Shown here one piece after another: positions 1 through 64,000 of a stretch of DNA of 64,000 nucleotides; position 1 is the first letter of the stretch; each line of letters starts with the position of its first letter. Origin of the DNA: Maribacter sp. (GTDB taxonomy: Bacteria > Bacteroidota > Bacteroidia > Flavobacteriales > Flavobacteriaceae); assembly GCA_020629285.1 (NCBI GenBank), contig JAHDDP010000007.1, positions 184,304-248,303 of the forward strand, in the 5' to 3' direction. The notes under the pieces were generated by a model. That model saw only the letters and a program-made list of their open reading frames with translations. It did not search any database and was not told the origin of the DNA. Made by a program: the position numbers and the translations under genes.

Positions 1-281
1 CTATGATTGCATCTGCCGAAGATGTGGGAATCTTCTTGAGATCTTTAAACGATGGAACTTTACTTAATGAAAAAGAGATGGAAATATATGCATCTATCTA
101 CGAATTTAATCATGGCGGATTAATACCAGGCTACCAAAGTATGGCTGAATATCATAAGGATATTGACGCCGTTGTCGTGCAATTTATGAACACGACCGAT
201 TTTGAGGGCTATCATTGGAATTTACTCCAAATTACACATAGTAGAGTGGTTAAAATATTACGTAAATCAAAACAACACTAA
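1..281 (+). CDS. Serine hydrolase, beta-lactamase family (class C / PBP4-like), C-terminal fragment
   Basis: The gene is cut by the left edge; the frame is open from the first bases and ends at TAA 279-281, leaving about 92 residues. The visible part (EDVGIFLRSLNDGTLL, then GGLIPGYQSMAEYHKDID, then VVVQFMNT) resembles the end of the beta-lactamase/transpeptidase-like fold (PF00144), where the H/K-x-G motif strand carries G-x-x-P-G-Y/F. The catalytic SxxK and YxN motifs lie outside the window, so activity cannot be judged. Family members are periplasmic or outer-membrane-linked esterases, D-aminopeptidases or penicillin-binding enzymes. The substrate is unknown. Confidence 0.75.
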   Translation, partial: MIASAEDVGIFLRSLNDGTLLNEKEMEIYASIYEFNHGGLIPGYQSMAEYHKDIDAVVVQFMNTTDFEGYHWNLLQITHSRVVKILRKSKQH

Positions 282-364
282 AACCTTATAACTAACTTAA
301 AATTAATTATTTACACGTTTACATCTGTAACAATTTTAGCATTTCATCGTCTTACAGTCAAATC

Positions 365-390
365 ATCAATCAATCAATCAATCAATCAAT
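365..390. repeat. Tetranucleotide tandem repeat (ATCA) x 6.5
   Basis: Six perfect ATCA units plus AT end directly before the coding frame of the NAD(P)-binding protein. The unit is not a multiple of three, so slippage would alter frame or leader length. The frame stays open through the repeat back to a stop at 337-339 and contains no ATG. Confidence 0.9.
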
Positions 391-402
391 ATAAAAGTTT
401 TA

Positions 403-1122
403 GTGGTCGGCGCCAGTGGCGCCACGGGTAGTCAGTTAGTAGCGCAACTTCTTTTGCAACAACACGTCGTAAAAGTAATTGTACGTTCTTCTCATAAGCT
501 CCCGAAATCATGGAAGAACAATGACAATCTTCAAATTATCACTGCGAGTATTTTAGCATTAAGCAATGCTGAAATGGAAAATATAGTCAAAGATTGCGAT
601 GCTGTAGCATCGTGCTTAGGGCATAATTTAACTTGGAAGGGTATCTATGGCCAACCCAGAAAATTGGTTACCGATGCTACAAAACGCCTATGCGATGCCA
701 TACAAGCCAATACATTAGAACGTACGACAAAGTTTGTTCTAATGAATACGACCGGAAACCGTAATTGTGATTTGGACGAACGGATTTCTTTTGCACAAAA
801 ATGCGTTATTGGTTTGCTCCGCCTATTACTTCCGCCTCATGTAGATAATGAAAAGGCGGCAGATTATCTACGTACCCAAATTGGTCAAAACAACAAAGCC
901 ATTGAATGGGTTATTGTAAGACCAGACGGATTAATAAACGAAGAGCAGGTTAGCGATTATGAAATTTTTCCTTCACCTACACGTAGCGCCATATTTAATG
1001 CCGGTAAAGTGAGCCGAATTAATGTCGCTCATTTCATGGCTAGTCTCATTGGTGATAATAAGCTTTGGAATAAATGGATAGGGCAGATGCCGGTTATCTA
1101 TAGTTCATCGCAAGACAATTAA
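403..1122 (+). CDS. NAD(P)H-binding protein, atypical SDR / NmrA-like
   Basis: The N-terminus carries the dinucleotide-binding glycine motif VVGASGATGSQLV, followed by a Rossmann-type pattern to the end; length (about 240 aa) fits single-domain NAD(P)-binding PF13460-type proteins. Such proteins are cytosolic reductases, isomerases or NAD(P)H sensors; the substrate here is not evident. The start is problematic. GTG 403 would remove the first beta-strand residues KVL. The codon where relatives would be expected to carry ATG (391-393, before AAA GTT TTA GTG) reads ATA, and no ATG lies in the open frame upstream. An (ATCA)n repeat ends at the same point. The gene may start at GTG 403, use a rare start, or be impaired. 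The membrane-protein gene 1142-1708 follows 19 bases later and may be co-transcribed. Confidence 0.75.
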   Translation: MVGASGATGSQLVAQLLLQQHVVKVIVRSSHKLPKSWKNNDNLQIITASILALSNAEMENIVKDCDAVASCLGHNLTWKGIYGQPRKLVTDATKRLCDAIQANTLERTTKFVLMNTTGNRNCDLDERISFAQKCVIGLLRLLLPPHVDNEKAADYLRTQIGQNNKAIEWVIVRPDGLINEEQVSDYEIFPSPTRSAIFNAGKVSRINVAHFMASLIGDNKLWNKWIGQMPVIYSSSQDN

Positions 1123-1141
1123 TTAAATAGCATATAACAAG

Positions 1142-1708
1142 ATGGAAAGACTAATAAAACAGTTAGAAAAACAACATTCTGGCAAGAAGGTGCTGGTGCT
1201 ATTTTTACTCACCAATATCGTTTATGCGTATATGCTTTTAGTTACCATTCCGGCAACGATGGAATTCTCGAACGGATTACAATTATTGGATATGATGCCC
1301 ACAGGATATGATTTAGAGGTTGTAAAAACTCTTTTCAACACATTAGGAGATACCGGTCGCCAAACGTATCTCATCAAACAAATTCCTGTAGATATGATGT
1401 ACCCATTTCTCTTTGCTATTTCTTATGCTGCAATACTGGCCTATTTCCTCACCAAACTACCTAAATTGAACCCTAAATTCTTTTATCTGTGTCTATTACC
1501 CATAATTGCGGGTATAGCGGATTATATTGAAAACATAGGTATTATTTCCATGCTAAATGCCTACCCAACTGTTACAGAGACTTCTGTAAACATCACCAGT
1601 ATGTTTTCAATTATTAAAAGTAGTGCTACCACTATTTATTTTTTATTTTTAATAGTGGTCTTGATGATACTTGGTTTTCGTAAGTTGAAATCTAGAAGCA
1701 AGAATTAG
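1142..1708 (+). CDS. Conserved membrane protein, four predicted transmembrane helices
   Basis: A 188-residue protein with hydrophobic segments near residues 17-37, 85-103, 113-133 and 160-178, a basic N-terminus (KQLEKQHSGKK) and a basic C-terminus (RKLKSRSKN), which suggests both ends are cytosolic. I do not recognise the family and see no catalytic motif. It starts at ATG 1142, 19 bases after the NAD(P)-binding protein gene, so the two probably form a short operon; no function follows from that alone. Confidence 0.7.
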   Translation: MERLIKQLEKQHSGKKVLVLFLLTNIVYAYMLLVTIPATMEFSNGLQLLDMMPTGYDLEVVKTLFNTLGDTGRQTYLIKQIPVDMMYPFLFAISYAAILAYFLTKLPKLNPKFFYLCLLPIIAGIADYIENIGIISMLNAYPTVTETSVNITSMFSIIKSSATTIYFLFLIVVLMILGFRKLKSRSKN

Positions 1709-1847
1709 CTGCAATAACATAACCCCAATAACTATCAATGGGAGGGAGTCACTACTTATTACCAACCATATTTATCCCAAAAACGCTAAAAAGAATAAAA
1801 CAGTTGCAGTAATTTTGTATTTCATATACCCCAAATAATACAAAAGC

Positions 1848-2447
1848 TTGTTAGAGAAAAGAAGACAATTACCCCAAGAACAATTAACAGATGAAGACCA
1901 TTTCATTTACTGTTTAGAAGGTGTCGATGATATAGAAACCGAGCAACTTACCGAAGCACAACAAAGCTTGGAACAGCTCGCCATGAAATATGGCATTGCA
2001 AGTATCTACAAAACGTGCGATACCATAGAAGGACTAGAAGATAGTCTAAACGCATTGGTGTTAGATGATCATAATTTTAAGGATTATGAGATTATTTATT
2101 TAGTGATGCATGGCAAAGCAAATAGTATCTGTCTAAATGATTACTACTATACCTTACAAGAAATTGCAGAAATCTTTGAAGGTCGTCTAAAAGGCAAAAT
2201 CCTGCATTTTTCAAATGCAAAAATCCTGGATCTTGAAGAAGAGGAAGCCCAGTACTTTTTAGATATTACAAACGCCAAAGCAGTTTCTGGCTACGGAAAT
2301 GCTCGCAACGGTGTAAGCAGTGCAAATCTTGATAAAGCATTCTTTAATTTATTTAAAAAAGATGATGATATGTTCGAGGTCGTAGAAGAGCTACACCAAA
2401 GGCATTACAATGTCTGTAAAATGTTGGATTTTAGATTGTATTATTAG
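1848..2447 (+). CDS. DUF6642 family protein (CHAT/caspase-like fold suspected)
   Basis: About 199 residues. The pattern matches the DUF6642 family: an N-terminal YCLEGVDD stretch, a central beta-strand ending in YLVMHGKAN (His88), then ILHFSNAKIL (119-127) and a C-terminal SGYGNA-type turn. The strand-His-Gly and strand-Ser spacing recalls caspase/CHAT peptidases, but the position where CHAT proteins carry the catalytic Cys (SAC) reads SNA, so proteolytic activity is doubtful. The frame begins after TAA 1836-1838; the only start before the conserved N-terminus is TTG 1848. The next ATG (1983) would remove 45 residues. Isolated gene; role unknown. Confidence 0.65.
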   Translation: MLEKRRQLPQEQLTDEDHFIYCLEGVDDIETEQLTEAQQSLEQLAMKYGIASIYKTCDTIEGLEDSLNALVLDDHNFKDYEIIYLVMHGKANSICLNDYYYTLQEIAEIFEGRLKGKILHFSNAKILDLEEEEAQYFLDITNAKAVSGYGNARNGVSSANLDKAFFNLFKKDDDMFEVVEELHQRHYNVCKMLDFRLYY

Positions 2448-2549
2448 AAACGCCATCAAACTCTTATTAAATTTTGATTCTATAGTAAAATGTAGAATCA
2501 ACTGGAGTTCTCTTTAATTAAACTTATAACTTTTCAACTAAAAACGAGA

Positions 2550-3428
2550 TTACAAAATCTTTAAAAAATAAGGCAGAGCTATATTTGTATTTGCCTTCTT
2601 CCAAACCGCAAATAGCTCGGTTTTCTGTGGTACACTGTTTAATTCAATAAATTTAATGTTATCGTTTTTGTCATCTCTAAGAGAGTTGGGTACTATAGAA
2701 ATACCCAAACCGCCTGCTACCAATTTAAAAATAGTAGGGGCATGTATGGATCGATGTGATATTTTAGGAGCAAAACCATGGTCATTGCAAAGCGCTACAA
2801 TTTGGTCATAATACATTTGACTATTCTCATTTGGGAACAGAATAAAAGACTCCTCTGATAATTGCGAAACATCTTTGAAATTCGCTTTTGATATGGCATG
2901 TTCTTTGGGTAAAACCAAAGTGAATTTTTCTTTGAATACCGACTTAATTTCCATGGCAGGGGAAACAATATTAGAGCGTATGAACCCAATATCAATGCTG
3001 CCTGCTTCCAAAGCGGAAAGCTGATCAGTGTTACTTAGATCGTTCAGGTAAAATTCTATATTCGGGTGCGTCTCGGTAAATTTTTTAATAATAGGAGGCA
3101 GGTATTTTTGCATGGCGGAACCTACAAATCCTATTTTAAGTAATCCTTGTTTGCCAGAAACCGCAGATTTCCAACGTTCCATGCACACCGTAGCCTGATT
3201 TTGAATCAGCACCGCCTCTTGTTTAAAAAGAATTCCCTCAGCACTTAAACGCACCTTTCTATTGGTGCGTATAAATAATTTCTTCCCTAGAATAAATTCT
3301 AAACGCTGTATTTGTTGGCTTAAGGCAGATTGAGATATGTACAATTTCTCTGCCGCCTCTCGGTAATGTAAGGTATCTGCCAATACCAAAAAGTAGTGGA
3401 GGTGTCTAAATTCTAATTGATTAGTCAT
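2550..3428 (-). CDS. LysR-type transcriptional regulator
   Basis: The first 60 residues form a typical LTTR winged helix-turn-helix (LEFRHLHYFLVLAD, then AAEKLYISQSALSQQI, then LEFILGKKLF). A substrate-binding domain follows (LLKIGFVGSAMQKYLPP, later GGLGISIVPNSL). Start chosen at ATG 3428 (MTNQLEF); the upstream in-frame ATG at 3437 would put coding sequence into the palindromic intergenic operator and add residues LTTRs lack. Length of 292 aa is normal. It is transcribed divergently from the DUF1338 gene at 3539, the usual arrangement for an LTTR and its target, so it probably autoregulates and activates that gene. The inducer is unknown; a 2-oxoacid or lysine catabolite is an inference from the neighbour. 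Confidence 0.93.
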   Translation of the reverse strand: MTNQLEFRHLHYFLVLADTLHYREAAEKLYISQSALSQQIQRLEFILGKKLFIRTNRKVRLSAEGILFKQEAVLIQNQATVCMERWKSAVSGKQGLLKIGFVGSAMQKYLPPIIKKFTETHPNIEFYLNDLSNTDQLSALEAGSIDIGFIRSNIVSPAMEIKSVFKEKFTLVLPKEHAISKANFKDVSQLSEESFILFPNENSQMYYDQIVALCNDHGFAPKISHRSIHAPTIFKLVAGGLGISIVPNSLRDDKNDNIKFIELNSVPQKTELFAVWKKANTNIALPYFLKIL

Positions 3429-3429
3429 A

Positions 3430-3478
3430 CTTATCAATAAACATACAATGTTAATTGTTTATTGTTAAAATAGATAAG
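3430..3478. promoter_or_regulatory. Nested palindrome, probable LysR operator
   Basis: Between the divergent LysR and DUF1338 genes lie perfect arms AATAAAC (3436-3442) and GTTTATT (3457-3463), 14 bases apart, enclosed by outer arms CTTATC (3430-3435) and GATAAG (3473-3478). A long AT-rich interrupted dyad in a divergent intergenic region is typical of LTTR recognition and activation sites. Confidence 0.6.
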
Positions 3479-3538
3479 AACTTTGAATAATAATTATAGC
3501 TAATTAATCTTACCATCTATTCTAAATACCTGCGTGCT

Positions 3539-4447
3539 ATGAATTTTCAAAAAAATACTTCTCTAGATAAAGTGTTGAACGCTTTATTTGTTCCCTATAA
3601 AAAAAGTGTTACCGACGTAGAAAAAATCTCCAAGGCAATGATCGATGCCGATATGATTTCTAACGAAGATGAAATCGTTAATGATCATATTGCTTTTCGT
3701 ACCTTAGGTGTTCCTAATTTGGGAATTTCTTCTTTTGAAAAGATATTTTTACACTACGGATATTCTAAAATGGATTCCTATCACTTTGCTGCTAAAAAAT
3801 TAGATGCCTATTGGTATGCACCGCCAAGTCCAGAATATCCTAGAATTTTTATTAGTGAGTTAAGAGTAGAGGACCTTTCTAATCATGCACAGCGTATCAT
3901 TTCTGAATATACCAACACCATCAACGCCGACCCGATAGATGCCATTGATTTAGACGACACCCAGGCTGTTGGAGATTTTTTCTATAAGCCGTTATGGAAG
4001 TTGCCAACATTAGCTGATTTTCAAAAACTATCGGAGGAAAGTGAATATGCAGCCTGGGTAATATACAACCGCTATTATTTAAATCACTACACCATTAGCG
4101 TTCATGATTTGCCTTCTCCATATAATACCCTAGAGGTTTTTAATGAGTTTTTAGAAGGATTGGGAATTGTACTTAATTCCTCTGGCGGAATTATAAAAAC
4201 CAGTAATGATGGTTTATTACGTCAAAGTAGTTCTGTAGCCGAAATGGTAGACGCGACTTTTGCCCATAACGAAAAAATGAAAATTTCAGGAAGTTATGTT
4301 GAATTCGCAGAGCGTTCTATACTACCAGAATTTAAGTCTTTAGACAAGAATGATATTCAAAGGGAGCACAGAAGAGAAGGTTTTGAAGCTGCTAATGCTG
4401 ATAAAATCTTTGAAAGCACCTATTTAGAGCAAACTTCTAAGAAGTAA
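3539..4447 (+). CDS. DUF1338 / HglS-type 2-oxoadipate dioxygenase/decarboxylase family protein
   Basis: The 302-residue protein belongs to the DUF1338 branch of the vicinal-oxygen-chelate superfamily. The family prototype, HglS of Pseudomonas putida, is an Fe(II) enzyme converting 2-oxoadipate to D-2-hydroxyglutarate in lysine catabolism. The expected metal ligands are visible: His50 in DHIAFRT, His183 in NHYTISVH and a Glu in SYVEFAER (Glu255). The substrate loop GGIIKTSNDGLLRQSS is also present. Cytosolic, no signal peptide. It is divergent from the LysR gene and shares a palindromic intergenic region, so regulation by that protein is likely. Family assignment is firm; use of 2-oxoadipate here is inferred. 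A D-2-hydroxyglutarate oxidase would complete the pathway; the FAD/Fe-S protein at 43559-46474 is a possible but unlinked candidate. Confidence 0.85.
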   Translation: MNFQKNTSLDKVLNALFVPYKKSVTDVEKISKAMIDADMISNEDEIVNDHIAFRTLGVPNLGISSFEKIFLHYGYSKMDSYHFAAKKLDAYWYAPPSPEYPRIFISELRVEDLSNHAQRIISEYTNTINADPIDAIDLDDTQAVGDFFYKPLWKLPTLADFQKLSEESEYAAWVIYNRYYLNHYTISVHDLPSPYNTLEVFNEFLEGLGIVLNSSGGIIKTSNDGLLRQSSSVAEMVDATFAHNEKMKISGSYVEFAERSILPEFKSLDKNDIQREHRREGFEAANADKIFESTYLEQTSKK

Positions 4448-4518
4448 TTATTTGTTACTATTGATAGCGCCAGTTTGTTGAATTAGCTCAACACTCGCAA
4501 TAACTTACCTTTATTTTA

Positions 4519-4570
4519 TATAACGACAAATTATGATTCATTTTTTGAATTATAATGTCTTGCGTTATGA
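4519..4570. repeat. Imperfect hairpin with TATAACG / CGTTATG ends
   Basis: The left arm ATAACG-ACA-TTATGATTCA pairs with a right arm TGAATTATAATGT-CTTG-CGTTAT, with a four-base bulge and a T-rich loop. A bulged hairpin ending in TAACG/CGTTA at the edge of an accessory gene recalls folded single-strand recombination sites, but it does not match the integron attC core GTTRRRY closely. Confidence 0.5.
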
Positions 4571-4582
4571 CACTTTGCTTTG

Positions 4583-4642
4583 GTACGGCATAAAATATGA
4601 AGGTCTGGGAGACCTTTATATTTTTGAGCGAGATGGTGCGCT
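4583..4642 (-). repeat. Dispersed repeat copy A (left flank of island), inverted relative to copy B
   Basis: Read on the minus strand it begins AGCGCACCATCTCGCTC (4642 downwards), then an A/T spacer and the hairpin AAGGTCTCCCAGACCTT. Copy B at 8412-8454 has the same order on the plus strand (AGCGCACCGTCTCGC, spacer, AAGGTCTACCAGACCTT). The two copies therefore form inverted repeats around the phosphoesterase-NTPase gene. Confidence 0.75.
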
Positions 4643-4744
4643 GGGGTATTTGGTACTTCTCTTTATTTGAATTTTTCTTCTAAAAACTCTCTCTGAAAAG
4701 GCAATGGAACATTTATAGCGCCACCCGACAATAGGAGGGGAGTA

Positions 4745-4764
4745 GAATGGAATGGAATGGAATG
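4745..4764. repeat. Pentanucleotide tandem repeat (GAATG) x 4
   Basis: Four perfect GAATG units lie 89 bases upstream of the ATG of the phosphoesterase-NTPase gene, inside its presumed promoter/leader region. A change in copy number would shift promoter spacing. Confidence 0.85.
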
Positions 4765-4853
4765 TTAAGTAAAATGTTTATAATTTCATATAACAATTTG
4801 ACTTTAAGGTACTTTAATTTCTAACTTACTATTCTTTTTATTAAATTTTTTTC

Positions 4854-7800
4854 ATGAAAATATTACATATAACCGATTTACACTATACCAACAAAATAGG
4901 CAGTAGAACTAAACAGAAAAAACTGATAGATAATTTTATTGAGGACCTAAAGAAAAATGTTGATGGCATTGACTTTGTTATTTTTTCAGGGGATTTAGTA
5001 AATGACGGAAGTTCTGTTTCAGACTTTCAACTTGCAAGGGAAAATTTCCTTCAAAAGATACTTTCTACACTAAAAGTTGATAAAAAAAACCTATTTATAT
5101 GCGCAGGAAATCATGATGTAGATAGAACTCAAGTTTCGAACTCCTTAATAAAATATCTAGATGAGGAGATTAGTAATAATCATGACTTAAATTTATTTTT
5201 TAAAAATGATAATCCAGATTTAATAAACAGTCATAAACCCTTAGCAAACTATTCTAATTTTATAGGTAAACTTTATGGGACTGAAAATACCGACCAAGAT
5301 TATAACGAAGAAATGTACTCCACACATATTAGAAATTCGGAACATGGAAAAATAGGCATTGTTTGTTTGAATACTGCATGGAGAGCAATTGGGCAAGATG
5401 ATGACACAAATTTGTTATTTCCTATGGTAAAGGTTGACGAAGCCTTAGACCGTATTATTTCATGTGATGTTAAAATTGTTATTCATCATCATCCATTAAA
5501 TAATATAAAACCCTTCAATCTATATGATTTAGAGGATTTATTGCATAAAAGATTTGACTTTATGTTTAGTGGTCATGTACATAAGAATATACTAAGTTTG
5601 GATTTAACTCCTAATGATGGTGTTGTGAAGCTAGGAACATCTGCAAATTTGTCATTCGATGTGAGCTCACAGATTGGATATTCAATAATAAATTTAGACT
5701 ATGAAAATCTAATGTTTCATACAAATTTTCGAATGTATGACAAGAATAATGAGGTTTTTTACCCTCTCCCGACAAAGAGCTTTGATATACCAACATCAGC
5801 TGTCAAGGAAGAACAAAATAGAATTAGAAAAAATATTAGAAAACGATTTCTAGAAGAGTTGGAAGATTCCAAAAGTTTATTTGTTGAAAGTAAAAATAGT
5901 GCGGAGGCAAAAAAATTACTTGAAATAAGTACCGAGCCTGTGTTAAAGGACCAATCATTGTCAGAAATGCTTGGTAATGAAGAGCAATCATGTCCTGATT
6001 TTTCCTGGAAGGATTTCTATGAATTCAATAAAGATTTCATAATCTTCGGGAAAGATAAATGTGGTAAGACCATTTTGTTAAAAAAAGTTGAATTAGAACT
6101 GCTCAAAGATTATTCACTTCATGATTATATTCCATTTTACATAGATATTAAATATTGGAACAACTCTGAAAGAAATTTTGACTTTGAAAAGGAGTTTGCA
6201 AAACATTATTATATAAATACATCTACGGCTAGGAAGTTATTAAAAAGTAAAAAAATTGTGATGCTTATTGATAATTTTCACATCGAAGATAAAATCATTA
6301 AAGATAGCTTAGAAGAAATTGTAAGTAATCATGATAATTTAAAGCTAATTATTTGTGCAGTTAGTAGTTCCTTAAGTTCATTTGATAGTTCAAGATTTGA
6401 CGGTAGAATCCTAGAGAAGTTATATTTTCACAGACTTAGGAAAATGCATATTAAAGCGTTAACTAAGAAGAATTATAATCTGACCTCTGAGAGAGAGGAG
6501 CAAATAGTTGAAAAGATAAACACTATTTTCAAGAAGCTATCCATACCTTTTAATTATTGGACTGTGTCAATTTTTTTATGGGTTTTTAATAAGGATTCAA
6601 ATAATAGTTTACATAATGATGTTGATTTAATTAATTTGTATATCGAAAAGTTGCTTGAGAAAGAGCTGCTAACAGTATCCGCATCATCATTCACTTACAC
6701 CAATTACAAAAAATTACTAGCACATTTAGCATACTACCTACTTAAAAACCATCATAAAACTTCGTATTATGCTAAGTTTTCGGAAATTATTGAATTTATT
6801 CAAAATCAACTCGACAAGAATCCGAGAATCAGAACTAATCCACGTGATATTTTCGATTATCTAGATAATAGGGGTCTTTTAAGGAAAAAAGAGCCTGATA
6901 TGTATTCCTTTCGATTAAATGGAGTTTTCGAGTATTTTGTTGCATTTTATATGACACTAGATAATGCTTTTTTAGAGCAGGCCATAGTGGATGAACATTA
7001 CTATTTATCATTTGCCAACGAGTTTGAGCTTTATGCTGGTTTTAAAAGAGATAATGTTGATTTTTTAAAGAAAATTTATGATAAAACTAAGAAGAATTTT
7101 AGCGAAGTAAATGAAACCTATAATTTAAACAAAAACACGCTGGATAAATTACTTATAAGTAAAATTCATGAAGCTGATGAATTAGGAAACATAATTGAAA
7201 AGTATACTAAAAAATTTAAGGATGGGTTGTCCGAAATAGAGCAAGATAAAGTAGAAGAAGACCTAATCCAAGAAATGAAGCTTGATGATTCCCATAGTGA
7301 GGTTAAACAAAAAAGGGTTAAGTCTATAAATAATTCATCTGAATCATTAGAAGAAGGACTTAAGATTTTAGGCAAAGTATATCGTAACATTGATGACATA
7401 AATGATTCCGATTTAGTTTATGAGATTTTTGATTATATAGTTGACTCTTCCTGCTTGTGGAGTTATAAATTACTTGATGAATTTGGTGAGATGGATATAT
7501 CCGAAATTATCAAAAGCGATGAAAAAGGTGAAGCCAAGCATTTTTTAAAATTGATAGCTACAGTAATACCTACTTTAGTGCAGGTCCGGCTATATGATAT
7601 GATTGGCCATGTTAACCTTGAAGGGATAATAATAGAGAGATTAAATTCTGCCAAAAAAGACTACAAGGATAATCAGTTCAAACTCTTCATTTATTCCTTT
7701 TTACTTCTAGATATTAATTACAGTCAACATAAAGGATTAATTGAAGAAATAATACCCCTGATTAAGATTCCGATAATTAAGTATTCGTTTATACTCAAAT

Positions 7801-7961
7801 TAAACTACTATCTGGGTTTCAAAAATAATCTCACAAGACAGGATAAACAATATTTACAAAACAATATTCAAAGTCAATATTTGAAATTTAATAGTAGAAT
7901 CGATGTTGGTGATGTGCAGCGAGGCTTGTCCAACAAAAGAAACCAGGGTTCAAATGAGTAG
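4854..7961 (+). CDS. Calcineurin-like metallophosphoesterase fused to a STAND/NACHT-like NTPase
   Basis: A 1035-residue two-part protein. Residues 1-300 form a metallophosphoesterase with all metal motifs intact: TDLH (D8, H10), SGDLVND (G46-D47, N50), CAGNHDVD (G85-N86-H87-D88), a histidine triplet 211-213, and SGHVH (G240-H243). A linker leads to a P-loop NTPase: Walker A FGKDKCGKT (398-406) and Walker B IVMLIDNF (468-475), followed by about 550 helical, charged residues with a NACHT-like RLNGVFEYFVAFYM segment. This effector-NTPase-sensor order is that of bacterial STAND/NACHT immune proteins, where oligomerisation on phage sensing releases the N-terminal effector; here the effector would be a phosphodiesterase or nuclease. 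No signal peptide or membrane helix. It stands alone in a repeat-rich island. The defence role is inferred; domain calls are seen in the sequence. Confidence 0.85.
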   Translation: MKILHITDLHYTNKIGSRTKQKKLIDNFIEDLKKNVDGIDFVIFSGDLVNDGSSVSDFQLARENFLQKILSTLKVDKKNLFICAGNHDVDRTQVSNSLIKYLDEEISNNHDLNLFFKNDNPDLINSHKPLANYSNFIGKLYGTENTDQDYNEEMYSTHIRNSEHGKIGIVCLNTAWRAIGQDDDTNLLFPMVKVDEALDRIISCDVKIVIHHHPLNNIKPFNLYDLEDLLHKRFDFMFSGHVHKNILSLDLTPNDGVVKLGTSANLSFDVSSQIGYSIINLDYENLMFHTNFRMYDKNNEVFYPLPTKSFDIPTSAVKEEQNRIRKNIRKRFLEELEDSKSLFVESKNSAEAKKLLEISTEPVLKDQSLSEMLGNEEQSCPDFSWKDFYEFNKDFIIFGKDKCGKTILLKKVELELLKDYSLHDYIPFYIDIKYWNNSERNFDFEKEFAKHYYINTSTARKLLKSKKIVMLIDNFHIEDKIIKDSLEEIVSNHDNLKLIICAVSSSLSSFDSSRFDGRILEKLYFHRLRKMHIKALTKKNYNLTSEREEQIVEKINTIFKKLSIPFNYWTVSIFLWVFNKDSNNSLHNDVDLINLYIEKLLEKELLTVSASSFTYTNYKKLLAHLAYYLLKNHHKTSYYAKFSEIIEFIQNQLDKNPRIRTNPRDIFDYLDNRGLLRKKEPDMYSFRLNGVFEYFVAFYMTLDNAFLEQAIVDEHYYLSFANEFELYAGFKRDNVDFLKKIYDKTKKNFSEVNETYNLNKNTLDKLLISKIHEADELGNIIEKYTKKFKDGLSEIEQDKVEEDLIQEMKLDDSHSEVKQKRVKSINNSSESLEEGLKILGKVYRNIDDINDSDLVYEIFDYIVDSSCLWSYKLLDEFGEMDISEIIKSDEKGEAKHFLKLIATVIPTLVQVRLYDMIGHVNLEGIIIERLNSAKKDYKDNQFKLFIYSFLLLDINYSQHKGLIEEIIPLIKIPIIKYSFILKLNYYLGFKNNLTRQDKQYLQNNIQSQYLKFNSRIDVGDVQRGLSNKRNQGSNE

Positions 7962-8143
7962 TGAAATAATAAAGTCTAATTTGTTACCGACCTAAGAGAA
8001 TTTTGGCAAAACAATAGGCGAGGGGAGCGGCCATATTCTAGAGGGCTTGCAATACAGTTTGTTGAAAATTATAACGTTTCAAGCGATTCAAAGCAGTATT
8101 AAGAGTTAGAATGCTTTCTAGAATATAGCGACTGAGCCGTACA

Positions 8144-8229
8144 CCTGCCTGCCGGCAGGCAGGTTGTTTCTAAATTCCGATAGCTATCGAAACTGTAAGC
8201 CTTGATTTTCTTGACTGCCGACAGGCAGG
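8144..8229. repeat. Cluster of three short palindromes
   Basis: CCTGCCTGCCGGCAGGCAGG (8144-8163) is a perfect 20-base palindrome; CGATAGCTATCG (8178-8189) is a perfect 12-base palindrome; CTGCC-GACA-GGCAG (8215-8228) is a related interrupted one. From memory, elements of the CTGCCGGCAG and CCGATAGCTATCGG types recur between genes in flavobacterial genomes, REP-like. They lie downstream of the phosphoesterase-NTPase gene and could also act as hairpins at its transcript end. Confidence 0.75.
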
Positions 8230-8238
8230 TTTGTTTCG

Positions 8239-8280
8239 CAGCTACATCATCTCGCTCAAAGTATACTTTGCCGTATCAAG
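8239..8280 (+). repeat. Dispersed repeat copy C, partial
   Basis: The stretch CATCTCGCTCAAAGTATA followed by TTTGCCGTATC matches the minus-strand reading of copy A (CATCTCGCTCAAAAATATA, later TATGCCGTACC) but lacks the central AAGGTCT hairpin. It has the same orientation as copy B. Confidence 0.55.
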
Positions 8281-8411
8281 AAAAAAAGATAAAAGAAACG
8301 CTTATTGGTTACAATGTTGAAAGTCTATTTTACATAACGTTAGAAGTGTCTAAAGAAAAGATTCAAATAAGACGTGAGGTAGCAAGGGCTAAGAAATTAT
8401 ATCGCTATGCT

Positions 8412-8454
8412 AGCGCACCGTCTCGCTGATATTTTAAAAGGTCTACCAGACCTT
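8412..8454 (+). repeat. Dispersed repeat copy B (right flank of island)
   Basis: AGCGCACCGTCTCGC (8412-8426), an A/T spacer, then the hairpin AAGGTCTACCAGACCTT (8438-8454). It is the inverted partner of copy A at 4583-4642. Directly downstream is ACGTTAGCAGTTGCGG, with the CGTTAGC sequence seen at edges of mobile insertions. Confidence 0.75.
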
Positions 8455-8672
8455 CCAAAATACCTACGTTAGCAGTTGCGGCAAGCTGACGAGAATGCTG
8501 TAGAAAAAAATCTTACACATAATTCCTCGAATATGAGAATTTTAAATGAATCTCAAAGGCTTGCTTTTAAATTCGTGACAAAATAAGATTGGCTAGTGGC
8601 TGATATTATTTGGTGTCGAAATGAAGCGGGTGCCTTAATTAGAATATAGTTGAACTTACCGTAGTTTCGTTT

Positions 8673-8746
8673 TTACATAATTACTTTGTTATAATTCTCC
8701 TGCGGGCCTTATAACGTAACTATGTAAAATAGCGCGGAAATGCGCT
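8673..8746. repeat. Long imperfect hairpin plus AGCGC/GCGCT stem-loop
   Basis: The left arm (8673-8694, TTACATAATTA...GTTATAA) pairs with the right arm (8709-8727, TTATAAC...TATGTAA) around a GC-rich loop. It is followed at once by a perfect AGCGC/GCGCT stem (8731-8746). The rest of 8461-8859 shows nothing gene-like. Confidence 0.6.
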
Positions 8747-8859
8747 ATCCACAAAATTACTATAATTGTTCTATAATTTATATTATGTAAAATAGACTTT
8801 TTGAGACTCCACTATTGTATACATATTTCATTGCAATTGTCAACATTCAAAAACTTAAG

Positions 8860-10002
8860 TTATTTTGGCATAAACTTATTATGATCAGACTTATCGAAAT
8901 CTTTCAGTGTACCAGATTTCAGTTCATCTAGTTTTGCTTTTTCTTCTGCAGCTTTAATCATTTCTGCAGTGTCTTGTTCTTCACTTACCCAAAATTTCCA
9001 CCAAGGTTTAGATTTCTTGGTCGTCGTCGGTGCTTTTTTCTTTACAGCAACTGGTTCTATGTTCTTAATGGTTTCTTTGACAACTTCATTTGGTGCATTT
9101 ATTGGCTTGGATTCACTTGGTATAGCTGTCGCTGTTGGAGCTATTTGTATACCATCATGCAAAAACTTAAACTGTACTTTACTTGATGCCAATGCCTGAG
9201 AAATGGTTTGTAGCATTTCGTTCTTCTCAATCTGCTCTATGATAGAATTGCATTTATCAATCAAGCTTTGGTCTTTAACAATAGCCTTACTTAATTTAAA
9301 GGTTATTTCACCGCCAAAAGATTTACGTTGCAATATCATAAGCATAACCTGTTGAAACGATGTATTTATATCGGTTACCAGTTCTTCTATATGCTTACTT
9401 TTTAGTTCAATACCATAATTTTGCGCCTTATTCTCAGAAATAACAAAATTATCTTCCGATTTATTTTCTGGTAATTTCTCTCCTCCCATGGCAACCACTT
9501 CCCCATTTTGAACCAAAAATACCTTATCTGAAATAGGGTCTTGCTGCGGATTCTCAAAGTACTGTTTTACGACCACTGGTAGCTTTAAACGCATCTCTGA
9601 ATTAGCATCTATAGCCATCAACACACCCTTAAAAGGTATACCAACCATCAGCGTATCGCACTTCAGCTCTGCCGCAATCTTGATCATGAAATCCTTATCC
9701 AATATCTTTTCACTGGCGTATTCATTACCTTCGGCAAATAGTATTTTTGACCCCTCTGCATCTGTTATTTGATATGCTACATCTATTGCTTTTAAATTCG
9801 TAAGCGCCTCTTTCTTTACTCCCGGAAATCTATTATACAAATCTGACTCATCCGAAGCACCTTCATACACTATGGCATTACCGCTATCTTTACCATAAGC
9901 CACCACAGGAGCTATACTGTCATTAAATAAAAATTCTTTAAACTGTAGTTTTTCATCTTTACGGTAATCAGCTGTTTTTAAGATAGGTAATAACGTCTCC
10001 AT
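8860..10002 (-). CDS. Protein of unknown function with basic Trp-rich C-terminal motif
   Basis: About 380 residues, unrecognised. The N-terminal half alternates short beta-strands and helices (VAYGKDSGNAIVYEG, KCDTLMVGIPFKGVLMAID) like a soluble alpha/beta protein. The middle is helical (ELVTDINTSFQQVMLMIL). A Pro/Lys-rich linker leads to KKSKPWWKFWVSEE, a basic aromatic cluster that could dock on membrane or nucleic acid, and a charged tail. No signal peptide. The start is uncertain: ATG 10050 opens the longest frame, but its first 16 residues look unlike a folded N-terminus, and ATG 10002 (METLLPILKTADYR) follows an A/T-rich leader. It is downstream of the terminator at 10139-10164, so it needs its own promoter. 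Confidence 0.6.
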   Translation of the reverse strand: METLLPILKTADYRKDEKLQFKEFLFNDSIAPVVAYGKDSGNAIVYEGASDESDLYNRFPGVKKEALTNLKAIDVAYQITDAEGSKILFAEGNEYASEKILDKDFMIKIAAELKCDTLMVGIPFKGVLMAIDANSEMRLKLPVVVKQYFENPQQDPISDKVFLVQNGEVVAMGGEKLPENKSEDNFVISENKAQNYGIELKSKHIEELVTDINTSFQQVMLMILQRKSFGGEITFKLSKAIVKDQSLIDKCNSIIEQIEKNEMLQTISQALASSKVQFKFLHDGIQIAPTATAIPSESKPINAPNEVVKETIKNIEPVAVKKKAPTTTKKSKPWWKFWVSEEQDTAEMIKAAEEKAKLDELKSGTLKDFDKSDHNKFMPK

Positions 10003-10138
10003 TAAAAGGTCATTTAAAATTGTGGTTATATATACAACTTTTGTATACACGTTTTAGTGTACCAACCCCCCTATTTCAAAGACTTGTCACTACCCTATTA
10101 CATCTTAAATACTTAGCACACAATAAATAGGCACAAAA

Positions 10139-10164
10139 AAAACCGCTCATTTCTGAGCGGTTTT
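10139..10164 (-). terminator. Rho-independent terminator
   Basis: The stem AAAACCGCTCA / TGAGCGGTTTT with loop TTTC ends the minus-strand gene 10187-10495. Confidence 0.85.
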
Positions 10165-10186
10165 CATAAATATTATACGGTTTATG

Positions 10187-10495
10187 TTATCGGTTTAAAA
10201 CATACTTTGCTACTTCTAATTCCAAATCATAACATTCTTCTATTTGGCGTTCTATATCATCCATACTTTCCATAATAGAAATATCGTTCTCTTTCAATAT
10301 TTCAAGTAAAGCATCGGTGCTATTCGCTGTACGATGTATCGTAGTTTTTAAATCTTCCTTTTTTTCAAAGCCCTTAGAGGTCTGTGGTTCATATAAATAA
10401 GATTCCATTTTCAATAATAGTTGCGCTACCGATTTTCTTTTTCTTTCTAATTCGGATAAAACAGTTACTTTTTGGGAACTCAATGAAATTTTCAT
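10187..10495 (-). CDS. Small helical protein, paralogue of 15917-16249
   Basis: 102 residues, all helical by composition, cytosolic. It shares with the protein at 15917-16249 the core motif ESYLYEP (residues 31-37), followed at the same distance by an F-E-x-K stretch, a basic helix and an acidic C-terminal helix ending in a Y-V/T-L segment. Identity is otherwise low. No known domain is recognised. Both copies are followed or flanked by strong terminators and sit among stress-related small genes (cold-shock protein, HPF), so a regulatory or adaptor role is possible but unproven. Confidence 0.7.
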   Translation of the reverse strand: MKISLSSQKVTVLSELERKRKSVAQLLLKMESYLYEPQTSKGFEKKEDLKTTIHRTANSTDALLEILKENDISIMESMDDIERQIEECYDLELEVAKYVLNR

Positions 10496-10612
10496 AAACC
10501 AATTATTTTATTGAATTAACGTGTCATATTACAATTGATTGTGTTTAAAAATGAATTTTCCTTAAAAATTAGACCTAATACACAAAAAACCATATAAAGT
10601 TTTTAAATAAAA

Positions 10613-10636
10613 AAACCGCTCATTGCTGTACGGTTT
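10613..10636 (-). terminator. Decayed terminator-like hairpin
   Basis: AAACCG(CT) and (TA)CGGTTT pair, but the inner stem found in the sibling hairpins at 10139 and 11251 is mismatched. It lies just downstream of the gene 10666-11103. Confidence 0.5.
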
Positions 10637-10665
10637 CATATGTACTATTAGAAAAGTAATTACTC

Positions 10666-11103
10666 TTAGAAAAGTCCTTTCGCCTTATTAAGTAAGCTGC
10701 CAGCATCGCCACCAACTAAACCGCTAAGACTTTCTAAACTGAATGCAGCGTCTGAAGCTTCATTCGATTCAAACTTTTCTTTAAGGCTATCTACTAAACC
10801 TGGTGCTACATTACTAGCTTCCGCTTGTGCCTCTTCAGCATTCATACCTTTGCTCTCTAGTATTTCAGCTAGTTTACCTTTCAAATTTTGAACGATGCCA
10901 CTGTCTTCTGTTGCATTACCGTCATTTGAAAATAAGCTTGTTACCGCACTTAAATCGCCGGCACTTACTTTTTCCATAAGACTGTTGATCAGCGAAGATG
11001 CTCCCTCTTCTGCAGCTCCGCTAGTTGCTTCAGAATTTAAAGAATTTGCGCTCATTGTTTCTTGCAATTTTTGAATTGCCATTTGCTTTAATTGATCTAA
11101 CAT
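10666..11103 (-). CDS. Conserved small acidic protein, Ala/Ser/Glu-rich
   Basis: 145 residues, starting MLDQLKQMAIQKLQE. It is rich in A, S, E and G with repeated LxxLxxKL-type helices and a C-terminal LSGLVGGDAGSLLNKAKGLF that looks like an amphipathic tail. It lacks Cys and His and any signal peptide. It resembles abundant uncharacterised proteins of Bacteroidota that recall DUF937-type sequences, but the assignment is weak. It stands alone between the cold-shock gene and a degraded terminator; function unknown. Confidence 0.65.
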   Translation of the reverse strand: MLDQLKQMAIQKLQETMSANSLNSEATSGAAEEGASSLINSLMEKVSAGDLSAVTSLFSNDGNATEDSGIVQNLKGKLAEILESKGMNAEEAQAEASNVAPGLVDSLKEKFESNEASDAAFSLESLSGLVGGDAGSLLNKAKGLF

Positions 11104-11250
11104 AGTGTTTATAATATATATAGTTAATAATGGTATTACATGTGGTTAACAAGGCGTTACAAGATTGCACTTACCTTGAGATATCTATAAAGATAGTAGA
11201 CATTTAATAGAAACGGCTGCCTAGCACCGCATTTGGCTTTTTACCAAATA

Positions 11251-11279
11251 AAAAGTCCGTCATTGCTGACGGACTTTTT
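11251..11279 (-). terminator. Rho-independent terminator of the cold-shock gene
   Basis: The perfect stem AAAAAGTCCGTCA / TGACGGACTTTTT with loop TTGC lies immediately downstream of the cold-shock protein stop codon. Confidence 0.92.
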
Positions 11280-11284
11280 GAAGT

Positions 11285-11479
11285 TTATTCTATAACTCTA
11301 ACGTTAACTGCGTTTAAACCTTTTTTTCCTTGGGTTAGTTCGAATTCTACTTCATCGCCTTCGCGAATCTCGTCGACTAATCCTGAAATGTGAACGAAAT
11401 GATCGTTCGTTGAACCTTCTTCCGTAATAAAGCCATAGCCTTTTTCATCATTGAAGAATTTAACTGTTCCTGTACTCAT
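11285..11479 (-). CDS. Cold-shock domain protein (CspA family)
   Basis: A 64-residue single cold-shock domain with both RNA-binding motifs: RNP1 KGYGFIT (residues 13-19) and RNP2 HFVHIS (27-32). The start STGTVKFFN and the end GLNAVNVRVIE are canonical. The protein binds single-stranded RNA/DNA in the cytosol and acts as an RNA chaperone. Length is normal. It is monocistronic with its own strong terminator and a long AT-rich upstream region (about 235 bases to the next gene), in which a structured 5' leader typical of csp genes could lie, although I cannot show one. Confidence 0.95.
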   Translation of the reverse strand: MSTGTVKFFNDEKGYGFITEEGSTNDHFVHISGLVDEIREGDEVEFELTQGKKGLNAVNVRVIE

Positions 11480-11717
11480 AAATGTAATATAATTTGATAT
11501 TAATAATTACTTGTGAAGTTGCAATTATAATGCCAAAAATTAAAAACTATCTTAATTTTATTTTTTTATACCAGCTGCATATGAGGCAATGGGTATTACA
11601 TATCATATAGAAAACTTACCGATCCAACCCTAATATAATACCCATTTTACAAGGAATTTTAAAAAAATTAGGATCACTTAAATAAATGCTTTATTTTAGT
11701 ATCGTAAAATAATAAAC

Positions 11718-11915
11718 GTGACGACCAAACCTAACTTTGTGCTCTTATCCGAAAACAATACTTACTACGTTGAGTACCTTATTGGGCATCTTGTTTTAGC
11801 GAACAGTATTACGGAAGCTGTTATATTTGAATCACAATCTCAAGCCATAAAGTTTCAAAAATACCTGTACAAGAATTGTAGTGTTCGCTTTTCTGTAAAT
11901 ACCTTTATCGCTTAA
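11718..11915 (+). CDS. Small hypothetical protein (65 aa)
   Basis: A 65-residue frame opening with GTG 11718 (MTTKPNFVLLSENNTYYVEYL) and ending IA at TAA 11913-11915. The pattern of short strands (FVLLSENNTYYVEYL, LVLANSI), a helix (SQSQAIKFQKYLYKN) and a last strand looks like a small folded domain rather than a chance frame. No family is recognised. It lies between the cold-shock gene and the FKBP lipoprotein gene. Confidence 0.5.
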   Translation: MTTKPNFVLLSENNTYYVEYLIGHLVLANSITEAVIFESQSQAIKFQKYLYKNCSVRFSVNTFIA

Positions 11916-11989
11916 TCTATACCCTTTAAAAAAAGATTGTAATTCCATTTACCATCATTCATTACACTAACTTTTCAAAAATTCTTATC

Positions 11990-12460
11990 ATGAAATATAT
12001 TGCGTTACTTTTTATGGCCATTACAATGGTTTCTTGCCTTTCTAACGACAATGATCCTGTAACGACGGAACCCGTTGATTATACCGAAATAAACGAGAAG
12101 GAAATTAACGAATATTTGACCGCAAATGAATTAAATTCTGAAACTACAGCCTCTGGCTTACATTATATTATCGAGAATTTAGGGGATGGGCCTAAACCTG
12201 CATCAGGAACCGCAAATGTTACGGTAGCCTATAAAGGTTACTTTTTGGACGGTACTGTTTTTGACCAAAATAATAACGGCTTTAACACTGACCTTAATAA
12301 GGTTATTGCAGGTTGGACAGAAGGTATACAACTATTTAACGAAGGTGGTAGCGGCGTGTTACTGATACCTGCTCACTTAGGTTATGGTAGTTTTGATTTC
12401 AACGGTATACCTGGTGGATCGGTTTTAATTTTTGACATTGAATTATTATCGGTTAATTAA
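11990..12460 (+). CDS. FKBP-type peptidyl-prolyl isomerase lipoprotein
   Basis: The signal peptide MKYIALLFMAITMVSC has its lipobox cysteine at 16, so the protein is anchored in an envelope membrane. Residues 50-156 form an FKBP domain (PF00254): ASGLHYIIENLGDGPKP, VAYKGYFLDGTVFD, VIAGWTEGIQLFNEGG, LIPAHLGYG and the closing LIFDIELLSV. The family catalyses cis-trans isomerisation of proline bonds during folding of exported proteins. Its last 8 bases overlap the end of the convergent gene 12453-13694, which is tight but common. Monocistronic as far as can be seen. Confidence 0.92.
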   Translation: MKYIALLFMAITMVSCLSNDNDPVTTEPVDYTEINEKEINEYLTANELNSETTASGLHYIIENLGDGPKPASGTANVTVAYKGYFLDGTVFDQNNNGFNTDLNKVIAGWTEGIQLFNEGGSGVLLIPAHLGYGSFDFNGIPGGSVLIFDIELLSVN

Positions 12461-13694
12461 ACGAAAACGCATCAATAGACATCTTTGCGGTACGTACTTG
12501 TGTAACTGAGCCCACTTGCTCGGTCCAAGCGAAATATAGGGTTTCCTCCACCATTTCCATTTGAGGAAATCCGGATTTACGGGAATCTGCCATTTCAGCA
12601 ATCAATTGTTTCTTGGAAGTTGTGCCGTCTTTATGTATAATCATTGCTTTGAATAATGCGGTTTTGTCATTGGCTTCCATCCAACTAACAACAGCTTGGT
12701 CTTCATCCATCCATAGTACATCTACCCGACCCATAATAGCGCCTTCCGCAACTATGATCGGTTTTGTAAATTCGGCTCCACCATCCGAAGAAAAAGCAAT
12801 TTGTACTTTTTGTTTTTTTGATGCTCCGGTAAACCATGCTACTACCAAATTATTCCCCAAAGCATCAACTTTAGGTCCGTTGACCGGGCAGCCTTTTATC
12901 TGCCAATCATCTTCATGAATTACTTTGGGTGCAGTCCACTCCCCTCCCACTTGACGGATAATATTAATATCTCGAATTTCATTATCTGAGCGATCTCTAT
13001 AGATTACAACAGGACCATTATCGGTTATTGCGGAAGTTGTCTGGCAGCAATCGCAGGTTCGTGCATCCAACTCATATTCCTGCAATAGTTCTCCCGTTAC
13101 AGAAACCACACCTGCTCTAAGTGTCATTGCTCCTCGCTCCCCTGCTTGATTTTCTTCTGTATTTCTACCATCTAGCCAATTCACAAAAAAGTTATTTTTA
13201 TATGGCACAATGCTTACAAAGCCATGCTCCGTAGGTGTACCATCTGTATGTAAAGGCATGTCTGTTTTCCAAACAGTTGCACCTTTAGGCTTCACGTTTA
13301 TCTTTATATCATATGAATAGGTGCCTTCAGTAGATTTTTTTAATATATGAGACCATAAACTACCATTGTTTTCGGTAATCATAGGGTAATCTGCCCAATT
13401 CACGAACCAATCTGTACCACTCAGTACATTTTGTGCTTCTTGCCACTCGCCATCAATCAATTCTGAAAATCGCATGGTAGAAATAGTATCATTGGAAGTT
13501 TCTACCCATGAAAGTAATGCTACATCTTTATTTGACATTAGGTGTGGTAATGCACTTGATGCCGAAGCGGGAGATTTTATTTCTTGCACTACAGCTACCG
13601 GCACTTCTGCCTTTGGTATTTTTGATTCTTCCTTGCAACCCAAAAGCAAGCTAGCTACTACAAAAAGAACTACGGAACTACTATTTAATCGCAT
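12453..13694 (-). CDS. Lipoprotein with sialidase-like beta-propeller and CxCC motif
   Basis: A 413-residue lipoprotein (lipobox LLLGC, Cys20). The mature part shows repeated beta-strand units with Asp-box-like turns (IAFSSDGGAEFTKPI) and W-rich strands, as in sialidase/BNR six-bladed propellers. Distinctive is RTCDCCQT (Cys214, 216, 217) plus a later KGCPVNGP (Cys269), a cysteine set unlikely in a plain sialidase and suited to metal or disulfide chemistry. The ATG overlaps the stop of the upstream TlpA-like thioredoxin gene by one base (TAATG), so the two are translationally coupled; the thioredoxin may keep these cysteines reduced or help load a metal. True sialidase activity is doubtful. 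Function unproven. Confidence 0.75.
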   Translation of the reverse strand: MRLNSSSVVLFVVASLLLGCKEESKIPKAEVPVAVVQEIKSPASASSALPHLMSNKDVALLSWVETSNDTISTMRFSELIDGEWQEAQNVLSGTDWFVNWADYPMITENNGSLWSHILKKSTEGTYSYDIKINVKPKGATVWKTDMPLHTDGTPTEHGFVSIVPYKNNFFVNWLDGRNTEENQAGERGAMTLRAGVVSVTGELLQEYELDARTCDCCQTTSAITDNGPVVIYRDRSDNEIRDINIIRQVGGEWTAPKVIHEDDWQIKGCPVNGPKVDALGNNLVVAWFTGASKKQKVQIAFSSDGGAEFTKPIIVAEGAIMGRVDVLWMDEDQAVVSWMEANDKTALFKAMIIHKDGTTSKKQLIAEMADSRKSGFPQMEMVEETLYFAWTEQVGSVTQVRTAKMSIDAFSFN

Positions 13695-14200
13695 TACTGT
13701 ACTGCTCTAAGTTTTTCAATCATTTCTGGACTATCCCATTTCAATCCGCCATCAAAACGCAATACCTTCTCCCCTAACTTATTATATATAAATGTTGCTG
13801 GAAGGGCACTTATATTTTCTTCTGCATACACACCATTAAATTTTATAAATTCTAACTGAAATCCGCGTGACTCTTTAAACTTCACGATCTTTTCTATGGA
13901 CTGATCAGACGCAAATAGAAAAACATAATTTTCATTAGCTAATATGGTTTGGGCTTTTTCCATATCCGGCATTTCTTCTATACATGGCCTACACCATGTA
14001 GCCCAATAATTTAGCAATACTCGCTTTCCCTTGTAATCGCTTAATTCTATAGGGTTACCCTCTATATCTTCATAAGTAGAAATAGTCACTTTTTCTGAAA
14101 TGGTTTCCTTTTTTTCAGGTTGGGGCTTCGTGATTTTTTTCTCTTTACAACCTACAATCACAATCGCGGTAATAAGGAATATCAGTGTTCTTAAATGCAT
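13694..14200 (-). CDS. TlpA-family thioredoxin-like lipoprotein
   Basis: A signal peptide with lipobox IVGC followed by a thioredoxin fold with active site WATWCRPC and the cis-Pro loop SALPATFIYN. It belongs to the TlpA/ResA group of envelope thiol-disulfide reductases. Start taken at ATG 14200 (MHLRTLIFLI), which gives a standard signal peptide; the upstream ATG 14215 would add MVYLN. Mature length of about 150 residues is usual. It is first in a two-gene operon, overlapping by one base the CxCC propeller lipoprotein downstream, its likely client or partner. Electrons would have to come from a DsbD/CcdA-type protein not in this window. Confidence 0.9.
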   Translation of the reverse strand: MHLRTLIFLITAIVIVGCKEKKITKPQPEKKETISEKVTISTYEDIEGNPIELSDYKGKRVLLNYWATWCRPCIEEMPDMEKAQTILANENYVFLFASDQSIEKIVKFKESRGFQLEFIKFNGVYAEENISALPATFIYNKLGEKVLRFDGGLKWDSPEMIEKLRAVQ

Positions 14201-14248
14201 ATTCAAATATACCATTTAGCACTATGAAACCTATAGGCTTAGAAACAA

Positions 14249-14273
14249 AAAAACCGCCCTGTAGGCGGTTTTT
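14249..14273 (-). terminator. Rho-independent terminator
   Basis: The stem AAAACCGCC / GGCGGTTTT with loop CTGTA and a T-run lies downstream of the SlyD-like gene and upstream of the thioredoxin operon. Confidence 0.9.
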
Positions 14274-14293
14274 CTTATAATGTGCAATACGTT

Positions 14294-14722
14294 TTATTGA
14301 ACTTCAACCAATTCTAATTCAAAGGTTAAATCTTCACCTGCCAATGGGTGATTTGCATCTACAACGATGTCATTATCGTTTACTTCCGCAACACGTAATT
14401 GTCTTTCGCTACCATCTGCATTTGTTGCCATAAGTGCCATATCTACTTTTGGTTCCATATCTGCTGGTAAATCTGATTTTTGAACTGTTTGAAAAAGCTC
14501 TTTTTGCTTTTCACCGTATGCATCTTCTTTGGCGATAACGATAGTTTTCTTATCATTAACCTCCATATCAAGCAATCCTTTTTCAAAACCCGGTATTAAG
14601 CTACCTTGTCCTAATTTTACATCTAATGGCTCTCTACCTACTGAACTGTCAAATGTTTGACCATTACTTAGTTTACCCGTGTAATGTACTTTTACTTGAC
14701 TATCTGCTTTTACTTTACTCAT
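14294..14722 (-). CDS. SlyD-like FKBP-type peptidyl-prolyl isomerase
   Basis: A 142-residue cytosolic protein with the SlyD layout: a split FKBP domain (VKVHYTGKLSNGQTFDSS, GSLIPGFEKGLLDM, then C-terminal NHPLAGEDLTFELELVEV) interrupted by an inserted flap around residues 70-120 carrying chaperone activity. The His/Cys-rich metal tail of E. coli SlyD is absent, as in most relatives. It assists folding by proline isomerisation. Monocistronic with its own terminator at 14249-14273. Confidence 0.92.
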   Translation of the reverse strand: MSKVKADSQVKVHYTGKLSNGQTFDSSVGREPLDVKLGQGSLIPGFEKGLLDMEVNDKKTIVIAKEDAYGEKQKELFQTVQKSDLPADMEPKVDMALMATNADGSERQLRVAEVNDNDIVVDANHPLAGEDLTFELELVEVQ

Positions 14723-14872
14723 ACTATTGAATTCTACTATTTAACAAAATTGAAGTGCAAAGGTATTGTTCTTAATAGGGAAAAACGAAGATTATAGTAA
14801 AACCTTCCGTTTTTGGGCACTTCTTAACATTATTGAACGAAAAACACGGGTAAATTACTAGTTTTAAACAGG

Positions 14873-15415
14873 TTACTGCCCTTTATCAATAGCATTTACA
14901 CGACCGTTATACTGAATCGAATTTCTATTTGCCATGTTCACAGAAACTACACTAGACAAATTGGGAAAGATATCTACGTACACCATATACCTGTCTGATG
15001 AATTATTTATCTGAAAGCTGATGGTATACTTTTGCTTATCTGTATTGAATTCTTGAACATAATTCTCCGGAAGTCCGTTGAACTCTATTCCTGTAGCAGA
15101 GCCATAACCTCCACCAAATTGACGCTCACCAAAATAAGGTAAATTGGCAGAAATGCTATCTCCTTCAATTTTTAAAAAATTACCGGTACCTGTTAAATCT
15201 ATGCGTGAAATAGTGCTACCAGGAGGAACAAGTCCGCCATTAGCAATTGCAGCCATACCTTGTGTTACCATCGGATTTGCAGAAGCAGCGGTAAATTCAA
15301 AATTTTTCGATGAAACTAAAGCATGAATTGGGTGCGAATCGCTAATAATCGTTTTTGACGACTTGCAACTGCATAACAAAAAAAAGACGCTAAATAATAA
15401 AAGTGGAGTTTTCAT
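14873..15415 (-). CDS. DUF4251 lipoprotein
   Basis: A 180-residue protein with signal peptide and lipobox LLCSC (Cys17). The mature part matches the DUF4251 pattern seen across Bacteroidota: an SKNFEFTAASANPM strand, then ISRIDLTGTGNFLKIEGDSISANLPYFGERQ, then a GIEFNG strand and a C-terminal sheet ending SIQYNGRV. The family is predicted to form a small beta-barrel in the periplasm; its role is not known. No operon partner: flanking genes are 150 and 57 bases away. Confidence 0.88.
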   Translation of the reverse strand: MKTPLLLFSVFFLLCSCKSSKTIISDSHPIHALVSSKNFEFTAASANPMVTQGMAAIANGGLVPPGSTISRIDLTGTGNFLKIEGDSISANLPYFGERQFGGGYGSATGIEFNGLPENYVQEFNTDKQKYTISFQINNSSDRYMVYVDIFPNLSSVVSVNMANRNSIQYNGRVNAIDKGQ

Positions 15416-15472
15416 AAATACGATGTGTTCATTCTCTTTCTACACCACGAAATCTATGCCAGAAGATAAGTT

Positions 15473-15799
15473 TCAATCTTCATATTCTTCTTCTTCAAAT
15501 TCTGTATTTACCAAAACCGATCTCTTAAGGTCAACAGTTCTAGATTCTTTATATAATGCCTTGATCATACGTTGACGTTTTCGGTCAGATATATTTAAAG
15601 TATCCAATGCTTTAATCTTTTGCTTTAACGCCTCTCTTTGCAGCATTACAGCAGTTTCATAATTAGGTTCGAACTGAAACATTACCGGACCTTCGTCTTC
15701 TTCATTGGGCTTTGTAGTGGTAGAATCTTTCGATTGGGCGTAAGACAAAGTAGTACAGAAAAATGTGCAGCAAATAGCTAGCCGCATAAAACTTTTCAT
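15473..15799 (-). CDS. Small secreted protein, paralogue of 16795-17136
   Basis: 108 residues with a cleavable signal peptide (MKSFMRLAICCTFFCTTLSYAQ). The mature domain has a helical core whose key stretch LDTLNISDRKRQRMIKALYK matches LDSIDISDARRRRLIQELKK of the protein at 16795-17136, so the two are paralogues. The acidic end EEEEYED is unique to this copy. No named domain is recognised; the size and helical basic segment suggest a periplasmic accessory protein. The gene lies beside a copy of the other paralogous pair (ESYLYEP proteins). Confidence 0.7.
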   Translation of the reverse strand: MKSFMRLAICCTFFCTTLSYAQSKDSTTTKPNEEDEGPVMFQFEPNYETAVMLQREALKQKIKALDTLNISDRKRQRMIKALYKESRTVDLKRSVLVNTEFEEEEYED

Positions 15800-15916
15800 A
15801 TCAAATTTATTAATGTTCTAGGTCTAAATTAGTAACATTATTTTAAAATGATACATAAACAAGCATGTAATAGAGAGATAATTATATCTTTTACCAATTA
15901 CCTAAGAAATAGGTAT

Positions 15917-16249
15917 TTAAACGGACTGTTTTGCCTGCATTGGTTTTCTGAATTTCAAGGTATATTCCATAAAATCAAATTCTAGTTCTGAAGTTTCTCG
16001 AATATGATAATTCACCATTTTAGACTGTTCAGGTAAAATTTCATTTGTGGACTTCAAATATTCTAAAAGTAACTTATTCGCCTGAGAGAGTTTCGAAATC
16101 CTACTCTTTAAATACGCTTTGGTTTCAAATAATGCTACTGTAGTTGGTTCATATAAATAAGATTCTACCCTAGTTTTAAAATGGTGGATAGTATTTTTAC
16201 AACGTTCCACTTTTCCTAAACAGGTAGATTTATCTTTTATATTCTCCAT
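15917..16249 (-). CDS. Small helical protein, paralogue of 10187-10495
   Basis: About 110 residues, helical, cytosolic. It shares ESYLYEP and the surrounding helix pattern with the protein at 10187-10495. Start taken at ATG 16249 (MENIKDKS); the frame also has ATG 16258 adding MIA. The C-terminus (FRKPMQAKQSV) is basic, unlike its paralogue. No known family. It is transcribed away from the HPF gene, with about 230 bases of AT-rich DNA between the two starts. Confidence 0.68.
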   Translation of the reverse strand: MENIKDKSTCLGKVERCKNTIHHFKTRVESYLYEPTTVALFETKAYLKSRISKLSQANKLLLEYLKSTNEILPEQSKMVNYHIRETSELEFDFMEYTLKFRKPMQAKQSV

Positions 16250-16479
16250 AGCAATCAATATTTAATAAAATTGTAAGAATTTACTTCAAGGTAAGAAAAT
16301 AGGATTATATTTAAACCACGTTTTCGTAAGTTTAACTTTACTTTAAAATAAACACCATTTAGCTAACGTTTTAAAAACAAAAGGGTTAATAAAACTTAAC
16401 CTTTACAACGATTAATATTAAGTTTTTTTTAATTGTAATATATTGTTGAAATGAGTACCTTAAACTAAACTTTTAGCCT

Positions 16480-16782
16480 ATGAATATTAATTTTGAATAC
16501 GATGATGTTAAAGCAAGCAACCGATTAGAGATAATGGCTGCTGAAAAATTAGAGAAATTATTGGATAAATTCGATTTTATCGTTAGATCAGATGTTTTCT
16601 TTAAGAAAGAAAACACCTCTTCTCCAGATTCAGGTATGGTATGTAACATACGTTTAAGTGCACCGGGTCCTCGCCTATTCGCACAATCTTCATCCGATAG
16701 TTTTGAAGCAGCGATTGCTTCTTCTATCGAAGATTTAAAAAGACAATTAGAAAAAAGAAAAGCAAAAATGCAGTCTCATTAG
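16480..16782 (+). CDS. hpf: Ribosome hibernation promoting factor (HPF/RaiA family, short form)
   Basis: A 100-residue single HPF/RaiA domain (PF02482): an N-terminal strand MNINFEYDDVKASNRLE, an EKLEKLLDKF helix, then VRSDVFFKKE, MVCNIRLSAPGPRLFAQSSS and a final helix AIASSIEDLKRQLEKRKAK with the basic tail that contacts 16S rRNA. Short-form proteins bind the decoding centre in stationary phase and drive 100S dimers. The last codons are part of the terminator stem at 16764-16796. Monocistronic, convergent with the secreted-protein gene. Confidence 0.92.
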   Translation: MNINFEYDDVKASNRLEIMAAEKLEKLLDKFDFIVRSDVFFKKENTSSPDSGMVCNIRLSAPGPRLFAQSSSDSFEAAIASSIEDLKRQLEKRKAKMQSH

Positions 16783-16796
16783 ACTGCATTTTTTTT
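16764..16796. terminator. Bidirectional terminator overlapping the end of hpf
   Basis: AAAATGCAGTCT / AGACTGCATTTT with loop CATT. The left arm encodes the last codons of hpf and the loop contains its stop codon. Both strands have a T-run after the stem, so it can serve hpf and the convergent gene 16795-17136. Confidence 0.9.
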
Positions 16797-17136
16797 ATTG
16801 TTCCATCTTATCCTCCGAATCAGTATGGTTCGCAATTACAGATTGCACCCGTTCTGAGAATGGATTCTTTTTCAATTCTTGAATTAAACGCCTTCTTCTT
16901 GCATCAGATATATCAATAGAATCTAAAATTTCTTTCATTCGGTATTGATGTGCCAAACGACTTTGCCGTAAAGCTATTCTTTCAGAAGCAGTTAATACAT
17001 AATCAGTTTCAAACTGATTCAACAGCATACGTTGTTTTACCCTTGCATCTAACTTTAAGGAATCTTGTGCGTGAGCTTTTTGCAAACCCAAAATAAGGCA
17101 TAGCAAAAAACCACAAAAAATGGTTAGTTTTTTCAT
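16795..17136 (-). CDS. Small secreted protein, paralogue of 15473-15799
   Basis: 113 residues with a signal peptide (MKKLTIFCGFLLCLILGLQKAHAQ) and a helical mature domain. The motif LDSIDISDARRRRLIQELKK is shared with the protein at 15473-15799, and both have a preceding ALRQ/ALKQ helix. No known domain. Ends at the bidirectional terminator shared with hpf. Upstream, 17137-17560 contains no gene. Confidence 0.7.
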   Translation of the reverse strand: MKKLTIFCGFLLCLILGLQKAHAQDSLKLDARVKQRMLLNQFETDYVLTASERIALRQSRLAHQYRMKEILDSIDISDARRRRLIQELKKNPFSERVQSVIANHTDSEDKMEQ

Positions 17137-17510
17137 TTTAATAGCTTGTTCTACCCTAAATTTATGACAAAAAAATTATACTTCTCTTGATTCCAAAATA
17201 AAATTGCACTTCATCGAGTAAAAAATGTGCTTTATCCGACAGAACACACTTGTTAGATTTTTAAGGCTTAAAACTACCTGACAATCAATATGTTGAAAAA
17301 ACTTACGCACTTTGTTAGCACCTGTTAAAATTAATAAAATAATGCTTATATCTACATTTTAGCAGTACTACCATCAATTTATAGCTTCAATTTTTAAGAC
17401 CAAATTATTACAGGATTACATTAATAAAATAGATTTATCTATTCGATATTTGTCATCCAAAAAGAAATATTTAAATATTGATTTATAATAGTTGAACATT
17501 TTTAAGAAAT
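17137..17510. other. Intergenic region without recognisable gene
   Basis: About 370 AT-rich bases between divergent genes. I see no open frame of note, no tRNA-like or known RNA fold and no strong hairpin. It must contain the promoter of the minus-strand gene 16795-17136. Confidence 0.6.
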
Positions 17511-17514
17511 GGAA

Positions 17515-17542
17515 TTGTTAAAGTCAATTTTTAATACCTTTG
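17515..17542 (+). promoter_or_regulatory. Bacteroidota-type promoter of the TerC gene
   Basis: TTG (17515-17517), a 17-base spacer and -7 box TACCTTTG (17535-17542). This covers TTG 17540, the longest-frame start, which is therefore not the translation start. Confidence 0.7.
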
Positions 17543-17560
17543 CAACTTCAAAAAAATTCT

Positions 17561-18499
17561 ATGATAGTCTGGATCGCTTTTATTGCATTTGTTCTTATTT
17601 TCCTTGCCTTGGATTTGGGTGTTTTTCATAAGGATGAACATGTTATAAAATCTAAAGAAGCCGGAATCTGGACCGCTATTTTCGTAACTGTGGCTTTTGC
17701 TTTCAGCGGCATAATCTATTGGGTTTTTGATGCTGGGATTGTTGCCAACCCAACGGGACTGACTCCTAATGATGCTGTACTAAAATATATAACAGGGTAT
17801 CTTATTGAACTTTCTCTTAGCGTAGACAACGTTTTTGTTATTGCAGTAATATTTTCTTCTTTTAAGATTCCGCCATTATACCAGCACCGCGTATTATTTT
17901 GGGGAATTTTAGGTGCTATTGTCTTTAGGGCTTTAATGATATTCTTTGGTGTGGCACTTATTACCAAGTTTGAATGGATTATTTATGTATTCGGGGTATT
18001 CTTGCTTTATACCGCATTTAATATGTTAAAGGGTGATGACGATGATTTTGATCCGAAAGACTCTTTTGTATTTAAGCAGATAAAAAAAATATACCCAGTT
18101 ACTACGACTATGCACGGTCATGATTTCTTTGTAAAAAGAATGGGACTTAATGCTGCTACTCCCCTATTTGTAGCCCTTATTGTTATTGAACTTACCGATA
18201 TACTTTTTGCCTTGGATAGCATACCTGCAATTCTAGCCATTACCGCAAATCCTTTTATCGTATTTACCTCTAATATATTGGCTATTTTAGGATTGCGTTC
18301 TATGTACTTTTTAATTTCAAGAATGCTAGAGAAATTTAAGTATATCAACTACAGTTTGGTAGTCATTCTCGCTTTTGTAGGGTTGAAGATGTTGTTCTCC
18401 CATTATATACATTTACCTGAATGGGTTTCATTGACCGTAATCTCAGTTTCATTAGTTGCAGGTATACTAGCCTCTGTACTAATTAAGGATAAAGAATAG
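17561..18499 (+). CDS. TerC/Alx family integral membrane protein
   Basis: About 312 residues with seven to nine hydrophobic helices and the TerC signature: acidic membrane residues in LDLGVFHKDEHV near the N-terminus, ELSLSVDNVFVIAVIFSSF and the repeat VIELTDILFALDSIPAILAIT. These aspartates line the metal path. Relatives (Alx, MeeY, MeeF) export Mn2+ or help metallate secreted proteins; tellurite resistance is the historical name. Start set at ATG 17561 because the -7 box covers the earlier TTG. Monocistronic. Confidence 0.92.
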   Translation: MIVWIAFIAFVLIFLALDLGVFHKDEHVIKSKEAGIWTAIFVTVAFAFSGIIYWVFDAGIVANPTGLTPNDAVLKYITGYLIELSLSVDNVFVIAVIFSSFKIPPLYQHRVLFWGILGAIVFRALMIFFGVALITKFEWIIYVFGVFLLYTAFNMLKGDDDDFDPKDSFVFKQIKKIYPVTTTMHGHDFFVKRMGLNAATPLFVALIVIELTDILFALDSIPAILAITANPFIVFTSNILAILGLRSMYFLISRMLEKFKYINYSLVVILAFVGLKMLFSHYIHLPEWVSLTVISVSLVAGILASVLIKDKE

Positions 18500-18522
18500 A
18501 TTTCCATAAGAACTCACAAATA

Positions 18523-18777
18523 TTACTTCTCCGCTAGCTTGTCATCTATTATAGCCATGGCATCATTTACTGTTTGCATTTTTTCCATGTCTTCATTTTC
18601 TAGCCGGATGTCGAAAGCATCTTCTACATCAAGCACAATGTCAACAATATTTGCAGAGTTGATGTTTAAATCGTTCATGAAGTGACTTTCCTGTTCAATG
18701 TCAGTAATCGCTACGTCTTCGGGAAGATAAATTTTAATAATCTCTTTCAGTTTTTGGTATTTTTCTTCTTTAAGCAT
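18523..18777 (-). CDS. Acyl carrier protein of the polyketide operon
   Basis: A four-helix acyl carrier protein of about 84 residues (LKEEKYQKLKEIIKIYLPED, DIEQESHFMNDLNINSANIVDIVLDVEDAF, EDMEKMQTVNDAMAIID). The 4'-phosphopantetheine serine is Ser45 of the longest frame, but the usual DSL reads NSA, while the following helix (D50-D57) keeps the acidic face that partners recognise. It is last in the seven-gene operon, 47 bases after the ketosynthase. Start taken at ATG 18777 (MLKEEK); ATG 18789 is an alternative. It would carry the growing acyl chain for the ketosynthase, dehydratase and reductase of this operon. It is unlikely to be the housekeeping AcpP, which normally keeps DSL. Confidence 0.88.
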   Translation of the reverse strand: MLKEEKYQKLKEIIKIYLPEDVAITDIEQESHFMNDLNINSANIVDIVLDVEDAFDIRLENEDMEKMQTVNDAMAIIDDKLAEK

Positions 18778-18823
18778 ATATAAGTTCAATTAAAAATACT
18801 ATTTGGTATAATTATGGTTTTTA

Positions 18824-20101
18824 TTATTCTTTGGTAAATGCCTTAAATATAACACATGCATTTACATCTCCGAATCCGAAACTAGCTTTTGCGATTACTT
18901 TAGAGGCATGCTTTTTTGTTTTCCGTGGTATGCAAGAATCCGATATCAGCTTTGAAATCTCCGGATGAATATCTTCACAATTTACATTCTTAAAAACTAC
19001 TTGCTCTTTAAACTGTAATATGGAAGCAACACTTTCAATACTACCAGCTGCAGCCAAACAATGACCCACCGAACCTTTAAATGAATTGATGTACGGAAAA
19101 TCTTCATGTGCTCTGCCTAACGCTTTACTCCAATTTTCTATTTCTAGTCCGTCTTTAGATGTTGCGGTCAAATGACCGTTAATAACATCTATATCTGAAG
19201 ATTTAATACCCGCATTGGTCACCGCGTTTCTAATGCAACGTTGCACCGCCATACTATTTGGTGCGGTCATGGACCCTTGCCCAATTTGTCCGCCACTATT
19301 GATTTCTCCTCCCAATACTTCTGCATATATATGGGCACCGCGCTTTTCTGCGCTTTCCAAGGACTCTAATACCAGTGCTCCTGCTCCACTACCAGGTATG
19401 AATCCACCAGCTGTGGCACTCATAGGTCTACTTGCCTTGGTTGGATTGTCGTTATATCCGCGAGGTAAAATTCGCATAGCATCAAAACCACCCCATACAT
19501 ACGGTCCACTATCACTACAACTACCTGTCAAGATAATTTCGGCTTTCCCTTGACTAATTCGGTCATAAGCCATTAGTATACCCTCGGTACCCGTGGTACA
19601 TGCTGCGGAGTTCGTGGTAACTTGATTTCCGCAACCTAACAAACCACCTAAATAGGCACTTATACCACTTGCCATGGTCTGTATTACCGAAGTACTGCCT
19701 AGTCTTCGCACATTGCCCTCATCAATTAAATGAATGGCTTCCCTAAATTTATCGACGCCTAAAATGCCTGTACCAAAAATGATTCCGCGGTCCCAACTTG
19801 GCTCATCTGTTGTATTTTTCTCTAAACCGGCATCTTTCCAAGCATCCATTCCAGCGATTACACCATACACGATTCCCGTTGCATTCAGCCCTCTGCGCTC
19901 TAAAGGCGTAAAGTAATTATCTATAAGCTTATCTTTTACCAAAGGTTCTCCCGCTACTTGACAACCAAAACCAAGCTTCTCTAAATTTGGTTGATGCCGT
20001 AATCCGCTTTTACCATCTAGCAAAGCATTTGTAAAATCAGTAAGTCCCACAGCGTTTGGCGCACATACGCCCAACCCCGTAATTACAACGCGTCTATTCA
20101 T
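18824..20101 (-). CDS. Beta-ketoacyl-ACP synthase (KAS II / FabF-like)
   Basis: A 425-residue thiolase-fold ketosynthase with an intact Cys-His-His triad: Cys168 in NSAACTTG, His310 in NGHLTATS and His347 in SVGHCLAAAG. The N-terminus RRVVITGLGVCAPNAVG and the glycine-rich GGFIPGSGAGALVLE are typical of KAS II. The first His motif reads NGHLTAT instead of NAHGTST, which separates it from housekeeping FabF and fits a secondary-metabolite branch. It condenses malonyl-ACP with an acyl chain. It overlaps the upstream dehydratase gene by 8 bases and is followed by the ACP. Chain-length factor (KSbeta) is absent, so it would work as a homodimer. Confidence 0.93.
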   Translation of the reverse strand: MNRRVVITGLGVCAPNAVGLTDFTNALLDGKSGLRHQPNLEKLGFGCQVAGEPLVKDKLIDNYFTPLERRGLNATGIVYGVIAGMDAWKDAGLEKNTTDEPSWDRGIIFGTGILGVDKFREAIHLIDEGNVRRLGSTSVIQTMASGISAYLGGLLGCGNQVTTNSAACTTGTEGILMAYDRISQGKAEIILTGSCSDSGPYVWGGFDAMRILPRGYNDNPTKASRPMSATAGGFIPGSGAGALVLESLESAEKRGAHIYAEVLGGEINSGGQIGQGSMTAPNSMAVQRCIRNAVTNAGIKSSDIDVINGHLTATSKDGLEIENWSKALGRAHEDFPYINSFKGSVGHCLAAAGSIESVASILQFKEQVVFKNVNCEDIHPEISKLISDSCIPRKTKKHASKVIAKASFGFGDVNACVIFKAFTKE

Positions 20102-20543
20102 TTGCTATACCTATCATGCCCGCTAAAACTCCTTTACAGACCAGTTTATCGTCTTCATTATACATTTTTACTTCACATTTTATTTTCTGAAATCTAAAGT
20201 AGACTAACTCCGAAACCACCCTAACACGTTCACCAGGAAAAACGGGTTGCAAAAATTCCATTTGTGAGCTGCTCATACCTATCGCCATATTCCCTATCTC
20301 AGACTTTTTCCCTAATAGATATATACCCAAACATACCAAACCGATTTGTGCACAACATTCAGTCAAAATCACTCCCGGTGTAACAGGATTGTTTTTGAAA
20401 TGACCTTTATAAAAATCTGCATCGGGCGAAAACCTATAAGTACCCTCAGCACCTTTATCATCTACATGCAAAATCTCATTTACAAAAAGAAATGGTTCCG
20501 TGTAGGGCAAACTATTCAATATCCAATTATAAGATTCTTTCAT
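20094..20543 (-). CDS. FabZ-like 3-hydroxyacyl-ACP dehydratase (hotdog fold)
   Basis: 149 residues with the FabZ active-site arrangement: His48 in FYKGHFKNNPVTPG and Glu62 in ILTECCAQ, spaced as in FabZ/FabA enzymes. The N-terminal SLPYTEPFLFVNEI matches the family's PHRYPFLLVD strand. It removes water from 3-hydroxyacyl-ACP to give the trans-2-enoyl product. Start ATG 20543 lies 12 bases after the reductase stop; its end overlaps the ketosynthase start, so it is translationally coupled within the operon. Confidence 0.9.
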   Translation of the reverse strand: MKESYNWILNSLPYTEPFLFVNEILHVDDKGAEGTYRFSPDADFYKGHFKNNPVTPGVILTECCAQIGLVCLGIYLLGKKSEIGNMAIGMSSSQMEFLQPVFPGERVRVVSELVYFRFQKIKCEVKMYNEDDKLVCKGVLAGMIGIANE

Positions 20544-20555
20544 CAGCTATATAAA

Positions 20556-21338
20556 TTACATCAAACTTTCGCCGCCATCAACTTTTATGACGGTTCCCGT
20601 AATCCATTTTGCTTCATCCATAGTTAACAAATACACTGCATTTGCAACGTCTTCGGGCATAGTCAGTCTGTTCTGCGGATTTCTTTTTAATGCATTTTCT
20701 TTTATTCTCTCGTACCCGGGAATCATAGATAAAGACTTTGTCATAGTAATACCTGCTTGTATGCAATTTGCCTTTATACCCATTGGCGCAAACTCCAAAG
20801 CAATACTTCTGGTCAACGCCTCCAATGCTACTTTAGCCACTGAAACTGCACTGTAATTTGGTAATGCTTTTGTATTCCCCTCACTTGTAAATGATATAAT
20901 TCGAGCATCATCAGCAAACAAATCAGCCATAGTCAGTGCTTTGGTCCAATCGTACAAGCTCAACGCCATAGCATCAAAAGTGATTCTAAAATCGGTATCG
21001 ACCAAAGTTGGTCTATTTTCAGAATACATGGGCTTCAACGTTCCTTTTGCAATACTATGAATCATCACTTTTATCTGATGTCCTTCTGGTAACTGTTGCT
21101 GTATATCTGAAATGATACCTGCCCGTTTATCAGCATTCAATACATCTACGTTCATTGCAATCAACTCATTTCCGTAAGAGCGAATTTCATTGAAATCTTT
21201 TTCTATCTCATCCATTGCCGCACGGCGATCACGATGCATGATTATAATATGATAGCCATGACTCGCCAATTTCTTTGCCGTAGCTAGACCAAGTCCACTA
21301 CTTCCTCCTAATATTAAAGCCCAATAGGTATTTTTCAT
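20556..21338 (-). CDS. FabL/FabI-like enoyl-ACP reductase (SDR superfamily)
   Basis: A Rossmann SDR with cofactor motif GGSSGLG near the N-terminus and IHSIAKG, the counterpart of VHSIA in enoyl reductases. The catalytic pair is spaced Tyr-x6-Lys (PNYSAVSVAK), as in FabI/FabL, not Tyr-x3-Lys as in ketoreductases; the following ALEALTRSIALEFAP is close to FabL of Bacillus. It ends KVDGGESLM. It should reduce enoyl-ACP with NAD(P)H, but SDR specificity is hard to predict. Start taken at ATG 21338 (MKNTYWALIL); ATG 21362 would overlap the type III synthase by 7 bases. No ketoreductase is encoded in the operon, so that step would come from housekeeping FabG or from this enzyme. Confidence 0.87.
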   Translation of the reverse strand: MKNTYWALILGGSSGLGLATAKKLASHGYHIIIMHRDRRAAMDEIEKDFNEIRSYGNELIAMNVDVLNADKRAGIISDIQQQLPEGHQIKVMIHSIAKGTLKPMYSENRPTLVDTDFRITFDAMALSLYDWTKALTMADLFADDARIISFTSEGNTKALPNYSAVSVAKVALEALTRSIALEFAPMGIKANCIQAGITMTKSLSMIPGYERIKENALKRNPQNRLTMPEDVANAVYLLTMDEAKWITGTVIKVDGGESLM

Positions 21339-21355
21339 AATTGTTATTTGATTAT

Positions 21356-22411
21356 CTACCATTCTATCAATACCCGTTGTGCCGAAAAACCGGGACCAAA
21401 ACTCAATATCAAACCTTGCTCACCTGCAGCTATATCTTTTTCTAAAAACCGCTCTAAGACGTATAAAACAGTAGCACTGCTCATATTACCATAAAGACGT
21501 AATACCTCTCGGGTATCATCAATATTTTTACCTAGAGCACCAAATAGCGATTCTACCGTTTGTACTATTTTCTTTCCTCCGGGATGAAAAATTAAATGGT
21601 CCACATTTTTGATGTCACTTCCATACTTTTCCAAAAACGGATGCACAATATCCCCAAAGTGATTAGAAATTGTTTCTGGTACCGCCGGATCAAGAATCAT
21701 TTTTAAACCAAGATTGGTTAAATCAAACCCCATCATTTGTGTAGCATCCTTAAAATGATACATTTCTTCTCCTATTATCTTGGGACCTACAGCATCTTCT
21801 TCAGATGACAACAACACGCAGGCTGCACCATCACCAAAAATAGCGGCACTTACCATATTTGCCATTGAATAGTCTTGTAACTGAAATGTTGCTGTGGGAC
21901 TCTCAACAGAGACCAATGCAATACGCTTACCTGGATTTGATTTTAAGAAGTTATGGGCATAAATAAGTCCTGATACTCCAGCTGCGCAACCCATCTCTGT
22001 TACAGGAAGCCTTACCACATCTTGCCGCATTCCCAATTCGTTTATTAAATAGGCATCTAAGGACGGAATCATAATACCCGTACAACTTACCGTAATTATA
22101 TAATCAATGGAAGAAGCATCCCAATCACTTTTCTTTAATGCGTTTCTGAGTAAATTAGCACCCATGCGCTTAGCTTCCTTACTGTAAATTTTGTTTTTAT
22201 CTTCAAAGGAAGTCGTTATGAATACGTCTTCAGGTGGCATAATAGAATAGCGCTTATCTACAGCAGCACCCTCAAAAATCTTTACGACTTTTCTAGAGAA
22301 ACGCTCCTCTTGTCCGCTTAGCCAGAATTCTACAAGTGGTATAATATCCTTGGTATCTCTAGAATACGGTGGCAGTTCTTTGGTAACACTAACAATTCTT
22401 GTATGATTCAT
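21356..22411 (-). CDS. Type III polyketide synthase (chalcone synthase-like)
   Basis: A 351-residue homodimer-type synthase with the full Cys-His-Asn triad: Cys142 in TEMGCAAG, His276 in IFHPGGKK and Asn309 in LYGNMSSAT, and the closing loop LSFGPGFSAQ (GFGPG equivalent SFGPG). These enzymes extend acyl-CoA or acyl-ACP starters with malonyl-CoA without an ACP and cyclise the chain to pyrones, resorcinols or phloroglucinols. It sits between a methyltransferase and a complete set of fatty-acid-type enzymes, so its starter is probably a custom acyl chain built on the operon's ACP. Similar flavobacterial clusters are flagged as type III PKS loci; I know of no established product for this gene order. 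Confidence 0.94.
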   Translation of the reverse strand: MNHTRIVSVTKELPPYSRDTKDIIPLVEFWLSGQEERFSRKVVKIFEGAAVDKRYSIMPPEDVFITTSFEDKNKIYSKEAKRMGANLLRNALKKSDWDASSIDYIITVSCTGIMIPSLDAYLINELGMRQDVVRLPVTEMGCAAGVSGLIYAHNFLKSNPGKRIALVSVESPTATFQLQDYSMANMVSAAIFGDGAACVLLSSEEDAVGPKIIGEEMYHFKDATQMMGFDLTNLGLKMILDPAVPETISNHFGDIVHPFLEKYGSDIKNVDHLIFHPGGKKIVQTVESLFGALGKNIDDTREVLRLYGNMSSATVLYVLERFLEKDIAAGEQGLILSFGPGFSAQRVLIEW

Positions 22412-22435
22412 AGTTATTCTTAATCTTCAATCTAC

Positions 22436-23143
22436 CTATTTCTTTTTTAAAATCCATACATATCTAAAAGCCCATTTCCATTTAATGATATGAGATGCAT
22501 TGGTAACCTGGGTAGCAAAATGCTGTAATTCTTCTTTTTTAAATGCCCTACGGATGGATAACAGTCCGTCTTTCTTTGCAATTTTCGTTTTAATGAAAAA
22601 GAAACTGAATGCTTTAAATAAATAATAGGCAACGGGACTACGTTCCAAATCATTTATGACCACCCCTAGTTTTGCGATTACCACAAACCGATTCACAAAC
22701 TTAATTACGCCTTCATCCGAAAAATGATGCAAGGTCAAAGTCGTCATTACCACATCAACATCCCATCTAGAAAAATCAGCACTTAAGATGTCGGTATTCA
22801 AGTAACTAATTTCAGGGTAATCAGCCGAATATTGCTTTGCTAATTGTAAACCCTGTTCATTAAAATCTACACCAATCAACTTAAGGGTTACATTCCGCTT
22901 TCTTGCTTTTATAGCTAGCTTTCTAAGCATAGTTCCTTCCGCACAACCCATGTCTAAAATCGTATACGATTCTTTACCTTTCTTTTCAAGTAACTCAAAT
23001 ACAGCATCTAAGGTAATATTATAGCCCCCAAGCAACTTATTTACCCTATTAATGTCTTGTAGTATCGTTTTCAACTCATCAGTGGTACCTGAAAAGGTAT
23101 CCATAATCTCCACTTCACTACTTCTTTGTGTAAAATCTACCAT
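22436..23143 (-). CDS. Class I SAM-dependent methyltransferase
   Basis: 235 residues with Rossmann motif I TILDMGCAEG (61-70), an acidic residue at the end of strand 2 (LIGVDFNEQG), post-motif DVVMTTLTLHHFSD and ENR/NDL-type later motifs (VVINDLERSP). This fits methyltransferase families acting on small molecules (type 11/25). The C-terminus is basic and aromatic (KWKWAFRYVWILKKK), possibly a membrane or lipid contact. The ATG overlaps the stop of the FAD oxidoreductase by one base (TAATG). It probably O- or C-methylates the product of the type III synthase downstream. Confidence 0.88.
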   Translation of the reverse strand: MVDFTQRSSEVEIMDTFSGTTDELKTILQDINRVNKLLGGYNITLDAVFELLEKKGKESYTILDMGCAEGTMLRKLAIKARKRNVTLKLIGVDFNEQGLQLAKQYSADYPEISYLNTDILSADFSRWDVDVVMTTLTLHHFSDEGVIKFVNRFVVIAKLGVVINDLERSPVAYYLFKAFSFFFIKTKIAKKDGLLSIRRAFKKEELQHFATQVTNASHIIKWKWAFRYVWILKKK

Positions 23144-24264
23144 TACGATATTAGTTCTCCATGGGTTTTAGAAATAATAAACTTCAATAATGATTTCGAT
23201 TTTCCGACGGATTTAATTCCCAAGGATACTAATCTTTTATTCATTAAAATGCTCTGTAATTTTCTACCGAACCACAAACGCTTACCAAAAGCTTTTGACC
23301 AAGCCTTTTTATAATCCATTTCCAATTCATTGCGATTATAACCAGATTCGTTAACATATTTTAAAATCAACTCTGAAGCTATTTTTGCACTATGAATAGC
23401 CATGGCCATACCATTACCACAAAGTGGATGTATAAGCCCTGCCGTATCACCACACATTAGCATGTGATCTACCACATTATCTTTTTCGTCAAATGCTATT
23501 TGAGCAATGGTCATAGGTTTCTCAAAAACAGGAATTGCATTTGACAGAAACTCTTTTAAAAATGGATTTTCTGCAACCACAGCGGTATTGAAACTTTGAA
23601 TATCCTTGTATTCTTTAAAACTTTCATAATTAACTAAATAACAAAAATTGACCGCTCCGGATTCCGTTTTTGAGAGTCCGCCATAACCACCATTAAAATT
23701 GTGTAAAGCCACTACATCTTCCTGAAAATCTTCTAGTTCATAATGTGCCTTAACAGCTAACCATGATTGCTTTTTCTTACTGAAAGCCCTATCTAAATTC
23801 TTATCTAAGACCGATCGTTTACCATAAGCACCTATGGCTATTTTAGAACAATAACATCCAGACTTCGTTTTGATGGTAAAAACGTCTTCTTTGAAAACTG
23901 TTTCAATCACTTTTTCAAAATAAAACCGTACACCAAGTTCCTGTGCTCTTATGTACAACAATTGATCAAGCACATATCTACTTATACCAAATCCGCCCAA
24001 GGGTAAATCGGTCTCGGCAATATATCCGTCTGCTGTACTTATTTGAAATTGTGAAATATCTTTAGCCCCTTTAGCCTTTAAGTCAACTCCTAATCGTTTT
24101 AAATACGGTTCAATTTCTTTAGAAACATATTCACCGCAAACCTTATGATGTGGATATTGCTGCATTTCAATAACGGCGACATTCAATCCCTCTAAAGCCA
24201 AATGAATAGCAGCAGTCAACCCTGCCAATCCACCTCCAATAATTAGTATGCCATGCTCTTTCAC
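23143..24264 (-). CDS. FAD-dependent oxidoreductase, geranylgeranyl reductase-like
   Basis: 373 residues with the FAD-binding GGGLAG (10-15) near the N-terminus, HHKVCGEYVS (a geranylgeranyl-reductase/halogenase-group signature, 39-48) and the second flavin motif MCGDTAGLIHPLCGNGMAMA (270-289). The family reduces isoprenoid double bonds or hydroxylates/reduces lipid-like substrates. First gene of the operon. The start is GTG 24264; an out-of-frame ATG-CAG-TGA mini-frame overlaps it. Only 26 bases separate the start from the upstream terminator stem. The role as a tailoring reductase or hydroxylase of the polyketide is inferred from context. Confidence 0.88.
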   Translation of the reverse strand: MKEHGILIIGGGLAGLTAAIHLALEGLNVAVIEMQQYPHHKVCGEYVSKEIEPYLKRLGVDLKAKGAKDISQFQISTADGYIAETDLPLGGFGISRYVLDQLLYIRAQELGVRFYFEKVIETVFKEDVFTIKTKSGCYCSKIAIGAYGKRSVLDKNLDRAFSKKKQSWLAVKAHYELEDFQEDVVALHNFNGGYGGLSKTESGAVNFCYLVNYESFKEYKDIQSFNTAVVAENPFLKEFLSNAIPVFEKPMTIAQIAFDEKDNVVDHMLMCGDTAGLIHPLCGNGMAMAIHSAKIASELILKYVNESGYNRNELEMDYKKAWSKAFGKRLWFGRKLQSILMNKRLVSLGIKSVGKSKSLLKFIISKTHGELIS

Positions 24265-24290
24265 TGCATGGAAGTTACACCAAAAACAAA

Positions 24291-24314
24291 AAAGCCCTGC
24301 AAATGCAGGGCTTT
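24291..24314 (-). terminator. Rho-independent terminator between the OmpA-like gene and the polyketide operon
   Basis: The perfect stem AAAGCCCTGCA / TGCAGGGCTTT with loop AA, followed by a T-run on the minus strand. It lies 30 bases after the OmpA-like stop and 26 bases before the first gene of the polyketide operon. Confidence 0.92.
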
Positions 24315-24344
24315 AATTTTAACTCAATACTAAATTTATGCTTC

Positions 24345-25037
24345 TTAGTTAGTTTGTGTCTGTGCTTCTTGTTTTAAAGACTCACTAGCAACAATAGCCA
24401 ACTCAACACGTCTGTTCTTTGCTTTACCTTCAGTAGTTGTATTATCTCCTACAGGTTGTGCTTCTCCATACCATTTTGTATCAAAACGGCTTGCGTCTAT
24501 ACCTTGACTAACCAAATAGTTCGTTACAGATTCGGCTCTTTGCTTTGACAAGTTTAAATTATACTCATCTGCACCGGCACTATCCGTATGACCTTCTACT
24601 AAAATATTTGATTTTGGATATTCCTTGAATATACCTACCAATTTATTTAAAGTAGTTGCTGATGTACCTTGTACATTACTTTTGTTGGTATCAAAATATA
24701 CACCGGCATCTTCATTAAAAGTAACATTAATACCTTCACCCACACGTTTTACTTCCGCGCCAGGAATTTCTTCTTCAATGCGCTCTGCTTGGCGGTCCAT
24801 TCTATTACCAATGTAACCACCTGCAGCACCACCTATTGCGGCTCCTAAAATAGCACCAAGTGCGGTATTATTTCCGCTACCTACATTGTTACCCAATACC
24901 CCACCGATAACTGCTCCTCCCGATGCACCGATGACGGCTCCTTTTTGTGTTTTATTTGCGTTTTTTACTGTACTACAGCTCATGACCAAAGCAAGAGCAA
25001 GAAAGTAACTAGTTCTACGTAATATCATTGTTTTCAT
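24345..25037 (-). CDS. OmpA-family lipoprotein with glycine zipper
   Basis: 230 residues: lipobox VMSC (Cys21); two glycine-zipper segments (GAVIGASGGAVIGGVLGNN and GAILGAAIGGAAGGYIGN, residues 33-77) that can insert in or span the membrane; then an OmpA_C peptidoglycan-binding domain (VYFDTNKSNVQ, VEGHTDSAGADEYNLNLSKQRAES, GEAQPVGDN, NRRVELAIV). It links the outer membrane to peptidoglycan. It follows the lipocalin-like gene by 26 bases and may be co-transcribed with it, ending at the terminator 24291-24314. Confidence 0.93.
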   Translation of the reverse strand: MKTMILRRTSYFLALALVMSCSTVKNANKTQKGAVIGASGGAVIGGVLGNNVGSGNNTALGAILGAAIGGAAGGYIGNRMDRQAERIEEEIPGAEVKRVGEGINVTFNEDAGVYFDTNKSNVQGTSATTLNKLVGIFKEYPKSNILVEGHTDSAGADEYNLNLSKQRAESVTNYLVSQGIDASRFDTKWYGEAQPVGDNTTTEGKAKNRRVELAIVASESLKQEAQTQTN

Positions 25038-25063
25038 ATGTTTATTTTAAATGTTAAGTAGGT

Positions 25064-25543
25064 TTATTTTTTACTGAATTCGTAAACGACATTTACCGGA
25101 GTGCCTTCTACCATGACATTAGATTTTAAGGTCATAGCATTTTCGGTTAGGTTTTCAATATTCAATCGGTAACCCGCACCTCCAGAAATATCCTGATTTT
25201 TTGCATTTATAAATTTAAACTGCAATTGACTGGTGTAGTTTTCTTCACGCTCTACGACTGACCATCTTATATAACGATCTCCACCGGTACAAAATGTTGA
25301 TGGGGCAATTGTATAACGACCCGTACTATTGTTATCACGAAAGAACCACTCGCTGCCTTCTAAGCAAATATCCTCCACATCATTGAATAATACCGCTTTT
25401 ACATTACCAGCATTCCCTTCAAAAGAAACATTGTTCAATGCCCATGTGCCGCTTAATAGGTTGCGTTTTGCTCTAGCGTCTTTAGACACTGAACATGAAA
25501 ATGCCAAAAGCACCGTTGCAAAAAGTAAAATTATTTTTTTCAT
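25064..25543 (-). CDS. Lipocalin-like lipoprotein
   Basis: 159 residues with lipobox AFSC (Cys17). The mature part begins LLSGTWALNNVSFEGN, the G-x-W signature of the lipocalin fold, then beta-strands including EWFFRDNNSTGRYTI and the closing VNVVYEFSK. Such proteins form an eight-stranded barrel in the periplasm; the ligand is unknown. It is probably the first gene of a two-gene operon with the OmpA-like protein. Confidence 0.85.
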   Translation of the reverse strand: MKKIILLFATVLLAFSCSVSKDARAKRNLLSGTWALNNVSFEGNAGNVKAVLFNDVEDICLEGSEWFFRDNNSTGRYTIAPSTFCTGGDRYIRWSVVEREENYTSQLQFKFINAKNQDISGGAGYRLNIENLTENAMTLKSNVMVEGTPVNVVYEFSKK

Positions 25544-25725
25544 AAATAAAATTGTTTAGGTTTAATCTTTATACGTTTAATGTATTTTACTGGACTATGA
25601 AATATTAAATTTTCGACCAATAACATGGCAAAGATGCCTCTAAACAATGCTACTCATTACCTCTTTCAACAAAATTGTTGACCGGTTTACGACCTATAAG
25701 AATATGAAGTGCTTAGTTGACTTCA

Positions 25726-27702
25726 TCAGTAAGCAATCAGTTCCTTCAAATCAGATTCAAATCTAGACTTGGCAAGGTATTGCTGTTCTAAGTTAGCATC
25801 AAAAGGAATAGGAGTTTCCAAACTACCTACTCTTTTAATGGGTCCATCTAAATACTCGAAGCAATTTTCCATTACCATAGCAGAAATATCACTGGCAATA
25901 CCACCAAACAAGCTATCTTCTTGAAGAATAATCAATTTTCCTGTTCTTACGACTGAATCATAAATAGCTTTGGTATCCAAAGGCTGTAAGGTTCTTAAAT
26001 CTAAAAGGTCTGCTCGTATTTCTGGATTATTCTCCAAAGCTTCTAATGCCCAATGCACACCAGCACCATAGGTTACAATGCTAACCTGATCACCTTGTTT
26101 TAAAAGACTTGCCTTACCTAATGGTAACGTATAGTAATCTACAGGGACTTCTTGATAGATACTTCTGTACAATGCCTTGTGCTCAAAAAACAGAACAGGA
26201 TTCGGATCTTCTATTGCAGTGGTCAATAAACCCTTTGCATCATAAGGAAATGCAGGATAGACTACTTTTAAACCGGGAGTTTTAGTGAACCACGCTTCAT
26301 TTGTTTGTGAATGAAATGGTCCGGCAGCAACACCACCACCACAAGGCATTCTAATTACAACATCCGCTTTTTCGCCCCAACGGTAATGACTCTTCGCTAA
26401 ATAATTAACTATAGGGTTAAATCCGCTACTTGCAAAATCTGCAAATTGCATCTCCACAACCGCCTTCATTCCGTTAATGGATAATCCCATAGCTGCCGAT
26501 ACAATTGCCGACTCACAGATGGGTGTATTACGTACGCGCTCTTTGCCAAAGTCATTTACAAAACCGTCGGTTATTTTAAATACACCACCATATTCTGCAA
26601 CGTCTTGCCCCATGATGACAAGATTGTCAAATTTCTTCATAGACTGTCGCAACCCTTCAGAAATAGCATCGACTAGACGAATATTGGTTACAAATCTACT
26701 TGGTCTAATTTCTTTTAAATCAAATTTTTGATATACCTCACTTAATTCTTTACTTTCATTAGGTGTAATCGTATCTTCACTAAAGGCTATTCTTAGATGT
26801 TCATCTATTTCAGCCTGAATATCTGCCTTGTAATTGGCTATACTTTCTTCAGTCAACAACTTCTCGTCAATAAGATATTGGGTATAATTCTCTAAGGGAT
26901 CTTTCTCTGCCCAAGTATCTAAAAGCTCTTGAGGTACATATTTTGTTCCGCTTGCTTCTTCATGCCCTCGCATGCGAAAAGTTTTAAATTCTAACAACAC
27001 CGGTCTTGGATTTATTCTCATATCCCTTACCAAATGAGAGACTTTAAAGAAAACTTCTAGGACATTATTACCGTCAATGATATGGGATTCCATTCCGTAA
27101 GCGACACCTTTATCCGCAATATTTTTACAACGAAATTGCTCTTCTACAGGAGTTGATAATCCATAGCCATTATTCTCCACACAGAAAAGCACGGGTAAAT
27201 CCCACACAGAGGCCACATTCAGCGCTTCATGAAAATCTCCTTCGCTGGTTCCTCCTTCCCCTGTAAATACAGCGGTTACCTTCTTTTCCTTTTTTAATTT
27301 ATGTGCAAGTGCTATACCATCTGCCACCCCTAATTGCGGACCTAAATGTGATATCATCCCTATAATCTTAAAATCTTGTGTGCCAAAATGAAAACTACGA
27401 TCTCGCCCTTGGGTGAATCCGCTCGCCTTTCCCTGCCATTGCGCGAATAATCTATACAACGGAATCTCTCTTGTAGTAAAAACTCCGAGGTTTCTATGCA
27501 TGGGAAGTATGTATTCCTCACTACTTAAGGCAGAAGTAACACCAATGGAAATTGCTTCTTGACCAATGCCACTAAACCATTTAGAAACCTTGCCTTGACG
27601 TAGTAAAATCAACATTTTCTCCTCGATCATACGAGGTTTAAGCATTGATTTATAAAGTGTTAACTTAACATCTTGAGCTACTTTAAAATCGGTGTAATCC
27701 AT
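25726..27702 (-). CDS. 2-oxoacid dehydrogenase E1, fused alpha and beta subunits (branched-chain type)
   Basis: 658 residues. The alpha part (1-310) has the thiamine diphosphate motif GEGGTSEGDFHEA...NVASVWDLPVLFCVENN (148-178) and the loop RSFHFG. The beta part (from about 330) has MGQDVAEYGGVFKITDGF, FADFASSGFNPIVNYL and a transketolase C-terminal domain. This fused form is the usual E1 of the branched-chain 2-oxoacid dehydrogenase complex in Flavobacteriia; it decarboxylates 2-oxoisovalerate-type acids and acylates E2, supplying branched acyl-CoAs for iso-fatty acids. E2 and E3 are not in the window. Confidence 0.92.
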   Translation of the reverse strand: MDYTDFKVAQDVKLTLYKSMLKPRMIEEKMLILLRQGKVSKWFSGIGQEAISIGVTSALSSEEYILPMHRNLGVFTTREIPLYRLFAQWQGKASGFTQGRDRSFHFGTQDFKIIGMISHLGPQLGVADGIALAHKLKKEKKVTAVFTGEGGTSEGDFHEALNVASVWDLPVLFCVENNGYGLSTPVEEQFRCKNIADKGVAYGMESHIIDGNNVLEVFFKVSHLVRDMRINPRPVLLEFKTFRMRGHEEASGTKYVPQELLDTWAEKDPLENYTQYLIDEKLLTEESIANYKADIQAEIDEHLRIAFSEDTITPNESKELSEVYQKFDLKEIRPSRFVTNIRLVDAISEGLRQSMKKFDNLVIMGQDVAEYGGVFKITDGFVNDFGKERVRNTPICESAIVSAAMGLSINGMKAVVEMQFADFASSGFNPIVNYLAKSHYRWGEKADVVIRMPCGGGVAAGPFHSQTNEAWFTKTPGLKVVYPAFPYDAKGLLTTAIEDPNPVLFFEHKALYRSIYQEVPVDYYTLPLGKASLLKQGDQVSIVTYGAGVHWALEALENNPEIRADLLDLRTLQPLDTKAIYDSVVRTGKLIILQEDSLFGGIASDISAMVMENCFEYLDGPIKRVGSLETPIPFDANLEQQYLAKSRFESDLKELIAY

Positions 27703-27824
27703 TAATCTGGTCAGTTTATGCTATTAAAATATAAATGTAACAAAAATGCTTATAGCAAGTATCGATTATAACAACGCTTATAAATGGACAATAATTATTA
27801 ATTTTACGTAAAATCTTTTAAAGT

Positions 27825-28775
27825 ATGAGTTTAGTACCTAGTGTTGATTTGACGGATTTTCTTTCGGAAGACCCAAAAAGAAAACAAAAGTTTATTGATG
27901 AAATTGGAAAAGCATTTGAAGATATAGGATTCGTAGCATTAAGCGGACATTTTTTATCCGAGGAATTTGTGGATACCCTATATTCAGAAATTAAGGAATT
28001 CTTTGATTTACCGAGTGATGTAAAGGATGGATATGAAATAGAAGGTATTGGTGGGCAACGCGGTTATACTTCATTTGGTAAGGAGCACGCCAAAGGTAGA
28101 AAAGAAGGCGATTTAAAAGAGTTTTGGCATTTTGGACAATATGTAGAAGATAATGACGAACTAGAAAAGGAATATCCTGCAAACGTCATAGTAAAAGAAC
28201 TTCCAAAATTCAACGAAGTAGGAAAAGAAACTTACAAAAGACTAGAGAAAACCGCTAGATACGTTTTAAGGGCTTTGGCTTTGCATTTAAATTTAGATGA
28301 ATTTTATTTCGATGATTTCATTAAAAATGGAAATTCAATCTTGCGACCTATACATTATCCACCAATTACATCTGAACCTAAAAACGCAGTAAGAGCCGCA
28401 GCGCACGGAGATATTAATCTTATAACACTATTGATGGGCGCGCATGGAAAAGGATTGCAGGTACAAAACCATGACGGAGAATGGGTCGATGCCATTGCTA
28501 GACCAGATCAATTAATGATCAACGTTGGCGACATGCTTTCTCGTCTTACGAACAACAAACTTTTGTCTACCATACATCAAGTAGTGAATCCGCCAAGAGA
28601 ACTATGGGGCACATCTCGATATTCAGTTCCATTTTTCATGCACCCTGTTAGTGAGATGCCTTTAAATTGCCTGGACAACTGCATTGACGAAGACCACTCG
28701 AAGTTGTACGAAGATATTACAGCTGGCGAATTTTTGCATGAAAGATTAATAGACCTTGGGTTAATTAAAAAGTAA
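27825..28775 (+). CDS. 2-oxoglutarate/Fe(II)-dependent dioxygenase, isopenicillin N synthase-like
   Basis: 316 residues: an N-terminal DIOX_N domain (VPSVDLTDFL, FEDIGFVALSGH) and a jelly-roll 2OG-FeII_Oxy domain with facial triad His194-x-Asp196 (AHGDINLIT) and His251 (STIHQVV), plus the R-x-S co-substrate clamp in TSRYSVPFF (Arg265, Ser267). All catalytic positions are intact. The family oxidises small metabolites, gibberellin-like or amino-acid-derived; the substrate is unknown. The SUI1 gene starts 5 bases after its stop, so the two are co-transcribed. Confidence 0.92.
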   Translation: MSLVPSVDLTDFLSEDPKRKQKFIDEIGKAFEDIGFVALSGHFLSEEFVDTLYSEIKEFFDLPSDVKDGYEIEGIGGQRGYTSFGKEHAKGRKEGDLKEFWHFGQYVEDNDELEKEYPANVIVKELPKFNEVGKETYKRLEKTARYVLRALALHLNLDEFYFDDFIKNGNSILRPIHYPPITSEPKNAVRAAAHGDINLITLLMGAHGKGLQVQNHDGEWVDAIARPDQLMINVGDMLSRLTNNKLLSTIHQVVNPPRELWGTSRYSVPFFMHPVSEMPLNCLDNCIDEDHSKLYEDITAGEFLHERLIDLGLIKK

Positions 28776-28780
28776 TTATT

Positions 28781-29110
28781 ATGGATCTTAAAGACCAGTT
28801 AAAGAACTTATTTCCCAATCATGAGTCTGAGGAAATTCCCGTTGAAAAATCAACGGATAACCCTATTTGGCTTCAAGATGACCCTATTATATGCAAGTAT
28901 GAAAAACGTAAAGGCAAACCGATAACTATTTTAGAAGGATACAACGGCGCCGATGAAGATTTTAAGAAACTAGCCAAAGAATTGAAGACCAAACTTAGTG
29001 TAGGAGGCAGTTTTAAGGATAATAAAATTATTATTCAGGGCGATTATAGGGATAAAATTATGGCAATACTGAAAGATAAAGGCTTTTCTGTTAAGCGAGT
29101 AGGTGGTTAA
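28781..29110 (+). CDS. SUI1/eIF1-like translation initiation factor (YciH family)
   Basis: 109 residues. A variable N-terminus is followed by the SUI1 fold: KYEKRKGKPITILEGYNG, ELKTKLSVGGSFKDNKIIIQGDYRDKI and KGFSVKRVGG, which matches YciH/eIF1 proteins. YciH of E. coli inhibits non-canonical initiation under stress; the bacterial role is not fully settled. It follows the dioxygenase gene by 5 bases in one transcript. Confidence 0.93.
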   Translation: MDLKDQLKNLFPNHESEEIPVEKSTDNPIWLQDDPIICKYEKRKGKPITILEGYNGADEDFKKLAKELKTKLSVGGSFKDNKIIIQGDYRDKIMAILKDKGFSVKRVGG

Positions 29111-29220
29111 ATATCTAAAAATTCTACCTTAAAATTTCTATTTGCTTTCTGTTAAATAATTTTATAACGTTGTTATTAGTATTATTTTTAATCTAACAAA
29201 CAACCTAAAACAAACCTGGT

Positions 29221-30153
29221 ATGAGTTCTCTCTTGCACATAACCAATGGCGATGTTTTCACCGAACGTCTTCAAAATTTAAAAATAGATGGCGATGTCAT
29301 TACATGGCGCGAAATGCTATGCGAAGGACAAACGCTACCTAATGTGGGTACGGAATCTTTTTGGAAAGCTCGTTTTGAGTTCCTTCATAAAAATTATAAA
29401 GTTTCTAAATCTTGGTTCATAGAAAAGACCCTAAAAGAATACAGGTCGTTATGTAGCCACAAACAACAAGACCACATCGTACTTTGGTTCGAATATGATC
29501 TTTTTTGTCAGGTAAACATGCTTGCTGTAATTAGCTGGTTGCTAACGCATAGAAAATACGCTCAAATATCTTTAGTCTGTAGCGGTAAAGAAGATGAAAC
29601 CGACAAATTATATAGTCTTAATGAGCTTTCAGACGAACAATTATTAGGCTTATATAAAAACAAGAAAATATTATCGCAAGATGATACGGAGTACGCAGAT
29701 TATGTATGGCAATTGTATTGCAGCAACAATCCTATTCGTTTAGAAAACTTAACGGACTTTGAAAATTATCAATTTGATTACCTAGGTGATGCCGTTAAGA
29801 CTCATTTAAAACGTTTCCCTAGCATCAACAACGGTTTAAATGAAATGGAGAATACCATTTTACAACTTGCAATTGACAGGAAACCAAAATCAAAAACGGA
29901 ATACATGGATGTTATACTTAAAAACCAGGGTAACCTCGGTTTTTCTAACACACAATATGACCGTGCAATAACAAGGCTGAAACCGTTAATTACAAGTCTT
30001 AACCCTGTTCGTCTTTCTAAAAAAGGAAAGGAGATTTTAGATGGTCAAACCAGCTATTATTCTTGTATTCAAGACAACGACGTGTATTTAGGGGGTGCTT
30101 TAAAGTACAATTTCCTTTACAATACCAATACTAACCGAATCTTAAAATTATAA
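29221..30153 (+). CDS. DUF1835 domain protein
   Basis: 310 residues. The N-terminus SLLHITNGDVFTERL plus WREMLCEGQ and an ARFEFL helix is the DUF1835 pattern; VLWFEYDLFCQVNMLAVISWL follows, and the C-terminal third (NTILQLAIDRKPKSKTEY, ITRLKPLI) looks like a winged-helix region. Cytosolic. The function of the family is unknown. It ends 2 bases before the nucleoside phosphorylase start, so the two are in one operon. Confidence 0.88.
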   Translation: MSSLLHITNGDVFTERLQNLKIDGDVITWREMLCEGQTLPNVGTESFWKARFEFLHKNYKVSKSWFIEKTLKEYRSLCSHKQQDHIVLWFEYDLFCQVNMLAVISWLLTHRKYAQISLVCSGKEDETDKLYSLNELSDEQLLGLYKNKKILSQDDTEYADYVWQLYCSNNPIRLENLTDFENYQFDYLGDAVKTHLKRFPSINNGLNEMENTILQLAIDRKPKSKTEYMDVILKNQGNLGFSNTQYDRAITRLKPLITSLNPVRLSKKGKEILDGQTSYYSCIQDNDVYLGGALKYNFLYNTNTNRILKL

Positions 30154-30155
30154 GC

Positions 30156-31022
30156 ATGCAACTAAAGCCTGCTGAGCTAGTTATCAACGAAGATGGCAGC
30201 ATCTACCACCTTAACTTACTACCAGAAGATATTGCAAACACTATCATTACTGTAGGTGACCCAGATAGGGTTCATCAGGTATCTCAACATTTTGATACTA
30301 TTGAAGTAAAGAAAGGAAAGCGTGAGTTTCATACCCATACCGGTCATTTAAATGGTAAACGTATATCGGTAATTTCTACGGGGATTGGCACGGACAATAT
30401 CGATATCGTTTTAAACGAATTAGACGCCCTAGTAAATATAGATTTTCAATCTAGAACGCTTAAAGAAAAACACACTTCTTTAGATATCATTAGAATCGGT
30501 ACAACGGGTGCCATACAACCAGATATTCCCATAGATTCTTTTTTGATTAGTAAGTATTCTATTGGATTTGATGGCTTATTGCACTTTTATGAGCATGATA
30601 AAATCAACTTTCCAGATATAGAAGATGAATTTATCGCACATACCTCTTGGAATTCTTATAAAGCGAGACCATACGTACTCTCTTACTCAGAAAAACTTGG
30701 TAAATTGTTTAGCGATAATCGTATACGATTAGGTTTCACGGCAACAAATACAGGGTTCTACGGTCCACAACAACGCCAATTAAGAATTAAGCCTAGCCAA
30801 ATGGAATTAATGGAGAAGTTATCGACCTTCAAATTCAAAGAGCTCCAATTAACCAACCTAGAAATGGAAACTTCAGGTATCTATGCCTTGGCTCAACTCT
30901 TAGGTCATGAGGCGGTTTCTATGAATTGTATTTTAGCCAATAGATCAACAGGAGAATTTTCAGTTACACCTACAGAATCGGTTGATAGGTTAATAGAATT
31001 TTGCTTGAACCGATTGGCTTAA
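30156..31022 (+). CDS. Nucleoside phosphorylase (PNP/UDP family)
   Basis: 288 residues of the PNP_UDP_1 fold. Phosphate-binding and nucleoside motifs are visible: IITVGDPDRVHQV near the N-terminus, ISTGIGTDNIDIV, IRIGTTGAIQPDIP and the ribose-binding LEMETSGIYALAQLLGH. These match uridine-phosphorylase-like enzymes of Bacteroidota, which cleave nucleosides with phosphate in salvage. Base preference cannot be read from sequence. It starts 2 bases after the DUF1835 gene. Confidence 0.9.
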   Translation: MQLKPAELVINEDGSIYHLNLLPEDIANTIITVGDPDRVHQVSQHFDTIEVKKGKREFHTHTGHLNGKRISVISTGIGTDNIDIVLNELDALVNIDFQSRTLKEKHTSLDIIRIGTTGAIQPDIPIDSFLISKYSIGFDGLLHFYEHDKINFPDIEDEFIAHTSWNSYKARPYVLSYSEKLGKLFSDNRIRLGFTATNTGFYGPQQRQLRIKPSQMELMEKLSTFKFKELQLTNLEMETSGIYALAQLLGHEAVSMNCILANRSTGEFSVTPTESVDRLIEFCLNRLA

Positions 31023-31076
31023 CATACTTTTACAATATTTTGATATTGTACTTCTTATTTTTACGCAAACCTTATC

Positions 31077-33113
31077 ATGAAAAAAGACAACTTTAAGCAT
31101 AGAGACATAAATTGGCTTTATTTTAATGAACGTGTTTTGCTTGAAGCAAAAAGTACCGACACGCCATTATTGGAGCGACTTAAATTTCTAGCAATTTTTT
31201 CATCCAATTTAGATGAGTATTTTAAAGTTCGTGTTTCGCAGTTGCGTCAAATTAAGCATTTGGATAAAAAGTTTCGCAAGAAACTAATGTTCAAGGCCAA
31301 CACCACGTTACAGCATATACTTAAAACAATTAATGAGCAGCAAATAGAATTTGGTAATGTAATCAAAGCTACACTTGCTGAATTGGAAACACATCATATA
31401 TATGTTCGCAACCTCTCTAACTTTACCAACGAACAAAAGCAATTCTTAAAATCATTATTTGATGAACGTATAGAAGAATTTTGTGCGGTCCACAAAGAAA
31501 ACTTAGAATTAACCGATGGAGCCCTTTATTTAGCGGTTGCTCACCCTAATCAAGAATATAGTATTGTTGAGATACCAACCCAAGATCAAGACAGATTTAT
31601 AAGTTTACCTGGAGCCGGACACCAATTTTGCTATTTAGATGACGCCATTCGATTGAATATTCAAAAATTAATACCTCAAAAGGAAATTGTTGGTTGCTAT
31701 TCTATTAAACTTTCAAGGGATGCTGAACTCTATTTAGAAGATGACTATTCTGATGTAGAATTAGTCGAAAAAATCTATAATTCGCTAGATAAACGTTTAT
31801 ACGGACAAGCAACGCGTTTACTTTATGACGAAGCAATGCCAAATTGGTTGCTAGAATCATTGAAGAAGGATTTTAAATTGGGAACCGTTGATTTATCGCC
31901 CGGTGGAGCATATCATAATTTGTCTGATTTCTTTTCTTTTCCACTTCCGGAAGGAACGGAACATTTACAATATCAGGATAAACCAGCTTTATCACATCCA
32001 AATTTATCTACAACCGAAAATATCTTTGATTGCATAGCTGCAAAAGACCAATTGGTACATTTTCCATATCAAGATTTTAAGGTAGTGGAAGATTTCTTGA
32101 CCGCAGCAGCTACAGACCCTATGGTCACCACTATTAAAATGACTATCTACCGTATTGCAAAAACCTCTACGCTAGCAGATGCTATTTTAACCGCATTGGA
32201 TAATAATAAAGAGGTTACTTTATTTGTAGAAGCCCAGGCTAGGTTTGACGAAGCAAATAATATAAAATGGGGACGCATTTTTGAGGAAAAAGGAGCCAAA
32301 GTCATTTTTAGTATACCTCAAGTAAAAGTGCATTCTAAAATTGCAATGATTTTCAGAAATGAAGATGACAAAGTAAAACGATACGCATACATAGGTACTG
32401 GTAATTTCAATGCTAAAACTTCCAAAATATATTGTGATCACGGGCTATTCACCGCCAACAAAAAAATAACAAAAGATTTAGGGCAGGTTTTTCAGGTTTT
32501 GGAGCGAAAAATCATAGTTCCAAAGCTAAAACGTTTATTGGTTTCTCCTTTTACCACCAGAATTACATTTTTAAATCTAATTCAAAACGAAATCAATGCT
32601 GCACGAGAAGGCAAAAAAGCAGCCATTACCGCAAAAATGAACAGCCTTGAGGATTCTGATATGATCAGGGCATTGTACAGAGCCGTTAATGCCGGTGTAA
32701 AAGTTAGACTGATCGTTAGGGGATTCTGTTGCTATTTGACCGCTAATGATGATCCTAGTGAGGGTATGAAAGATAATGTTTACATCACTAGTATTGTAGA
32801 TCGCTATTTGGAACACGGCAGAATTTACCTGTTCGAAAATGGAGGCGATGAATTAATGTATATTGGTTCTGCAGACTGGATGACCCGTAACCTAGACCGA
32901 AGAATTGAGGTTTTAACACCTATTCTAGATTCAGATATTTTTAAGGAATTAAAGCACATTTTAACCTTGCAGCTATATGATAACCAAAAAGCTCGTGTAT
33001 TAGACTTAGAAAACACCAATACAAAAGTAGCGCAATTACCCAATGAAGAAAGTATACGCTCTCAATATGCCATTTACGATTACCTTAAAAACAAACTAAA
33101 TGAAAACCGTTAG
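31077..33113 (+). CDS. ppk1: Polyphosphate kinase 1
   Basis: 678 residues with the PPK1 architecture: N domain (HRDINWLYFNERVLLEA, FLAIFSSNLDEYFKVRV), head domain and two phospholipase-D-like C domains. The phosphorylated histidine is His419 in VKVHSKIAMIF; the second conserved site is YLEHGRIYLFENGGDELMYIGSADWM. It makes inorganic polyphosphate from ATP at the cytoplasmic face. Length is normal. Its last 14 bases overlap the next gene, a substrate-binding-protein-like gene, in another frame, which implies translational coupling. Confidence 0.96.
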   Translation: MKKDNFKHRDINWLYFNERVLLEAKSTDTPLLERLKFLAIFSSNLDEYFKVRVSQLRQIKHLDKKFRKKLMFKANTTLQHILKTINEQQIEFGNVIKATLAELETHHIYVRNLSNFTNEQKQFLKSLFDERIEEFCAVHKENLELTDGALYLAVAHPNQEYSIVEIPTQDQDRFISLPGAGHQFCYLDDAIRLNIQKLIPQKEIVGCYSIKLSRDAELYLEDDYSDVELVEKIYNSLDKRLYGQATRLLYDEAMPNWLLESLKKDFKLGTVDLSPGGAYHNLSDFFSFPLPEGTEHLQYQDKPALSHPNLSTTENIFDCIAAKDQLVHFPYQDFKVVEDFLTAAATDPMVTTIKMTIYRIAKTSTLADAILTALDNNKEVTLFVEAQARFDEANNIKWGRIFEEKGAKVIFSIPQVKVHSKIAMIFRNEDDKVKRYAYIGTGNFNAKTSKIYCDHGLFTANKKITKDLGQVFQVLERKIIVPKLKRLLVSPFTTRITFLNLIQNEINAAREGKKAAITAKMNSLEDSDMIRALYRAVNAGVKVRLIVRGFCCYLTANDDPSEGMKDNVYITSIVDRYLEHGRIYLFENGGDELMYIGSADWMTRNLDRRIEVLTPILDSDIFKELKHILTLQLYDNQKARVLDLENTNTKVAQLPNEESIRSQYAIYDYLKNKLNENR

Positions 33114-33945
33114 AATTATAGGTGTACCAGAACATTTTAATCTTCCTTGGCACTTGGCTATCGAAGAAGGGGCTTTTGAAGAAAGAGGAATTAATTTAGA
33201 ATGGACTGAAATACCCGAAGGTACAGGTAGAATGAGTGAAATGCTTAAAAATAAGGATACCGACCTTGCAATCATCTTGACCGAAGGCATTGTAAAAAGC
33301 ATCACTGAAGGCAATGAAGTGAAAATTATTCAAGAATATATTGCCTCTCCCCTTCTTTGGGGTATTCATGTAGATGCTAAAAGCCCTTTTACTGCGCTAA
33401 CCGATTTAAAGGATACTACGGCTGCTATTAGTCGTTATGGTAGCGGAAGCCACCTTATGTCTTACGTTCAAGCCACAGAGATGGGTTGGGATACAAAAAA
33501 GTTGAAATTCGAATTGGTGAACAATTTAGACGGCGCTGTTCAAAGTCTATCTTCTGGTAGTGCCGATTATTTTATGTGGGAACGTTTTACCACTAAACCA
33601 TTGGTAGATAGTGGTGTTTTTAAACATTTAGGTAATTGCCCTACACCATGGCCTTGTTTCGTTTTGGTAGGTACTGATTCATTTTTAAAAGAAAACGAAA
33701 GTATATTGAATCATATACTTGAAATCATTAACATGTATACCGTTGAGTTCAAACAAATACCTAGAATAGATGCTACTTTAGCCAATAGATATCATCAAAA
33801 GTTAGAGGATATACAAGAATGGTTGCAACTTACGCAATGGAGCCAAAAGCAACTACCGGAAAATACCTTGAAAAGAGTTCAGCATACTTTAAAGGAACTA
33901 AATTTAATAGACAAAATAGTTCCCGTATCAGAAATATTAAAGTAA
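33100..33945 (+). CDS. Cytosolic type 2 periplasmic-binding-protein-fold protein (Ca3427/NMT1-like)
   Basis: 281 residues of the PBP2 fold seen in nitrate/sulfonate/taurine-binding proteins: VRIIGVPEHFNLPWHLAIEEGAFEERG, DLAIILTEGIVKSI, SRYGSGSHLMSYVQA and YFMWERFTTKPLVDSG. It has no signal peptide or lipobox, and no permease or ATPase gene is nearby, so it is unlikely to serve an ABC importer. It resembles the orphan Ca3427-type subgroup also found in eukaryotes. Start ATG 33100 lies inside the end of ppk1 (14-base overlap), so it is coupled to polyphosphate kinase. The ligand is unknown; a phosphate- or amine-linked role is speculation. Confidence 0.85.
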   Translation: MKTVRIIGVPEHFNLPWHLAIEEGAFEERGINLEWTEIPEGTGRMSEMLKNKDTDLAIILTEGIVKSITEGNEVKIIQEYIASPLLWGIHVDAKSPFTALTDLKDTTAAISRYGSGSHLMSYVQATEMGWDTKKLKFELVNNLDGAVQSLSSGSADYFMWERFTTKPLVDSGVFKHLGNCPTPWPCFVLVGTDSFLKENESILNHILEIINMYTVEFKQIPRIDATLANRYHQKLEDIQEWLQLTQWSQKQLPENTLKRVQHTLKELNLIDKIVPVSEILK

Positions 33946-33946
33946 A

Positions 33947-34375
33947 CTAGATTGCCGCTAAGCTAAAATGTTTTTGAATTAATGCTTTAAACGTATCATC
34001 GGAAAGAGGTTTTTGAGCAAAATCGGCAATGTACTTATTGGCAATCGCGCGCTCTTTATCTTCTTTGTTATCACTTATGGTAACTAGAACTATCGTGATT
34101 TGCTCTTTTAATTTTTTAGGTACAAGATCCTCGTAAGCATCCATAAACTGCCAACCATCCATAACTGGCATTCTCAAATCCAACATGACCATACATGGCA
34201 ATTCTAATTGCTCTTGACCTTTACCGAGAATGAAATCTATGGCTTCTTGGCCATTTAACGCAGAATTGATGTTTACATCCATATCCAATTTATTAATAAA
34301 GATGGAATGTAAGAAGTTGCTCGCATCGTCATCATCTACCAACAAAATGGTATTTAACCTGTCTAAATTATTCAT
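33947..34375 (-). CDS. Single-domain response regulator (CheY-like receiver)
   Basis: 142 residues with no output domain. Receiver residues are present: the acidic pair in LLVDDDDASN, the phosphoacceptor Asp in VMLDLRMPVMDGW, Thr in VLVTIS and Lys in FAQKPLS. It resembles Bacteroidota response regulators that pass phosphate in multi-step relays or act by protein contact. No kinase is encoded nearby. Convergent with the ppk1 operon, with one base between the stop codons. Confidence 0.93.
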   Translation of the reverse strand: MNNLDRLNTILLVDDDDASNFLHSIFINKLDMDVNINSALNGQEAIDFILGKGQEQLELPCMVMLDLRMPVMDGWQFMDAYEDLVPKKLKEQITIVLVTISDNKEDKERAIANKYIADFAQKPLSDDTFKALIQKHFSLAAI

Positions 34376-34447
34376 AATGAGTTGTTATTAAGTTAGAAAC
34401 CCAAAATTGTATCCCAAAGTACAATCAAAGTCTAATAAATATCTAAC

Positions 34448-35113
34448 TTACCAAGTTATGCTTTTATTGTATACATCATCCAATATTTTATTACACGACG
34501 AAAAATGTTGGTTTCCAAACCAATATCCACGATTGGCACTTAATGGTGAAGGGTGACCTGTTGACAATATAACATGTTTTTCTGCATCTATAAGTTTCAT
34601 TTTCTTCTTTGCAAAGCCTCCCCACAACATAAAAACGATTTTTTCGCTATTTTCTGAGAGTTTTGAAATAACTGCATCGGTAAAAATCTCCCAACCTTGT
34701 TTTTGATGGCTTCCTGCTTCATGCGCCCTAACCGTAAGCGTAGCATTTAATAGCAAAACACCTTGTTCGGCCCATCGCTCTAGATTTCCGCTTTCAGGAT
34801 AGGGAATATTTAAATCGCTTTCAATCTCCTTAAAAATGTTTACTAACGAAGGTGGATGCTTTATACCGTCTTTTACAGAAAAACACAATCCATTCGCCTG
34901 TTCAGGACCATGATAAGGGTCTTGACCAATAATTACTACTTTGGTATCCGGAAAAGCGCAATAATTAAAAGCTGAAAAAATATCGGAGAATTTAGGATAA
35001 CACGTGTATTGGTCATATTCTTTTTGCACGAATTGCATCAAGTTTTTAAAATAAGGCTTATCAAATTCTTGCCCCAATTGATTTTTCCAACTTTTATCCA
35101 ATTCTATATCCAT
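34448..35113 (-). CDS. ung: Uracil-DNA glycosylase (family 1)
   Basis: About 221 residues with the family-1 motifs: water-activating GQDPYHGPEQANGLCFSV, LLLNATLTVR, FMLWGGFAKK and the minor-groove HPSPLSANRGYWFGNQHF. It removes uracil from DNA in base-excision repair. Start taken at ATG 35113 (MDIELDKSWKNQLG), matching the usual Ung N-terminus; ATG 35143 would add ten residues of no known match. Transcribed divergently from mutS2. Confidence 0.96.
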   Translation of the reverse strand: MDIELDKSWKNQLGQEFDKPYFKNLMQFVQKEYDQYTCYPKFSDIFSAFNYCAFPDTKVVIIGQDPYHGPEQANGLCFSVKDGIKHPPSLVNIFKEIESDLNIPYPESGNLERWAEQGVLLLNATLTVRAHEAGSHQKQGWEIFTDAVISKLSENSEKIVFMLWGGFAKKKMKLIDAEKHVILSTGHPSPLSANRGYWFGNQHFSSCNKILDDVYNKSITW

Positions 35114-35243
35114 AGCTTTTCTCTTAAACCGATTTAAAATCAAAGTTACTATTAACCTTGTCGTAAATCAATGCCTATTCAATATCGCCCAACTTCCACT
35201 GAGTTCAGCATATTCAAGTTTATAAAATTTCATTGTCAATGCG

Positions 35244-35251
35244 TACCTTTG
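35244..35251 (+). promoter_or_regulatory. -7 promoter box for mutS2
   Basis: TACCTTTG lies 19 bases before the GTG start at 35271, identical to the box of the TerC gene. The -33 element is not clear. Confidence 0.55.
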
Positions 35252-35270
35252 CAATTCATTCAAATAGAAC

Positions 35271-37442
35271 GTGGCAAACATACATACGAAAACATTACAA
35301 GATTTAGAATTTCCTTCTGTATTACAACAAATTTCTGCGCGTTGCCATACTGAACTAGGTAAACAATCGGCATTGGAAATCGCTCCGTTTATTACTGGCG
35401 AGGTCATTAAAGTAGAACTAGGCAAAACAGCAGAATATTTATCATCGCTAATTAGTGAAAACCGAATTCCAAATCATGGTTTCGACGCTATTAATGCCGA
35501 CCTGAAACTGCTTAAAATTGAAAACACAACGCTAGAGTTACAAGGATTCAAAAGAATTGCAAGCATATGTACCACAGTTGTTCAACATCAGAAATTCTTT
35601 AAAAAATTTAAAGAGTACTATCCGCTTTTATATGATTTTGCCATAGCATTGGAACAGAATACCGAAATTCCCATATTGATCAATAATGTTATCGATCGGT
35701 TCGGAGAGGTCAAGGATAATGCATCTAACGAGTTATTTGTCATTAGAAGGCAAATTAATGCCGTTCGTGGAAAAATAAGCCAAAGCTTCGGCTCTGCATT
35801 GAACACCTACCAATCATCAGATTATTTAGATGAAATTAGGGAGTCTGTAGTGGAAAATAGACGAGTTTTAGCGGTTAAGGCAATGTATCGCAAGAAAGTG
35901 AAGGGTGCCGTAATGGGTACTTCTAAAACCGGGAGCATCGTCTACATTGAACCTGAAGCCGCTCTAAAATACAGCCGCGAACTCAATAATCTGGAATTTG
36001 AGGAAAAAGAAGAGGTACAGCGCATACTTAAACAATTAACGAACCAAATAAGACCGTTTAGAGCGCTTTTAAGCGACTATCAGAATTATTTAACTCAAGT
36101 AGACGTAATTGCCGCAAAAGCAAAGTACGCAGAAGATATTAACGCCCTATTGCCAAAAATCAATTCTGACAATAGATTGTTTTTGCGAGATGCATTTCAT
36201 CCATTGCTTTTTTTAAATAATAAGCGCAAAGGTGAAAAGACCTATCCGCAAACAATTGAACTGCATGACGAAAATAGAATCATAGTCATTTCCGGTCCTA
36301 ATGCAGGCGGTAAGAGTATTACATTAAAAACTATTGGTCTACTTCAAGTTATGCTTCAAAGCGGAATGCTGATTCCCGTTCATGAGAGAAGTGAAGTTTG
36401 CTTTTTCAAAAAGATTCTAACGGATATTGGAGACAACCAAAGTATTGAAAATCATTTAAGTACATACAGTTACCGCTTAAAGAACATGAACCAATTCTTA
36501 AAGCGTTGCGATAATAACACTTTATTCCTTATCGACGAATTTGGTACTGGAAGTGATCCAGAATTAGGCGGTGCCCTTGCCGAGGCTTTCTTGGAAGTAT
36601 TCTACGAAAGAGGCTCATACGGCGTAATCACAACTCATTACGCTAACTTAAAAGCACTGGCCAACGAATTACCGCACGTAACCAATGCAAACATGCTTTT
36701 TGATGGTAAAACACTAGAACCTACCTTTCAATTGATTTTAGGACAAGCAGGTAGTTCGTTTACATTTGAGGTGGCCCAAAAGAACGGCATTCCCTATTCT
36801 CTCATTAACAAAGCCAAAAAGAAAATAGAGCGCGGCAAAGTGAGGTTCGATGCTACTATTGCCAAACTGCAAAAAGAACGTAGTAAAATGGCACAAACGG
36901 GCTCAAGGTTAAAAGAGGAAGAAAACAAGGCCAGGGAAGAGAACGAAAGATTGGAAAAGCTAAATGCTAAAATAAAATCTAAACTCGAAAATTACCAAGA
37001 ACTTTATGATCATGACCAGCGTATGATTCAACTGGGCAATAAAGTGAATGTTGCCGCAGATAAATATTTTCAGGATAACAAAAAAAGACCTTTGGTTTCA
37101 GAATTATTGAGAATCGTTGAAACCGAAAATAGCAAGCGAAAGAAGAAATCTGCAAATCAAGCCAAGGCTGAGCGAGCTAAAAAAGCAAAGGTGGCTCAAG
37201 AAGTTCAAAAAGAAGTAAAGGTTATTCGTGAGAAGAAGAAGGTTGAAAAGAAGAAAGCCATTTTCAAGGAAAAGAATAAACCTAGACCTGTTTTTAAAAT
37301 TGGTGACCGCGTTCGTATGTTAGATGGTAAAGCTGTAGGCAGTATAGATTCGCTTGAAAAAGGGAAAGCTATTGTCAACTATGGCATATTTACTACCAAT
37401 GTTAGTATAGACCAACTAGAAATGGTTCAAAAGAAGAAATAA
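35271..37442 (+). CDS. mutS2: MutS2-type ATPase without Smr domain
   Basis: 723 residues, GTG start. The lever/clamp-like helical region precedes an ABC-type ATPase with Walker A ISGPNAGGKSITLK (about 341-354), signature NHLSTYSYRL, Walker B TLFLIDEFGTGSD and the ABC MSH switch THYANLK. A long Lys/Glu-rich coiled coil (about 540-680) and a small beta domain (FKIGDRVRMLDGKAVGSI...) end the protein. The C-terminal Smr nuclease domain that completes many MutS2 proteins (about 780 aa) is missing, so the annotated endonuclease activity would be absent. Roles in the family include anti-recombination and splitting of collided ribosomes; the latter needs only the ATPase and KOW-like parts. Confidence 0.93.
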   Translation: MANIHTKTLQDLEFPSVLQQISARCHTELGKQSALEIAPFITGEVIKVELGKTAEYLSSLISENRIPNHGFDAINADLKLLKIENTTLELQGFKRIASICTTVVQHQKFFKKFKEYYPLLYDFAIALEQNTEIPILINNVIDRFGEVKDNASNELFVIRRQINAVRGKISQSFGSALNTYQSSDYLDEIRESVVENRRVLAVKAMYRKKVKGAVMGTSKTGSIVYIEPEAALKYSRELNNLEFEEKEEVQRILKQLTNQIRPFRALLSDYQNYLTQVDVIAAKAKYAEDINALLPKINSDNRLFLRDAFHPLLFLNNKRKGEKTYPQTIELHDENRIIVISGPNAGGKSITLKTIGLLQVMLQSGMLIPVHERSEVCFFKKILTDIGDNQSIENHLSTYSYRLKNMNQFLKRCDNNTLFLIDEFGTGSDPELGGALAEAFLEVFYERGSYGVITTHYANLKALANELPHVTNANMLFDGKTLEPTFQLILGQAGSSFTFEVAQKNGIPYSLINKAKKKIERGKVRFDATIAKLQKERSKMAQTGSRLKEEENKAREENERLEKLNAKIKSKLENYQELYDHDQRMIQLGNKVNVAADKYFQDNKKRPLVSELLRIVETENSKRKKKSANQAKAERAKKAKVAQEVQKEVKVIREKKKVEKKKAIFKEKNKPRPVFKIGDRVRMLDGKAVGSIDSLEKGKAIVNYGIFTTNVSIDQLEMVQKKK

Positions 37443-37600
37443 CGCTATATTTCAGCTAGTTACAAATAATCGTATACGATTATTTTGGATTTTTAAAACT
37501 ACTTTTAGTAGTCATTGTCATTTAATTTTGGAATAATAATCGCAATTTTATTATAAAAATGTTATGAGTTGTTGATTAAAAATTGTTTTAATTTTACAAT

Positions 37601-38005
37601 GTGAATTCAAATAAAAAAATCATTCTTTTTGATGGTGTTTGCAACCTATGCAACAGTAGTGTTCAATTTGCTATAAAGCGAGATGAAAATGATGTTTTTA
37701 GATACGCTGCTATTCAAAGTGAAACTGGCGAAAGGTTATTGGCCGAGCGAAATATCGATACTAATGAAATCGATTCCATCATTCTTATTGAACCCAATAT
37801 AGCCTATTACACAAAATCTACCGCTGCGCTGGAAATAGGGAAAGATCTGAAAGGACTTCGCACAATTTCATCCATTTTACTTTGGCTTCCCGAGTCATTT
37901 AGGAATATCGTATATGATTTTATTGCCGCAAATAGGTACAAATGGTACGGTAAAAAAGAGGCTTGTATGGTTCCTACTAAAGAACTGAAAAGCAAATTCT
38001 TATAA
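37601..38005 (+). CDS. DCC-family thiol-disulfide oxidoreductase-like protein
   Basis: 134 residues with the DCC (DUF393) signature: an N-terminal IILFDGVCNLCNSSVQF with the Cys14-x2-Cys17 pair directly after the Asp, then FRYAAIQSETG and a YKWYGKKEACMVPT end. Members are thioredoxin-like and are predicted to act in thiol-disulfide exchange. Start GTG 37601; an ATG two bases upstream is out of frame. Monocistronic as far as can be seen. Confidence 0.9.
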   Translation: MNSNKKIILFDGVCNLCNSSVQFAIKRDENDVFRYAAIQSETGERLLAERNIDTNEIDSIILIEPNIAYYTKSTAALEIGKDLKGLRTISSILLWLPESFRNIVYDFIAANRYKWYGKKEACMVPTKELKSKFL

Positions 38006-38134
38006 TTAGTATTTATTAGCGGGTTGCACCTTTTTTAATTCTAATATTAAAACTTTTATCTCAATCACCCCATAAATCTATACTTCTCATTTCATTGCCT
38101 TATATTCTGGTCGTTGGATATTAAAGTGAATAGT

Positions 38135-39229
38135 ATGAGCAAAGTAAAGAGAAAACGCTACAAGAAGAAAAGATATGTATTACCGGTAGTATTCATATTA
38201 CTTGTTATTATTATTCGTTTGTCTCTCCCCTATCTTGTAAAAGATTATGTTAATAAAGTTCTTGCAGATATACCTGGTTATTATGGTCATGTTGAAGATA
38301 TCGATATTTCGTTAATCAGAGGAGCATATACTATACACGGTATGTTTCTAAATACTGTTGAGGGTAATACTGAAATACCTTTTTTAGATTTTAAGAAAAC
38401 CGATATCTCTGTTGAATGGAATGCTTTGTTCAAAGGTAGAATCGTTAGTGAAATTGAAATGCAGCAACCTACGATTATTTACGTTTTTGAAGATCAACAA
38501 CAAGACACCACCACAGTAGCAGATACGGAAGATTGGACCAAAGCCTTAACTGATCTGGTGCCAATCGATATTAATCAATTAACCATAAAAGACGGAAAAT
38601 TTGCCTTTGTACAACTGCAGGCGAACCCAAATATCGATTTAAATTTAACCAATGTACAGTTAACCGCTTCTAACTTAAGAAATGTTATAGAAAAGAGCAG
38701 GACTTTACCTTCGTCCATTAACGCGACCGCAATTTCCATCGGTAACGGAGATGTATATCTAGACGGCAAAATGAATTTGGTAAAGGAAATACCAGATATG
38801 GATATCGAATTTGGTTTGGAGAATGCCAATGCTAAGGCTCTTAACGATTTTACAAACCATTACGCCGGTATAGACTTCGATGAAGGTTCTTTTGATCTAT
38901 TTGGAGAACTTGCCATTGCCGACGGTTACATGAAGGGCTCTTTTAAACCTATTTTAAAGAATGCCAAGCTGATCGGAAAGGATGATGGTTTTCTTAAAAC
39001 CCTATGGGAAGGATTTGTAGGCTTTTTCAAATTCGTTCTAAAAAACCACAAAAAAGATACTCTTGCCACCAAGATACCTGTTGAGGGAGATTTAAACAAT
39101 GTTAAAACCAGAGTTTTGCCCACTATAACAAGAATATTTAGAAATGCATGGATTCAAGCTTACAAAGATGTCATTGATGACGATCTTGATTACCAAGATG
39201 CCACGCAAGGTGCAGATAAGCGCAAATGA
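38135..39229 (+). CDS. DUF748 / AsmA-like membrane-anchored protein
   Basis: About 364 residues: a very basic N-terminus (KVKRKRYKKKR), one transmembrane helix (YVLPVVFILLVIIIRLSL) and a periplasmic domain of repeated beta-strands with DUF748-type sequence (GHVEDIDISLIRGAYTIHGMFL, PFLDFKKTDISVEWNALFKGRIVSEIEM, INQLTIKDGKF). DUF748/AsmA-like proteins form bridge-like grooves thought to move lipids across the envelope. Start at ATG 38135, since TTG 38114 would add seven polar residues. The DUF1206 gene follows 7 bases later. Confidence 0.88.
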   Translation: MSKVKRKRYKKKRYVLPVVFILLVIIIRLSLPYLVKDYVNKVLADIPGYYGHVEDIDISLIRGAYTIHGMFLNTVEGNTEIPFLDFKKTDISVEWNALFKGRIVSEIEMQQPTIIYVFEDQQQDTTTVADTEDWTKALTDLVPIDINQLTIKDGKFAFVQLQANPNIDLNLTNVQLTASNLRNVIEKSRTLPSSINATAISIGNGDVYLDGKMNLVKEIPDMDIEFGLENANAKALNDFTNHYAGIDFDEGSFDLFGELAIADGYMKGSFKPILKNAKLIGKDDGFLKTLWEGFVGFFKFVLKNHKKDTLATKIPVEGDLNNVKTRVLPTITRIFRNAWIQAYKDVIDDDLDYQDATQGADKRK

Positions 39230-39236
39230 TAAAACC

Positions 39237-40028
39237 ATGAATCGAAAAATAAAGAAAATAGCCTTGATTGGTAATGTAGCAAAAGGAGCGGTATATATTA
39301 CAACGGGTATTCTAACATTTTTGACTACTATTGATATGGGTGGTCAAAAGGCAGGTAAATTATCTACTATTGATTATTTGGAACAACAAAGTTTTGGTGC
39401 ATCTATTGTTATATTATTGGGGATAGGGCTGTTATGCTATGCTATATGGCGATTATTACAAGGTATCACAGATCCCGAAGGTATTGGTACCGATCCCAAA
39501 AATATGGCTAAGCGGACTGGCTTTGCGATAAGCGGAATCATTTATGCTGGTCTGGGATTTATAGCTATTGCTGACGCATTGGATTTAAATCTCTTTTCTG
39601 GAAACGAAAATTCAAAATCATCTTTTCTTACCGGTACTACAGGTTCTTTAATATTCATGGGAATAGGGATTGGATTGGGTTTAAAAGGTATATATCAATT
39701 CATCAAGGCATTTAAAGGTGAATTTCTTGAACCATTTAAAATAGACTCCCTTTCTTCTATCAATAAAAGAAAATTTATCAAAAGAATTGGTTATGCAGGT
39801 CTCATTTCTAGAGGCATTGTAACGAGCATTGTCTCCTATTTCTTTATTAGAGCAGCAATAAATATCAAAGAGTCTGGCTCCGAAAAACTTAAAGGCACTT
39901 CAGAGGCTTTCTTTTTTATCCAAGATCAAATGTTTGGCAAATATTTGTTAGGTACGGTAGCTTTAGGCTTGGTTTGTTACGGACTGTTTATGTTCAGCAC
40001 GGCCGCTTATCGCAGATATGATGACTAA
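39237..40028 (+). CDS. DUF1206 membrane protein
   Basis: 263 residues with six transmembrane helices in three tandem pairs, the DUF1206 repeat: each begins with an R/KxG(Y/N) A-rich helix (IALIGNVAKGAVYITTGIL, KRTGFAISGIIYAGLGFIAIAD, KRIGYAGLISRGIVTSIVS) and ends with a LLCYAIWRL-like helix. Start ATG 39237 (MNRKIKK); the frame is open back to 39144 but that part overlaps the DUF748 gene. Function of the family is unknown. Co-transcribed with the DUF748 gene. Confidence 0.88.
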   Translation: MNRKIKKIALIGNVAKGAVYITTGILTFLTTIDMGGQKAGKLSTIDYLEQQSFGASIVILLGIGLLCYAIWRLLQGITDPEGIGTDPKNMAKRTGFAISGIIYAGLGFIAIADALDLNLFSGNENSKSSFLTGTTGSLIFMGIGIGLGLKGIYQFIKAFKGEFLEPFKIDSLSSINKRKFIKRIGYAGLISRGIVTSIVSYFFIRAAINIKESGSEKLKGTSEAFFFIQDQMFGKYLLGTVALGLVCYGLFMFSTAAYRRYDD

Positions 40029-40034
40029 ACCAAT

Positions 40035-41336
40035 TTATTTTTTGTAATTATCATCCCAATTCTTGACTTTCGGTTCGTTCAACTTACCTACCGATTTTGC
40101 TACCATCATAGAAACAGATGCATCTCCAGATACATTTATGACCGTTCTGCACATATCTAAAGGTCTATCTACGGCGAATATCAATGCCAGACCTGCTTCA
40201 GGTATACCCGCCTGAGCAAGAACTATGACCAACATGACCATACCGGCTCCTGGTACGGCAGCACTACCTATAGAGGCTAAAGTTGCTGTTACGATTATTC
40301 CTAATTGTGCGGATAAACTTAAATCCATACCAAAAGCTTGGGCTATAAAAACAGCCGCAATGGCTTGGTATAAACTTGTTCCATCCATATTTATGGTAGC
40401 TCCGATAGGGAGTACAAAACTTGTTACTTCTTCATCTACACCTAAGTGCTCTTCTACCCTTTCCATCGTTACCGGTAAGGTGGCGGCACTTGAACTCGTA
40501 GAAAAAGCCAATAGCTGAGCCGGTGACATACCTTTCATAAAAGTACTGGGAGACGTTTTGGTAAAAAGCCAAACCATTATTATGTAAACCCCTAGCATTA
40601 GCGAGAGCCCAAGAACAACACAGAATGCGTACCAGGCCAAGGCTTTGAATAAATCTAGACTTGGCGATTCTACGATCAGTGCAGCCAACAAGGCAAAAAC
40701 ACCATATGGCGCTGCAAGCATTATTAAATCTATGAGTTTTAGAATGACTTCATTAAATCCATCAAAGAATTTTTTAACCGGTGTTGCCTGCTCTTCGGGT
40801 ATTAAAATAAGCCCTATACCAAAGAAAATGGCAAAGAAAATAACTTGTAACATGTTTCCATTATCAGAGGCTGCTGCAAAAATGTTACTTGGCACCAAAT
40901 CTTCCAAGGCTTGTAAAGGACCAGCTTCCTTTTGTTTCTCTGCCTTACTTTTAATGGCATCGGCATCGCTTTTGTAGTTATTTACCAACTCTATTCTAGT
41001 AGCCTCTGTTATCGAAGAACCAGGTTTTACAACGTTTACGACACCTAAACCAATGGTAACCGCTATCACCGTTGTAGCTATATAAATACCAATGGTGCGC
41101 CCGCCCATTTGGGAAAGTTTCGATATATCCTTTAAATCGGATACCCCTTTTATTAAGGATCCTAATATGAGAGGAACCGCAATAAGCTTTAATGAGTTGA
41201 TGAAAATATTGCCAAATGGTTTGATCCAATCCGAAATAAAATTTGGTCCCCAATCTAACTGAACCATAGCCAAAGCAAATAAAACTCCCGCTAGCATACC
41301 TATTAGAATTTGCCAATGCAACTCAAGCTTCCTCAT
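40035..41336 (-). CDS. Dicarboxylate/amino acid:cation symporter (DAACS / SLC1 family)
   Basis: 433 residues with eight membrane helices and two re-entrant loops. Family signatures are intact: the serine-rich hairpin FSTSSSAATLPVTM, TINMDGTSLYQ (the NMDGT sodium/substrate motif) and the second hairpin ASIGSAAVPGAGMVML, then DRPLDMCRTVINVSGD, whose Arg and Asp contact the substrate carboxylate and amino group. It takes up glutamate, aspartate or C4-dicarboxylates with Na+ or H+. A hydrophilic loop (about 120-150) faces out. Monocistronic. Confidence 0.94.
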   Translation of the reverse strand: MRKLELHWQILIGMLAGVLFALAMVQLDWGPNFISDWIKPFGNIFINSLKLIAVPLILGSLIKGVSDLKDISKLSQMGGRTIGIYIATTVIAVTIGLGVVNVVKPGSSITEATRIELVNNYKSDADAIKSKAEKQKEAGPLQALEDLVPSNIFAAASDNGNMLQVIFFAIFFGIGLILIPEEQATPVKKFFDGFNEVILKLIDLIMLAAPYGVFALLAALIVESPSLDLFKALAWYAFCVVLGLSLMLGVYIIMVWLFTKTSPSTFMKGMSPAQLLAFSTSSSAATLPVTMERVEEHLGVDEEVTSFVLPIGATINMDGTSLYQAIAAVFIAQAFGMDLSLSAQLGIIVTATLASIGSAAVPGAGMVMLVIVLAQAGIPEAGLALIFAVDRPLDMCRTVINVSGDASVSMMVAKSVGKLNEPKVKNWDDNYKK

Positions 41337-41397
41337 ATAATAATTAGTTTAGGGAAGTAAGATAGTATTTTGCCTTTAAAAGTGCTAAAAACGTACC

Positions 41398-42462
41398 CTA
41401 TAATTTAATGGTACGATTAAGAAGTGTATAGTCTGCCAATACTAAAGCCGTCATAGCTTCCACTATTGGCACTGCTCTTGGCACTACACAAGGGTCATGC
41501 CTGCCTTTACCTTGAGTTTTAACGGTATTGCCCTCTTTATCAATTGTTTCGTAACCTTGTATAACGGTAGCCACTGGTTTAAAGGCCACATTAAAATAAA
41601 TATCCATGCCGTTACTTATACCGCCTTGAATACCACCACTGTGGTTGGTCTTGGTAGAACCGTCATTATTAAACTGATCGTTATGTTCGCTACCTTTCAT
41701 CTTAACCCCCTCAAAACCACTACCGTACTCAAAGCCCTTAACTGCATTAATAGACAACATCGCCTTGCCCAACTCTGCATGCAATTTGTCAAAAACCGGT
41801 TCTCCTAAACCAATTGGTACATTTTTGGCAACACAAGTAATAATTCCGCCAATGGTATCTCCGTCTTTTTTAATGGATTTGATATATTCTTCCATTTTAG
41901 AAGCCATTTCTGGATCAGGACAACGCACGTCATTTGTTTCCGTTAGCGATAAATCCAATTCAGTGTAATGCTTGCCCAAACCCATATCCCCTACTTGAGA
42001 TACAAAAGCCTGTATTTCTATTCCTTTCAAAAACTGTTTTGCTATGGCACCTGCCACTACTCTACTCGCTGTTTCACGAGCAGAACTTCTACCACCACCA
42101 CGGTAATCCCTAAATCCATATTTTTTATCATACACGTAATCTGCATGCGATGGCCTGTATGAATCTTTGATATGACCGTAATCCTTTGATTTCTGATTGG
42201 TATTGTGAATTGCAAAACCAATTGGCGTACCTGTAGTTTTCCCTTCGAATATTCCAGAATAAAACTCTACTTCATCTGGTTCTTTACGTTGAGTAACAAT
42301 GGCAGATTGACCAGGTTTACGACGATTAAGGTCATTTTGTATGGCCTTAAAATCAATTTCTATTTCAGATGGACAACCATCAATAACTCCACCAATAGCT
42401 CTTCCATGAGATTCTCCAAACGTGCTTACCCTAAATATATTCCCAAAGGTATTTCCGGCCAT
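41398..42462 (-). CDS. aroC: Chorismate synthase
   Basis: 354 residues with the three family signatures: [16 protein letters not shown] near the N-terminus, [19 protein letters not shown] and the late [15 protein letters not shown]. It forms chorismate from EPSP with reduced FMN, the last step of the shikimate pathway. It starts [20 protein letters not shown] as usual; full length. Divergent from the phosphoesterase gene at 42689. Confidence 0.97.
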
Positions 42463-42665
42463 AATAACTATGTTCTAAATGATATATTACTGGTTGTAAT
42501 ATTTACAATTCAACTAGTTTCAAAGGTAAATCTTAAATGCTGGAAAGAAAAATTTAAAAAGTGGTTAATGTTAGCTTAACCTTACTCTTTTGTGATAATA
42601 ATTATTTAACGTTATCATTAGATAATAATGACCACTCAAGTGGTTATACAGTGTACTGTTAGGTT

Positions 42666-42673
42666 TAATTTTG
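42666..42673 (+). promoter_or_regulatory. -7 promoter box for the LpxH-like gene
   Basis: TAATTTTG matches the TAnnTTTG consensus. It covers TTG 42671, making that codon an unlikely start and favouring TTG 42689. Confidence 0.55.
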
Positions 42674-42688
42674 TTTAAAAATTATCCC

Positions 42689-43555
42689 TTGAAAAAACGC
42701 AGACTCGAAATTGTAGTTTTATCAGACGTACACCTAGGATCTTATGCATGCCATGCCGAAGAATTATTAACGTATTTATCAAGTATAGAACCTAAGACCC
42801 TTATACTTAACGGAGATATACTTGATGCAAAGAAAATGCGCAACAATTATTTTCCGCCCTCTCACCTAAAAGTGGTCAAAAAAATATTCTCGTTGGCAGC
42901 AAAGGGCACCGTTGTTCATTATATTACTGGTAATCGTGATGAACCTTTTCGTAAAATAGACGACATATACATGGGGGCCATACAAGTTTCCAATAGACTT
43001 TCCTTAAAACTTAACGGTAAAAACACACTGTTTTTTCATGGTGATATTTTTGACTTTTCATTTCGCCATTCACATTGGTTATTAAATTTTGGGGCATTTG
43101 GTTTTGACACATTGTTAAAACTGGCAAAATTAAAGACTAGAGGATTGGCATTATTTGGAAAGAAAAATAAACCTTTCTCTAATCCAGAATTAATAAATGG
43201 CAATCGTGATCCCGAGCAAATTGCATTGTTCGAGAAAAATGTTGCCAAAATGGCCATAAAACAGCATTATGACCATGTCGTATGTGGACATAGCCATGCC
43301 CCTAACAAACAACTTTTTGAAACAAAAAAAGGAGAATGCTTATATCTAAACTCAGGAGATTGGGTTAAGCATATGACAGCCCTTGAATATTCATTTAAAC
43401 GTTGGAAACTTTACCGCTATGAAAATGACAAGCTAACTTCTTTCTATATGGATGAAGAATTAAAGGCTATGGACATGAACGAACTTATAGCAACCATTAC
43501 ACAACGTAAGCAGAGGGAAATAAATCAAAAAGAAAGAAATGGTCTTAACGACTAG
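42689..43555 (+). CDS. LpxH-like metallophosphoesterase (UDP-2,3-diacylglucosamine diphosphatase family)
   Basis: About 288 residues with the calcineurin-type metal motifs: LSDVHLGS, LNGDILDAK, TGNRDEP (GNxD variant), FFHGDIFDF and CGHSHAPN. The GNRD and HGD patterns match the LpxH group, which removes UMP from UDP-diacylglucosamine in lipid A synthesis, or related phosphoesterases common in Bacteroidota. The C-terminus carries a basic helix (TQRKQREINQKERN). Start taken at TTG 42689 (KKRRLEIVVLSDVHLG) because a -7 box covers the upstream TTG 42671. Not in an operon with other lipid A genes. Confidence 0.85.
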   Translation: MKKRRLEIVVLSDVHLGSYACHAEELLTYLSSIEPKTLILNGDILDAKKMRNNYFPPSHLKVVKKIFSLAAKGTVVHYITGNRDEPFRKIDDIYMGAIQVSNRLSLKLNGKNTLFFHGDIFDFSFRHSHWLLNFGAFGFDTLLKLAKLKTRGLALFGKKNKPFSNPELINGNRDPEQIALFEKNVAKMAIKQHYDHVVCGHSHAPNKQLFETKKGECLYLNSGDWVKHMTALEYSFKRWKLYRYENDKLTSFYMDEELKAMDMNELIATITQRKQREINQKERNGLND

Positions 43556-43558
43556 GTA

Positions 43559-46474
43559 TTACACTAAAGCTTCTTTCAATATACTTACCGGATGTTTTGC
43601 TATTCTCTTGGTACCATCAAATATTTGATGCCTACAACTAGTACCGTTTGCTGCAATTATTGTTTCAGCGGATGATTTTTTTACAGCTGGAAATAATTTT
43701 AAAGACCCGATTTTCATACTGGTTTCATAATGTTCTTCTTCATAACCAAAAGAACCCGCCATGCCACAACAACCAGATGCTATAATGGTGACCTTGTAAT
43801 TCGTAGGAAGATTCAAAACATCAAATGTTACTTTTTGATTACTCAATGCTTTTTGATGACAATGATTATGAATTTTTATATCTCTGGCTTTTTCTGTAAA
43901 GTCGGATGAATTTAAATTTCCATTTTCAATTTCTTTTGCCAAAAACTCTTCTATCAAAAATGAGCTATCGGCTATTTTGTTCGCTATCTCTTTATTTGAT
44001 GTCATACGTTTGTATTCATCTCTAAAAGACAAAATTGCCGACGGCTCTAAACCTAAAATGGGCAAACCTGCATCTGCAAACTTTTTTAATTCTTGGGTAT
44101 TCTTAATCGCCAACTTTTGAGCTTGCTTTAAAAAACCTTTTGACAGAAACGTTCTTCCACTTTCTGCATAGTATAATTCAATTTCGTAGCCAAGTTTAGA
44201 TAATAGCTCTATTGCATCTTTACCTACTTCAATATCTAAGTATTTAGTGAATTCATCTATAAATAAAACGACTTTACTCTTTATCTTAGTCGACTGACCA
44301 CCATGCTTTTGTAAGTGTTTATCGAAATTAAAGCTATAAACCTTTGGTAGGGTTCGTTCTTTAGCCACTCCGCTAGTCTTTTTCAATAATCCGCCGAGAA
44401 TTTTAGAATCATAAACAGCATTTGTTAAACCAGAAACCTTACTCCCCAATCCATTTAACTTGGTATTATATGCAAACAATTTACCTCTTAAAGAGTACCC
44501 GTTAGCCTCTTGATATTGATATAAAAACTCTGCTTTTAAAGTGGATACATCTACGTTACTTGGACACTCACTTGCACAAGCCTTACAGCTTAAACAAAGA
44601 TCAAAAGCTTCCTTGATTTCTGGACTGTCAAAACTATTTTTCGCCAAACTACTTGGGTTCGTCAAAAACTCTCTCAAGGTATTTGCCCTGCCTCTAGTAG
44701 TATCTTTTTCATTTTTGGTTGCGTGGTAACTTGGACACATGCCACCATTCATGTGGTGGGTCTTTCTACAATCACCACTTCCATTACATTTTTCAGCTGC
44801 TTTTAATATCCCTTCGCTATCCGAAAAATCCATCAAGGTCTCTATCTCCGGTTCTTTACGGTCAACCTCGTATCTAAACGACTTATCCATAGGATAGGCG
44901 TCTACAATTTTACCTGGATTAAAAATACCTTTAGGATCAAAATAAGATTTAATCCTTTTTAGAAGTTCATAGTTCTTATCACCTATCATTATAGGGATAA
45001 ACTCCGCACGAACGATACCATCACCATGCTCTCCGCTAAATGAACCCTTATATTTTTTAGTCAATTTGGCAACATCTGTGGTTATGTTTCTAAATAAACT
45101 TACATCTGTTGACTTTTTAAGATTTAGAATAGGTCTTAAATGCAATTCACCAGCACCTGCATGAGCATAGTATACCGCGCTCTGACCATAACCTTTCATA
45201 ATTACCGAAAACTCCGTAATAAAATCCTTTAGATCCGGCAGGGCTACCGCAGTATCTTCTATGCAGGCAACGGCTTTCATATCCCCAACAATATTTCCTA
45301 ACAGACCCAACCCTGCTTTTCGTAACTCAATGGCTTTTGGTATTTGATCACCATATAGCACAGGATTGGAATAACTGAGTCCAGATTTGGCTATAGTCCG
45401 CTGTAATGATGCTACAGCTTCTTTTAGTTCAGCTTCTGTGTGTGCAGATACTTGTAGCATTAATAACGCAGCTGGGTCACCTTCTACGAAAAAACGGTTT
45501 GCCAATTGCGCCCTGTTATTTTTTGTACAATCTAAAATGACTTTATCCATCATTTCACATAATTGTAATGGATGTTCCATAACAGGAACTACATCCATTA
45601 AGCAATCTTGCAAAGAGGTATAATGGGTGACTACCATTGCAGATAATGCCGGTGGAAGATCATCTAATTGAATCGTTATTTCAGTTGTAAAAGCTAAGGT
45701 TCCTTCACTGCCACACAGCAATTCTGCCATATTAAAATAAGGCAATTCCCCTCCTAGCACAACTGATTTCAATAATTCGTCTACAGCATATCCAGTACTT
45801 CTTCTATGAATTTCAGGCTTAGGAAAATGCTCTTTTATTTCAGATGCTATATCTCTATTATCTAGCTCTTTAAAAATATTCTTATAAAGTGATACTTCAA
45901 GTGAACTACCTAGCTGTTTTTGCTTGAATTCGGTTGCTGTTATCCTTCCAAACTCAGCTTCGCTACCGTCTGAAAGTAGGGTTTTCATTGAAACAACCTT
46001 ATCTCTGGTTACCCCATATTGTATAGATGTAGTACCAGAAGAATTATTACCTACCATACCACCTATCATACACCTATTAGAGGTTGATGTATTGGGTCCA
46101 AAAAACAATCCGTATGGCTTTAGATATTGATTCAGCTCATCTCTAATTACCCCTGGCTGAACTGTTACCTGCTTCTTTACCTTATCCAGACTTATGATTT
46201 TGGTAAAGTGTTTTGACACATCGACCACCAAACCATCACCCACACATTGCCCTGCCAAAGAAGTACCTGCCGTTCTAGGTATAAGCGAAACGTTTTGCTC
46301 GTTGGCAAACTTTATTATTTTTTTGATATCATTTACGCTTTTTGGAAAAGCAGCTCCTAACGGTATTTTTCTATATACCGAAGCATCTGTAGCGTAAAGA
46401 GTTTTGGTGAGATTGTCAAAACGGACATCTCCTTCTATATCTTGTTGTAACTTTGACAGCGAATTATTATTCAA
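43559..46474 (-). CDS. FAD- and Fe-S-binding oxidoreductase (D-lactate / 2-hydroxyacid dehydrogenase-like)
   Basis: A 971-residue fusion: FAD-binding domain (PRTAGTSLAGQCVGDGLVVD, SSGTTSIQYG), FAD-oxidase C domain (to about 540) with GEHGDGIVRAEF, two ferredoxin-type clusters (CNGSGDCRKTH from about 561; CLSCKACASECPSNVD near 625) and CCG-type cysteine domains (HNHCHQKAL, SGCCGMAGSFGYE near 903). This GlcD-GlpC type fusion oxidises D-lactate, D-2-hydroxyglutarate or glycolate and passes electrons through Fe-S and haem to quinone. Substrate is not certain; D-2-hydroxyglutarate would fit the DUF1338 enzyme at 3539, but they are not linked. Confidence 0.92.
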   Translation of the reverse strand: MNNNSLSKLQQDIEGDVRFDNLTKTLYATDASVYRKIPLGAAFPKSVNDIKKIIKFANEQNVSLIPRTAGTSLAGQCVGDGLVVDVSKHFTKIISLDKVKKQVTVQPGVIRDELNQYLKPYGLFFGPNTSTSNRCMIGGMVGNNSSGTTSIQYGVTRDKVVSMKTLLSDGSEAEFGRITATEFKQKQLGSSLEVSLYKNIFKELDNRDIASEIKEHFPKPEIHRRSTGYAVDELLKSVVLGGELPYFNMAELLCGSEGTLAFTTEITIQLDDLPPALSAMVVTHYTSLQDCLMDVVPVMEHPLQLCEMMDKVILDCTKNNRAQLANRFFVEGDPAALLMLQVSAHTEAELKEAVASLQRTIAKSGLSYSNPVLYGDQIPKAIELRKAGLGLLGNIVGDMKAVACIEDTAVALPDLKDFITEFSVIMKGYGQSAVYYAHAGAGELHLRPILNLKKSTDVSLFRNITTDVAKLTKKYKGSFSGEHGDGIVRAEFIPIMIGDKNYELLKRIKSYFDPKGIFNPGKIVDAYPMDKSFRYEVDRKEPEIETLMDFSDSEGILKAAEKCNGSGDCRKTHHMNGGMCPSYHATKNEKDTTRGRANTLREFLTNPSSLAKNSFDSPEIKEAFDLCLSCKACASECPSNVDVSTLKAEFLYQYQEANGYSLRGKLFAYNTKLNGLGSKVSGLTNAVYDSKILGGLLKKTSGVAKERTLPKVYSFNFDKHLQKHGGQSTKIKSKVVLFIDEFTKYLDIEVGKDAIELLSKLGYEIELYYAESGRTFLSKGFLKQAQKLAIKNTQELKKFADAGLPILGLEPSAILSFRDEYKRMTSNKEIANKIADSSFLIEEFLAKEIENGNLNSSDFTEKARDIKIHNHCHQKALSNQKVTFDVLNLPTNYKVTIIASGCCGMAGSFGYEEEHYETSMKIGSLKLFPAVKKSSAETIIAANGTSCRHQIFDGTKRIAKHPVSILKEALV

Positions 46475-46564
46475 CGTAACACAATTTTGATTGCTAAATT
46501 AAGTTTTATTGTGTGAGCTACATTACAAATTAGCTCATTTTTCATCACAAAAAAATACAACTAT

Positions 46565-47044
46565 ATGAAGATTTTAAAGGGTATTACCGTATTGGTTTTT
46601 ATGGCAACCTGCTCGCTTTCCGCTCAAGAAATAGCTAATCACGCCTTAGGATTACGATTAGGGGATAGTGACGGATTTGGAGCAGAAGTCAGTTATCAAA
46701 AGTCATTAACTAGGGACACCAGGCTGGAGTTTGACCTAGGTTGGAGGGATAGTAGAAATTTTAATGCCTTTAAAATTGCAGGACTTTACCAATGGGTAAG
46801 ACCCATTGAAGGTGACTTTCAATGGTACTACGGTGTTGGTGGCGGATTGGGCAATGTTGATTTTCCCGGTGACGATGGAGGGCTATTTGTTTTTGCCGCA
46901 GGCGATGTTGGTATTGAATATAATTTTAACATACCACTGATCCTATCTTTAGATTTTAGACCAGAACTAGGCGTTGTAGGCTATGACGGATTCTCTGATA
47001 ATTTTGATTTTGATATTGGATTAGGTATTCGCTATCAATTTTAA
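46565..47044 (+). CDS. Small outer-membrane beta-barrel-like protein
   Basis: 159 residues with a signal peptide (MKILKGITVLVFMATCSLSAQE) and alternating amphipathic strands (HALGLRLGDSDGFGAEVSYQK, TRLEFDLGWRDSRNFNAFKIAGLYQWV, GDVGIEYNFNI, LSLDFRPELGVVGY) ending in a C-terminal aromatic IGLGIRYQF, typical of a small eight-stranded barrel inserted by BAM. No specific function. Monocistronic, with a strong terminator at 47064. Confidence 0.85.
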   Translation: MKILKGITVLVFMATCSLSAQEIANHALGLRLGDSDGFGAEVSYQKSLTRDTRLEFDLGWRDSRNFNAFKIAGLYQWVRPIEGDFQWYYGVGGGLGNVDFPGDDGGLFVFAAGDVGIEYNFNIPLILSLDFRPELGVVGYDGFSDNFDFDIGLGIRYQF

Positions 47045-47063
47045 AACTAAATAAAACAATATT

Positions 47064-47101
47064 AAAAAGACCTTTGGCCATTGCGCCAAGGGTCTTTTTT
47101 T
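47064..47101 (+). terminator. Rho-independent terminator
   Basis: AAAAAGACC-TTTGGC / GCCAAG-GGTCTTTTTT with loop CATTGC lies downstream of the beta-barrel gene. Confidence 0.9.
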
Positions 47102-47117
47102 ATATCCTATATATAAG

Positions 47118-47125
47118 TACATTTG
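47118..47125 (+). promoter_or_regulatory. -7 promoter box for the DUF4369-TlpA gene
   Basis: TACATTTG lies 22 bases before ATG 47148 and just after the preceding terminator, supporting independent transcription. Confidence 0.6.
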
Positions 47126-47147
47126 CAACTTAACCTAAGTGAAATTT

Positions 47148-48266
47148 ATGAAACATAGTATTTTAATACTGCTTGCAGGAGCCTTATTGTTCAGCTGCAA
47201 CTCAAAACCAGAAGGGTTTACGCTCAATGGTAAATTAAGAGGCGAAATGACAGATGGCACTCGTGTTTTCTTGAAAAAAATAGGAGAAAACAATCAACCA
47301 ATGGAAGTTGATACCGCCACTACGACAAATGGTGAGTTTACTTTTACCGGAAAATCCGATATCCCTGAGCTTCATTACATATTTGTTGAACAATTACCTG
47401 GGTATACCGCTGTTATACTTGAAAACGGAGAGATTCAATTTAGCGCACAAAGAGACAGTATGGGCTTTGCAGATATAAGCGGAACTTTTCAAAATGACAC
47501 TTTCGCAGATTATATGGAGCAATCAAGAGAGATATCTCTTCAAGCACAATCTATACAACTAGATATGAAATCTGCATCTGGTGAGTCTGCTTTGGCACTA
47601 CAAGATGAAATGAAAGAACTTCAAGAAGAGTACAAAACTTTTGAACTGGACTATGTAAAAAGTCACCCTAAGGCATTAATCTCAGCTTTAGTATTAGATA
47701 GAGCCGTTGCTACCAAAGCAGTTGAACTAGAAGAAGCCGAAGAAATTTACAAAACGCTTTCAGAAGAGATCAAAAACTCTAAACCCGGAAAGCAAATACA
47801 AAAAGGTATTGAAAAACTAAAGGCTTCTGAAGCTGCTGGCAAAAACTCAAGCATTGGCGCTAAGGCCCCTGAATTTTCAGGTCCTAGTCCTGACGGAACC
47901 GAACTTGCCTTAAAAGATGTAATGGGAAAAGTTACCTTAATCGATTTCTGGGCAGGATGGTGCAGACCTTGTAGAGCTGAAAACCCTAATATCATTGCAG
48001 TTTACAATAAATATCACGATAAAGGTTTAAACGTTTTAGGTGTTTCTTTAGATAGAACCGAAGAAGCTTGGAAAAAAGCAATTGCGGAAGACGGATTGGT
48101 TTGGAACCACATCTCTAACATCGCATACTTTGATGATCAAATTGCCAAGCTTTATAATGTTGATGCCATACCCGCTGCATTCTTATTGGATGAAAACGGA
48201 GTTATCGTTGCCAAAAACTTAAGAGGTCCTGCACTTGAAGCTAAAGTTGCCGAACTTTTGAATTAA
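47148..48266 (+). CDS. DUF4369 + TlpA-type thioredoxin lipoprotein
   Basis: About 372 residues: signal peptide with lipobox LLFSC, a DUF4369 beta domain (FTLNGKLRGEMTDGTRVFLKK, ATTTNGEFTFTGK, 25-115), a helical linker rich in Glu/Lys, and a C-terminal thioredoxin domain with active site WAGWCRPCRAE and cis-Pro AIPAAFLLDENG. This two-domain form is common in Bacteroidota and is placed at the envelope, where it reduces or isomerises disulfides of exported proteins. Start moved to ATG 47148 from GTG 47139 because it gives the standard signal peptide. Ends at terminator 48282. Confidence 0.93.
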   Translation: MKHSILILLAGALLFSCNSKPEGFTLNGKLRGEMTDGTRVFLKKIGENNQPMEVDTATTTNGEFTFTGKSDIPELHYIFVEQLPGYTAVILENGEIQFSAQRDSMGFADISGTFQNDTFADYMEQSREISLQAQSIQLDMKSASGESALALQDEMKELQEEYKTFELDYVKSHPKALISALVLDRAVATKAVELEEAEEIYKTLSEEIKNSKPGKQIQKGIEKLKASEAAGKNSSIGAKAPEFSGPSPDGTELALKDVMGKVTLIDFWAGWCRPCRAENPNIIAVYNKYHDKGLNVLGVSLDRTEEAWKKAIAEDGLVWNHISNIAYFDDQIAKLYNVDAIPAAFLLDENGVIVAKNLRGPALEAKVAELLN

Positions 48267-48281
48267 GATATTAGTATAAAT

Positions 48282-48319
48282 AAAAAAATCCCCAAGGTGA
48301 ATACCTTGGGGATTTTTTT
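48282..48319. terminator. Bidirectional rho-independent terminator
   Basis: The perfect stem AAATCCCCAAGGT / ACCTTGGGGATTT with loop GAAT has A/T tracts on both sides, serving the TlpA gene and the convergent gene 48338-49993. Confidence 0.93.
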
Positions 48320-48337
48320 GTTTATATTTTATTCTAT

Positions 48338-49993
48338 TTAGAACTTATTATAATAATCATTGAACGTTCCGGTAATGGTTGCGCCATTGGCTTTCGTTAC
48401 AGAACCCCATATGGCAGCTATAGGATTATCACCCAAGAACTCCAATGTTGCTCCTTCCTCTAAAATTATATCTCCATATACCGCCATGGTACCTTCAACC
48501 CTAAGTGTTGATCCGGCTTTAACGATAACATCTCTTTGACGATTTGCCCTACCTATAACGATAGTACCGTTCATCTCGAATAAACCATTTTCATTTATAG
48601 TCAAATCTTCTTTAACCGTCCAAGAACCACATAGTAATAAAGAACCGTTAACGGTAATCGAGTTAAATCTTTTTGAACCTGAAAATGCTTCCTCATTTCC
48701 TTGAGCAACTGTATAGGTAGAGCCACCGCTAAATGCCGCTAAATTTTCACAGCTACTTACCAAGCTTTCTGTCGGTCTATTCAATTTTATAATTTGAAAA
48801 CCTGATTTTCCTGATGCGGCAAAAATATAATCACCTTTAGACGCTACATAATTAATCGAACCTGTTAACTCAATAACACCTACGGCAGAAGCATCACTAC
48901 CCATATTCTCAGACAGACTCAATCCACCAGCTCCATTTGCCATCAACAAAATATCCTCGTTAACCGCAACACCATTGGTAACAATTTCACCTGGCTCTGC
49001 ATTTTCAGGACTTGTAAGTATGGGTAGATATTCTATAAAATTACCTGACGCTGCACTGTAGACACCTGCTCCTTTACTACCTTCAGAAACAATAATTTTG
49101 TCATCTGAGAAATCTAGGGTTCTTTTAGCATCAATACCGAAATCAGAATCTATACTTATACTTCTAACTTCATTTAAAGTTACATCTAAGAAACTTACAC
49201 CGCTTGCCGCATCTAACACAGCCATTTCATTTCCATTATACGCCACAGAACGTAAATCTGAAAAAGCGGCTTCACTTATAACACTTAAATCATTTTTGTC
49301 ATAAACTACAACAAAACCATCTTGCCCACTGGTTACCACTGCTTTGTTATCTATAATACGAACATCTGTACCATTAAAACCTTCTTGAAAAGCATATGTT
49401 ATATTGGATGTATTAATTCTACCACCACTAACCTCTATTTTAGCGATTAAGGAATTTGCTGTAGCCGTAACAGATTGTTCAGCATCTACACCACCTGCAA
49501 CATAGATGTAACCATTATCGTAAGCAATGGAATTTAAATCTGCATTGGTGTAATAAACCCTAGATGTTACTACAGGATTATTAGGGTCGCTTATATCTAT
49601 TACATCTACTGCTCCTACATAATCCATACCAACGGTATTGTAGGATACATAACCGTAATTACCATCTAAAACTACATGTGTAGCTGCTAAGTTCTCACCA
49701 TTAGTGAACGATGGTGGTGCAATTTGAGCAACTAAGGTAAGCGGATAATCACCGGCCTCTTCTTTGCCCGTTAAACCGGATCTTTTTGCACTATTAGTTG
49801 GATCTTCATAAATATCCAAAACTCCGGCACGCTCAAAACTAACACTATTATCAAGTTTAGATTGATTCGTTTCGGTGACTAAATTATCTTCTGGATTTTC
49901 AAAAACTGTGGTTTCATCACTACAACTTGCCGCAAAAAGCGAAACGAAAATAGTGTAAATCCATACTTTTCTTACAGATAAGTTTGATTTCAT
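48338..49993 (-). CDS. Lipoprotein with LVIVD-type beta-propeller and C-terminal beta-helix-like domain
   Basis: 551 residues; lipobox AASC. Residues 80-420 hold repeated units of the type V-VIDISDPNNPVVTSRVY and GYIYVAGG, as in LVIVD/YncE propellers. The last 110 residues are different: regular short strands with G/N turns (LTINENGLFEMNGTIVIG, VIVKAGSTLRVEGTMAVYGDI, LEEGATLEFLGDNPIAAIWG), the look of a right-handed beta-helix or carbohydrate/ice-binding-like solenoid. The combination suggests a surface or outer-membrane lipoprotein binding a polymer or other cells. Function unknown. Monocistronic. Confidence 0.8.
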   Translation of the reverse strand: MKSNLSVRKVWIYTIFVSLFAASCSDETTVFENPEDNLVTETNQSKLDNSVSFERAGVLDIYEDPTNSAKRSGLTGKEEAGDYPLTLVAQIAPPSFTNGENLAATHVVLDGNYGYVSYNTVGMDYVGAVDVIDISDPNNPVVTSRVYYTNADLNSIAYDNGYIYVAGGVDAEQSVTATANSLIAKIEVSGGRINTSNITYAFQEGFNGTDVRIIDNKAVVTSGQDGFVVVYDKNDLSVISEAAFSDLRSVAYNGNEMAVLDAASGVSFLDVTLNEVRSISIDSDFGIDAKRTLDFSDDKIIVSEGSKGAGVYSAASGNFIEYLPILTSPENAEPGEIVTNGVAVNEDILLMANGAGGLSLSENMGSDASAVGVIELTGSINYVASKGDYIFAASGKSGFQIIKLNRPTESLVSSCENLAAFSGGSTYTVAQGNEEAFSGSKRFNSITVNGSLLLCGSWTVKEDLTINENGLFEMNGTIVIGRANRQRDVIVKAGSTLRVEGTMAVYGDIILEEGATLEFLGDNPIAAIWGSVTKANGATITGTFNDYYNKF

Positions 49994-50120
49994 TTTAATT
50001 GGGGTTTTTCAACTAACGACCCCTACCGCCCTATTGTTGTCTATACACAGGGAAAAACGATGAAATACACATTTTTAAGTTAAAATATACACCTTATCTA
50101 TAAAATCATTAAAAAGTAAT

Positions 50121-50771
50121 CTAAATCTTACCCATTTTCTCTAAAACCAACAGCAACAAAATAGGTAAAGCAAGTAAACCAACCATAAGGGTATCTGTTT
50201 GCAATAAACTAGGCATAAATAATAATGTAGTCAAATAACCTCCAATTGCACCACCAAAATGTGCAGTATGCCCAATATTACCCAATCTTTTTTTCATGCC
50301 ATAAATAGAATATAACAAATAGCCAATACCCACAACATAAGCCGGTACAGGAATTGGAATAAACATTATGCCCAAACGCATTTCTGGCTGAAGTAGAATG
50401 GCGGAATATAAAACACCGGTTACCGCACCACTCGCCCCCACAGCCGAATAATAAGGTTCGTCTTTATGAAAACTCAATGCTAGCAGACTACCGCCTAAAA
50501 GACTTACACCGTATATAATCAAAAACTTTGTAGTATTAAACCAATTGATAACAACACCTGCAAAGAAAAAAAGAGTCAACATATTAAAAAGCAAGTGAGA
50601 AACATCTACATGTAAAAAGCCCGAAGTTGCCATACGGTCTTTTTGCCCCGCCTTGATCGCTCCGATACTGAATTTATATCGCTCGAAAAAAGTGGTATCG
50701 TTGAAACCCTTTATCGACACTAATACATTTGCCGCTATTATCGCTATGGTCGCTATATCCATGTTGTACAT
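50121..50771 (-). CDS. Rhomboid-family intramembrane serine protease
   Basis: About 216 residues with six helices. The catalytic dyad is intact: Ser in VGASGAVTG (the GxSG motif) and His in GHTAHFGGAIGGY; the HLLFNMLT helix supplies the oxyanion-side His and Asn. It cleaves membrane-spanning segments; targets are unknown. Start taken at ATG 50771 (MYNMDIATI), because a -7 box (50793-50800 on this strand) covers the ATG at 50795; ATG 50762 is also possible. Divergent from the acyltransferase gene through one palindromic promoter. Confidence 0.92.
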   Translation of the reverse strand: MYNMDIATIAIIAANVLVSIKGFNDTTFFERYKFSIGAIKAGQKDRMATSGFLHVDVSHLLFNMLTLFFFAGVVINWFNTTKFLIIYGVSLLGGSLLALSFHKDEPYYSAVGASGAVTGVLYSAILLQPEMRLGIMFIPIPVPAYVVGIGYLLYSIYGMKKRLGNIGHTAHFGGAIGGYLTTLLFMPSLLQTDTLMVGLLALPILLLLVLEKMGKI

Positions 50772-50792
50772 TGTCCACCCTTTATTTGGCGT

Positions 50793-50810
50793 CAAATATA
50801 GTTATATTTG
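50793..50810. promoter_or_regulatory. Back-to-back -7 boxes forming a palindrome
   Basis: CAAATATAGTTATATTTG holds TATATTTG on both strands, two bases apart: one box for the rhomboid gene (minus) and one for the acyltransferase gene (plus). It sets both translation starts downstream of the longest frames. Confidence 0.65.
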
Positions 50811-50828
50811 CCCATAATTTTTTTGAGA

Positions 50829-51725
50829 ATGCAACTATTGGCCTTTGTTTTAATCTATCCGTTTTTATGGGTAGTTTCTATTTTGCCACATCGACTATTT
50901 TACGGGTTATCCGACATTGCCTGTTTCTTCATATACCGTGTATTTGGTTATAGAAGAAAAGTGGTTCAAGAAAACTTAAACTTGGTATTCCCCGACAAGT
51001 CTAATGAAGAACGGCATCGTATTGAAAAAGAATTCTATAAACACCTTTGTGATATGTTTTTAGAAATGGTAAAAACAATGAATTTAAGCAAAGAGGCCGT
51101 TGCCAAAAAATACCACCTTGTTAATCCAGAAGTTTTACTGGAGATAGAAAAGGAACGAAGCATTATTATTTTATGTGCACATTATGCCAATTGGGAATGG
51201 AATGTTAGCATCAACAATTATGTTAACTCTAAAGGATATGCGGTTTACCAAAAAATCAACAACTCTTATTTTGATAAATTTATCAGAAAAGTAAGAGCAC
51301 GCTGGAATACCACTTTAATAACCCAAGCACAAACTGCAAAAACGGTTATTCAGAATTATAGAAATAATATTAGAGCGACTTACGGTATGGTCAGCGACCA
51401 ATCTCCACAAGCGCACAAAGCTCATTATTGGACAGATTTCATGGGTATCACCGTACCAATTTTTAACGGCGGAGAAGCTTTGGCTCGCAAAACCGGATTG
51501 GCTACCGTTTTCCTGAAAGTAAGTAAGGTAAAGCGCGGGTACTACAAGGCTGAGTTCACCCCTATTTCAATAAATAGCAAAGAAACCAAAGAACATGAAA
51601 TTACGAACAAATTTTTAAGACTTACCGAAGAGCAAATAAGAGAACAACCAGAATATTACCTATGGACCCACAAACGATGGAAACATAGGGATAAACAGCC
51701 AGCAGCATTTGCCGATGTTCTTTAA
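50829..51725 (+). CDS. Lipid A biosynthesis acyltransferase (LpxL/HtrB-like)
   Basis: About 298 residues: an N-terminal membrane helix (LLAFVLIYPFLWVVSILP), then YRRKVVQENLNLVFPDKS and the catalytic H-x4-E in LCAHYANWEWN, with later QKINNSYFDK, GMVSDQSPQ and the closing YLWTHKRWKHR, all typical of late lipid A acyltransferases. It transfers an acyl chain to lipid A precursors at the inner membrane. Start at ATG 50829, because TTG 50808 lies inside the -7 box. Followed by a strong bidirectional terminator. Confidence 0.93.
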   Translation: MQLLAFVLIYPFLWVVSILPHRLFYGLSDIACFFIYRVFGYRRKVVQENLNLVFPDKSNEERHRIEKEFYKHLCDMFLEMVKTMNLSKEAVAKKYHLVNPEVLLEIEKERSIIILCAHYANWEWNVSINNYVNSKGYAVYQKINNSYFDKFIRKVRARWNTTLITQAQTAKTVIQNYRNNIRATYGMVSDQSPQAHKAHYWTDFMGITVPIFNGGEALARKTGLATVFLKVSKVKRGYYKAEFTPISINSKETKEHEITNKFLRLTEEQIREQPEYYLWTHKRWKHRDKQPAAFADVL

Positions 51726-51733
51726 AATGAATA

Positions 51734-51770
51734 AAAAAACCGGAAGTAGTTGAACTGCTTCCGGTTTTTT
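51734..51770. terminator. Bidirectional rho-independent terminator
   Basis: AAAAAACCGGAAG / CTTCCGGTTTTTT with an internal loop. It lies between the convergent acyltransferase and glmM genes and has T-runs on both strands. Confidence 0.92.
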
Positions 51771-51789
51771 ATATCAACTGGTTTTAAAA

Positions 51790-53178
51790 CTATAAACCTG
51801 CTATAGCCTTTATTTCACCAATTATTCGATCTGCAAGACCATCTGCTTCGGTCTGACTTTTAGCTTCCGTATAAATTCTAATAATAGGCTCTGTGTTAGA
51901 TTTTCTAAGATGCACCCAGTTTTCAGCAAAGTCAACCTTTACACCATCAATCGTAGAAATTTCTTCAGCAGCATACTTCTCTGCCATAGACTTCAAAATG
52001 CCATCCACATCCAAACCAGGTGTTAACTGAATTTTCTTTTTACTCATAAAGTAGCTTGGGTAGCTTGCTCTAAGCTCTGCCACTGTACCACCTTTTTCAG
52101 CCATCAACATTAAAAATAACGCTGTACCTACCAAAGAATCTCTACCGTAGTGACTTTCTGGGTAAATGATACCTCCATTACCTTCACCACCAATAACGGC
52201 ATTATTCGCTTTCATTTTAGTAACTACATTTACTTCACCTACTGCCGCAGCTTCATAGGTGCCACCGTGTTTTTGCGTAATATCTCGTAAGGCACGAGAA
52301 GATGAAAGGTTAGAAACCGTATTACCTTTGGTTTTGCCCAGTACATAATCTGCACAAGCAACCAATGTATATTCTTCTCCAAACATTTCACCATCGTTAC
52401 TTATAAATGCCAAACGGTCAACGTCTGGATCTACAACGATACCGAAATCAGCTTTTTCTTTAACTACTAAATCGCAAATATCTTTTAAGTGTTCTTTTAA
52501 TGGCTCTGGATTATGTGGAAAATGACCGGTAGGCTCACAATACAACTCAACCACTTCCACTCCAAATTCCTTTAAAAGTTTTGGTATTGCAATTCCTCCT
52601 GTAGAATTCACTCCATCAACCACAACTTTAAATTTCGCTTTTTTCACAACTTCGGCATCTACCAAAGAAAGGTTTAAGACTTCATCTATATGTATATCTA
52701 TATAACTGTCATTTTTGTTTATAACCCCTAAGTCATCTACATCTGAAAAATCAAAATCTTCTTTTTCTGCTATTGCCAAAATTTTAGCACCTTGGGCAGC
52801 ATCTAAAAATTCTCCTTTTTCATTCAATAGTTTAAGTGCATTCCATTGCTTCGGGTTATGACTTGCGGTTAAGATGATACCACCATCCGCATTCTCCATG
52901 GGCACCGCTATTTCAACGGTTGGAGTTGTAGATAAATCTAAATCTACCACATCTATACCTAAACCTACCAAAGTAGAAACTACAAGGTTTTGAATCATTT
53001 CGCCAGACAAACGTGCATCACGACCAATAACGACTTTCAACTTATCCTTTTTAGAATAGTCTTTCAACCAAATTCCGTAAGAAGCCGCAAACTTTACTGC
53101 ATCAATAGGTGTAAGATTGTCTCCTGGCTTTCCTCCTATGGTTCCTCGTATTCCTGAAATAGATTTTATTAGTGTCAT
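51790..53178 (-). CDS. glmM: Phosphoglucosamine mutase
   Basis: 462 residues of the alpha-phosphohexomutase family: phosphoserine loop TASHNPKQWNALK (Ser106), metal site VDPDVDRLAFI, sugar loop GGEGNGGIIYPESHYGRD and phosphate loop RKSNTEPIIRIYTEA. N-terminus SISGIRGTIGGKPGDNLTP. It interconverts glucosamine-6-P and -1-P for UDP-GlcNAc synthesis; some relatives also act on glucose or mannose phosphates. Complete and monocistronic. Confidence 0.93.
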   Translation of the reverse strand: MTLIKSISGIRGTIGGKPGDNLTPIDAVKFAASYGIWLKDYSKKDKLKVVIGRDARLSGEMIQNLVVSTLVGLGIDVVDLDLSTTPTVEIAVPMENADGGIILTASHNPKQWNALKLLNEKGEFLDAAQGAKILAIAEKEDFDFSDVDDLGVINKNDSYIDIHIDEVLNLSLVDAEVVKKAKFKVVVDGVNSTGGIAIPKLLKEFGVEVVELYCEPTGHFPHNPEPLKEHLKDICDLVVKEKADFGIVVDPDVDRLAFISNDGEMFGEEYTLVACADYVLGKTKGNTVSNLSSSRALRDITQKHGGTYEAAAVGEVNVVTKMKANNAVIGGEGNGGIIYPESHYGRDSLVGTALFLMLMAEKGGTVAELRASYPSYFMSKKKIQLTPGLDVDGILKSMAEKYAAEEISTIDGVKVDFAENWVHLRKSNTEPIIRIYTEAKSQTEADGLADRIIGEIKAIAGL

Positions 53179-53273
53179 ATAATCTTAATAAGTTTTTTGC
53201 AAATATAAACGTATCATACTAATCACTATTGCCCTTCTTTGTAAATTCGACACTACAAGCATAATTTGATCCA

Positions 53274-53870
53274 ATGAATTTCTTAGCACATATTTATCTC
53301 TCTTTTAATGATAAAGAAATAACCATAGGTAATTTTATAGCTGATAGTATTCGTGCCAATAAATTCGAGCACTTACCTACTAGAGTTCAAAACGGTATAA
53401 AATTACATCGACATATAGACACATATACCGATTCTCACCCAATACCTAAAATAAGCAGCAAACGCCTTCATGCAAATTATAGCCATTACAGTAGGGTTAT
53501 CGTTGACATTTATTACGATCATTTTTTAGCCAAAAATTGGTCTACATATTCAGATGTTCCATTAGATATTTTTGTAAATGATTTTTATGACCTTTTAGAA
53601 GACAATTACGAGATATTACCTATTGGTGTCAAAAAGATGATGCCTTATATGATTACCGACAATTGGATTTTCAATTATTCTAAAATGGACGGAATTGCTC
53701 GTGTACTGAACGGTATGAACCGTAGAACGAATAATAAATCTAAAATGAATTTTGCCATCATTGACCTTGAAGAGCATTACGATGCTTTTGAAGCAGAGTT
53801 TACCGAATTCTTTGAAGAGCTAATTACTTTTTCAAAACAAAAATTCAATTCATTTACAAATAAAAAATAA
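53274..53870 (+). CDS. Acyl carrier protein phosphodiesterase (AcpH-like)
   Basis: 198 residues, starting MNFLAHIYLSFNDKEITIGNFIADSI, the AcpH/DUF479 signature, with the HD-like metal residues in GIKLHRHIDTYTDSHP and HYSRVIVDIYYDHFLAKNW. The family removes 4'-phosphopantetheine from holo-ACP. It is probably the housekeeping enzyme. The window also encodes an ACP at 18523, but the two genes are far apart. Monocistronic. Confidence 0.92.
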   Translation: MNFLAHIYLSFNDKEITIGNFIADSIRANKFEHLPTRVQNGIKLHRHIDTYTDSHPIPKISSKRLHANYSHYSRVIVDIYYDHFLAKNWSTYSDVPLDIFVNDFYDLLEDNYEILPIGVKKMMPYMITDNWIFNYSKMDGIARVLNGMNRRTNNKSKMNFAIIDLEEHYDAFEAEFTEFFEELITFSKQKFNSFTNKK

Positions 53871-53932
53871 TTATTAAAATATATGAACCAATATTTTAAA
53901 CTCAATTATTTAAACTATAAATTTAACTAACT

Positions 53933-55624
53933 ATGAACCAACTAAAATTAGTATTAATGCTTACCGCATTCGTAATTTTTAGCAGTTGCAAAGAGAATCT
54001 TGCAACACCAACAGGCACAGTTACCGAAAAAGCAATGGTAGTATCTGCTCGCGAAGAAGCCTCTAAAATAGGTAGTGATATTATGGAAAAAGGCGGTAAT
54101 GCTTTTGATGCCATGGTAGCCACAGAAATGGCTTTGGTAGTCGCATATCCTTTTGCAGGAAACCTTGGCGGCGGAGGATTCATGGTATATAGAAAAGCAG
54201 ATGGTGAAGTCGGTGCCTTAGACTATAGGGAAAAAGCTCCTTTATCTGCACACAGAGACATGTATTTAGATTCATTGGGTAACGTAATTCCCGGTAAAAG
54301 TACTTTAGGCGCCACTGCCGTTGGTGTACCCGGTACAGTTGCAGGTATTATTGAAGTGCATAAAAAGTTTGGTTCACTTCCTTTAGAGGAAATCATGGCT
54401 CCGGTGATTGCTCTAGCTGAACGTGGTGTAGTAGTTACCGCTAATCAAGAAAAACGCTTGGCTAGTCAACGAGATAAATTTATAGAAGTTAATAGTGACA
54501 GTACTAAGTTTGCTACTGAATTCAAAACAAATGACACTATTAAATATCCTGCATTGGCAAATACATTTAAAAGCATTGCAAAGTATGGTAGAGACGGATT
54601 CTATAAAGGTGAAGTAGCTCAAAAACTTGCCGCTTTCATTCAAGAAAAAGGGGGGTATATTACTGAAGAGGATTTAGAAAAATACCAGGCGGTATGGAGA
54701 GACCCAATTACATTCAATTATAAAGACCTGCATATCATTTCTATGAGCCCGCCCAGTAGCGGTGGTGTAACCATCAACCAAATATTCAAAATGATGGAAA
54801 AATATGACGTTGCTAAATTTGGTCATAATTCTCCAAAAATGATTCAATTATTTACAGAAGCTTCTAGAAGAGCTTATGCTGACAGAAATTACTTTTTAGG
54901 TGATCCTGACTTTGTTGAAATTCCGTATGATAAATTATTGAGTGACGATTACCTAGCCGAAAGAATGGCTGATTTTTCTTTTGAAAGGGCTACTAAATCT
55001 TCTGAAGTTGAACATGGTAATATAGAGATCGTTGAGAGCATGGAAACCACCCACTACTCTATTGTAGATCAAGAAGGTAATGCCATATCGGTCACCACGA
55101 CACTTAACGGCGCTTACGGCTCTAAGTTGTATTCAGATGAGCTTGGTTTCTTTTTAAACAATGAAATGGACGATTTCAGCTCTAAGGCAGGTGTACCTAA
55201 CATGTTTGGTCTTGTAGGTGCCGAGGCAAATAGTATTGCTGCAGAAAAAAGAATGTTGAGCAGTATGACGCCAACTATTGTTGAACGTAATGGTAAATTA
55301 TGGATGGTTGTCGGAACTCCAGGAGGATCCACAATAATTACCGCTGTGGCACAAACTATTTTAAATGGATATGAATTTAATATGAGTATGCAAGATGCCG
55401 TCAACGCTCCTCGTTTTCATCATCAATGGTTACCGGATATGGTCATTTTTGAACCGGACGGATTTTCTTCTGAATTAAAAGAAGAAATGAAATCTAAAGG
55501 ATATATCATTAACGAAGAAAGAACACCTATTATAGGTAAAGTCGATGCTATTCGAGTTTTAGCAAATGGCAAACTTGAAGGTGGCGCAGATAAACGTGGA
55601 GATGATGCCGCTGTTGGTTTTTAA
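53933..55624 (+). CDS. ggt: Gamma-glutamyltransferase lipoprotein
   Basis: 563 residues with lipobox FSSC (Cys19), then the large-subunit pattern (GGNAFDAMVATEMALVV, GNLGGGGFMVYR, LDYREKAP). The autoprocessing/catalytic threonine is Thr372 in METTHYSIVDQEGNAIS, which starts the small subunit, and SSMTPTIV and GTPGGSTIITAV follow. The precursor cleaves itself there. It hydrolyses or transfers the gamma-glutamyl group of glutathione in the periplasm. Lipid anchoring is a small deviation from the soluble E. coli enzyme but common in Bacteroidota. Confidence 0.95.
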   Translation: MNQLKLVLMLTAFVIFSSCKENLATPTGTVTEKAMVVSAREEASKIGSDIMEKGGNAFDAMVATEMALVVAYPFAGNLGGGGFMVYRKADGEVGALDYREKAPLSAHRDMYLDSLGNVIPGKSTLGATAVGVPGTVAGIIEVHKKFGSLPLEEIMAPVIALAERGVVVTANQEKRLASQRDKFIEVNSDSTKFATEFKTNDTIKYPALANTFKSIAKYGRDGFYKGEVAQKLAAFIQEKGGYITEEDLEKYQAVWRDPITFNYKDLHIISMSPPSSGGVTINQIFKMMEKYDVAKFGHNSPKMIQLFTEASRRAYADRNYFLGDPDFVEIPYDKLLSDDYLAERMADFSFERATKSSEVEHGNIEIVESMETTHYSIVDQEGNAISVTTTLNGAYGSKLYSDELGFFLNNEMDDFSSKAGVPNMFGLVGAEANSIAAEKRMLSSMTPTIVERNGKLWMVVGTPGGSTIITAVAQTILNGYEFNMSMQDAVNAPRFHHQWLPDMVIFEPDGFSSELKEEMKSKGYIINEERTPIIGKVDAIRVLANGKLEGGADKRGDDAAVGF

Positions 55625-55698
55625 TCAACTCTTAATTTGATTTTATTCAGGTTTTAAATTTTATACAACAATTTATTATTGATATATTTAAATACATT

Positions 55699-56397
55699 AT
55701 GCTAAAGAAATTATTTAAGTTATTAGGCATCCTTTTTTTACTAGCTGCAATTGGCTATGGAATATTATATTACCTCTATAACGAACCTTTACCCACCGGA
55801 GCATCTGGACCAGAAGCTGATGCTTTGGCATACAGAATGTTCGATGCACTTAATTATAAAAATTATAACAACACAAAGGTATTGGAATGGTCTTTTAGAG
55901 GCGATCACCATTACATCTGGAATAAAGAGAAAGAGATTGTTACCGTTTCTTGGGACGATATTGTAGTTCAATTAGATCTTATAACCCCTTCGTCCAGCAC
56001 AGCAGCTATTAATAATGTACCCGTTGCTTATGAAAAAACACAAGATTTAATTGAAAAAGCACAAAGCTATTTTAATAATGATTCTTTCTGGCTTGTGGCT
56101 CCATTTAAAGCTTTTGACCGAGGTACCGAACGGTATTTAGTGGATATGGAAGATGGCTCAGAAGCATTATTAGTAACATATACCCAAGGCGGTGATACGC
56201 CAGGAGATTCTTATATGTGGATTATTGAGCCTAGCGGAAGACCTAAGAGCTTTAAACTATGGACAAAAATTATACCTATTGGCGGTGTAGAAGCTTCATG
56301 GGAAGAATGGGTAAAAACAGAAAGCGGCGTCTTTTTACCTACACAACACAAACTTGGTCCACTCTCTATTTCTATGGGCGAAGTTAGTGGGCGATAA
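55699..56397 (+). CDS. Membrane-anchored protein of unknown function
   Basis: 232 residues: one N-terminal transmembrane or signal-anchor helix (LFKLLGILFLLAAIGYGILYYLY), then a periplasmic domain of beta-strands with many Trp/Tyr (TKVLEWSFRGDHHYIWN, VTVSWDDIVVQLDL, DSFWLVAPFKAFDRGTERYLV, SYMWIIEPSGRPKSFKLW). The strand pattern recalls LolA/LppX-like half-barrels, but I cannot assign it. Follows ggt by 74 bases with the same orientation; no firm operon. Confidence 0.65.
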   Translation: MLKKLFKLLGILFLLAAIGYGILYYLYNEPLPTGASGPEADALAYRMFDALNYKNYNNTKVLEWSFRGDHHYIWNKEKEIVTVSWDDIVVQLDLITPSSSTAAINNVPVAYEKTQDLIEKAQSYFNNDSFWLVAPFKAFDRGTERYLVDMEDGSEALLVTYTQGGDTPGDSYMWIIEPSGRPKSFKLWTKIIPIGGVEASWEEWVKTESGVFLPTQHKLGPLSISMGEVSGR

Positions 56398-56474
56398 CCA
56401 CTATAGAATTGTTTAAAACAAAAATTAATAGGGCTTACTGAGTTAGCTTAAGACACCAACATAAAATCATTTTC

Positions 56475-57071
56475 ATGCAAGATTATAAATTTCCTTTAGA
56501 TTTTACTTTCCATATTGGCACTTTATCAAATGATTTTTCGGCCGTAGACGCCAATGGAAAAATGGTTGCTTATGTAAAGCAAAAGCTTTTTAAATTCAAG
56601 GAGAATGTTGGTGTTTATAAAAATGACAGTAAAACTAATTTACTATACAATATTAAAGCTGATAGGTGGATTGACTTCTCTGCATGCTATTCCTTTTCTG
56701 ACCCTACTGGTAAAGAATTTGGAAAAATAGGTCGTAAAGGATGGGCTTCTTTATGGAAAGCGCATTATGAGGTGTTTGATCAAAATAAACAATTAAAATT
56801 CACCATTAGGGAAGAGAACGCCTGGGTAAAAGTAATGGATGGTTTGGTTGGTCAAATTCCTATTATCAACCTATTTACAGGTTTATTTCTTAATCCCGCT
56901 TACTTAGTCATCAATGGTAATAATGAGACAGTGGTGCGCTTATCTAAAGAAAAATCATTGGTTGGTCGCCGTTTTAAGGTTAGTGAAGTAAAAAAACTGA
57001 ACGGTAATGATGATGATATTATCATATTGAGCTTAATGATGATGGTATTGCTAGAACGTCGTAAAGGCTAA
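56475..57071 (+). CDS. LURP-one-related / tubby-like fold protein
   Basis: 198 residues without signal peptide. The sequence of paired strands (YKFPLDFTFHIGTLSNDFSAVDANGKMVAYVKQKLFKFKE, VYKNDSKTNLLYNIKADRW, SFSDPTGKEFGKIGRKGW, HYEVFDQNKQLKFTI) around a central hydrophobic helix (LFTGLFLNPAYLVING) is that of the LURP-one/tubby C-terminal barrel. Bacterial members are uncharacterised; tubby-like folds can bind phospholipids and scramblase relatives sit at membranes. Isolated gene. Confidence 0.65.
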   Translation: MQDYKFPLDFTFHIGTLSNDFSAVDANGKMVAYVKQKLFKFKENVGVYKNDSKTNLLYNIKADRWIDFSACYSFSDPTGKEFGKIGRKGWASLWKAHYEVFDQNKQLKFTIREENAWVKVMDGLVGQIPIINLFTGLFLNPAYLVINGNNETVVRLSKEKSLVGRRFKVSEVKKLNGNDDDIIILSLMMMVLLERRKG

Positions 57072-57211
57072 ACCCCTGTAAGTTATTAACATATACCCCC
57101 TTTGACTTTAAAAGTATACGAAGCTTGAGAAATCATTTTAGAATTTTTTAGAAGACTACCTAAATGATGAAAAATGAAGTAATTTTAAGTTCTTAAAGAA
57201 AATTTTAGGTT

Positions 57212-57637
57212 ATGGAAATTAAATTAATCACACTCAATGAAGTCACATCAGACCTTCAATCTCAACTTACGGAACTATATAAGCAATTAAATGCAGATCT
57301 GACGCAATTGGATATTGCGAGTGCATTATCTGATTACAACACCACTGAGGCCGTAATCTGTATGGATGAAGGTAAATTAGTCGGTATTGCTATGATGGCA
57401 AAATACAAGGTAGTATCCGGTCATAAAGGTATGATAGAAGACGTAGTTGTTTCCTCTGACTATAGAGGTCAAGGCATTGGAAGAAAGCTAATGGAAAAAC
57501 TACTAGAACAAGCAGAATCATCAAAACTAGATGATGTATTATTATTTAGCGGTCACCACAGAACCGCTGCAATTTCCCTATATAAAAGTTTAGGATTTAA
57601 GCTGAAAGAAAGTGGAATGTATATTAAAAAATATTAA
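57212..57637 (+). CDS. GNAT-family N-acetyltransferase
   Basis: 141 residues with the GNAT fold: the acetyl-CoA pyrophosphate loop VVSSDYRGQGIGRKLMEKL (Q/RxxGxG/A motif), a preceding beta-bulge strand HKGMIEDVVV and the C-terminal AISLYKSLGFKLKESGMYIKK. Acetyl acceptor unknown. Convergent with the S24 regulator, only 9 bases apart. Confidence 0.9.
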   Translation: MEIKLITLNEVTSDLQSQLTELYKQLNADLTQLDIASALSDYNTTEAVICMDEGKLVGIAMMAKYKVVSGHKGMIEDVVVSSDYRGQGIGRKLMEKLLEQAESSKLDDVLLFSGHHRTAAISLYKSLGFKLKESGMYIKKY

Positions 57638-57646
57638 AGCTATAGT

Positions 57647-58414
57647 TTAATTAACCTTCTTAACATGTTGTAATTGATCTTTTAACTCTTTCATAGACTC
57701 TTGCAATTGTCGTAGCAGTCCGCTATCGGTAGTAGCATCTACATTAAACGTTATTTTACTACTTACTTCCCAAATTTCTTGAATTTGAAAAGGCTTGATA
57801 TCATAAGGTGGATATGTTTCGTTCAAAGAAATTAATGTTACATTATTTGAATTTGGTCGCTTCTCAACCTTTTTAACCATTATAGAATCTTGTAAAACTA
57901 CCACATACATTTTATTCGCGCTTACATAGTCTATATGTTCAATAGCCCTAGCTAAAACCCACTCACCCGGATGTAAATTCGGCAACATACTATCACCCTC
58001 TACCTGAAACCCGCGATAAGTTGCATTTCTAAATTCTGGAATAGGTAAATCAAAAGCCGGTAATTGTTGATACCAACTGGTATCGGAAATATTTTGTGGA
58101 TATCCTGCCGCTGCTTTCGCATTTACCAAAACCATGTTATCCCTATTCGCCGAATCTACCGTTACCACCTTAGGTATTACGCTTGTCTTAGACGTCTCTA
58201 AATATTGTTCTTCACTCTCGCCAAATAACCACAACGGGTTGATCTTGAACTGTTTTAATAATTCTGAAACCACCTTACCGGAAAGTTTAGTTCTACCTCG
58301 TTCTATATCTGCAGTTGTACTAGAGACCCCGATCAACGTAGCAAAATCTGCCTGTGTATAACCCAGTTCCCGTCGTAAATCCGTAAATCGTTTTAATGTC
58401 AATTCGTTTTCCAT
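57647..58414 (-). CDS. XRE-HTH + S24 peptidase regulator (LexA/CI-like)
   Basis: About 255 residues. Residues 10-60 form an XRE helix-turn-helix (RRELGYTQADFATLIGVSSTTADIERGRTKLS). The C-terminal S24/LexA domain has the cleavage site AAAGYP (Ala-Gly bond), catalytic Ser148 of the longest frame in VEGDSMLPNLHPGEWVLA and the Lys in QDSIMVKKVEK, so RecA-stimulated self-cleavage is possible. A coiled tail (LLRQLQESMKELKDQLQ) is extra. Start ATG 58414 (MENELTLKR). It is divergent from the radical SAM repair gene, and the intergenic region has a promoter with TGGATTAnnTCCA operators, so it likely represses both itself and the repair genes. No phage genes are nearby, which argues against a prophage repressor. 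Confidence 0.9.
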   Translation of the reverse strand: MENELTLKRFTDLRRELGYTQADFATLIGVSSTTADIERGRTKLSGKVVSELLKQFKINPLWLFGESEEQYLETSKTSVIPKVVTVDSANRDNMVLVNAKAAAGYPQNISDTSWYQQLPAFDLPIPEFRNATYRGFQVEGDSMLPNLHPGEWVLARAIEHIDYVSANKMYVVVLQDSIMVKKVEKRPNSNNVTLISLNETYPPYDIKPFQIQEIWEVSSKITFNVDATTDSGLLRQLQESMKELKDQLQHVKKVN

Positions 58415-58458
58415 AATATAGCTTGGTATCAATCAAGTATTTACCATCCTTGATACTT

Positions 58459-58488
58459 CAAATATAGTGATTATGGATTATATCCAAA
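58459..58488 (-). promoter_or_regulatory. Promoter of the S24 regulator
   Basis: On the minus strand, TTTG (58485-58488), an 18-base spacer and TATATTTG (58459-58466): a good Bacteroidota -33/-7 match. The operator at 58474-58486 sits in its spacer and touches the -33 box, which fits autorepression. Confidence 0.7.
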
Positions 58489-58540
58489 ATATTATTTGGA
58501 TTATTTCCATAATTAGGTATTATTCCATAATTTTGGATTA
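58470..58540. promoter_or_regulatory. Operator array, probable binding sites of the S24 regulator
   Basis: TGGATTATATCCA (58474-58486) and TGGATTATTTCCA (58497-58509) begin 23 bases apart and together form a longer imperfect palindrome (58470-58513, ATTATGG...CCATAAT). A third half site TGGATTA (58534-58540) overlaps the plus-strand -7 box TAATTTTG (58528-58535) of the radical SAM gene. Both divergent promoters are covered. Confidence 0.72.
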
Positions 58541-58553
58541 ATTACAAATCGCT

Positions 58554-59813
58554 ATGGATTTTAACCGAATAAAGGAAAAATTAAATATACTGGCGGATGC
58601 CGCTAAATATGATGTGTCTTGTTCTAGTAGCGGCAGCAACCGTAAGAATAAGGATAATGGCTTAGGAGATACCGGAAACGGAATCTGCCACACTTATACA
58701 GAAGACGGTCGCTGTGTTTCTTTATTAAAGATCCTACTGACCAATCATTGCATTTTTGATTGCGCCTATTGTGTAACACGTAAAAGTAACGACATACAAC
58801 GAGCTGCTTTTAAAATTCAGGAGGTGGTTGATTTAACCATCAATTTCTATAGAAGAAATTACATAGAAGGTCTGTTCTTAAGTTCTGGTATATTTAAAAG
58901 TGCCGACCATACGATGGAAAGACTAATTGCTGTGGCTAAAAAATTGCGTGAAGAAGAAAATTTTAACGGGTACATTCACTTAAAGTCTATACCAGGCGCC
59001 AGTGATGAACTAATGTATGAGGCCGGTTTATATGCTGATCGTTTATCGGTCAACATCGAAATCCCCACTATCTCCGGCCTTAAACTATTGGCTCCGGACA
59101 AAAAACATGAAGATTTCATTAAACCTATGCAAAAGGTAAAAGATGAAATTATTCGTTATAAAGAAGAGCGAAAAATCATTAAAAGCACTGCCAAATATGC
59201 CCCTGCTGGGCAAAGTACCCAAATGATAGTAGGCGCAACTGGTGAAAGTGATAAGGATATCATGTACTCTGCAACTCATTTTTACAAGAATTATAAAATG
59301 AAACGCGTGTATTACTCTGGTTACGTACCCATCTCTACAGATAGCAGATTACCTTCCTTAGGTTCCGAAGTTCCAATACTTCGTGAAAACCGACTATATC
59401 AAACAGATTGGCTACTTCGTTTTTATGGTTTTAGCGTGAACGAAATATTAGATGCGGACAATCCTAATTTAGATATGGATATAGACCCCAAACTAATGTG
59501 GGCTCTTAGAAACCTAAATTATTTTCCTGTAGATATTAATAAAGCCGAACCACGAATGTTGGCAAGAATTCCTGGAATAGGAATGGGCTCTGTTCATAAA
59601 ATTATAAGTAGTAGAAAGTACCGTAGTTTAAACTGGGAACATCTTAAAAAAATGGGAATAGCGCTTAACCGAGCTAAGTATTTTATCATCTGCAATTCCA
59701 ATGATTGGGAACGAAGAGATTTAGATGCTTCCACGATAAAGGGAAAGATATTACAATCTCAAAATGGAAAATTCAAAAATCAATATAACAATCAATTATC
59801 ATTATTTAATTAA
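58554..59813 (+). CDS. Putative DNA modification/repair radical SAM protein (TIGR03916 type)
   Basis: 419 residues. The radical SAM cluster is Cys66-x3-Cys70-x2-Cys73 in TNHCIFDCAYC, preceded by the family's N-terminal SCSSSGSNRKNKDNGLGDTGNGICHTYTEDGRC stretch in which further cysteines occur. A C-terminal helix-hairpin-helix DNA-binding motif (LARIPGIGMGSVHKII, from about 344) is present. The family is linked to uracil-DNA-glycosylase-like proteins and assumed to repair or modify DNA; the reaction is unknown. Followed by a small frame and the TIGR03915-type partner. The promoter carries the S24 operator array, suggesting DNA-damage control. Confidence 0.92.
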   Translation: MDFNRIKEKLNILADAAKYDVSCSSSGSNRKNKDNGLGDTGNGICHTYTEDGRCVSLLKILLTNHCIFDCAYCVTRKSNDIQRAAFKIQEVVDLTINFYRRNYIEGLFLSSGIFKSADHTMERLIAVAKKLREEENFNGYIHLKSIPGASDELMYEAGLYADRLSVNIEIPTISGLKLLAPDKKHEDFIKPMQKVKDEIIRYKEERKIIKSTAKYAPAGQSTQMIVGATGESDKDIMYSATHFYKNYKMKRVYYSGYVPISTDSRLPSLGSEVPILRENRLYQTDWLLRFYGFSVNEILDADNPNLDMDIDPKLMWALRNLNYFPVDINKAEPRMLARIPGIGMGSVHKIISSRKYRSLNWEHLKKMGIALNRAKYFIICNSNDWERRDLDASTIKGKILQSQNGKFKNQYNNQLSLFN

Positions 59814-59840
59814 AGTATAACTTAATAATTTTTTTCGACT

Positions 59841-60011
59841 ATGGAAAATCTAAACAACACTCTTAATTCACAGAATTTATCAATTTTTAGTACTGTGGTT
59901 GACCATAGTCAAAGTCAAGTTTTAGCTCTAGGATACCAAGTGGTATTATTAAAAACTGAAATTAAGAAAAGGCTAAAAATTGTATCTCGAATCTTCTTCT
60001 TCAACTTCTAA
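59841..60011 (+). CDS. Possible small protein (56 aa) between the two repair genes
   Basis: ATG 59841 (MENLNNTLNSQNLSIFSTVV) to TAA 60009-60011, 27 bases after the radical SAM stop and ending 10 bases before ATG 60022 of the partner gene. The C-terminus is basic and aromatic (IKKRLKIVSRIFFFNF). Position suggests a translated spacer peptide or coupling element; no family is recognised and it may be a chance frame. Confidence 0.35.
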   Translation: MENLNNTLNSQNLSIFSTVVDHSQSQVLALGYQVVLLKTEIKKRLKIVSRIFFFNF

Positions 60012-60021
60012 AACTGTTTAT

Positions 60022-60798
60022 ATGAATACTTCAAAAACTTTAGTTTACGATGGTAGTTTTAATGGTTTTTTGACCGCTGTTTTTGTCGGCTTTGAACAAA
60101 AATTATCTCATGCCGATATTCAAAAAAACAGTCAATTTCAAAGTGGACTGTTTGCTGATACAGAAACTATATTCACCAATATTGATAAAGCACAACGCGT
60201 TTGGAACGGAGTGCGAAAAAAAAGTAATTCGGCAATAAAGAACATATACTTTGCTTTTTTAAGTGAGCAGAATGATATTGAGGCCCTACTCTACCATTAT
60301 ATTCAGAAGTTAATGGGAAGCAAGTATCTAGGCGCTACGGATTTTAGCGATGCGGGTATTTTAAAAATTAACCAATTAGCGCATAAAGTAGGAAGAGAAA
60401 AGCATAGAATGGAGGCTTTTGTACGGTTTCAATTGACCAAGGATGATGTTTATTTTGCCAATATAGAACCAGATTTTGACGTGTTGCCATTAGTATCCAA
60501 ACACTTTAGAAATAGATATGCTGATCAGCAATGGATTATTTACGACCTAAAACGCAAATATGGTATTTTTTATGATTTACAAACCGTAGAAATTATTTCG
60601 CTCGATCTTACTGATATTTATACTAACAGTATGGAGAAGAGCGATGCCTTTACCCATGAAGAATATGAATATCAAGACTTGTGGAATAACTACTTTAAAA
60701 GTACCACCATTAAATCTCGTATTAACACCAAATTACATGTACAACATGTACCAAAGCGTTATTGGAAATACTTATCTGAAAAAAAGGAAGCGGTTTAA
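60022..60798 (+). CDS. TIGR03915-type putative DNA metabolism protein
   Basis: 258 residues. The start TLVYDGSFNGFLTAVFVGFEQKL and the central HKVGREKHRMEAFVRFQLTKDDVYFANIEPDFDVLPLVSKHF are characteristic of the TIGR03915 family, which is encoded next to TIGR03916 radical SAM proteins in many bacteria, often with a UDG-like domain. It ends IKSRINTKLHVQHVPKRYWKYLSEK. Start moved to ATG 60022; the frame is open to TTG 59980, but that part overlaps the preceding small frame. Presumed partner of the radical SAM enzyme in repair or removal of a modified base; the reaction is unknown. Confidence 0.9.
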   Translation: MNTSKTLVYDGSFNGFLTAVFVGFEQKLSHADIQKNSQFQSGLFADTETIFTNIDKAQRVWNGVRKKSNSAIKNIYFAFLSEQNDIEALLYHYIQKLMGSKYLGATDFSDAGILKINQLAHKVGREKHRMEAFVRFQLTKDDVYFANIEPDFDVLPLVSKHFRNRYADQQWIIYDLKRKYGIFYDLQTVEIISLDLTDIYTNSMEKSDAFTHEEYEYQDLWNNYFKSTTIKSRINTKLHVQHVPKRYWKYLSEKKEAV

Positions 60799-61009
60799 TA
60801 CATAAAGAAGCGGGCTTATAGGCTGTATTCTCATGTTAATACCAAATTTTCTCTAACAGAAAATTAAACCTTTTTGCCGCTATACTCCTATTAAAACTTA
60901 TGCGGTGATATAAATCATCTTTTAATTACAACCATACATGTAAATTTGATATTTATAATACTTATGAAAGCAACCTAGACTGTAGCTTTTTATAAAAAAT
61001 CGCTTTACC

Positions 61010-61414
61010 ATGCACTATCAAATTTCTGCCACTTCCGTTTTTAACAATGATGCAAGTATACTTGTTAAAGAAGCCAATATTAACTTTGGCACTACCGTTA
61101 AAACGGCAAACAGTCTTCCTAATCCTGCAGAATTGTTCTTAGGTTCATTTGCTGCTTGCATGCTTAAAAATGTAGAGCGCTTTTCTGAGATGATGAAGTT
61201 TACTTATAAACGAACAACATTAGAGGTAAAAGCAGAAAGACTTGATAACCCGCCTAGAATGGACAATATAGTTTATAGCTTAACCATTTTTAGCGACGAT
61301 ATTAAATTAAATACATCGCTTTTAAAAAAGAATATTGAAAAACACGGCACGATTTATAATACCGTAAAACTATCATGCAATATATCGGGTACGATTAATA
61401 CCATTCTCCAATAA
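61010..61414 (+). CDS. OsmC/Ohr-family protein
   Basis: 134 residues with both peroxidatic-type cysteines: SFAACMLKNVERF (first Cys) and KLSCNISG (second). Start HYQISATSVFNNDASILVKEANINFGTT. The family reduces organic hydroperoxides with thiols or lipoyl donors; this short version is OsmC-like. Monocistronic, downstream of about 210 bases without a gene. Confidence 0.9.
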   Translation: MHYQISATSVFNNDASILVKEANINFGTTVKTANSLPNPAELFLGSFAACMLKNVERFSEMMKFTYKRTTLEVKAERLDNPPRMDNIVYSLTIFSDDIKLNTSLLKKNIEKHGTIYNTVKLSCNISGTINTILQ

Positions 61415-61427
61415 AAAAAGCTTTAAA

Positions 61428-62432
61428 CTATCGCTTAAGTCTTCCGGTAATGTTTCCTGCAAGTATATTATTTACTTCATTGACGGTAGCAAAATTGACG
61501 TCTCCTTCGTAGGTATGTTTTAAAGCACATGCTGCGCTGGCAAACTCCATAGCTTTATAATCTTCATATTCTTGTAACCCATAAATTAGTCCTGCCGCAA
61601 AAGCATCTCCCGTACCTATACGATCAACTACATGGGTGATATCAATATCTTCGGTTTCCCTAAACTCATGACCGTTCCACATGCGTGCTCTTATTTTATG
61701 CCAAGAAGAGTTCAGAGACGTCCTAATTTTATCGAATACTTTTTCAATACTTGGAAATTCTTTAATCAACTGCTTGCTAGCCTCAATAAAGTCATCATTT
61801 TCATAACCAAAGTCCGTTCCTAAAACCTCGTTGATTTCATTTATACCGCCAATAAATATGGTAGAATAATTTAGTAGTTCTATAAGTGCTTCTTTAGGGT
61901 CTTGACCATATTTCCATAAACCACTACGGTAGGTTGGATCAGCAGAAACAGCTAAACCTTTTTCCTTGGCTAATTTTAAACCCTGTTTCAATACGTCAAA
62001 GGCTCCTTGAGATAAAGCTGGTGTTATCCCTGTCCAATGCAACCATTCGCCACCTTCCAATGCAGTTTCCCAGTTAACTTTAGATGGTTCTATTTCAGAA
62101 AATGCGGAATGGGATCGGTTATAAGAAATCATGCTAGGTCTAATTACAGCGCCCACCTCTAAAAAGTAGACTCCCAGTGGTCTTTTAGATTTAACTACCG
62201 CTGATGTATCTACTCCAAACTTTTGAATATAGGTCAAAGCAGTATCTCCAATAAAATCATCGGATACGGCACTAATATGTTTTACATTCCCTCCAAAATT
62301 AGAAATGGAAATTCCTACATTCAATTCTGTTCCTCCAAAATAAAATTCAACAATATTAGATTGAACAAACTTCTTATTACCCCTTGGAGAAATTCGCATT
62401 AATACTTCACCGAATGTAATCACCTTACCCAT
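61428..62432 (-). CDS. kdgK: PfkB-family sugar kinase, probable 2-dehydro-3-deoxygluconokinase
   Basis: 334 residues of the ribokinase/PfkB fold: N-terminal ITFGEVLMRISPRG and FGGTELNVGISISNFGG, and C-terminal VVDRIGTGDAFAAGLIYGL with the catalytic Asp and anion hole. The start matches KDG kinases (phosphorylate 2-keto-3-deoxygluconate from uronate or alginate degradation), but no uronate genes are adjacent. KdgK is the best guess, not certain. It ends 13 bases from the convergent OsmC gene. Confidence 0.85.
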   Translation of the reverse strand: MGKVITFGEVLMRISPRGNKKFVQSNIVEFYFGGTELNVGISISNFGGNVKHISAVSDDFIGDTALTYIQKFGVDTSAVVKSKRPLGVYFLEVGAVIRPSMISYNRSHSAFSEIEPSKVNWETALEGGEWLHWTGITPALSQGAFDVLKQGLKLAKEKGLAVSADPTYRSGLWKYGQDPKEALIELLNYSTIFIGGINEINEVLGTDFGYENDDFIEASKQLIKEFPSIEKVFDKIRTSLNSSWHKIRARMWNGHEFRETEDIDITHVVDRIGTGDAFAAGLIYGLQEYEDYKAMEFASAACALKHTYEGDVNFATVNEVNNILAGNITGRLKR

Positions 62433-62613
62433 AAAATAAATTTTATCCTAAAATAGCCATTGCACAACTAAAAACCATAGTTGTTAAAAAATATATCAAA
62501 ACAAGAGATAAATGAATGATATCTATGCAACAAAACTGTTATGAAATACTACAATTTGTATAATACCTATGTTATAAGTGCAACCTTCTTCCTTATTCAT
62601 TTACTTTGTTTAT

Positions 62614-63255
62614 ATGAAGTCTCCAATAAAACATGAGTGGAGAAAAACGGAGAAAGGTATTTATATGCCAAAAAATAAACCTGAGCTTATTAATGTTCCA
62701 AAATTTCAGTATTTGAGCATACATGGAGAAGGAAATCCAAATAGTTCTCTTTTTACAGAACATATTCAAACTTTATACAGCGTCGCTTATACTATTAAAA
62801 TGACTTTGAAAAAAATGACAATTGTACCTGAAAACTATATGGATTGGACGGTTTACCCATTAGAAGGTAAATGGGATATTTCTGAAAGTGCAAAAAAGAA
62901 TTATAAAGGCGTACTAAATAAAAATGAACTGGTTTATAATTTAATGATTAGGCAACCGGCGTTTATTTCTATTGATTTTTTTAATGAAATGCTAGAACAT
63001 ACTAAAAAAAAGAAACCACAAAGACTTTTAGAACGTATACAGTTTATAGAAATTACCGAAGGTCCATGTATTCAAATGCTACATATTGGCAGTTATGACA
63101 ATGAAATTGAAACCTCTGAAAAAATGGAAGCTTTTGCCATGTCAAAAAACGTAAAAAGAAAGTCTAAAGTTCATAAAGAAATCTATTTACCTGATTTTAG
63201 GAAGCTTACTGAAGAGAAGTTAAAAACCGTTTTACGTTTTCAATTAGAGGTATAA
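62614..63255 (+). CDS. GyrI-like small-molecule-binding domain protein
   Basis: 213 residues from ATG 62614 (MKSPIKHEWRKTEKGIYMPKN). The pattern INVPKFQYLSIHGEGNPN, FTEHIQTLYSVAYTIKM and RIQFIEITEGPCIQMLHIGSYDNE is that of stand-alone GyrI-like (SOUL/GyrI superfamily) proteins, which bind hydrophobic or cationic ligands, some hydrolysing cyclopropanoids. There is no DNA-binding domain. The frame is open to 62578, but its first residues are hydrophobic and the leader TTTACTTTG precedes ATG 62614. Confidence 0.85.
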   Translation: MKSPIKHEWRKTEKGIYMPKNKPELINVPKFQYLSIHGEGNPNSSLFTEHIQTLYSVAYTIKMTLKKMTIVPENYMDWTVYPLEGKWDISESAKKNYKGVLNKNELVYNLMIRQPAFISIDFFNEMLEHTKKKKPQRLLERIQFIEITEGPCIQMLHIGSYDNEIETSEKMEAFAMSKNVKRKSKVHKEIYLPDFRKLTEEKLKTVLRFQLEV

Positions 63256-63374
63256 AAATTTATGCAATATATCATAAAGCAAAATAAAAGTTAAGACATG
63301 CACCTTACACCAATAATTAGAAATAGGAAAGATATCTTCGTAGCACCCATATTCATCATCAAATCTTCAACAAA

Positions 63375-64000
63375 ATGCAATTAAGGAATATCATTTTCTT
63401 TTTCATATTACTTACCACTAGTACATCTTTTGCTCAAAAAAAAATTGCTGAAGCTAAGTTTATTAGTATTTGTGGTATTGATCAATGGATTACCATTAAC
63501 GGAAGCGACATAAGCAACCCTGTAGTTTTGTTAATACATGGTGGTCCGGGTAGTAGTATGAGTCATTTTAAAGATGATATCTATGCTGAATGGCAGAAAG
63601 AATTTACCATTGTTCACTGGGACCAGAGAGGTGCCGGCAGAACATTTGGTAGAAATTGCCCTAAAGAAATCAATGATGAATTCTATACTAACAATCTGCT
63701 AACGGTTTCAGATATGACCAATGACGTTATTGCTGTTACTCAATATATACTTAAACGTTTAGGTCAAAGAAAAGTCATATTGATGGGTACTTCTTGGGGT
63801 TCAATTCTTGCAACGAAAATGGCGCAAAAACATCCGGAATTATTTCATGCTTATATTGGTCATGCTCAATTTGTGGATTTTGCTAGAAACATTGATGATG
63901 CCTATTCACATGTATACAAAATAGCAAATATCAAAGAAGATACCCCTACCCTTGTAAAACTTAATGATTTAGGTCCGCCACCATACCAAAGAGCTAAGCA
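63375..64000 (+). CDS. Secreted alpha/beta hydrolase (proline iminopeptidase-like), 5' part
   Basis: A frame from ATG 63375 runs off the right edge (about 208 residues). A signal peptide (MQLRNIIFFFILLTTSTSFAQ) precedes an alpha/beta hydrolase core: oxyanion loop LIHGGPGSSMSHF, HWDQRGAGRTFG and the nucleophile elbow MGTSWGSILA, with its serine. HGGPG and DQRGxGxS-type motifs point to the prolyl iminopeptidase / epoxide-hydrolase-like branch. The catalytic Asp and His lie beyond the window. Secreted to the periplasm. Complete in the visible part, no frameshift. Confidence 0.88.
   Translation, partial: MQLRNIIFFFILLTTSTSFAQKKIAEAKFISICGIDQWITINGSDISNPVVLLIHGGPGSSMSHFKDDIYAEWQKEFTIVHWDQRGAGRTFGRNCPKEINDEFYTNNLLTVSDMTNDVIAVTQYILKRLGQRKVILMGTSWGSILATKMAQKHPELFHAYIGHAQFVDFARNIDDAYSHVYKIANIKEDTPTLVKLNDLGPPPYQRAK

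Follow-up and report, generated by a model that had tools for sequence, protein, structure and literature searches.

The analyzed window is a stretch of 64,000 nucleotides from Maribacter sp. (contig JAHDDP010000007.1). Between its positions 18523 and 24264, seven open reading frames were confirmed on the minus strand. In the order of transcription, they encode an FAD-dependent oxidoreductase of the GGR-like/monooxygenase superfamily (23143..24264), a PRK06202-like class I SAM methyltransferase (MT; 22436..23143), a type III polyketide synthase (PKS; 21356..22411), a FabL-like SDR predicted to be an enoyl-ACP reductase (ER; 20556..21362), a FabZ-like dehydratase (DH; 20094..20543), a FabF-like ketosynthase (KS; 18824..20101), and an acyl carrier protein (ACP; 18523..18789). 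All seven proteins exceed the curated cut-off of at least one fitting Pfam family. The gaps at the junctions are -1, 24, -7, 12, -8, and 34 bases; this range, from -8 to +34, agrees with the tight packing described in an earlier note on this DNA, and from the spacing the genes are predicted to be co-transcribed. A terminator-like hairpin with a T tail (minus strand, 24291..24314; 10 pairs, six of them GC), recognized by its match to a consensus only, separates the upstream OmpA-like gene from the FAD gene. A sigma-70 scan, with a consensus that excludes other promoter types, gave 23 promoter-like sites against 22.9 in shuffled sequence, and none of them is called as a promoter.

The PKS matches Chal_sti_synt_N and Chal_sti_synt_C of Pfam over the cut-off, and its Cys142-His276-Asn309 triad is invariant across distinct orthologues (97/97). 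Its structural model is only fair (pLDDT 74.8, with two loops below 50) and aligns at Z 34-38 over 328-342 residues among the best 50 matches listed. The triad and the chalcone synthase (CHS) fold place the protein among the type III PKSs. The best-scoring solved relatives are PKS11 (174.9 bits) and CylI (125.8 bits), which tie when the model is compared by structure (Z 38.0 and 37.4). Identity with DpgA was rejected, the score against NCBIfam NF042429 being 185.5 bits against a cut-off of 425. In the DAR/flexirubin pathway (DarA/DarB), the ring is made by a DarB-type KASIII-like enzyme and not by a type III PKS. The ring enzyme of the operon matches chalcone synthase models, and this pathway was rejected too; no DarB model appeared among the 21 families matching the KS and the eight matching the PKS.

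The ACP passes the Pfam PP-binding cut-off barely (21.8 against 20.8 bits). Its Ser45 is kept in 90/90 orthologues, as is the preceding Asn44 (90/90), so that an invariant Asn-Ser stands where ACPs usually have Asp-Ser. In 21 of 95 operon loci, a motif search found a phosphopantetheinyl transferase (PPTase)-type gene that adjoins the ACP gene or overlaps it. Ten of these genes were tested, and all ten exceed the cut-off of Pfam ACPS; the ACP is thus meant to be loaded. No ACP match lies beside the KS in two carriers, L174 and L175. The KS matches both the N and C ketoacyl-synt families, has Cys168 in 93/95 orthologues and His310, Lys342, and His347 in 90/95, the remainder being gaps, and reads NGHLTAT where KSs usually have NAHGTST. 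It was rejected as the housekeeping FabF (TIGR03150, 270 bits, below the equivalog cut-off of 494). A full-length second KS was not found in its own genome, whose assembly is 83% complete. Five near-complete relatives were therefore searched instead, and all five encode elsewhere a second FabF-type protein that is 35-37% identical to the operon KS. The DH (FabA-like in Pfam, 54.7 bits) keeps His48 and Glu62 in 93/94 orthologues, with one gap.

The SDR has Ser160, Tyr170, and Lys177 in 87/87 orthologues, and the Y170-x6-K177 spacing, a mark of enoyl reductases, means that no beta-keto reductase (KR) is recognized in the operon. FabL is its best match both in NCBIfam (162 bits, below the equivalog cut-off of 328) and in the PDB (3oic, 102 bits); the score against FlxB is 92 bits with a cut-off of 340. 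The catalytic residues of the PKS, KS, DH, SDR, and ACP are thus intact and kept across orthologues, in line with the intact enzymes of the earlier note. The private fatty-acid-synthase (FAS)-like set of the earlier note stands in that a KS, a DH, an optional ER, and an ACP are present. However, it is incomplete: neither KR, MCAT, nor KASIII is among the seven genes, so the set would need to borrow these from the housekeeping FAS.

The MT matches Pfam Methyltransf_25 (44.7 bits) and NCBIfam NF004851 (132 bits, below the cut-off of 243), and the FAD enzyme matches Pfam FAD_binding_3 (39.4 bits, over the cut-off) and NCBIfam TIGR02032 (116 bits, below the cut-off of 158.8). No PKS is annotated within 6 kb of the FAD homologues of Bernardetia and Hymenobacter, two of the three best (eight plasmid loci were opened), and FAD homologues are therefore not tied to a PKS.

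A gene-order comparison, which the earlier note had suggested, showed that 81 of 103 distinct loci keep the full set of seven genes in identical order and on a single strand. Among the rest, 12 are without the SDR only, one is without the DH only, and nine are ended by contig edges; the SDR is thus absent from 12 of the 94 uncut loci. L109 and L111, which duplicate L043 and L062, were left out of these counts together with L122, which falls outside the clade, and L129, whose SDR match lies 3.4 kb off on the opposite strand, was counted as without SDR. Such a conserved seven-gene arrangement is far from chance, and the combination of a FAS-like set, a type III PKS, and MT/FAD tailoring enzymes is conserved across Flavobacteriaceae: a PKS of at least 65% identity is present in 41 of 120 sampled genomes of the family. 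The loss of the SDR in 12 loci and of the DH in one indicates that the whole cassette is not always needed. One relative without the operon retains the SDR alone at the operon's genomic address.

Parts of the operon are also found apart. The surroundings of the PKS gene in other Bacteroidota were examined in 34 non-clade genomes, out of 106 with PKS matches. MT homologues above 80 bits lie near the type III PKS gene in 14 of the 34 loci, and FAD homologues in 11 (nine above 200 bits and two at 30-33 bits). No KS, DH, or ACP was matched in these core loci at E 1e-4, a threshold that a divergent ACP may escape. Conversely, five loci of four genomes have the ACP-KS-DH-ER cassette but, within the viewed stretch, no type III PKS, and the stand-alone cassette has a PPTase gene within the same gene group. 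Judged from these homologies, the operon is a composite of two modules that also exist separately. A similar PKS-MT-FAD core occurs in Alphaproteobacteria as well. On the plasmids pKN1 of Sphingobium yanoikuyae and pLA3 of Novosphingobium, the core is preceded by a different KS and ACP, so that these clusters share with the operon an ACP, a KS, a type III PKS, an FAD enzyme, and an MT. Operon models score the sphingomonad KS at 88-91 bits and ACP at 21-24 bits, against 529-760 and 68-114 bits for Bacteroidota cassettes. No DH was matched in the sphingomonad clusters, and SDR genes lie about 3-4 kb off on the opposite strand. The sphingomonad KS and ACP were apparently joined to the core by independent recruitment.

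In the FAD tree, the operon proteins cluster with seven of nine core proteins (support 98/97). A constraint joining the operon PKSs to the core PKSs whose FAD enzymes they group with was rejected (p-AU 0.00142, with the caveat of long branches), whereas the corresponding grouping was not rejected for the MT (p-AU 0.146), whose tree is weakly resolved. Thus, the operon PKS seems to be of a different lineage from the core PKSs. An ICMT-type gene adjoins the PKS in 12 of the 34 non-clade loci, including all ten ICMT-linked PKSs of the tree. Grouping of the operon PKSs with these was discarded as dependent on the midpoint root, the three clades having one unrooted shape, and the AU result alone was used. 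The ArsB Trp281/ArsC Gly284 switch was considered as an indicator of ring type. Its position is Phe229 in 97/97 operon PKSs and Trp in 14/14 core PKSs and 19/20 other Bacteroidota PKSs; equivalence was read from HMMER alignments and a nine-residue spacing, for which we take CHS G256/F265 as reference, with the ArsB/ArsC sequences outside the alignment. The idea was dropped since the pyrone maker PKS11 has Trp and the resorcinol maker CylI has Leu, and on these sequences the residue is not diagnostic of ring type.

As to known systems, ArsA of Azotobacter vinelandii is a type I FAS, and germicidin synthase of Streptomyces draws on the housekeeping FAS and not on an operon-borne set. It had been noted earlier that type III PKSs normally work without an ACP. 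An ACP partner is indeed unusual, but not contrary to the class, since ArsB/ArsC, germicidin synthase, and SCO7671 take acyl-ACP according to excerpts of a review (PMC6274091). The ars system (ArsA-D) described there resembles the present proposal in that a FAS passes acyl-ACP to type III PKSs. It differs in that the FAS role there falls to ArsA, which carries an ACP domain, whereas the Maribacter operon has, in place of a type I FAS, four discrete type II-like proteins of 88, 425, 149, and 268 aa, together with MT and FAD genes. Germicidin synthase likewise accepts acyl-ACP and, per a title cited in those excerpts, also beta-ketoacyl-ACP (PMC6274091), but it is a pyrone maker. The cylindrocyclophane pathway (CylB ACP, CylD/CylH PKS, CylI) also has a discrete ACP and chain elongation ahead of a type III PKS, but it relies on type I PKSs along with a halogenase and a dimerizing enzyme, and the excerpts name no FabZ/FabL-like set (PMC8086630). 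As in hidABC-type operons, the PKS gene adjoins MT and FAD oxidoreductase genes. In excerpts on such operons, planctomycete PKSs from MT-FAD-type III PKS operons yielded pentadecyl- and heptadecylresorcinols upon heterologous expression, hierridin B of cyanobacteria is assigned to hidABC (PMC10896814), and HidC is proposed to use a C14 acyl-ACP starter (PMC8086630). These passages name three genes in another order, with no KS, DH, ER, ACP, or PPTase. The likeness to hidABC is one of described gene make-up, the Hid sequences being outside the comparison. Homology of the MT and FAD enzyme to those of cores elsewhere was found for Bacteroidota and Alphaproteobacteria only, and a history shared with core PKSs was not found for the PKS.

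We favor, with a probability of roughly 0.6, a composite phenolic-lipid operon in which a private, ACP-borne chain is fed to the type III PKS and the product is hydroxylated and methylated. The acyl-ACP primer and the KR would come from the housekeeping FAS, a PPTase, either dedicated or shared, would convert the ACP to its holo form, and the operon KS, DH, and usually ER would lengthen the chain on this ACP. The PKS may receive it as acyl-ACP, or as unreduced beta-ketoacyl-ACP from the last KS turn, and would extend it with malonyl-CoA and cyclize it, probably to an alkylresorcinol-type ring. Hydroxylation by the FAD enzyme and methylation by the MT, whose order and sites are suggested provisionally, would lead to a hydroxylated/methoxylated phenolic lipid that may be a hydroquinone or quinone and is presumably located in the membrane. 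Several observations stand against this reading. The history of the PKS is unlike that of the core, and its best-scoring solved relative, PKS11, which ties with CylI in structure, makes alkylpyrones. The switch residue is not diagnostic, the SDR or the DH is absent from some loci and an ACP match from two carriers, FAD homologues are not tied to a PKS, and the PKS model is only fair. A bolder version is possible but doubtful. Since the operon has no KR, the starter would be solely a beta-ketoacyl-ACP made by the KS on the unusual, Asn-Ser-bearing operon ACP, with acyl-CoA no longer used, and the PKS would have turned into the last, ACP-bound unit of a private type II FAS, an arrangement that would have arisen twice, in sphingomonads from another KS.

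It is unlikely that the PKS instead lactonizes a tri-/tetraketide to an alkyl-alpha-pyrone, with O-methylation by the MT and side-chain oxidation by the FAD enzyme. Besides the match to PKS11, the PKS scores higher with the ten ICMT-linked PKSs (166-213 bits, 29-35% identity) than with 14 core PKSs (97-157 bits, 27-35% identity), and the ICMT-linked arrangement resembles BpsAB of Bacillus, a PKS and an ICMT-type methyltransferase that make alkylpyrones. However, the MT and FAD enzyme are core-type, and tested operons of core make-up yield resorcinols in the excerpts cited above; a hydroxylase partner would suit a phenol better, and the resorcinol synthase CylI is structurally as near as PKS11. 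Improbable is an independent ACP-KS-DH-ER pathway that is merely co-located and supplies, say, a particular fatty acid to a different lipid. The cassettes without a type III PKS and the lone SDR at the operon's address would fit it, but the genes overlap in an order fixed family-wide, and sphingomonads pair a KS and ACP of other origin with a similar core. That the FAD enzyme is a halogenase and the product a halogenated phenolic lipid is very improbable: the nearest folds of its model (AF2, pLDDT 92.1) belong to flavin enzymes, chiefly halogenases (PltA, ChlB4, Mpy16, Bmp2; Z 35-36.6), but this fold is common to many monooxygenases, further matches including PHBH-type hydroxylases at Z about 32 and, at Z 32.7, a GGR-like protein, and the flavin halogenase motif W-x-W-x-I-P is in 0/96 orthologues while GGYxGLxK is in 71/96.

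Type III PKS clusters make up 9% and 10.74% of predicted Flavobacteriaceae clusters in excerpts of two surveys. They are thus among the commoner predictions for the family, yet no product was found assigned; for the present operon, none was found in the open-access PMC literature, in line with the earlier note. The operon is a widespread, apparently uncharacterized variant of a known pathway type. If the composite phenolic-lipid reading is true, about one third of the sampled genera would hold, at a conserved position, a locus for a single lipid family with a chain selected by a private carrier, and a comparison of core operons and sphingomonads would reveal how a CoA-type enzyme was rewired to a carrier protein.

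Seven open reading frames occupy the minus strand at 18523-24264, with intergenic gaps of -1, 24, -7, 12, -8 and 34 bases. The earlier note had assigned them to an FAD oxidoreductase, a class I methyltransferase (MT), a type III polyketide synthase (PKS), a FabL-like SDR, a FabZ-like dehydratase (DH), a FabF-like ketosynthase (KS) and an ACP, and family matches confirmed all seven assignments. None of the listed matches reached its curated NCBIfam cut-off, so that the proteins are divergent members of their families. The catalytic residues of the operon enzymes are conserved in orthologue alignments. All 87 SDR orthologues share Y170-x6-K177, which is the spacing of enoyl reductases; therefore, no ketoreductase is recognised in the operon. 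At the phosphopantetheine site of the ACP (18523-18789), where Asp-Ser is usual, Asn-Ser is invariant (90/90), and a link to a dedicated phosphopantetheinyl transferase (PPTase) is possible. The host genome (3.6 Mb, 83% complete) has Maribacter species as its nearest named relatives, with PKS identity of at most 96%. It also carries a KS-like match at G000:C72:488-1273, within a 1456-residue open frame possibly encoding a type I PKS or PUFA-synthase-like protein.

The operon is real and conserved, and it is probably functional. The comparison covered 103 distinct loci, 80 of them named and 23 further, two duplicates and one locus from outside the clade having been removed. All seven genes lie on one strand in identical order in 81; the SDR is absent from 12, the DH from one (L126), and contig ends truncate the remaining nine. 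At 65% identity or more, the operon PKS is present in 41 of the 120 genomes sampled from the family, the window's own counted; an additional genome carries a relative at 34%, and the further matches listed show 20-30% identity and are mostly of KASIII-like length. At E <= 1e-25, a type III PKS relative was found in 131 of 296 genomes of the phylum sample, only 25 of which have a PKS of the operon clade (at least 67% identity), the remainder reaching 37% at most. The order sample added 60% relatives in two more genomes. Carriers outside the family are few (G199, G255, G365, G471, G485 and G486, and, via the KS search, G493, G517 and G583). At L103 and L099, KS and ACP matches of Maribacter litopenaei are seemingly split or doubled and the FAD match of Maribacter halichondriae is split, possibly by decay or sequencing errors.

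The genomic address is conserved as well. Among named loci, an OmpA-like lipoprotein gene precedes the operon on its own strand, at most 1.5 kb away, in 63 of the 72 with sufficient upstream sequence, an E1 dehydrogenase-like gene within 4.5 kb in 63 of 69, and a TerC-family gene convergent with the ACP gene within 1.5 kb in 49 of 70. Twelve family genomes lacking the operon PKS were searched for the E1-like gene, which ten of them carry. Among these ten, a natural empty site is found at L200:8467-8536, where 68 bases separate the TerC and OmpA genes, and at L208:11156-11950 an intact SDR is the sole operon gene left. The operon-less loci L201 and L209 retain the OmpA side; the remaining six retain the E1-like gene, five of them together with its dioxygenase-like neighbour. 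These conserved neighbours, the empty site, the SDR remnant and the partial flanks suggest an old locus, mostly inherited by descent and lost piece by piece. In the window, the E1 gene (25726-27702, shortly upstream of the operon) is fused, with Pfam E1_dh and transketolase domains. A branched-chain keto-acid dehydrogenase, if that is what it encodes, could provide branched primers, but an E1-like gene is also present in ten of the twelve operon-less genomes.

PKS, MT and FAD genes also occur together as a core without fatty-acid genes. Around the PKS of 34 non-clade Bacteroidota loci, an MT homologue is found in 14 and an FAD homologue in 11 (nine strong, two at 30-33 bits), and KS, DH and ACP gave no match at E 1e-4. 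In another 12 of these loci, the PKS has an ICMT-type methyltransferase gene no more than 375 bases away; the three that were tested all match Pfam ICMT. The FAD search matched 27 records, and eight plasmid loci from it were examined. PKS-MT-FAD is found on plasmids of Paracoccus, Roseomonas and Mesorhizobium, and PKS-FAD with a convergent MT in Sphingobium indicum. FAD relatives without a tied PKS also exist, since none lies within 6 kb in Bernardetia (39% identity) or Hymenobacter (35%). In Hymenobacter swuensis pHsw1 (L181), isonitrile synthase and TauD-type dioxygenase genes adjoin the FAD relative in place of a PKS.

The three core genes seem not to share one history. Median within-clade identity (24 rows) is 73% for PKS, 51% for FAD and 44% for MT. 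Despite being the best conserved in the clade, the PKS is no closer to core operons (29%, 11 rows) than FAD (39%, 9 rows) or MT (30%, 11 rows). The FAD tree places the operon rows in a single group (98/97) with seven of the nine core rows from Bacteroidota, separate from alphaproteobacteria. For PKS, a constraint uniting the operon sequences with their matching core sequences was rejected (log-likelihood 60.3 lower, p-AU 0.00142); the same constraint for MT was not (p-AU 0.146). We infer, provisionally given the long branches, that a core operon had its PKS replaced at or before cassette addition.

The ACP-KS-DH-ER cassette, ER being the FabL-like SDR, also stands alone. A close KS relative is present in 11 of 159 genomes of the class. 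Five loci in four genomes (L172, L173, L176, L177 and L178) combine KS with ACP and DH, four of them also with ER, and their visible stretches contain no type III PKS; G218, one of the four, carries an ICMT-linked PKS on a different contig. Each of the five includes a PPTase-type gene, four above the Pfam cut-off and that of L176 0.1 bit below. L177 also has a KASIII-type gene, and in L178 a PglD/hexapeptide-type gene adjoins DH. In 21 of 95 operon loci, including Christiangramia, Salinimicrobium and Salegentibacter and none of the Maribacter-titled ones, a PPTase-type gene overlaps or abuts the ACP gene; ten of ten tested match Pfam ACPS, as does that of L179. G075, which includes the M. sedimenticola contig (L043), has a single PPTase-family gene, located on a different contig. 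L174 and L175 have FAD-MT-PKS-ER-DH-KS with no ACP match next to KS.

A parallel is found in sphingomonads: Novosphingobium pLA3 (L182) has ACP-KS-PKS-FAD with MT close by on the opposite strand, and Sphingobium yanoikuyae pKN1 (L184) has ACP-KS-PKS-MT-FAD. Their KSs reach just 88 and 91 bits on the operon KS model, where the KSs of Bacteroidota cassettes reach 529-760 and the second KS of L174 and L175 reaches 201-206. From such low scores, the pairing of KS and ACP with a PKS core seems to have arisen twice, independently in sphingomonads with a KS of another kind. Neither sphingomonad operon has a DH match, which fits a KS making beta-ketoacyl-ACP for the PKS. A review (PMC6274091) cites a germicidin paper whose title implies such supply.

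The closest structures to the FAD model (pLDDT 92.1) are flavin halogenases, at Z 35-36.6, followed at lower rank by aromatic hydroxylases and a geranylgeranyl-reductase-like protein; a halogenase role is rejected, the halogenase motif being missing in 96 of 96 orthologues. The PKS model (pLDDT 74.8; loops 173-191 and 223-240 below 50) has as its nearest structures, in a tie, the alkylpyrone synthase PKS11 (Z 38.0) and the resorcinol synthase CylI (Z 37.4). Two Flavobacteriaceae surveys put the share of type III PKS clusters among predicted clusters at 9% and 10.74%, and no published product for this seven-gene set was found in the open-access PMC literature. According to PMC10896814, heterologous expression of PKSs from planctomycete operons that contain MT and FAD genes yielded pentadecyl- and heptadecylresorcinols, the role of the FAD enzyme there being unsettled, and hierridin B is assigned to hidABC. 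The favoured reading of the operon is a carrier-fed pathway to a phenolic lipid, a variant of the PKS-MT-FAD type in which the chain hand-over and the ring type are predictions.
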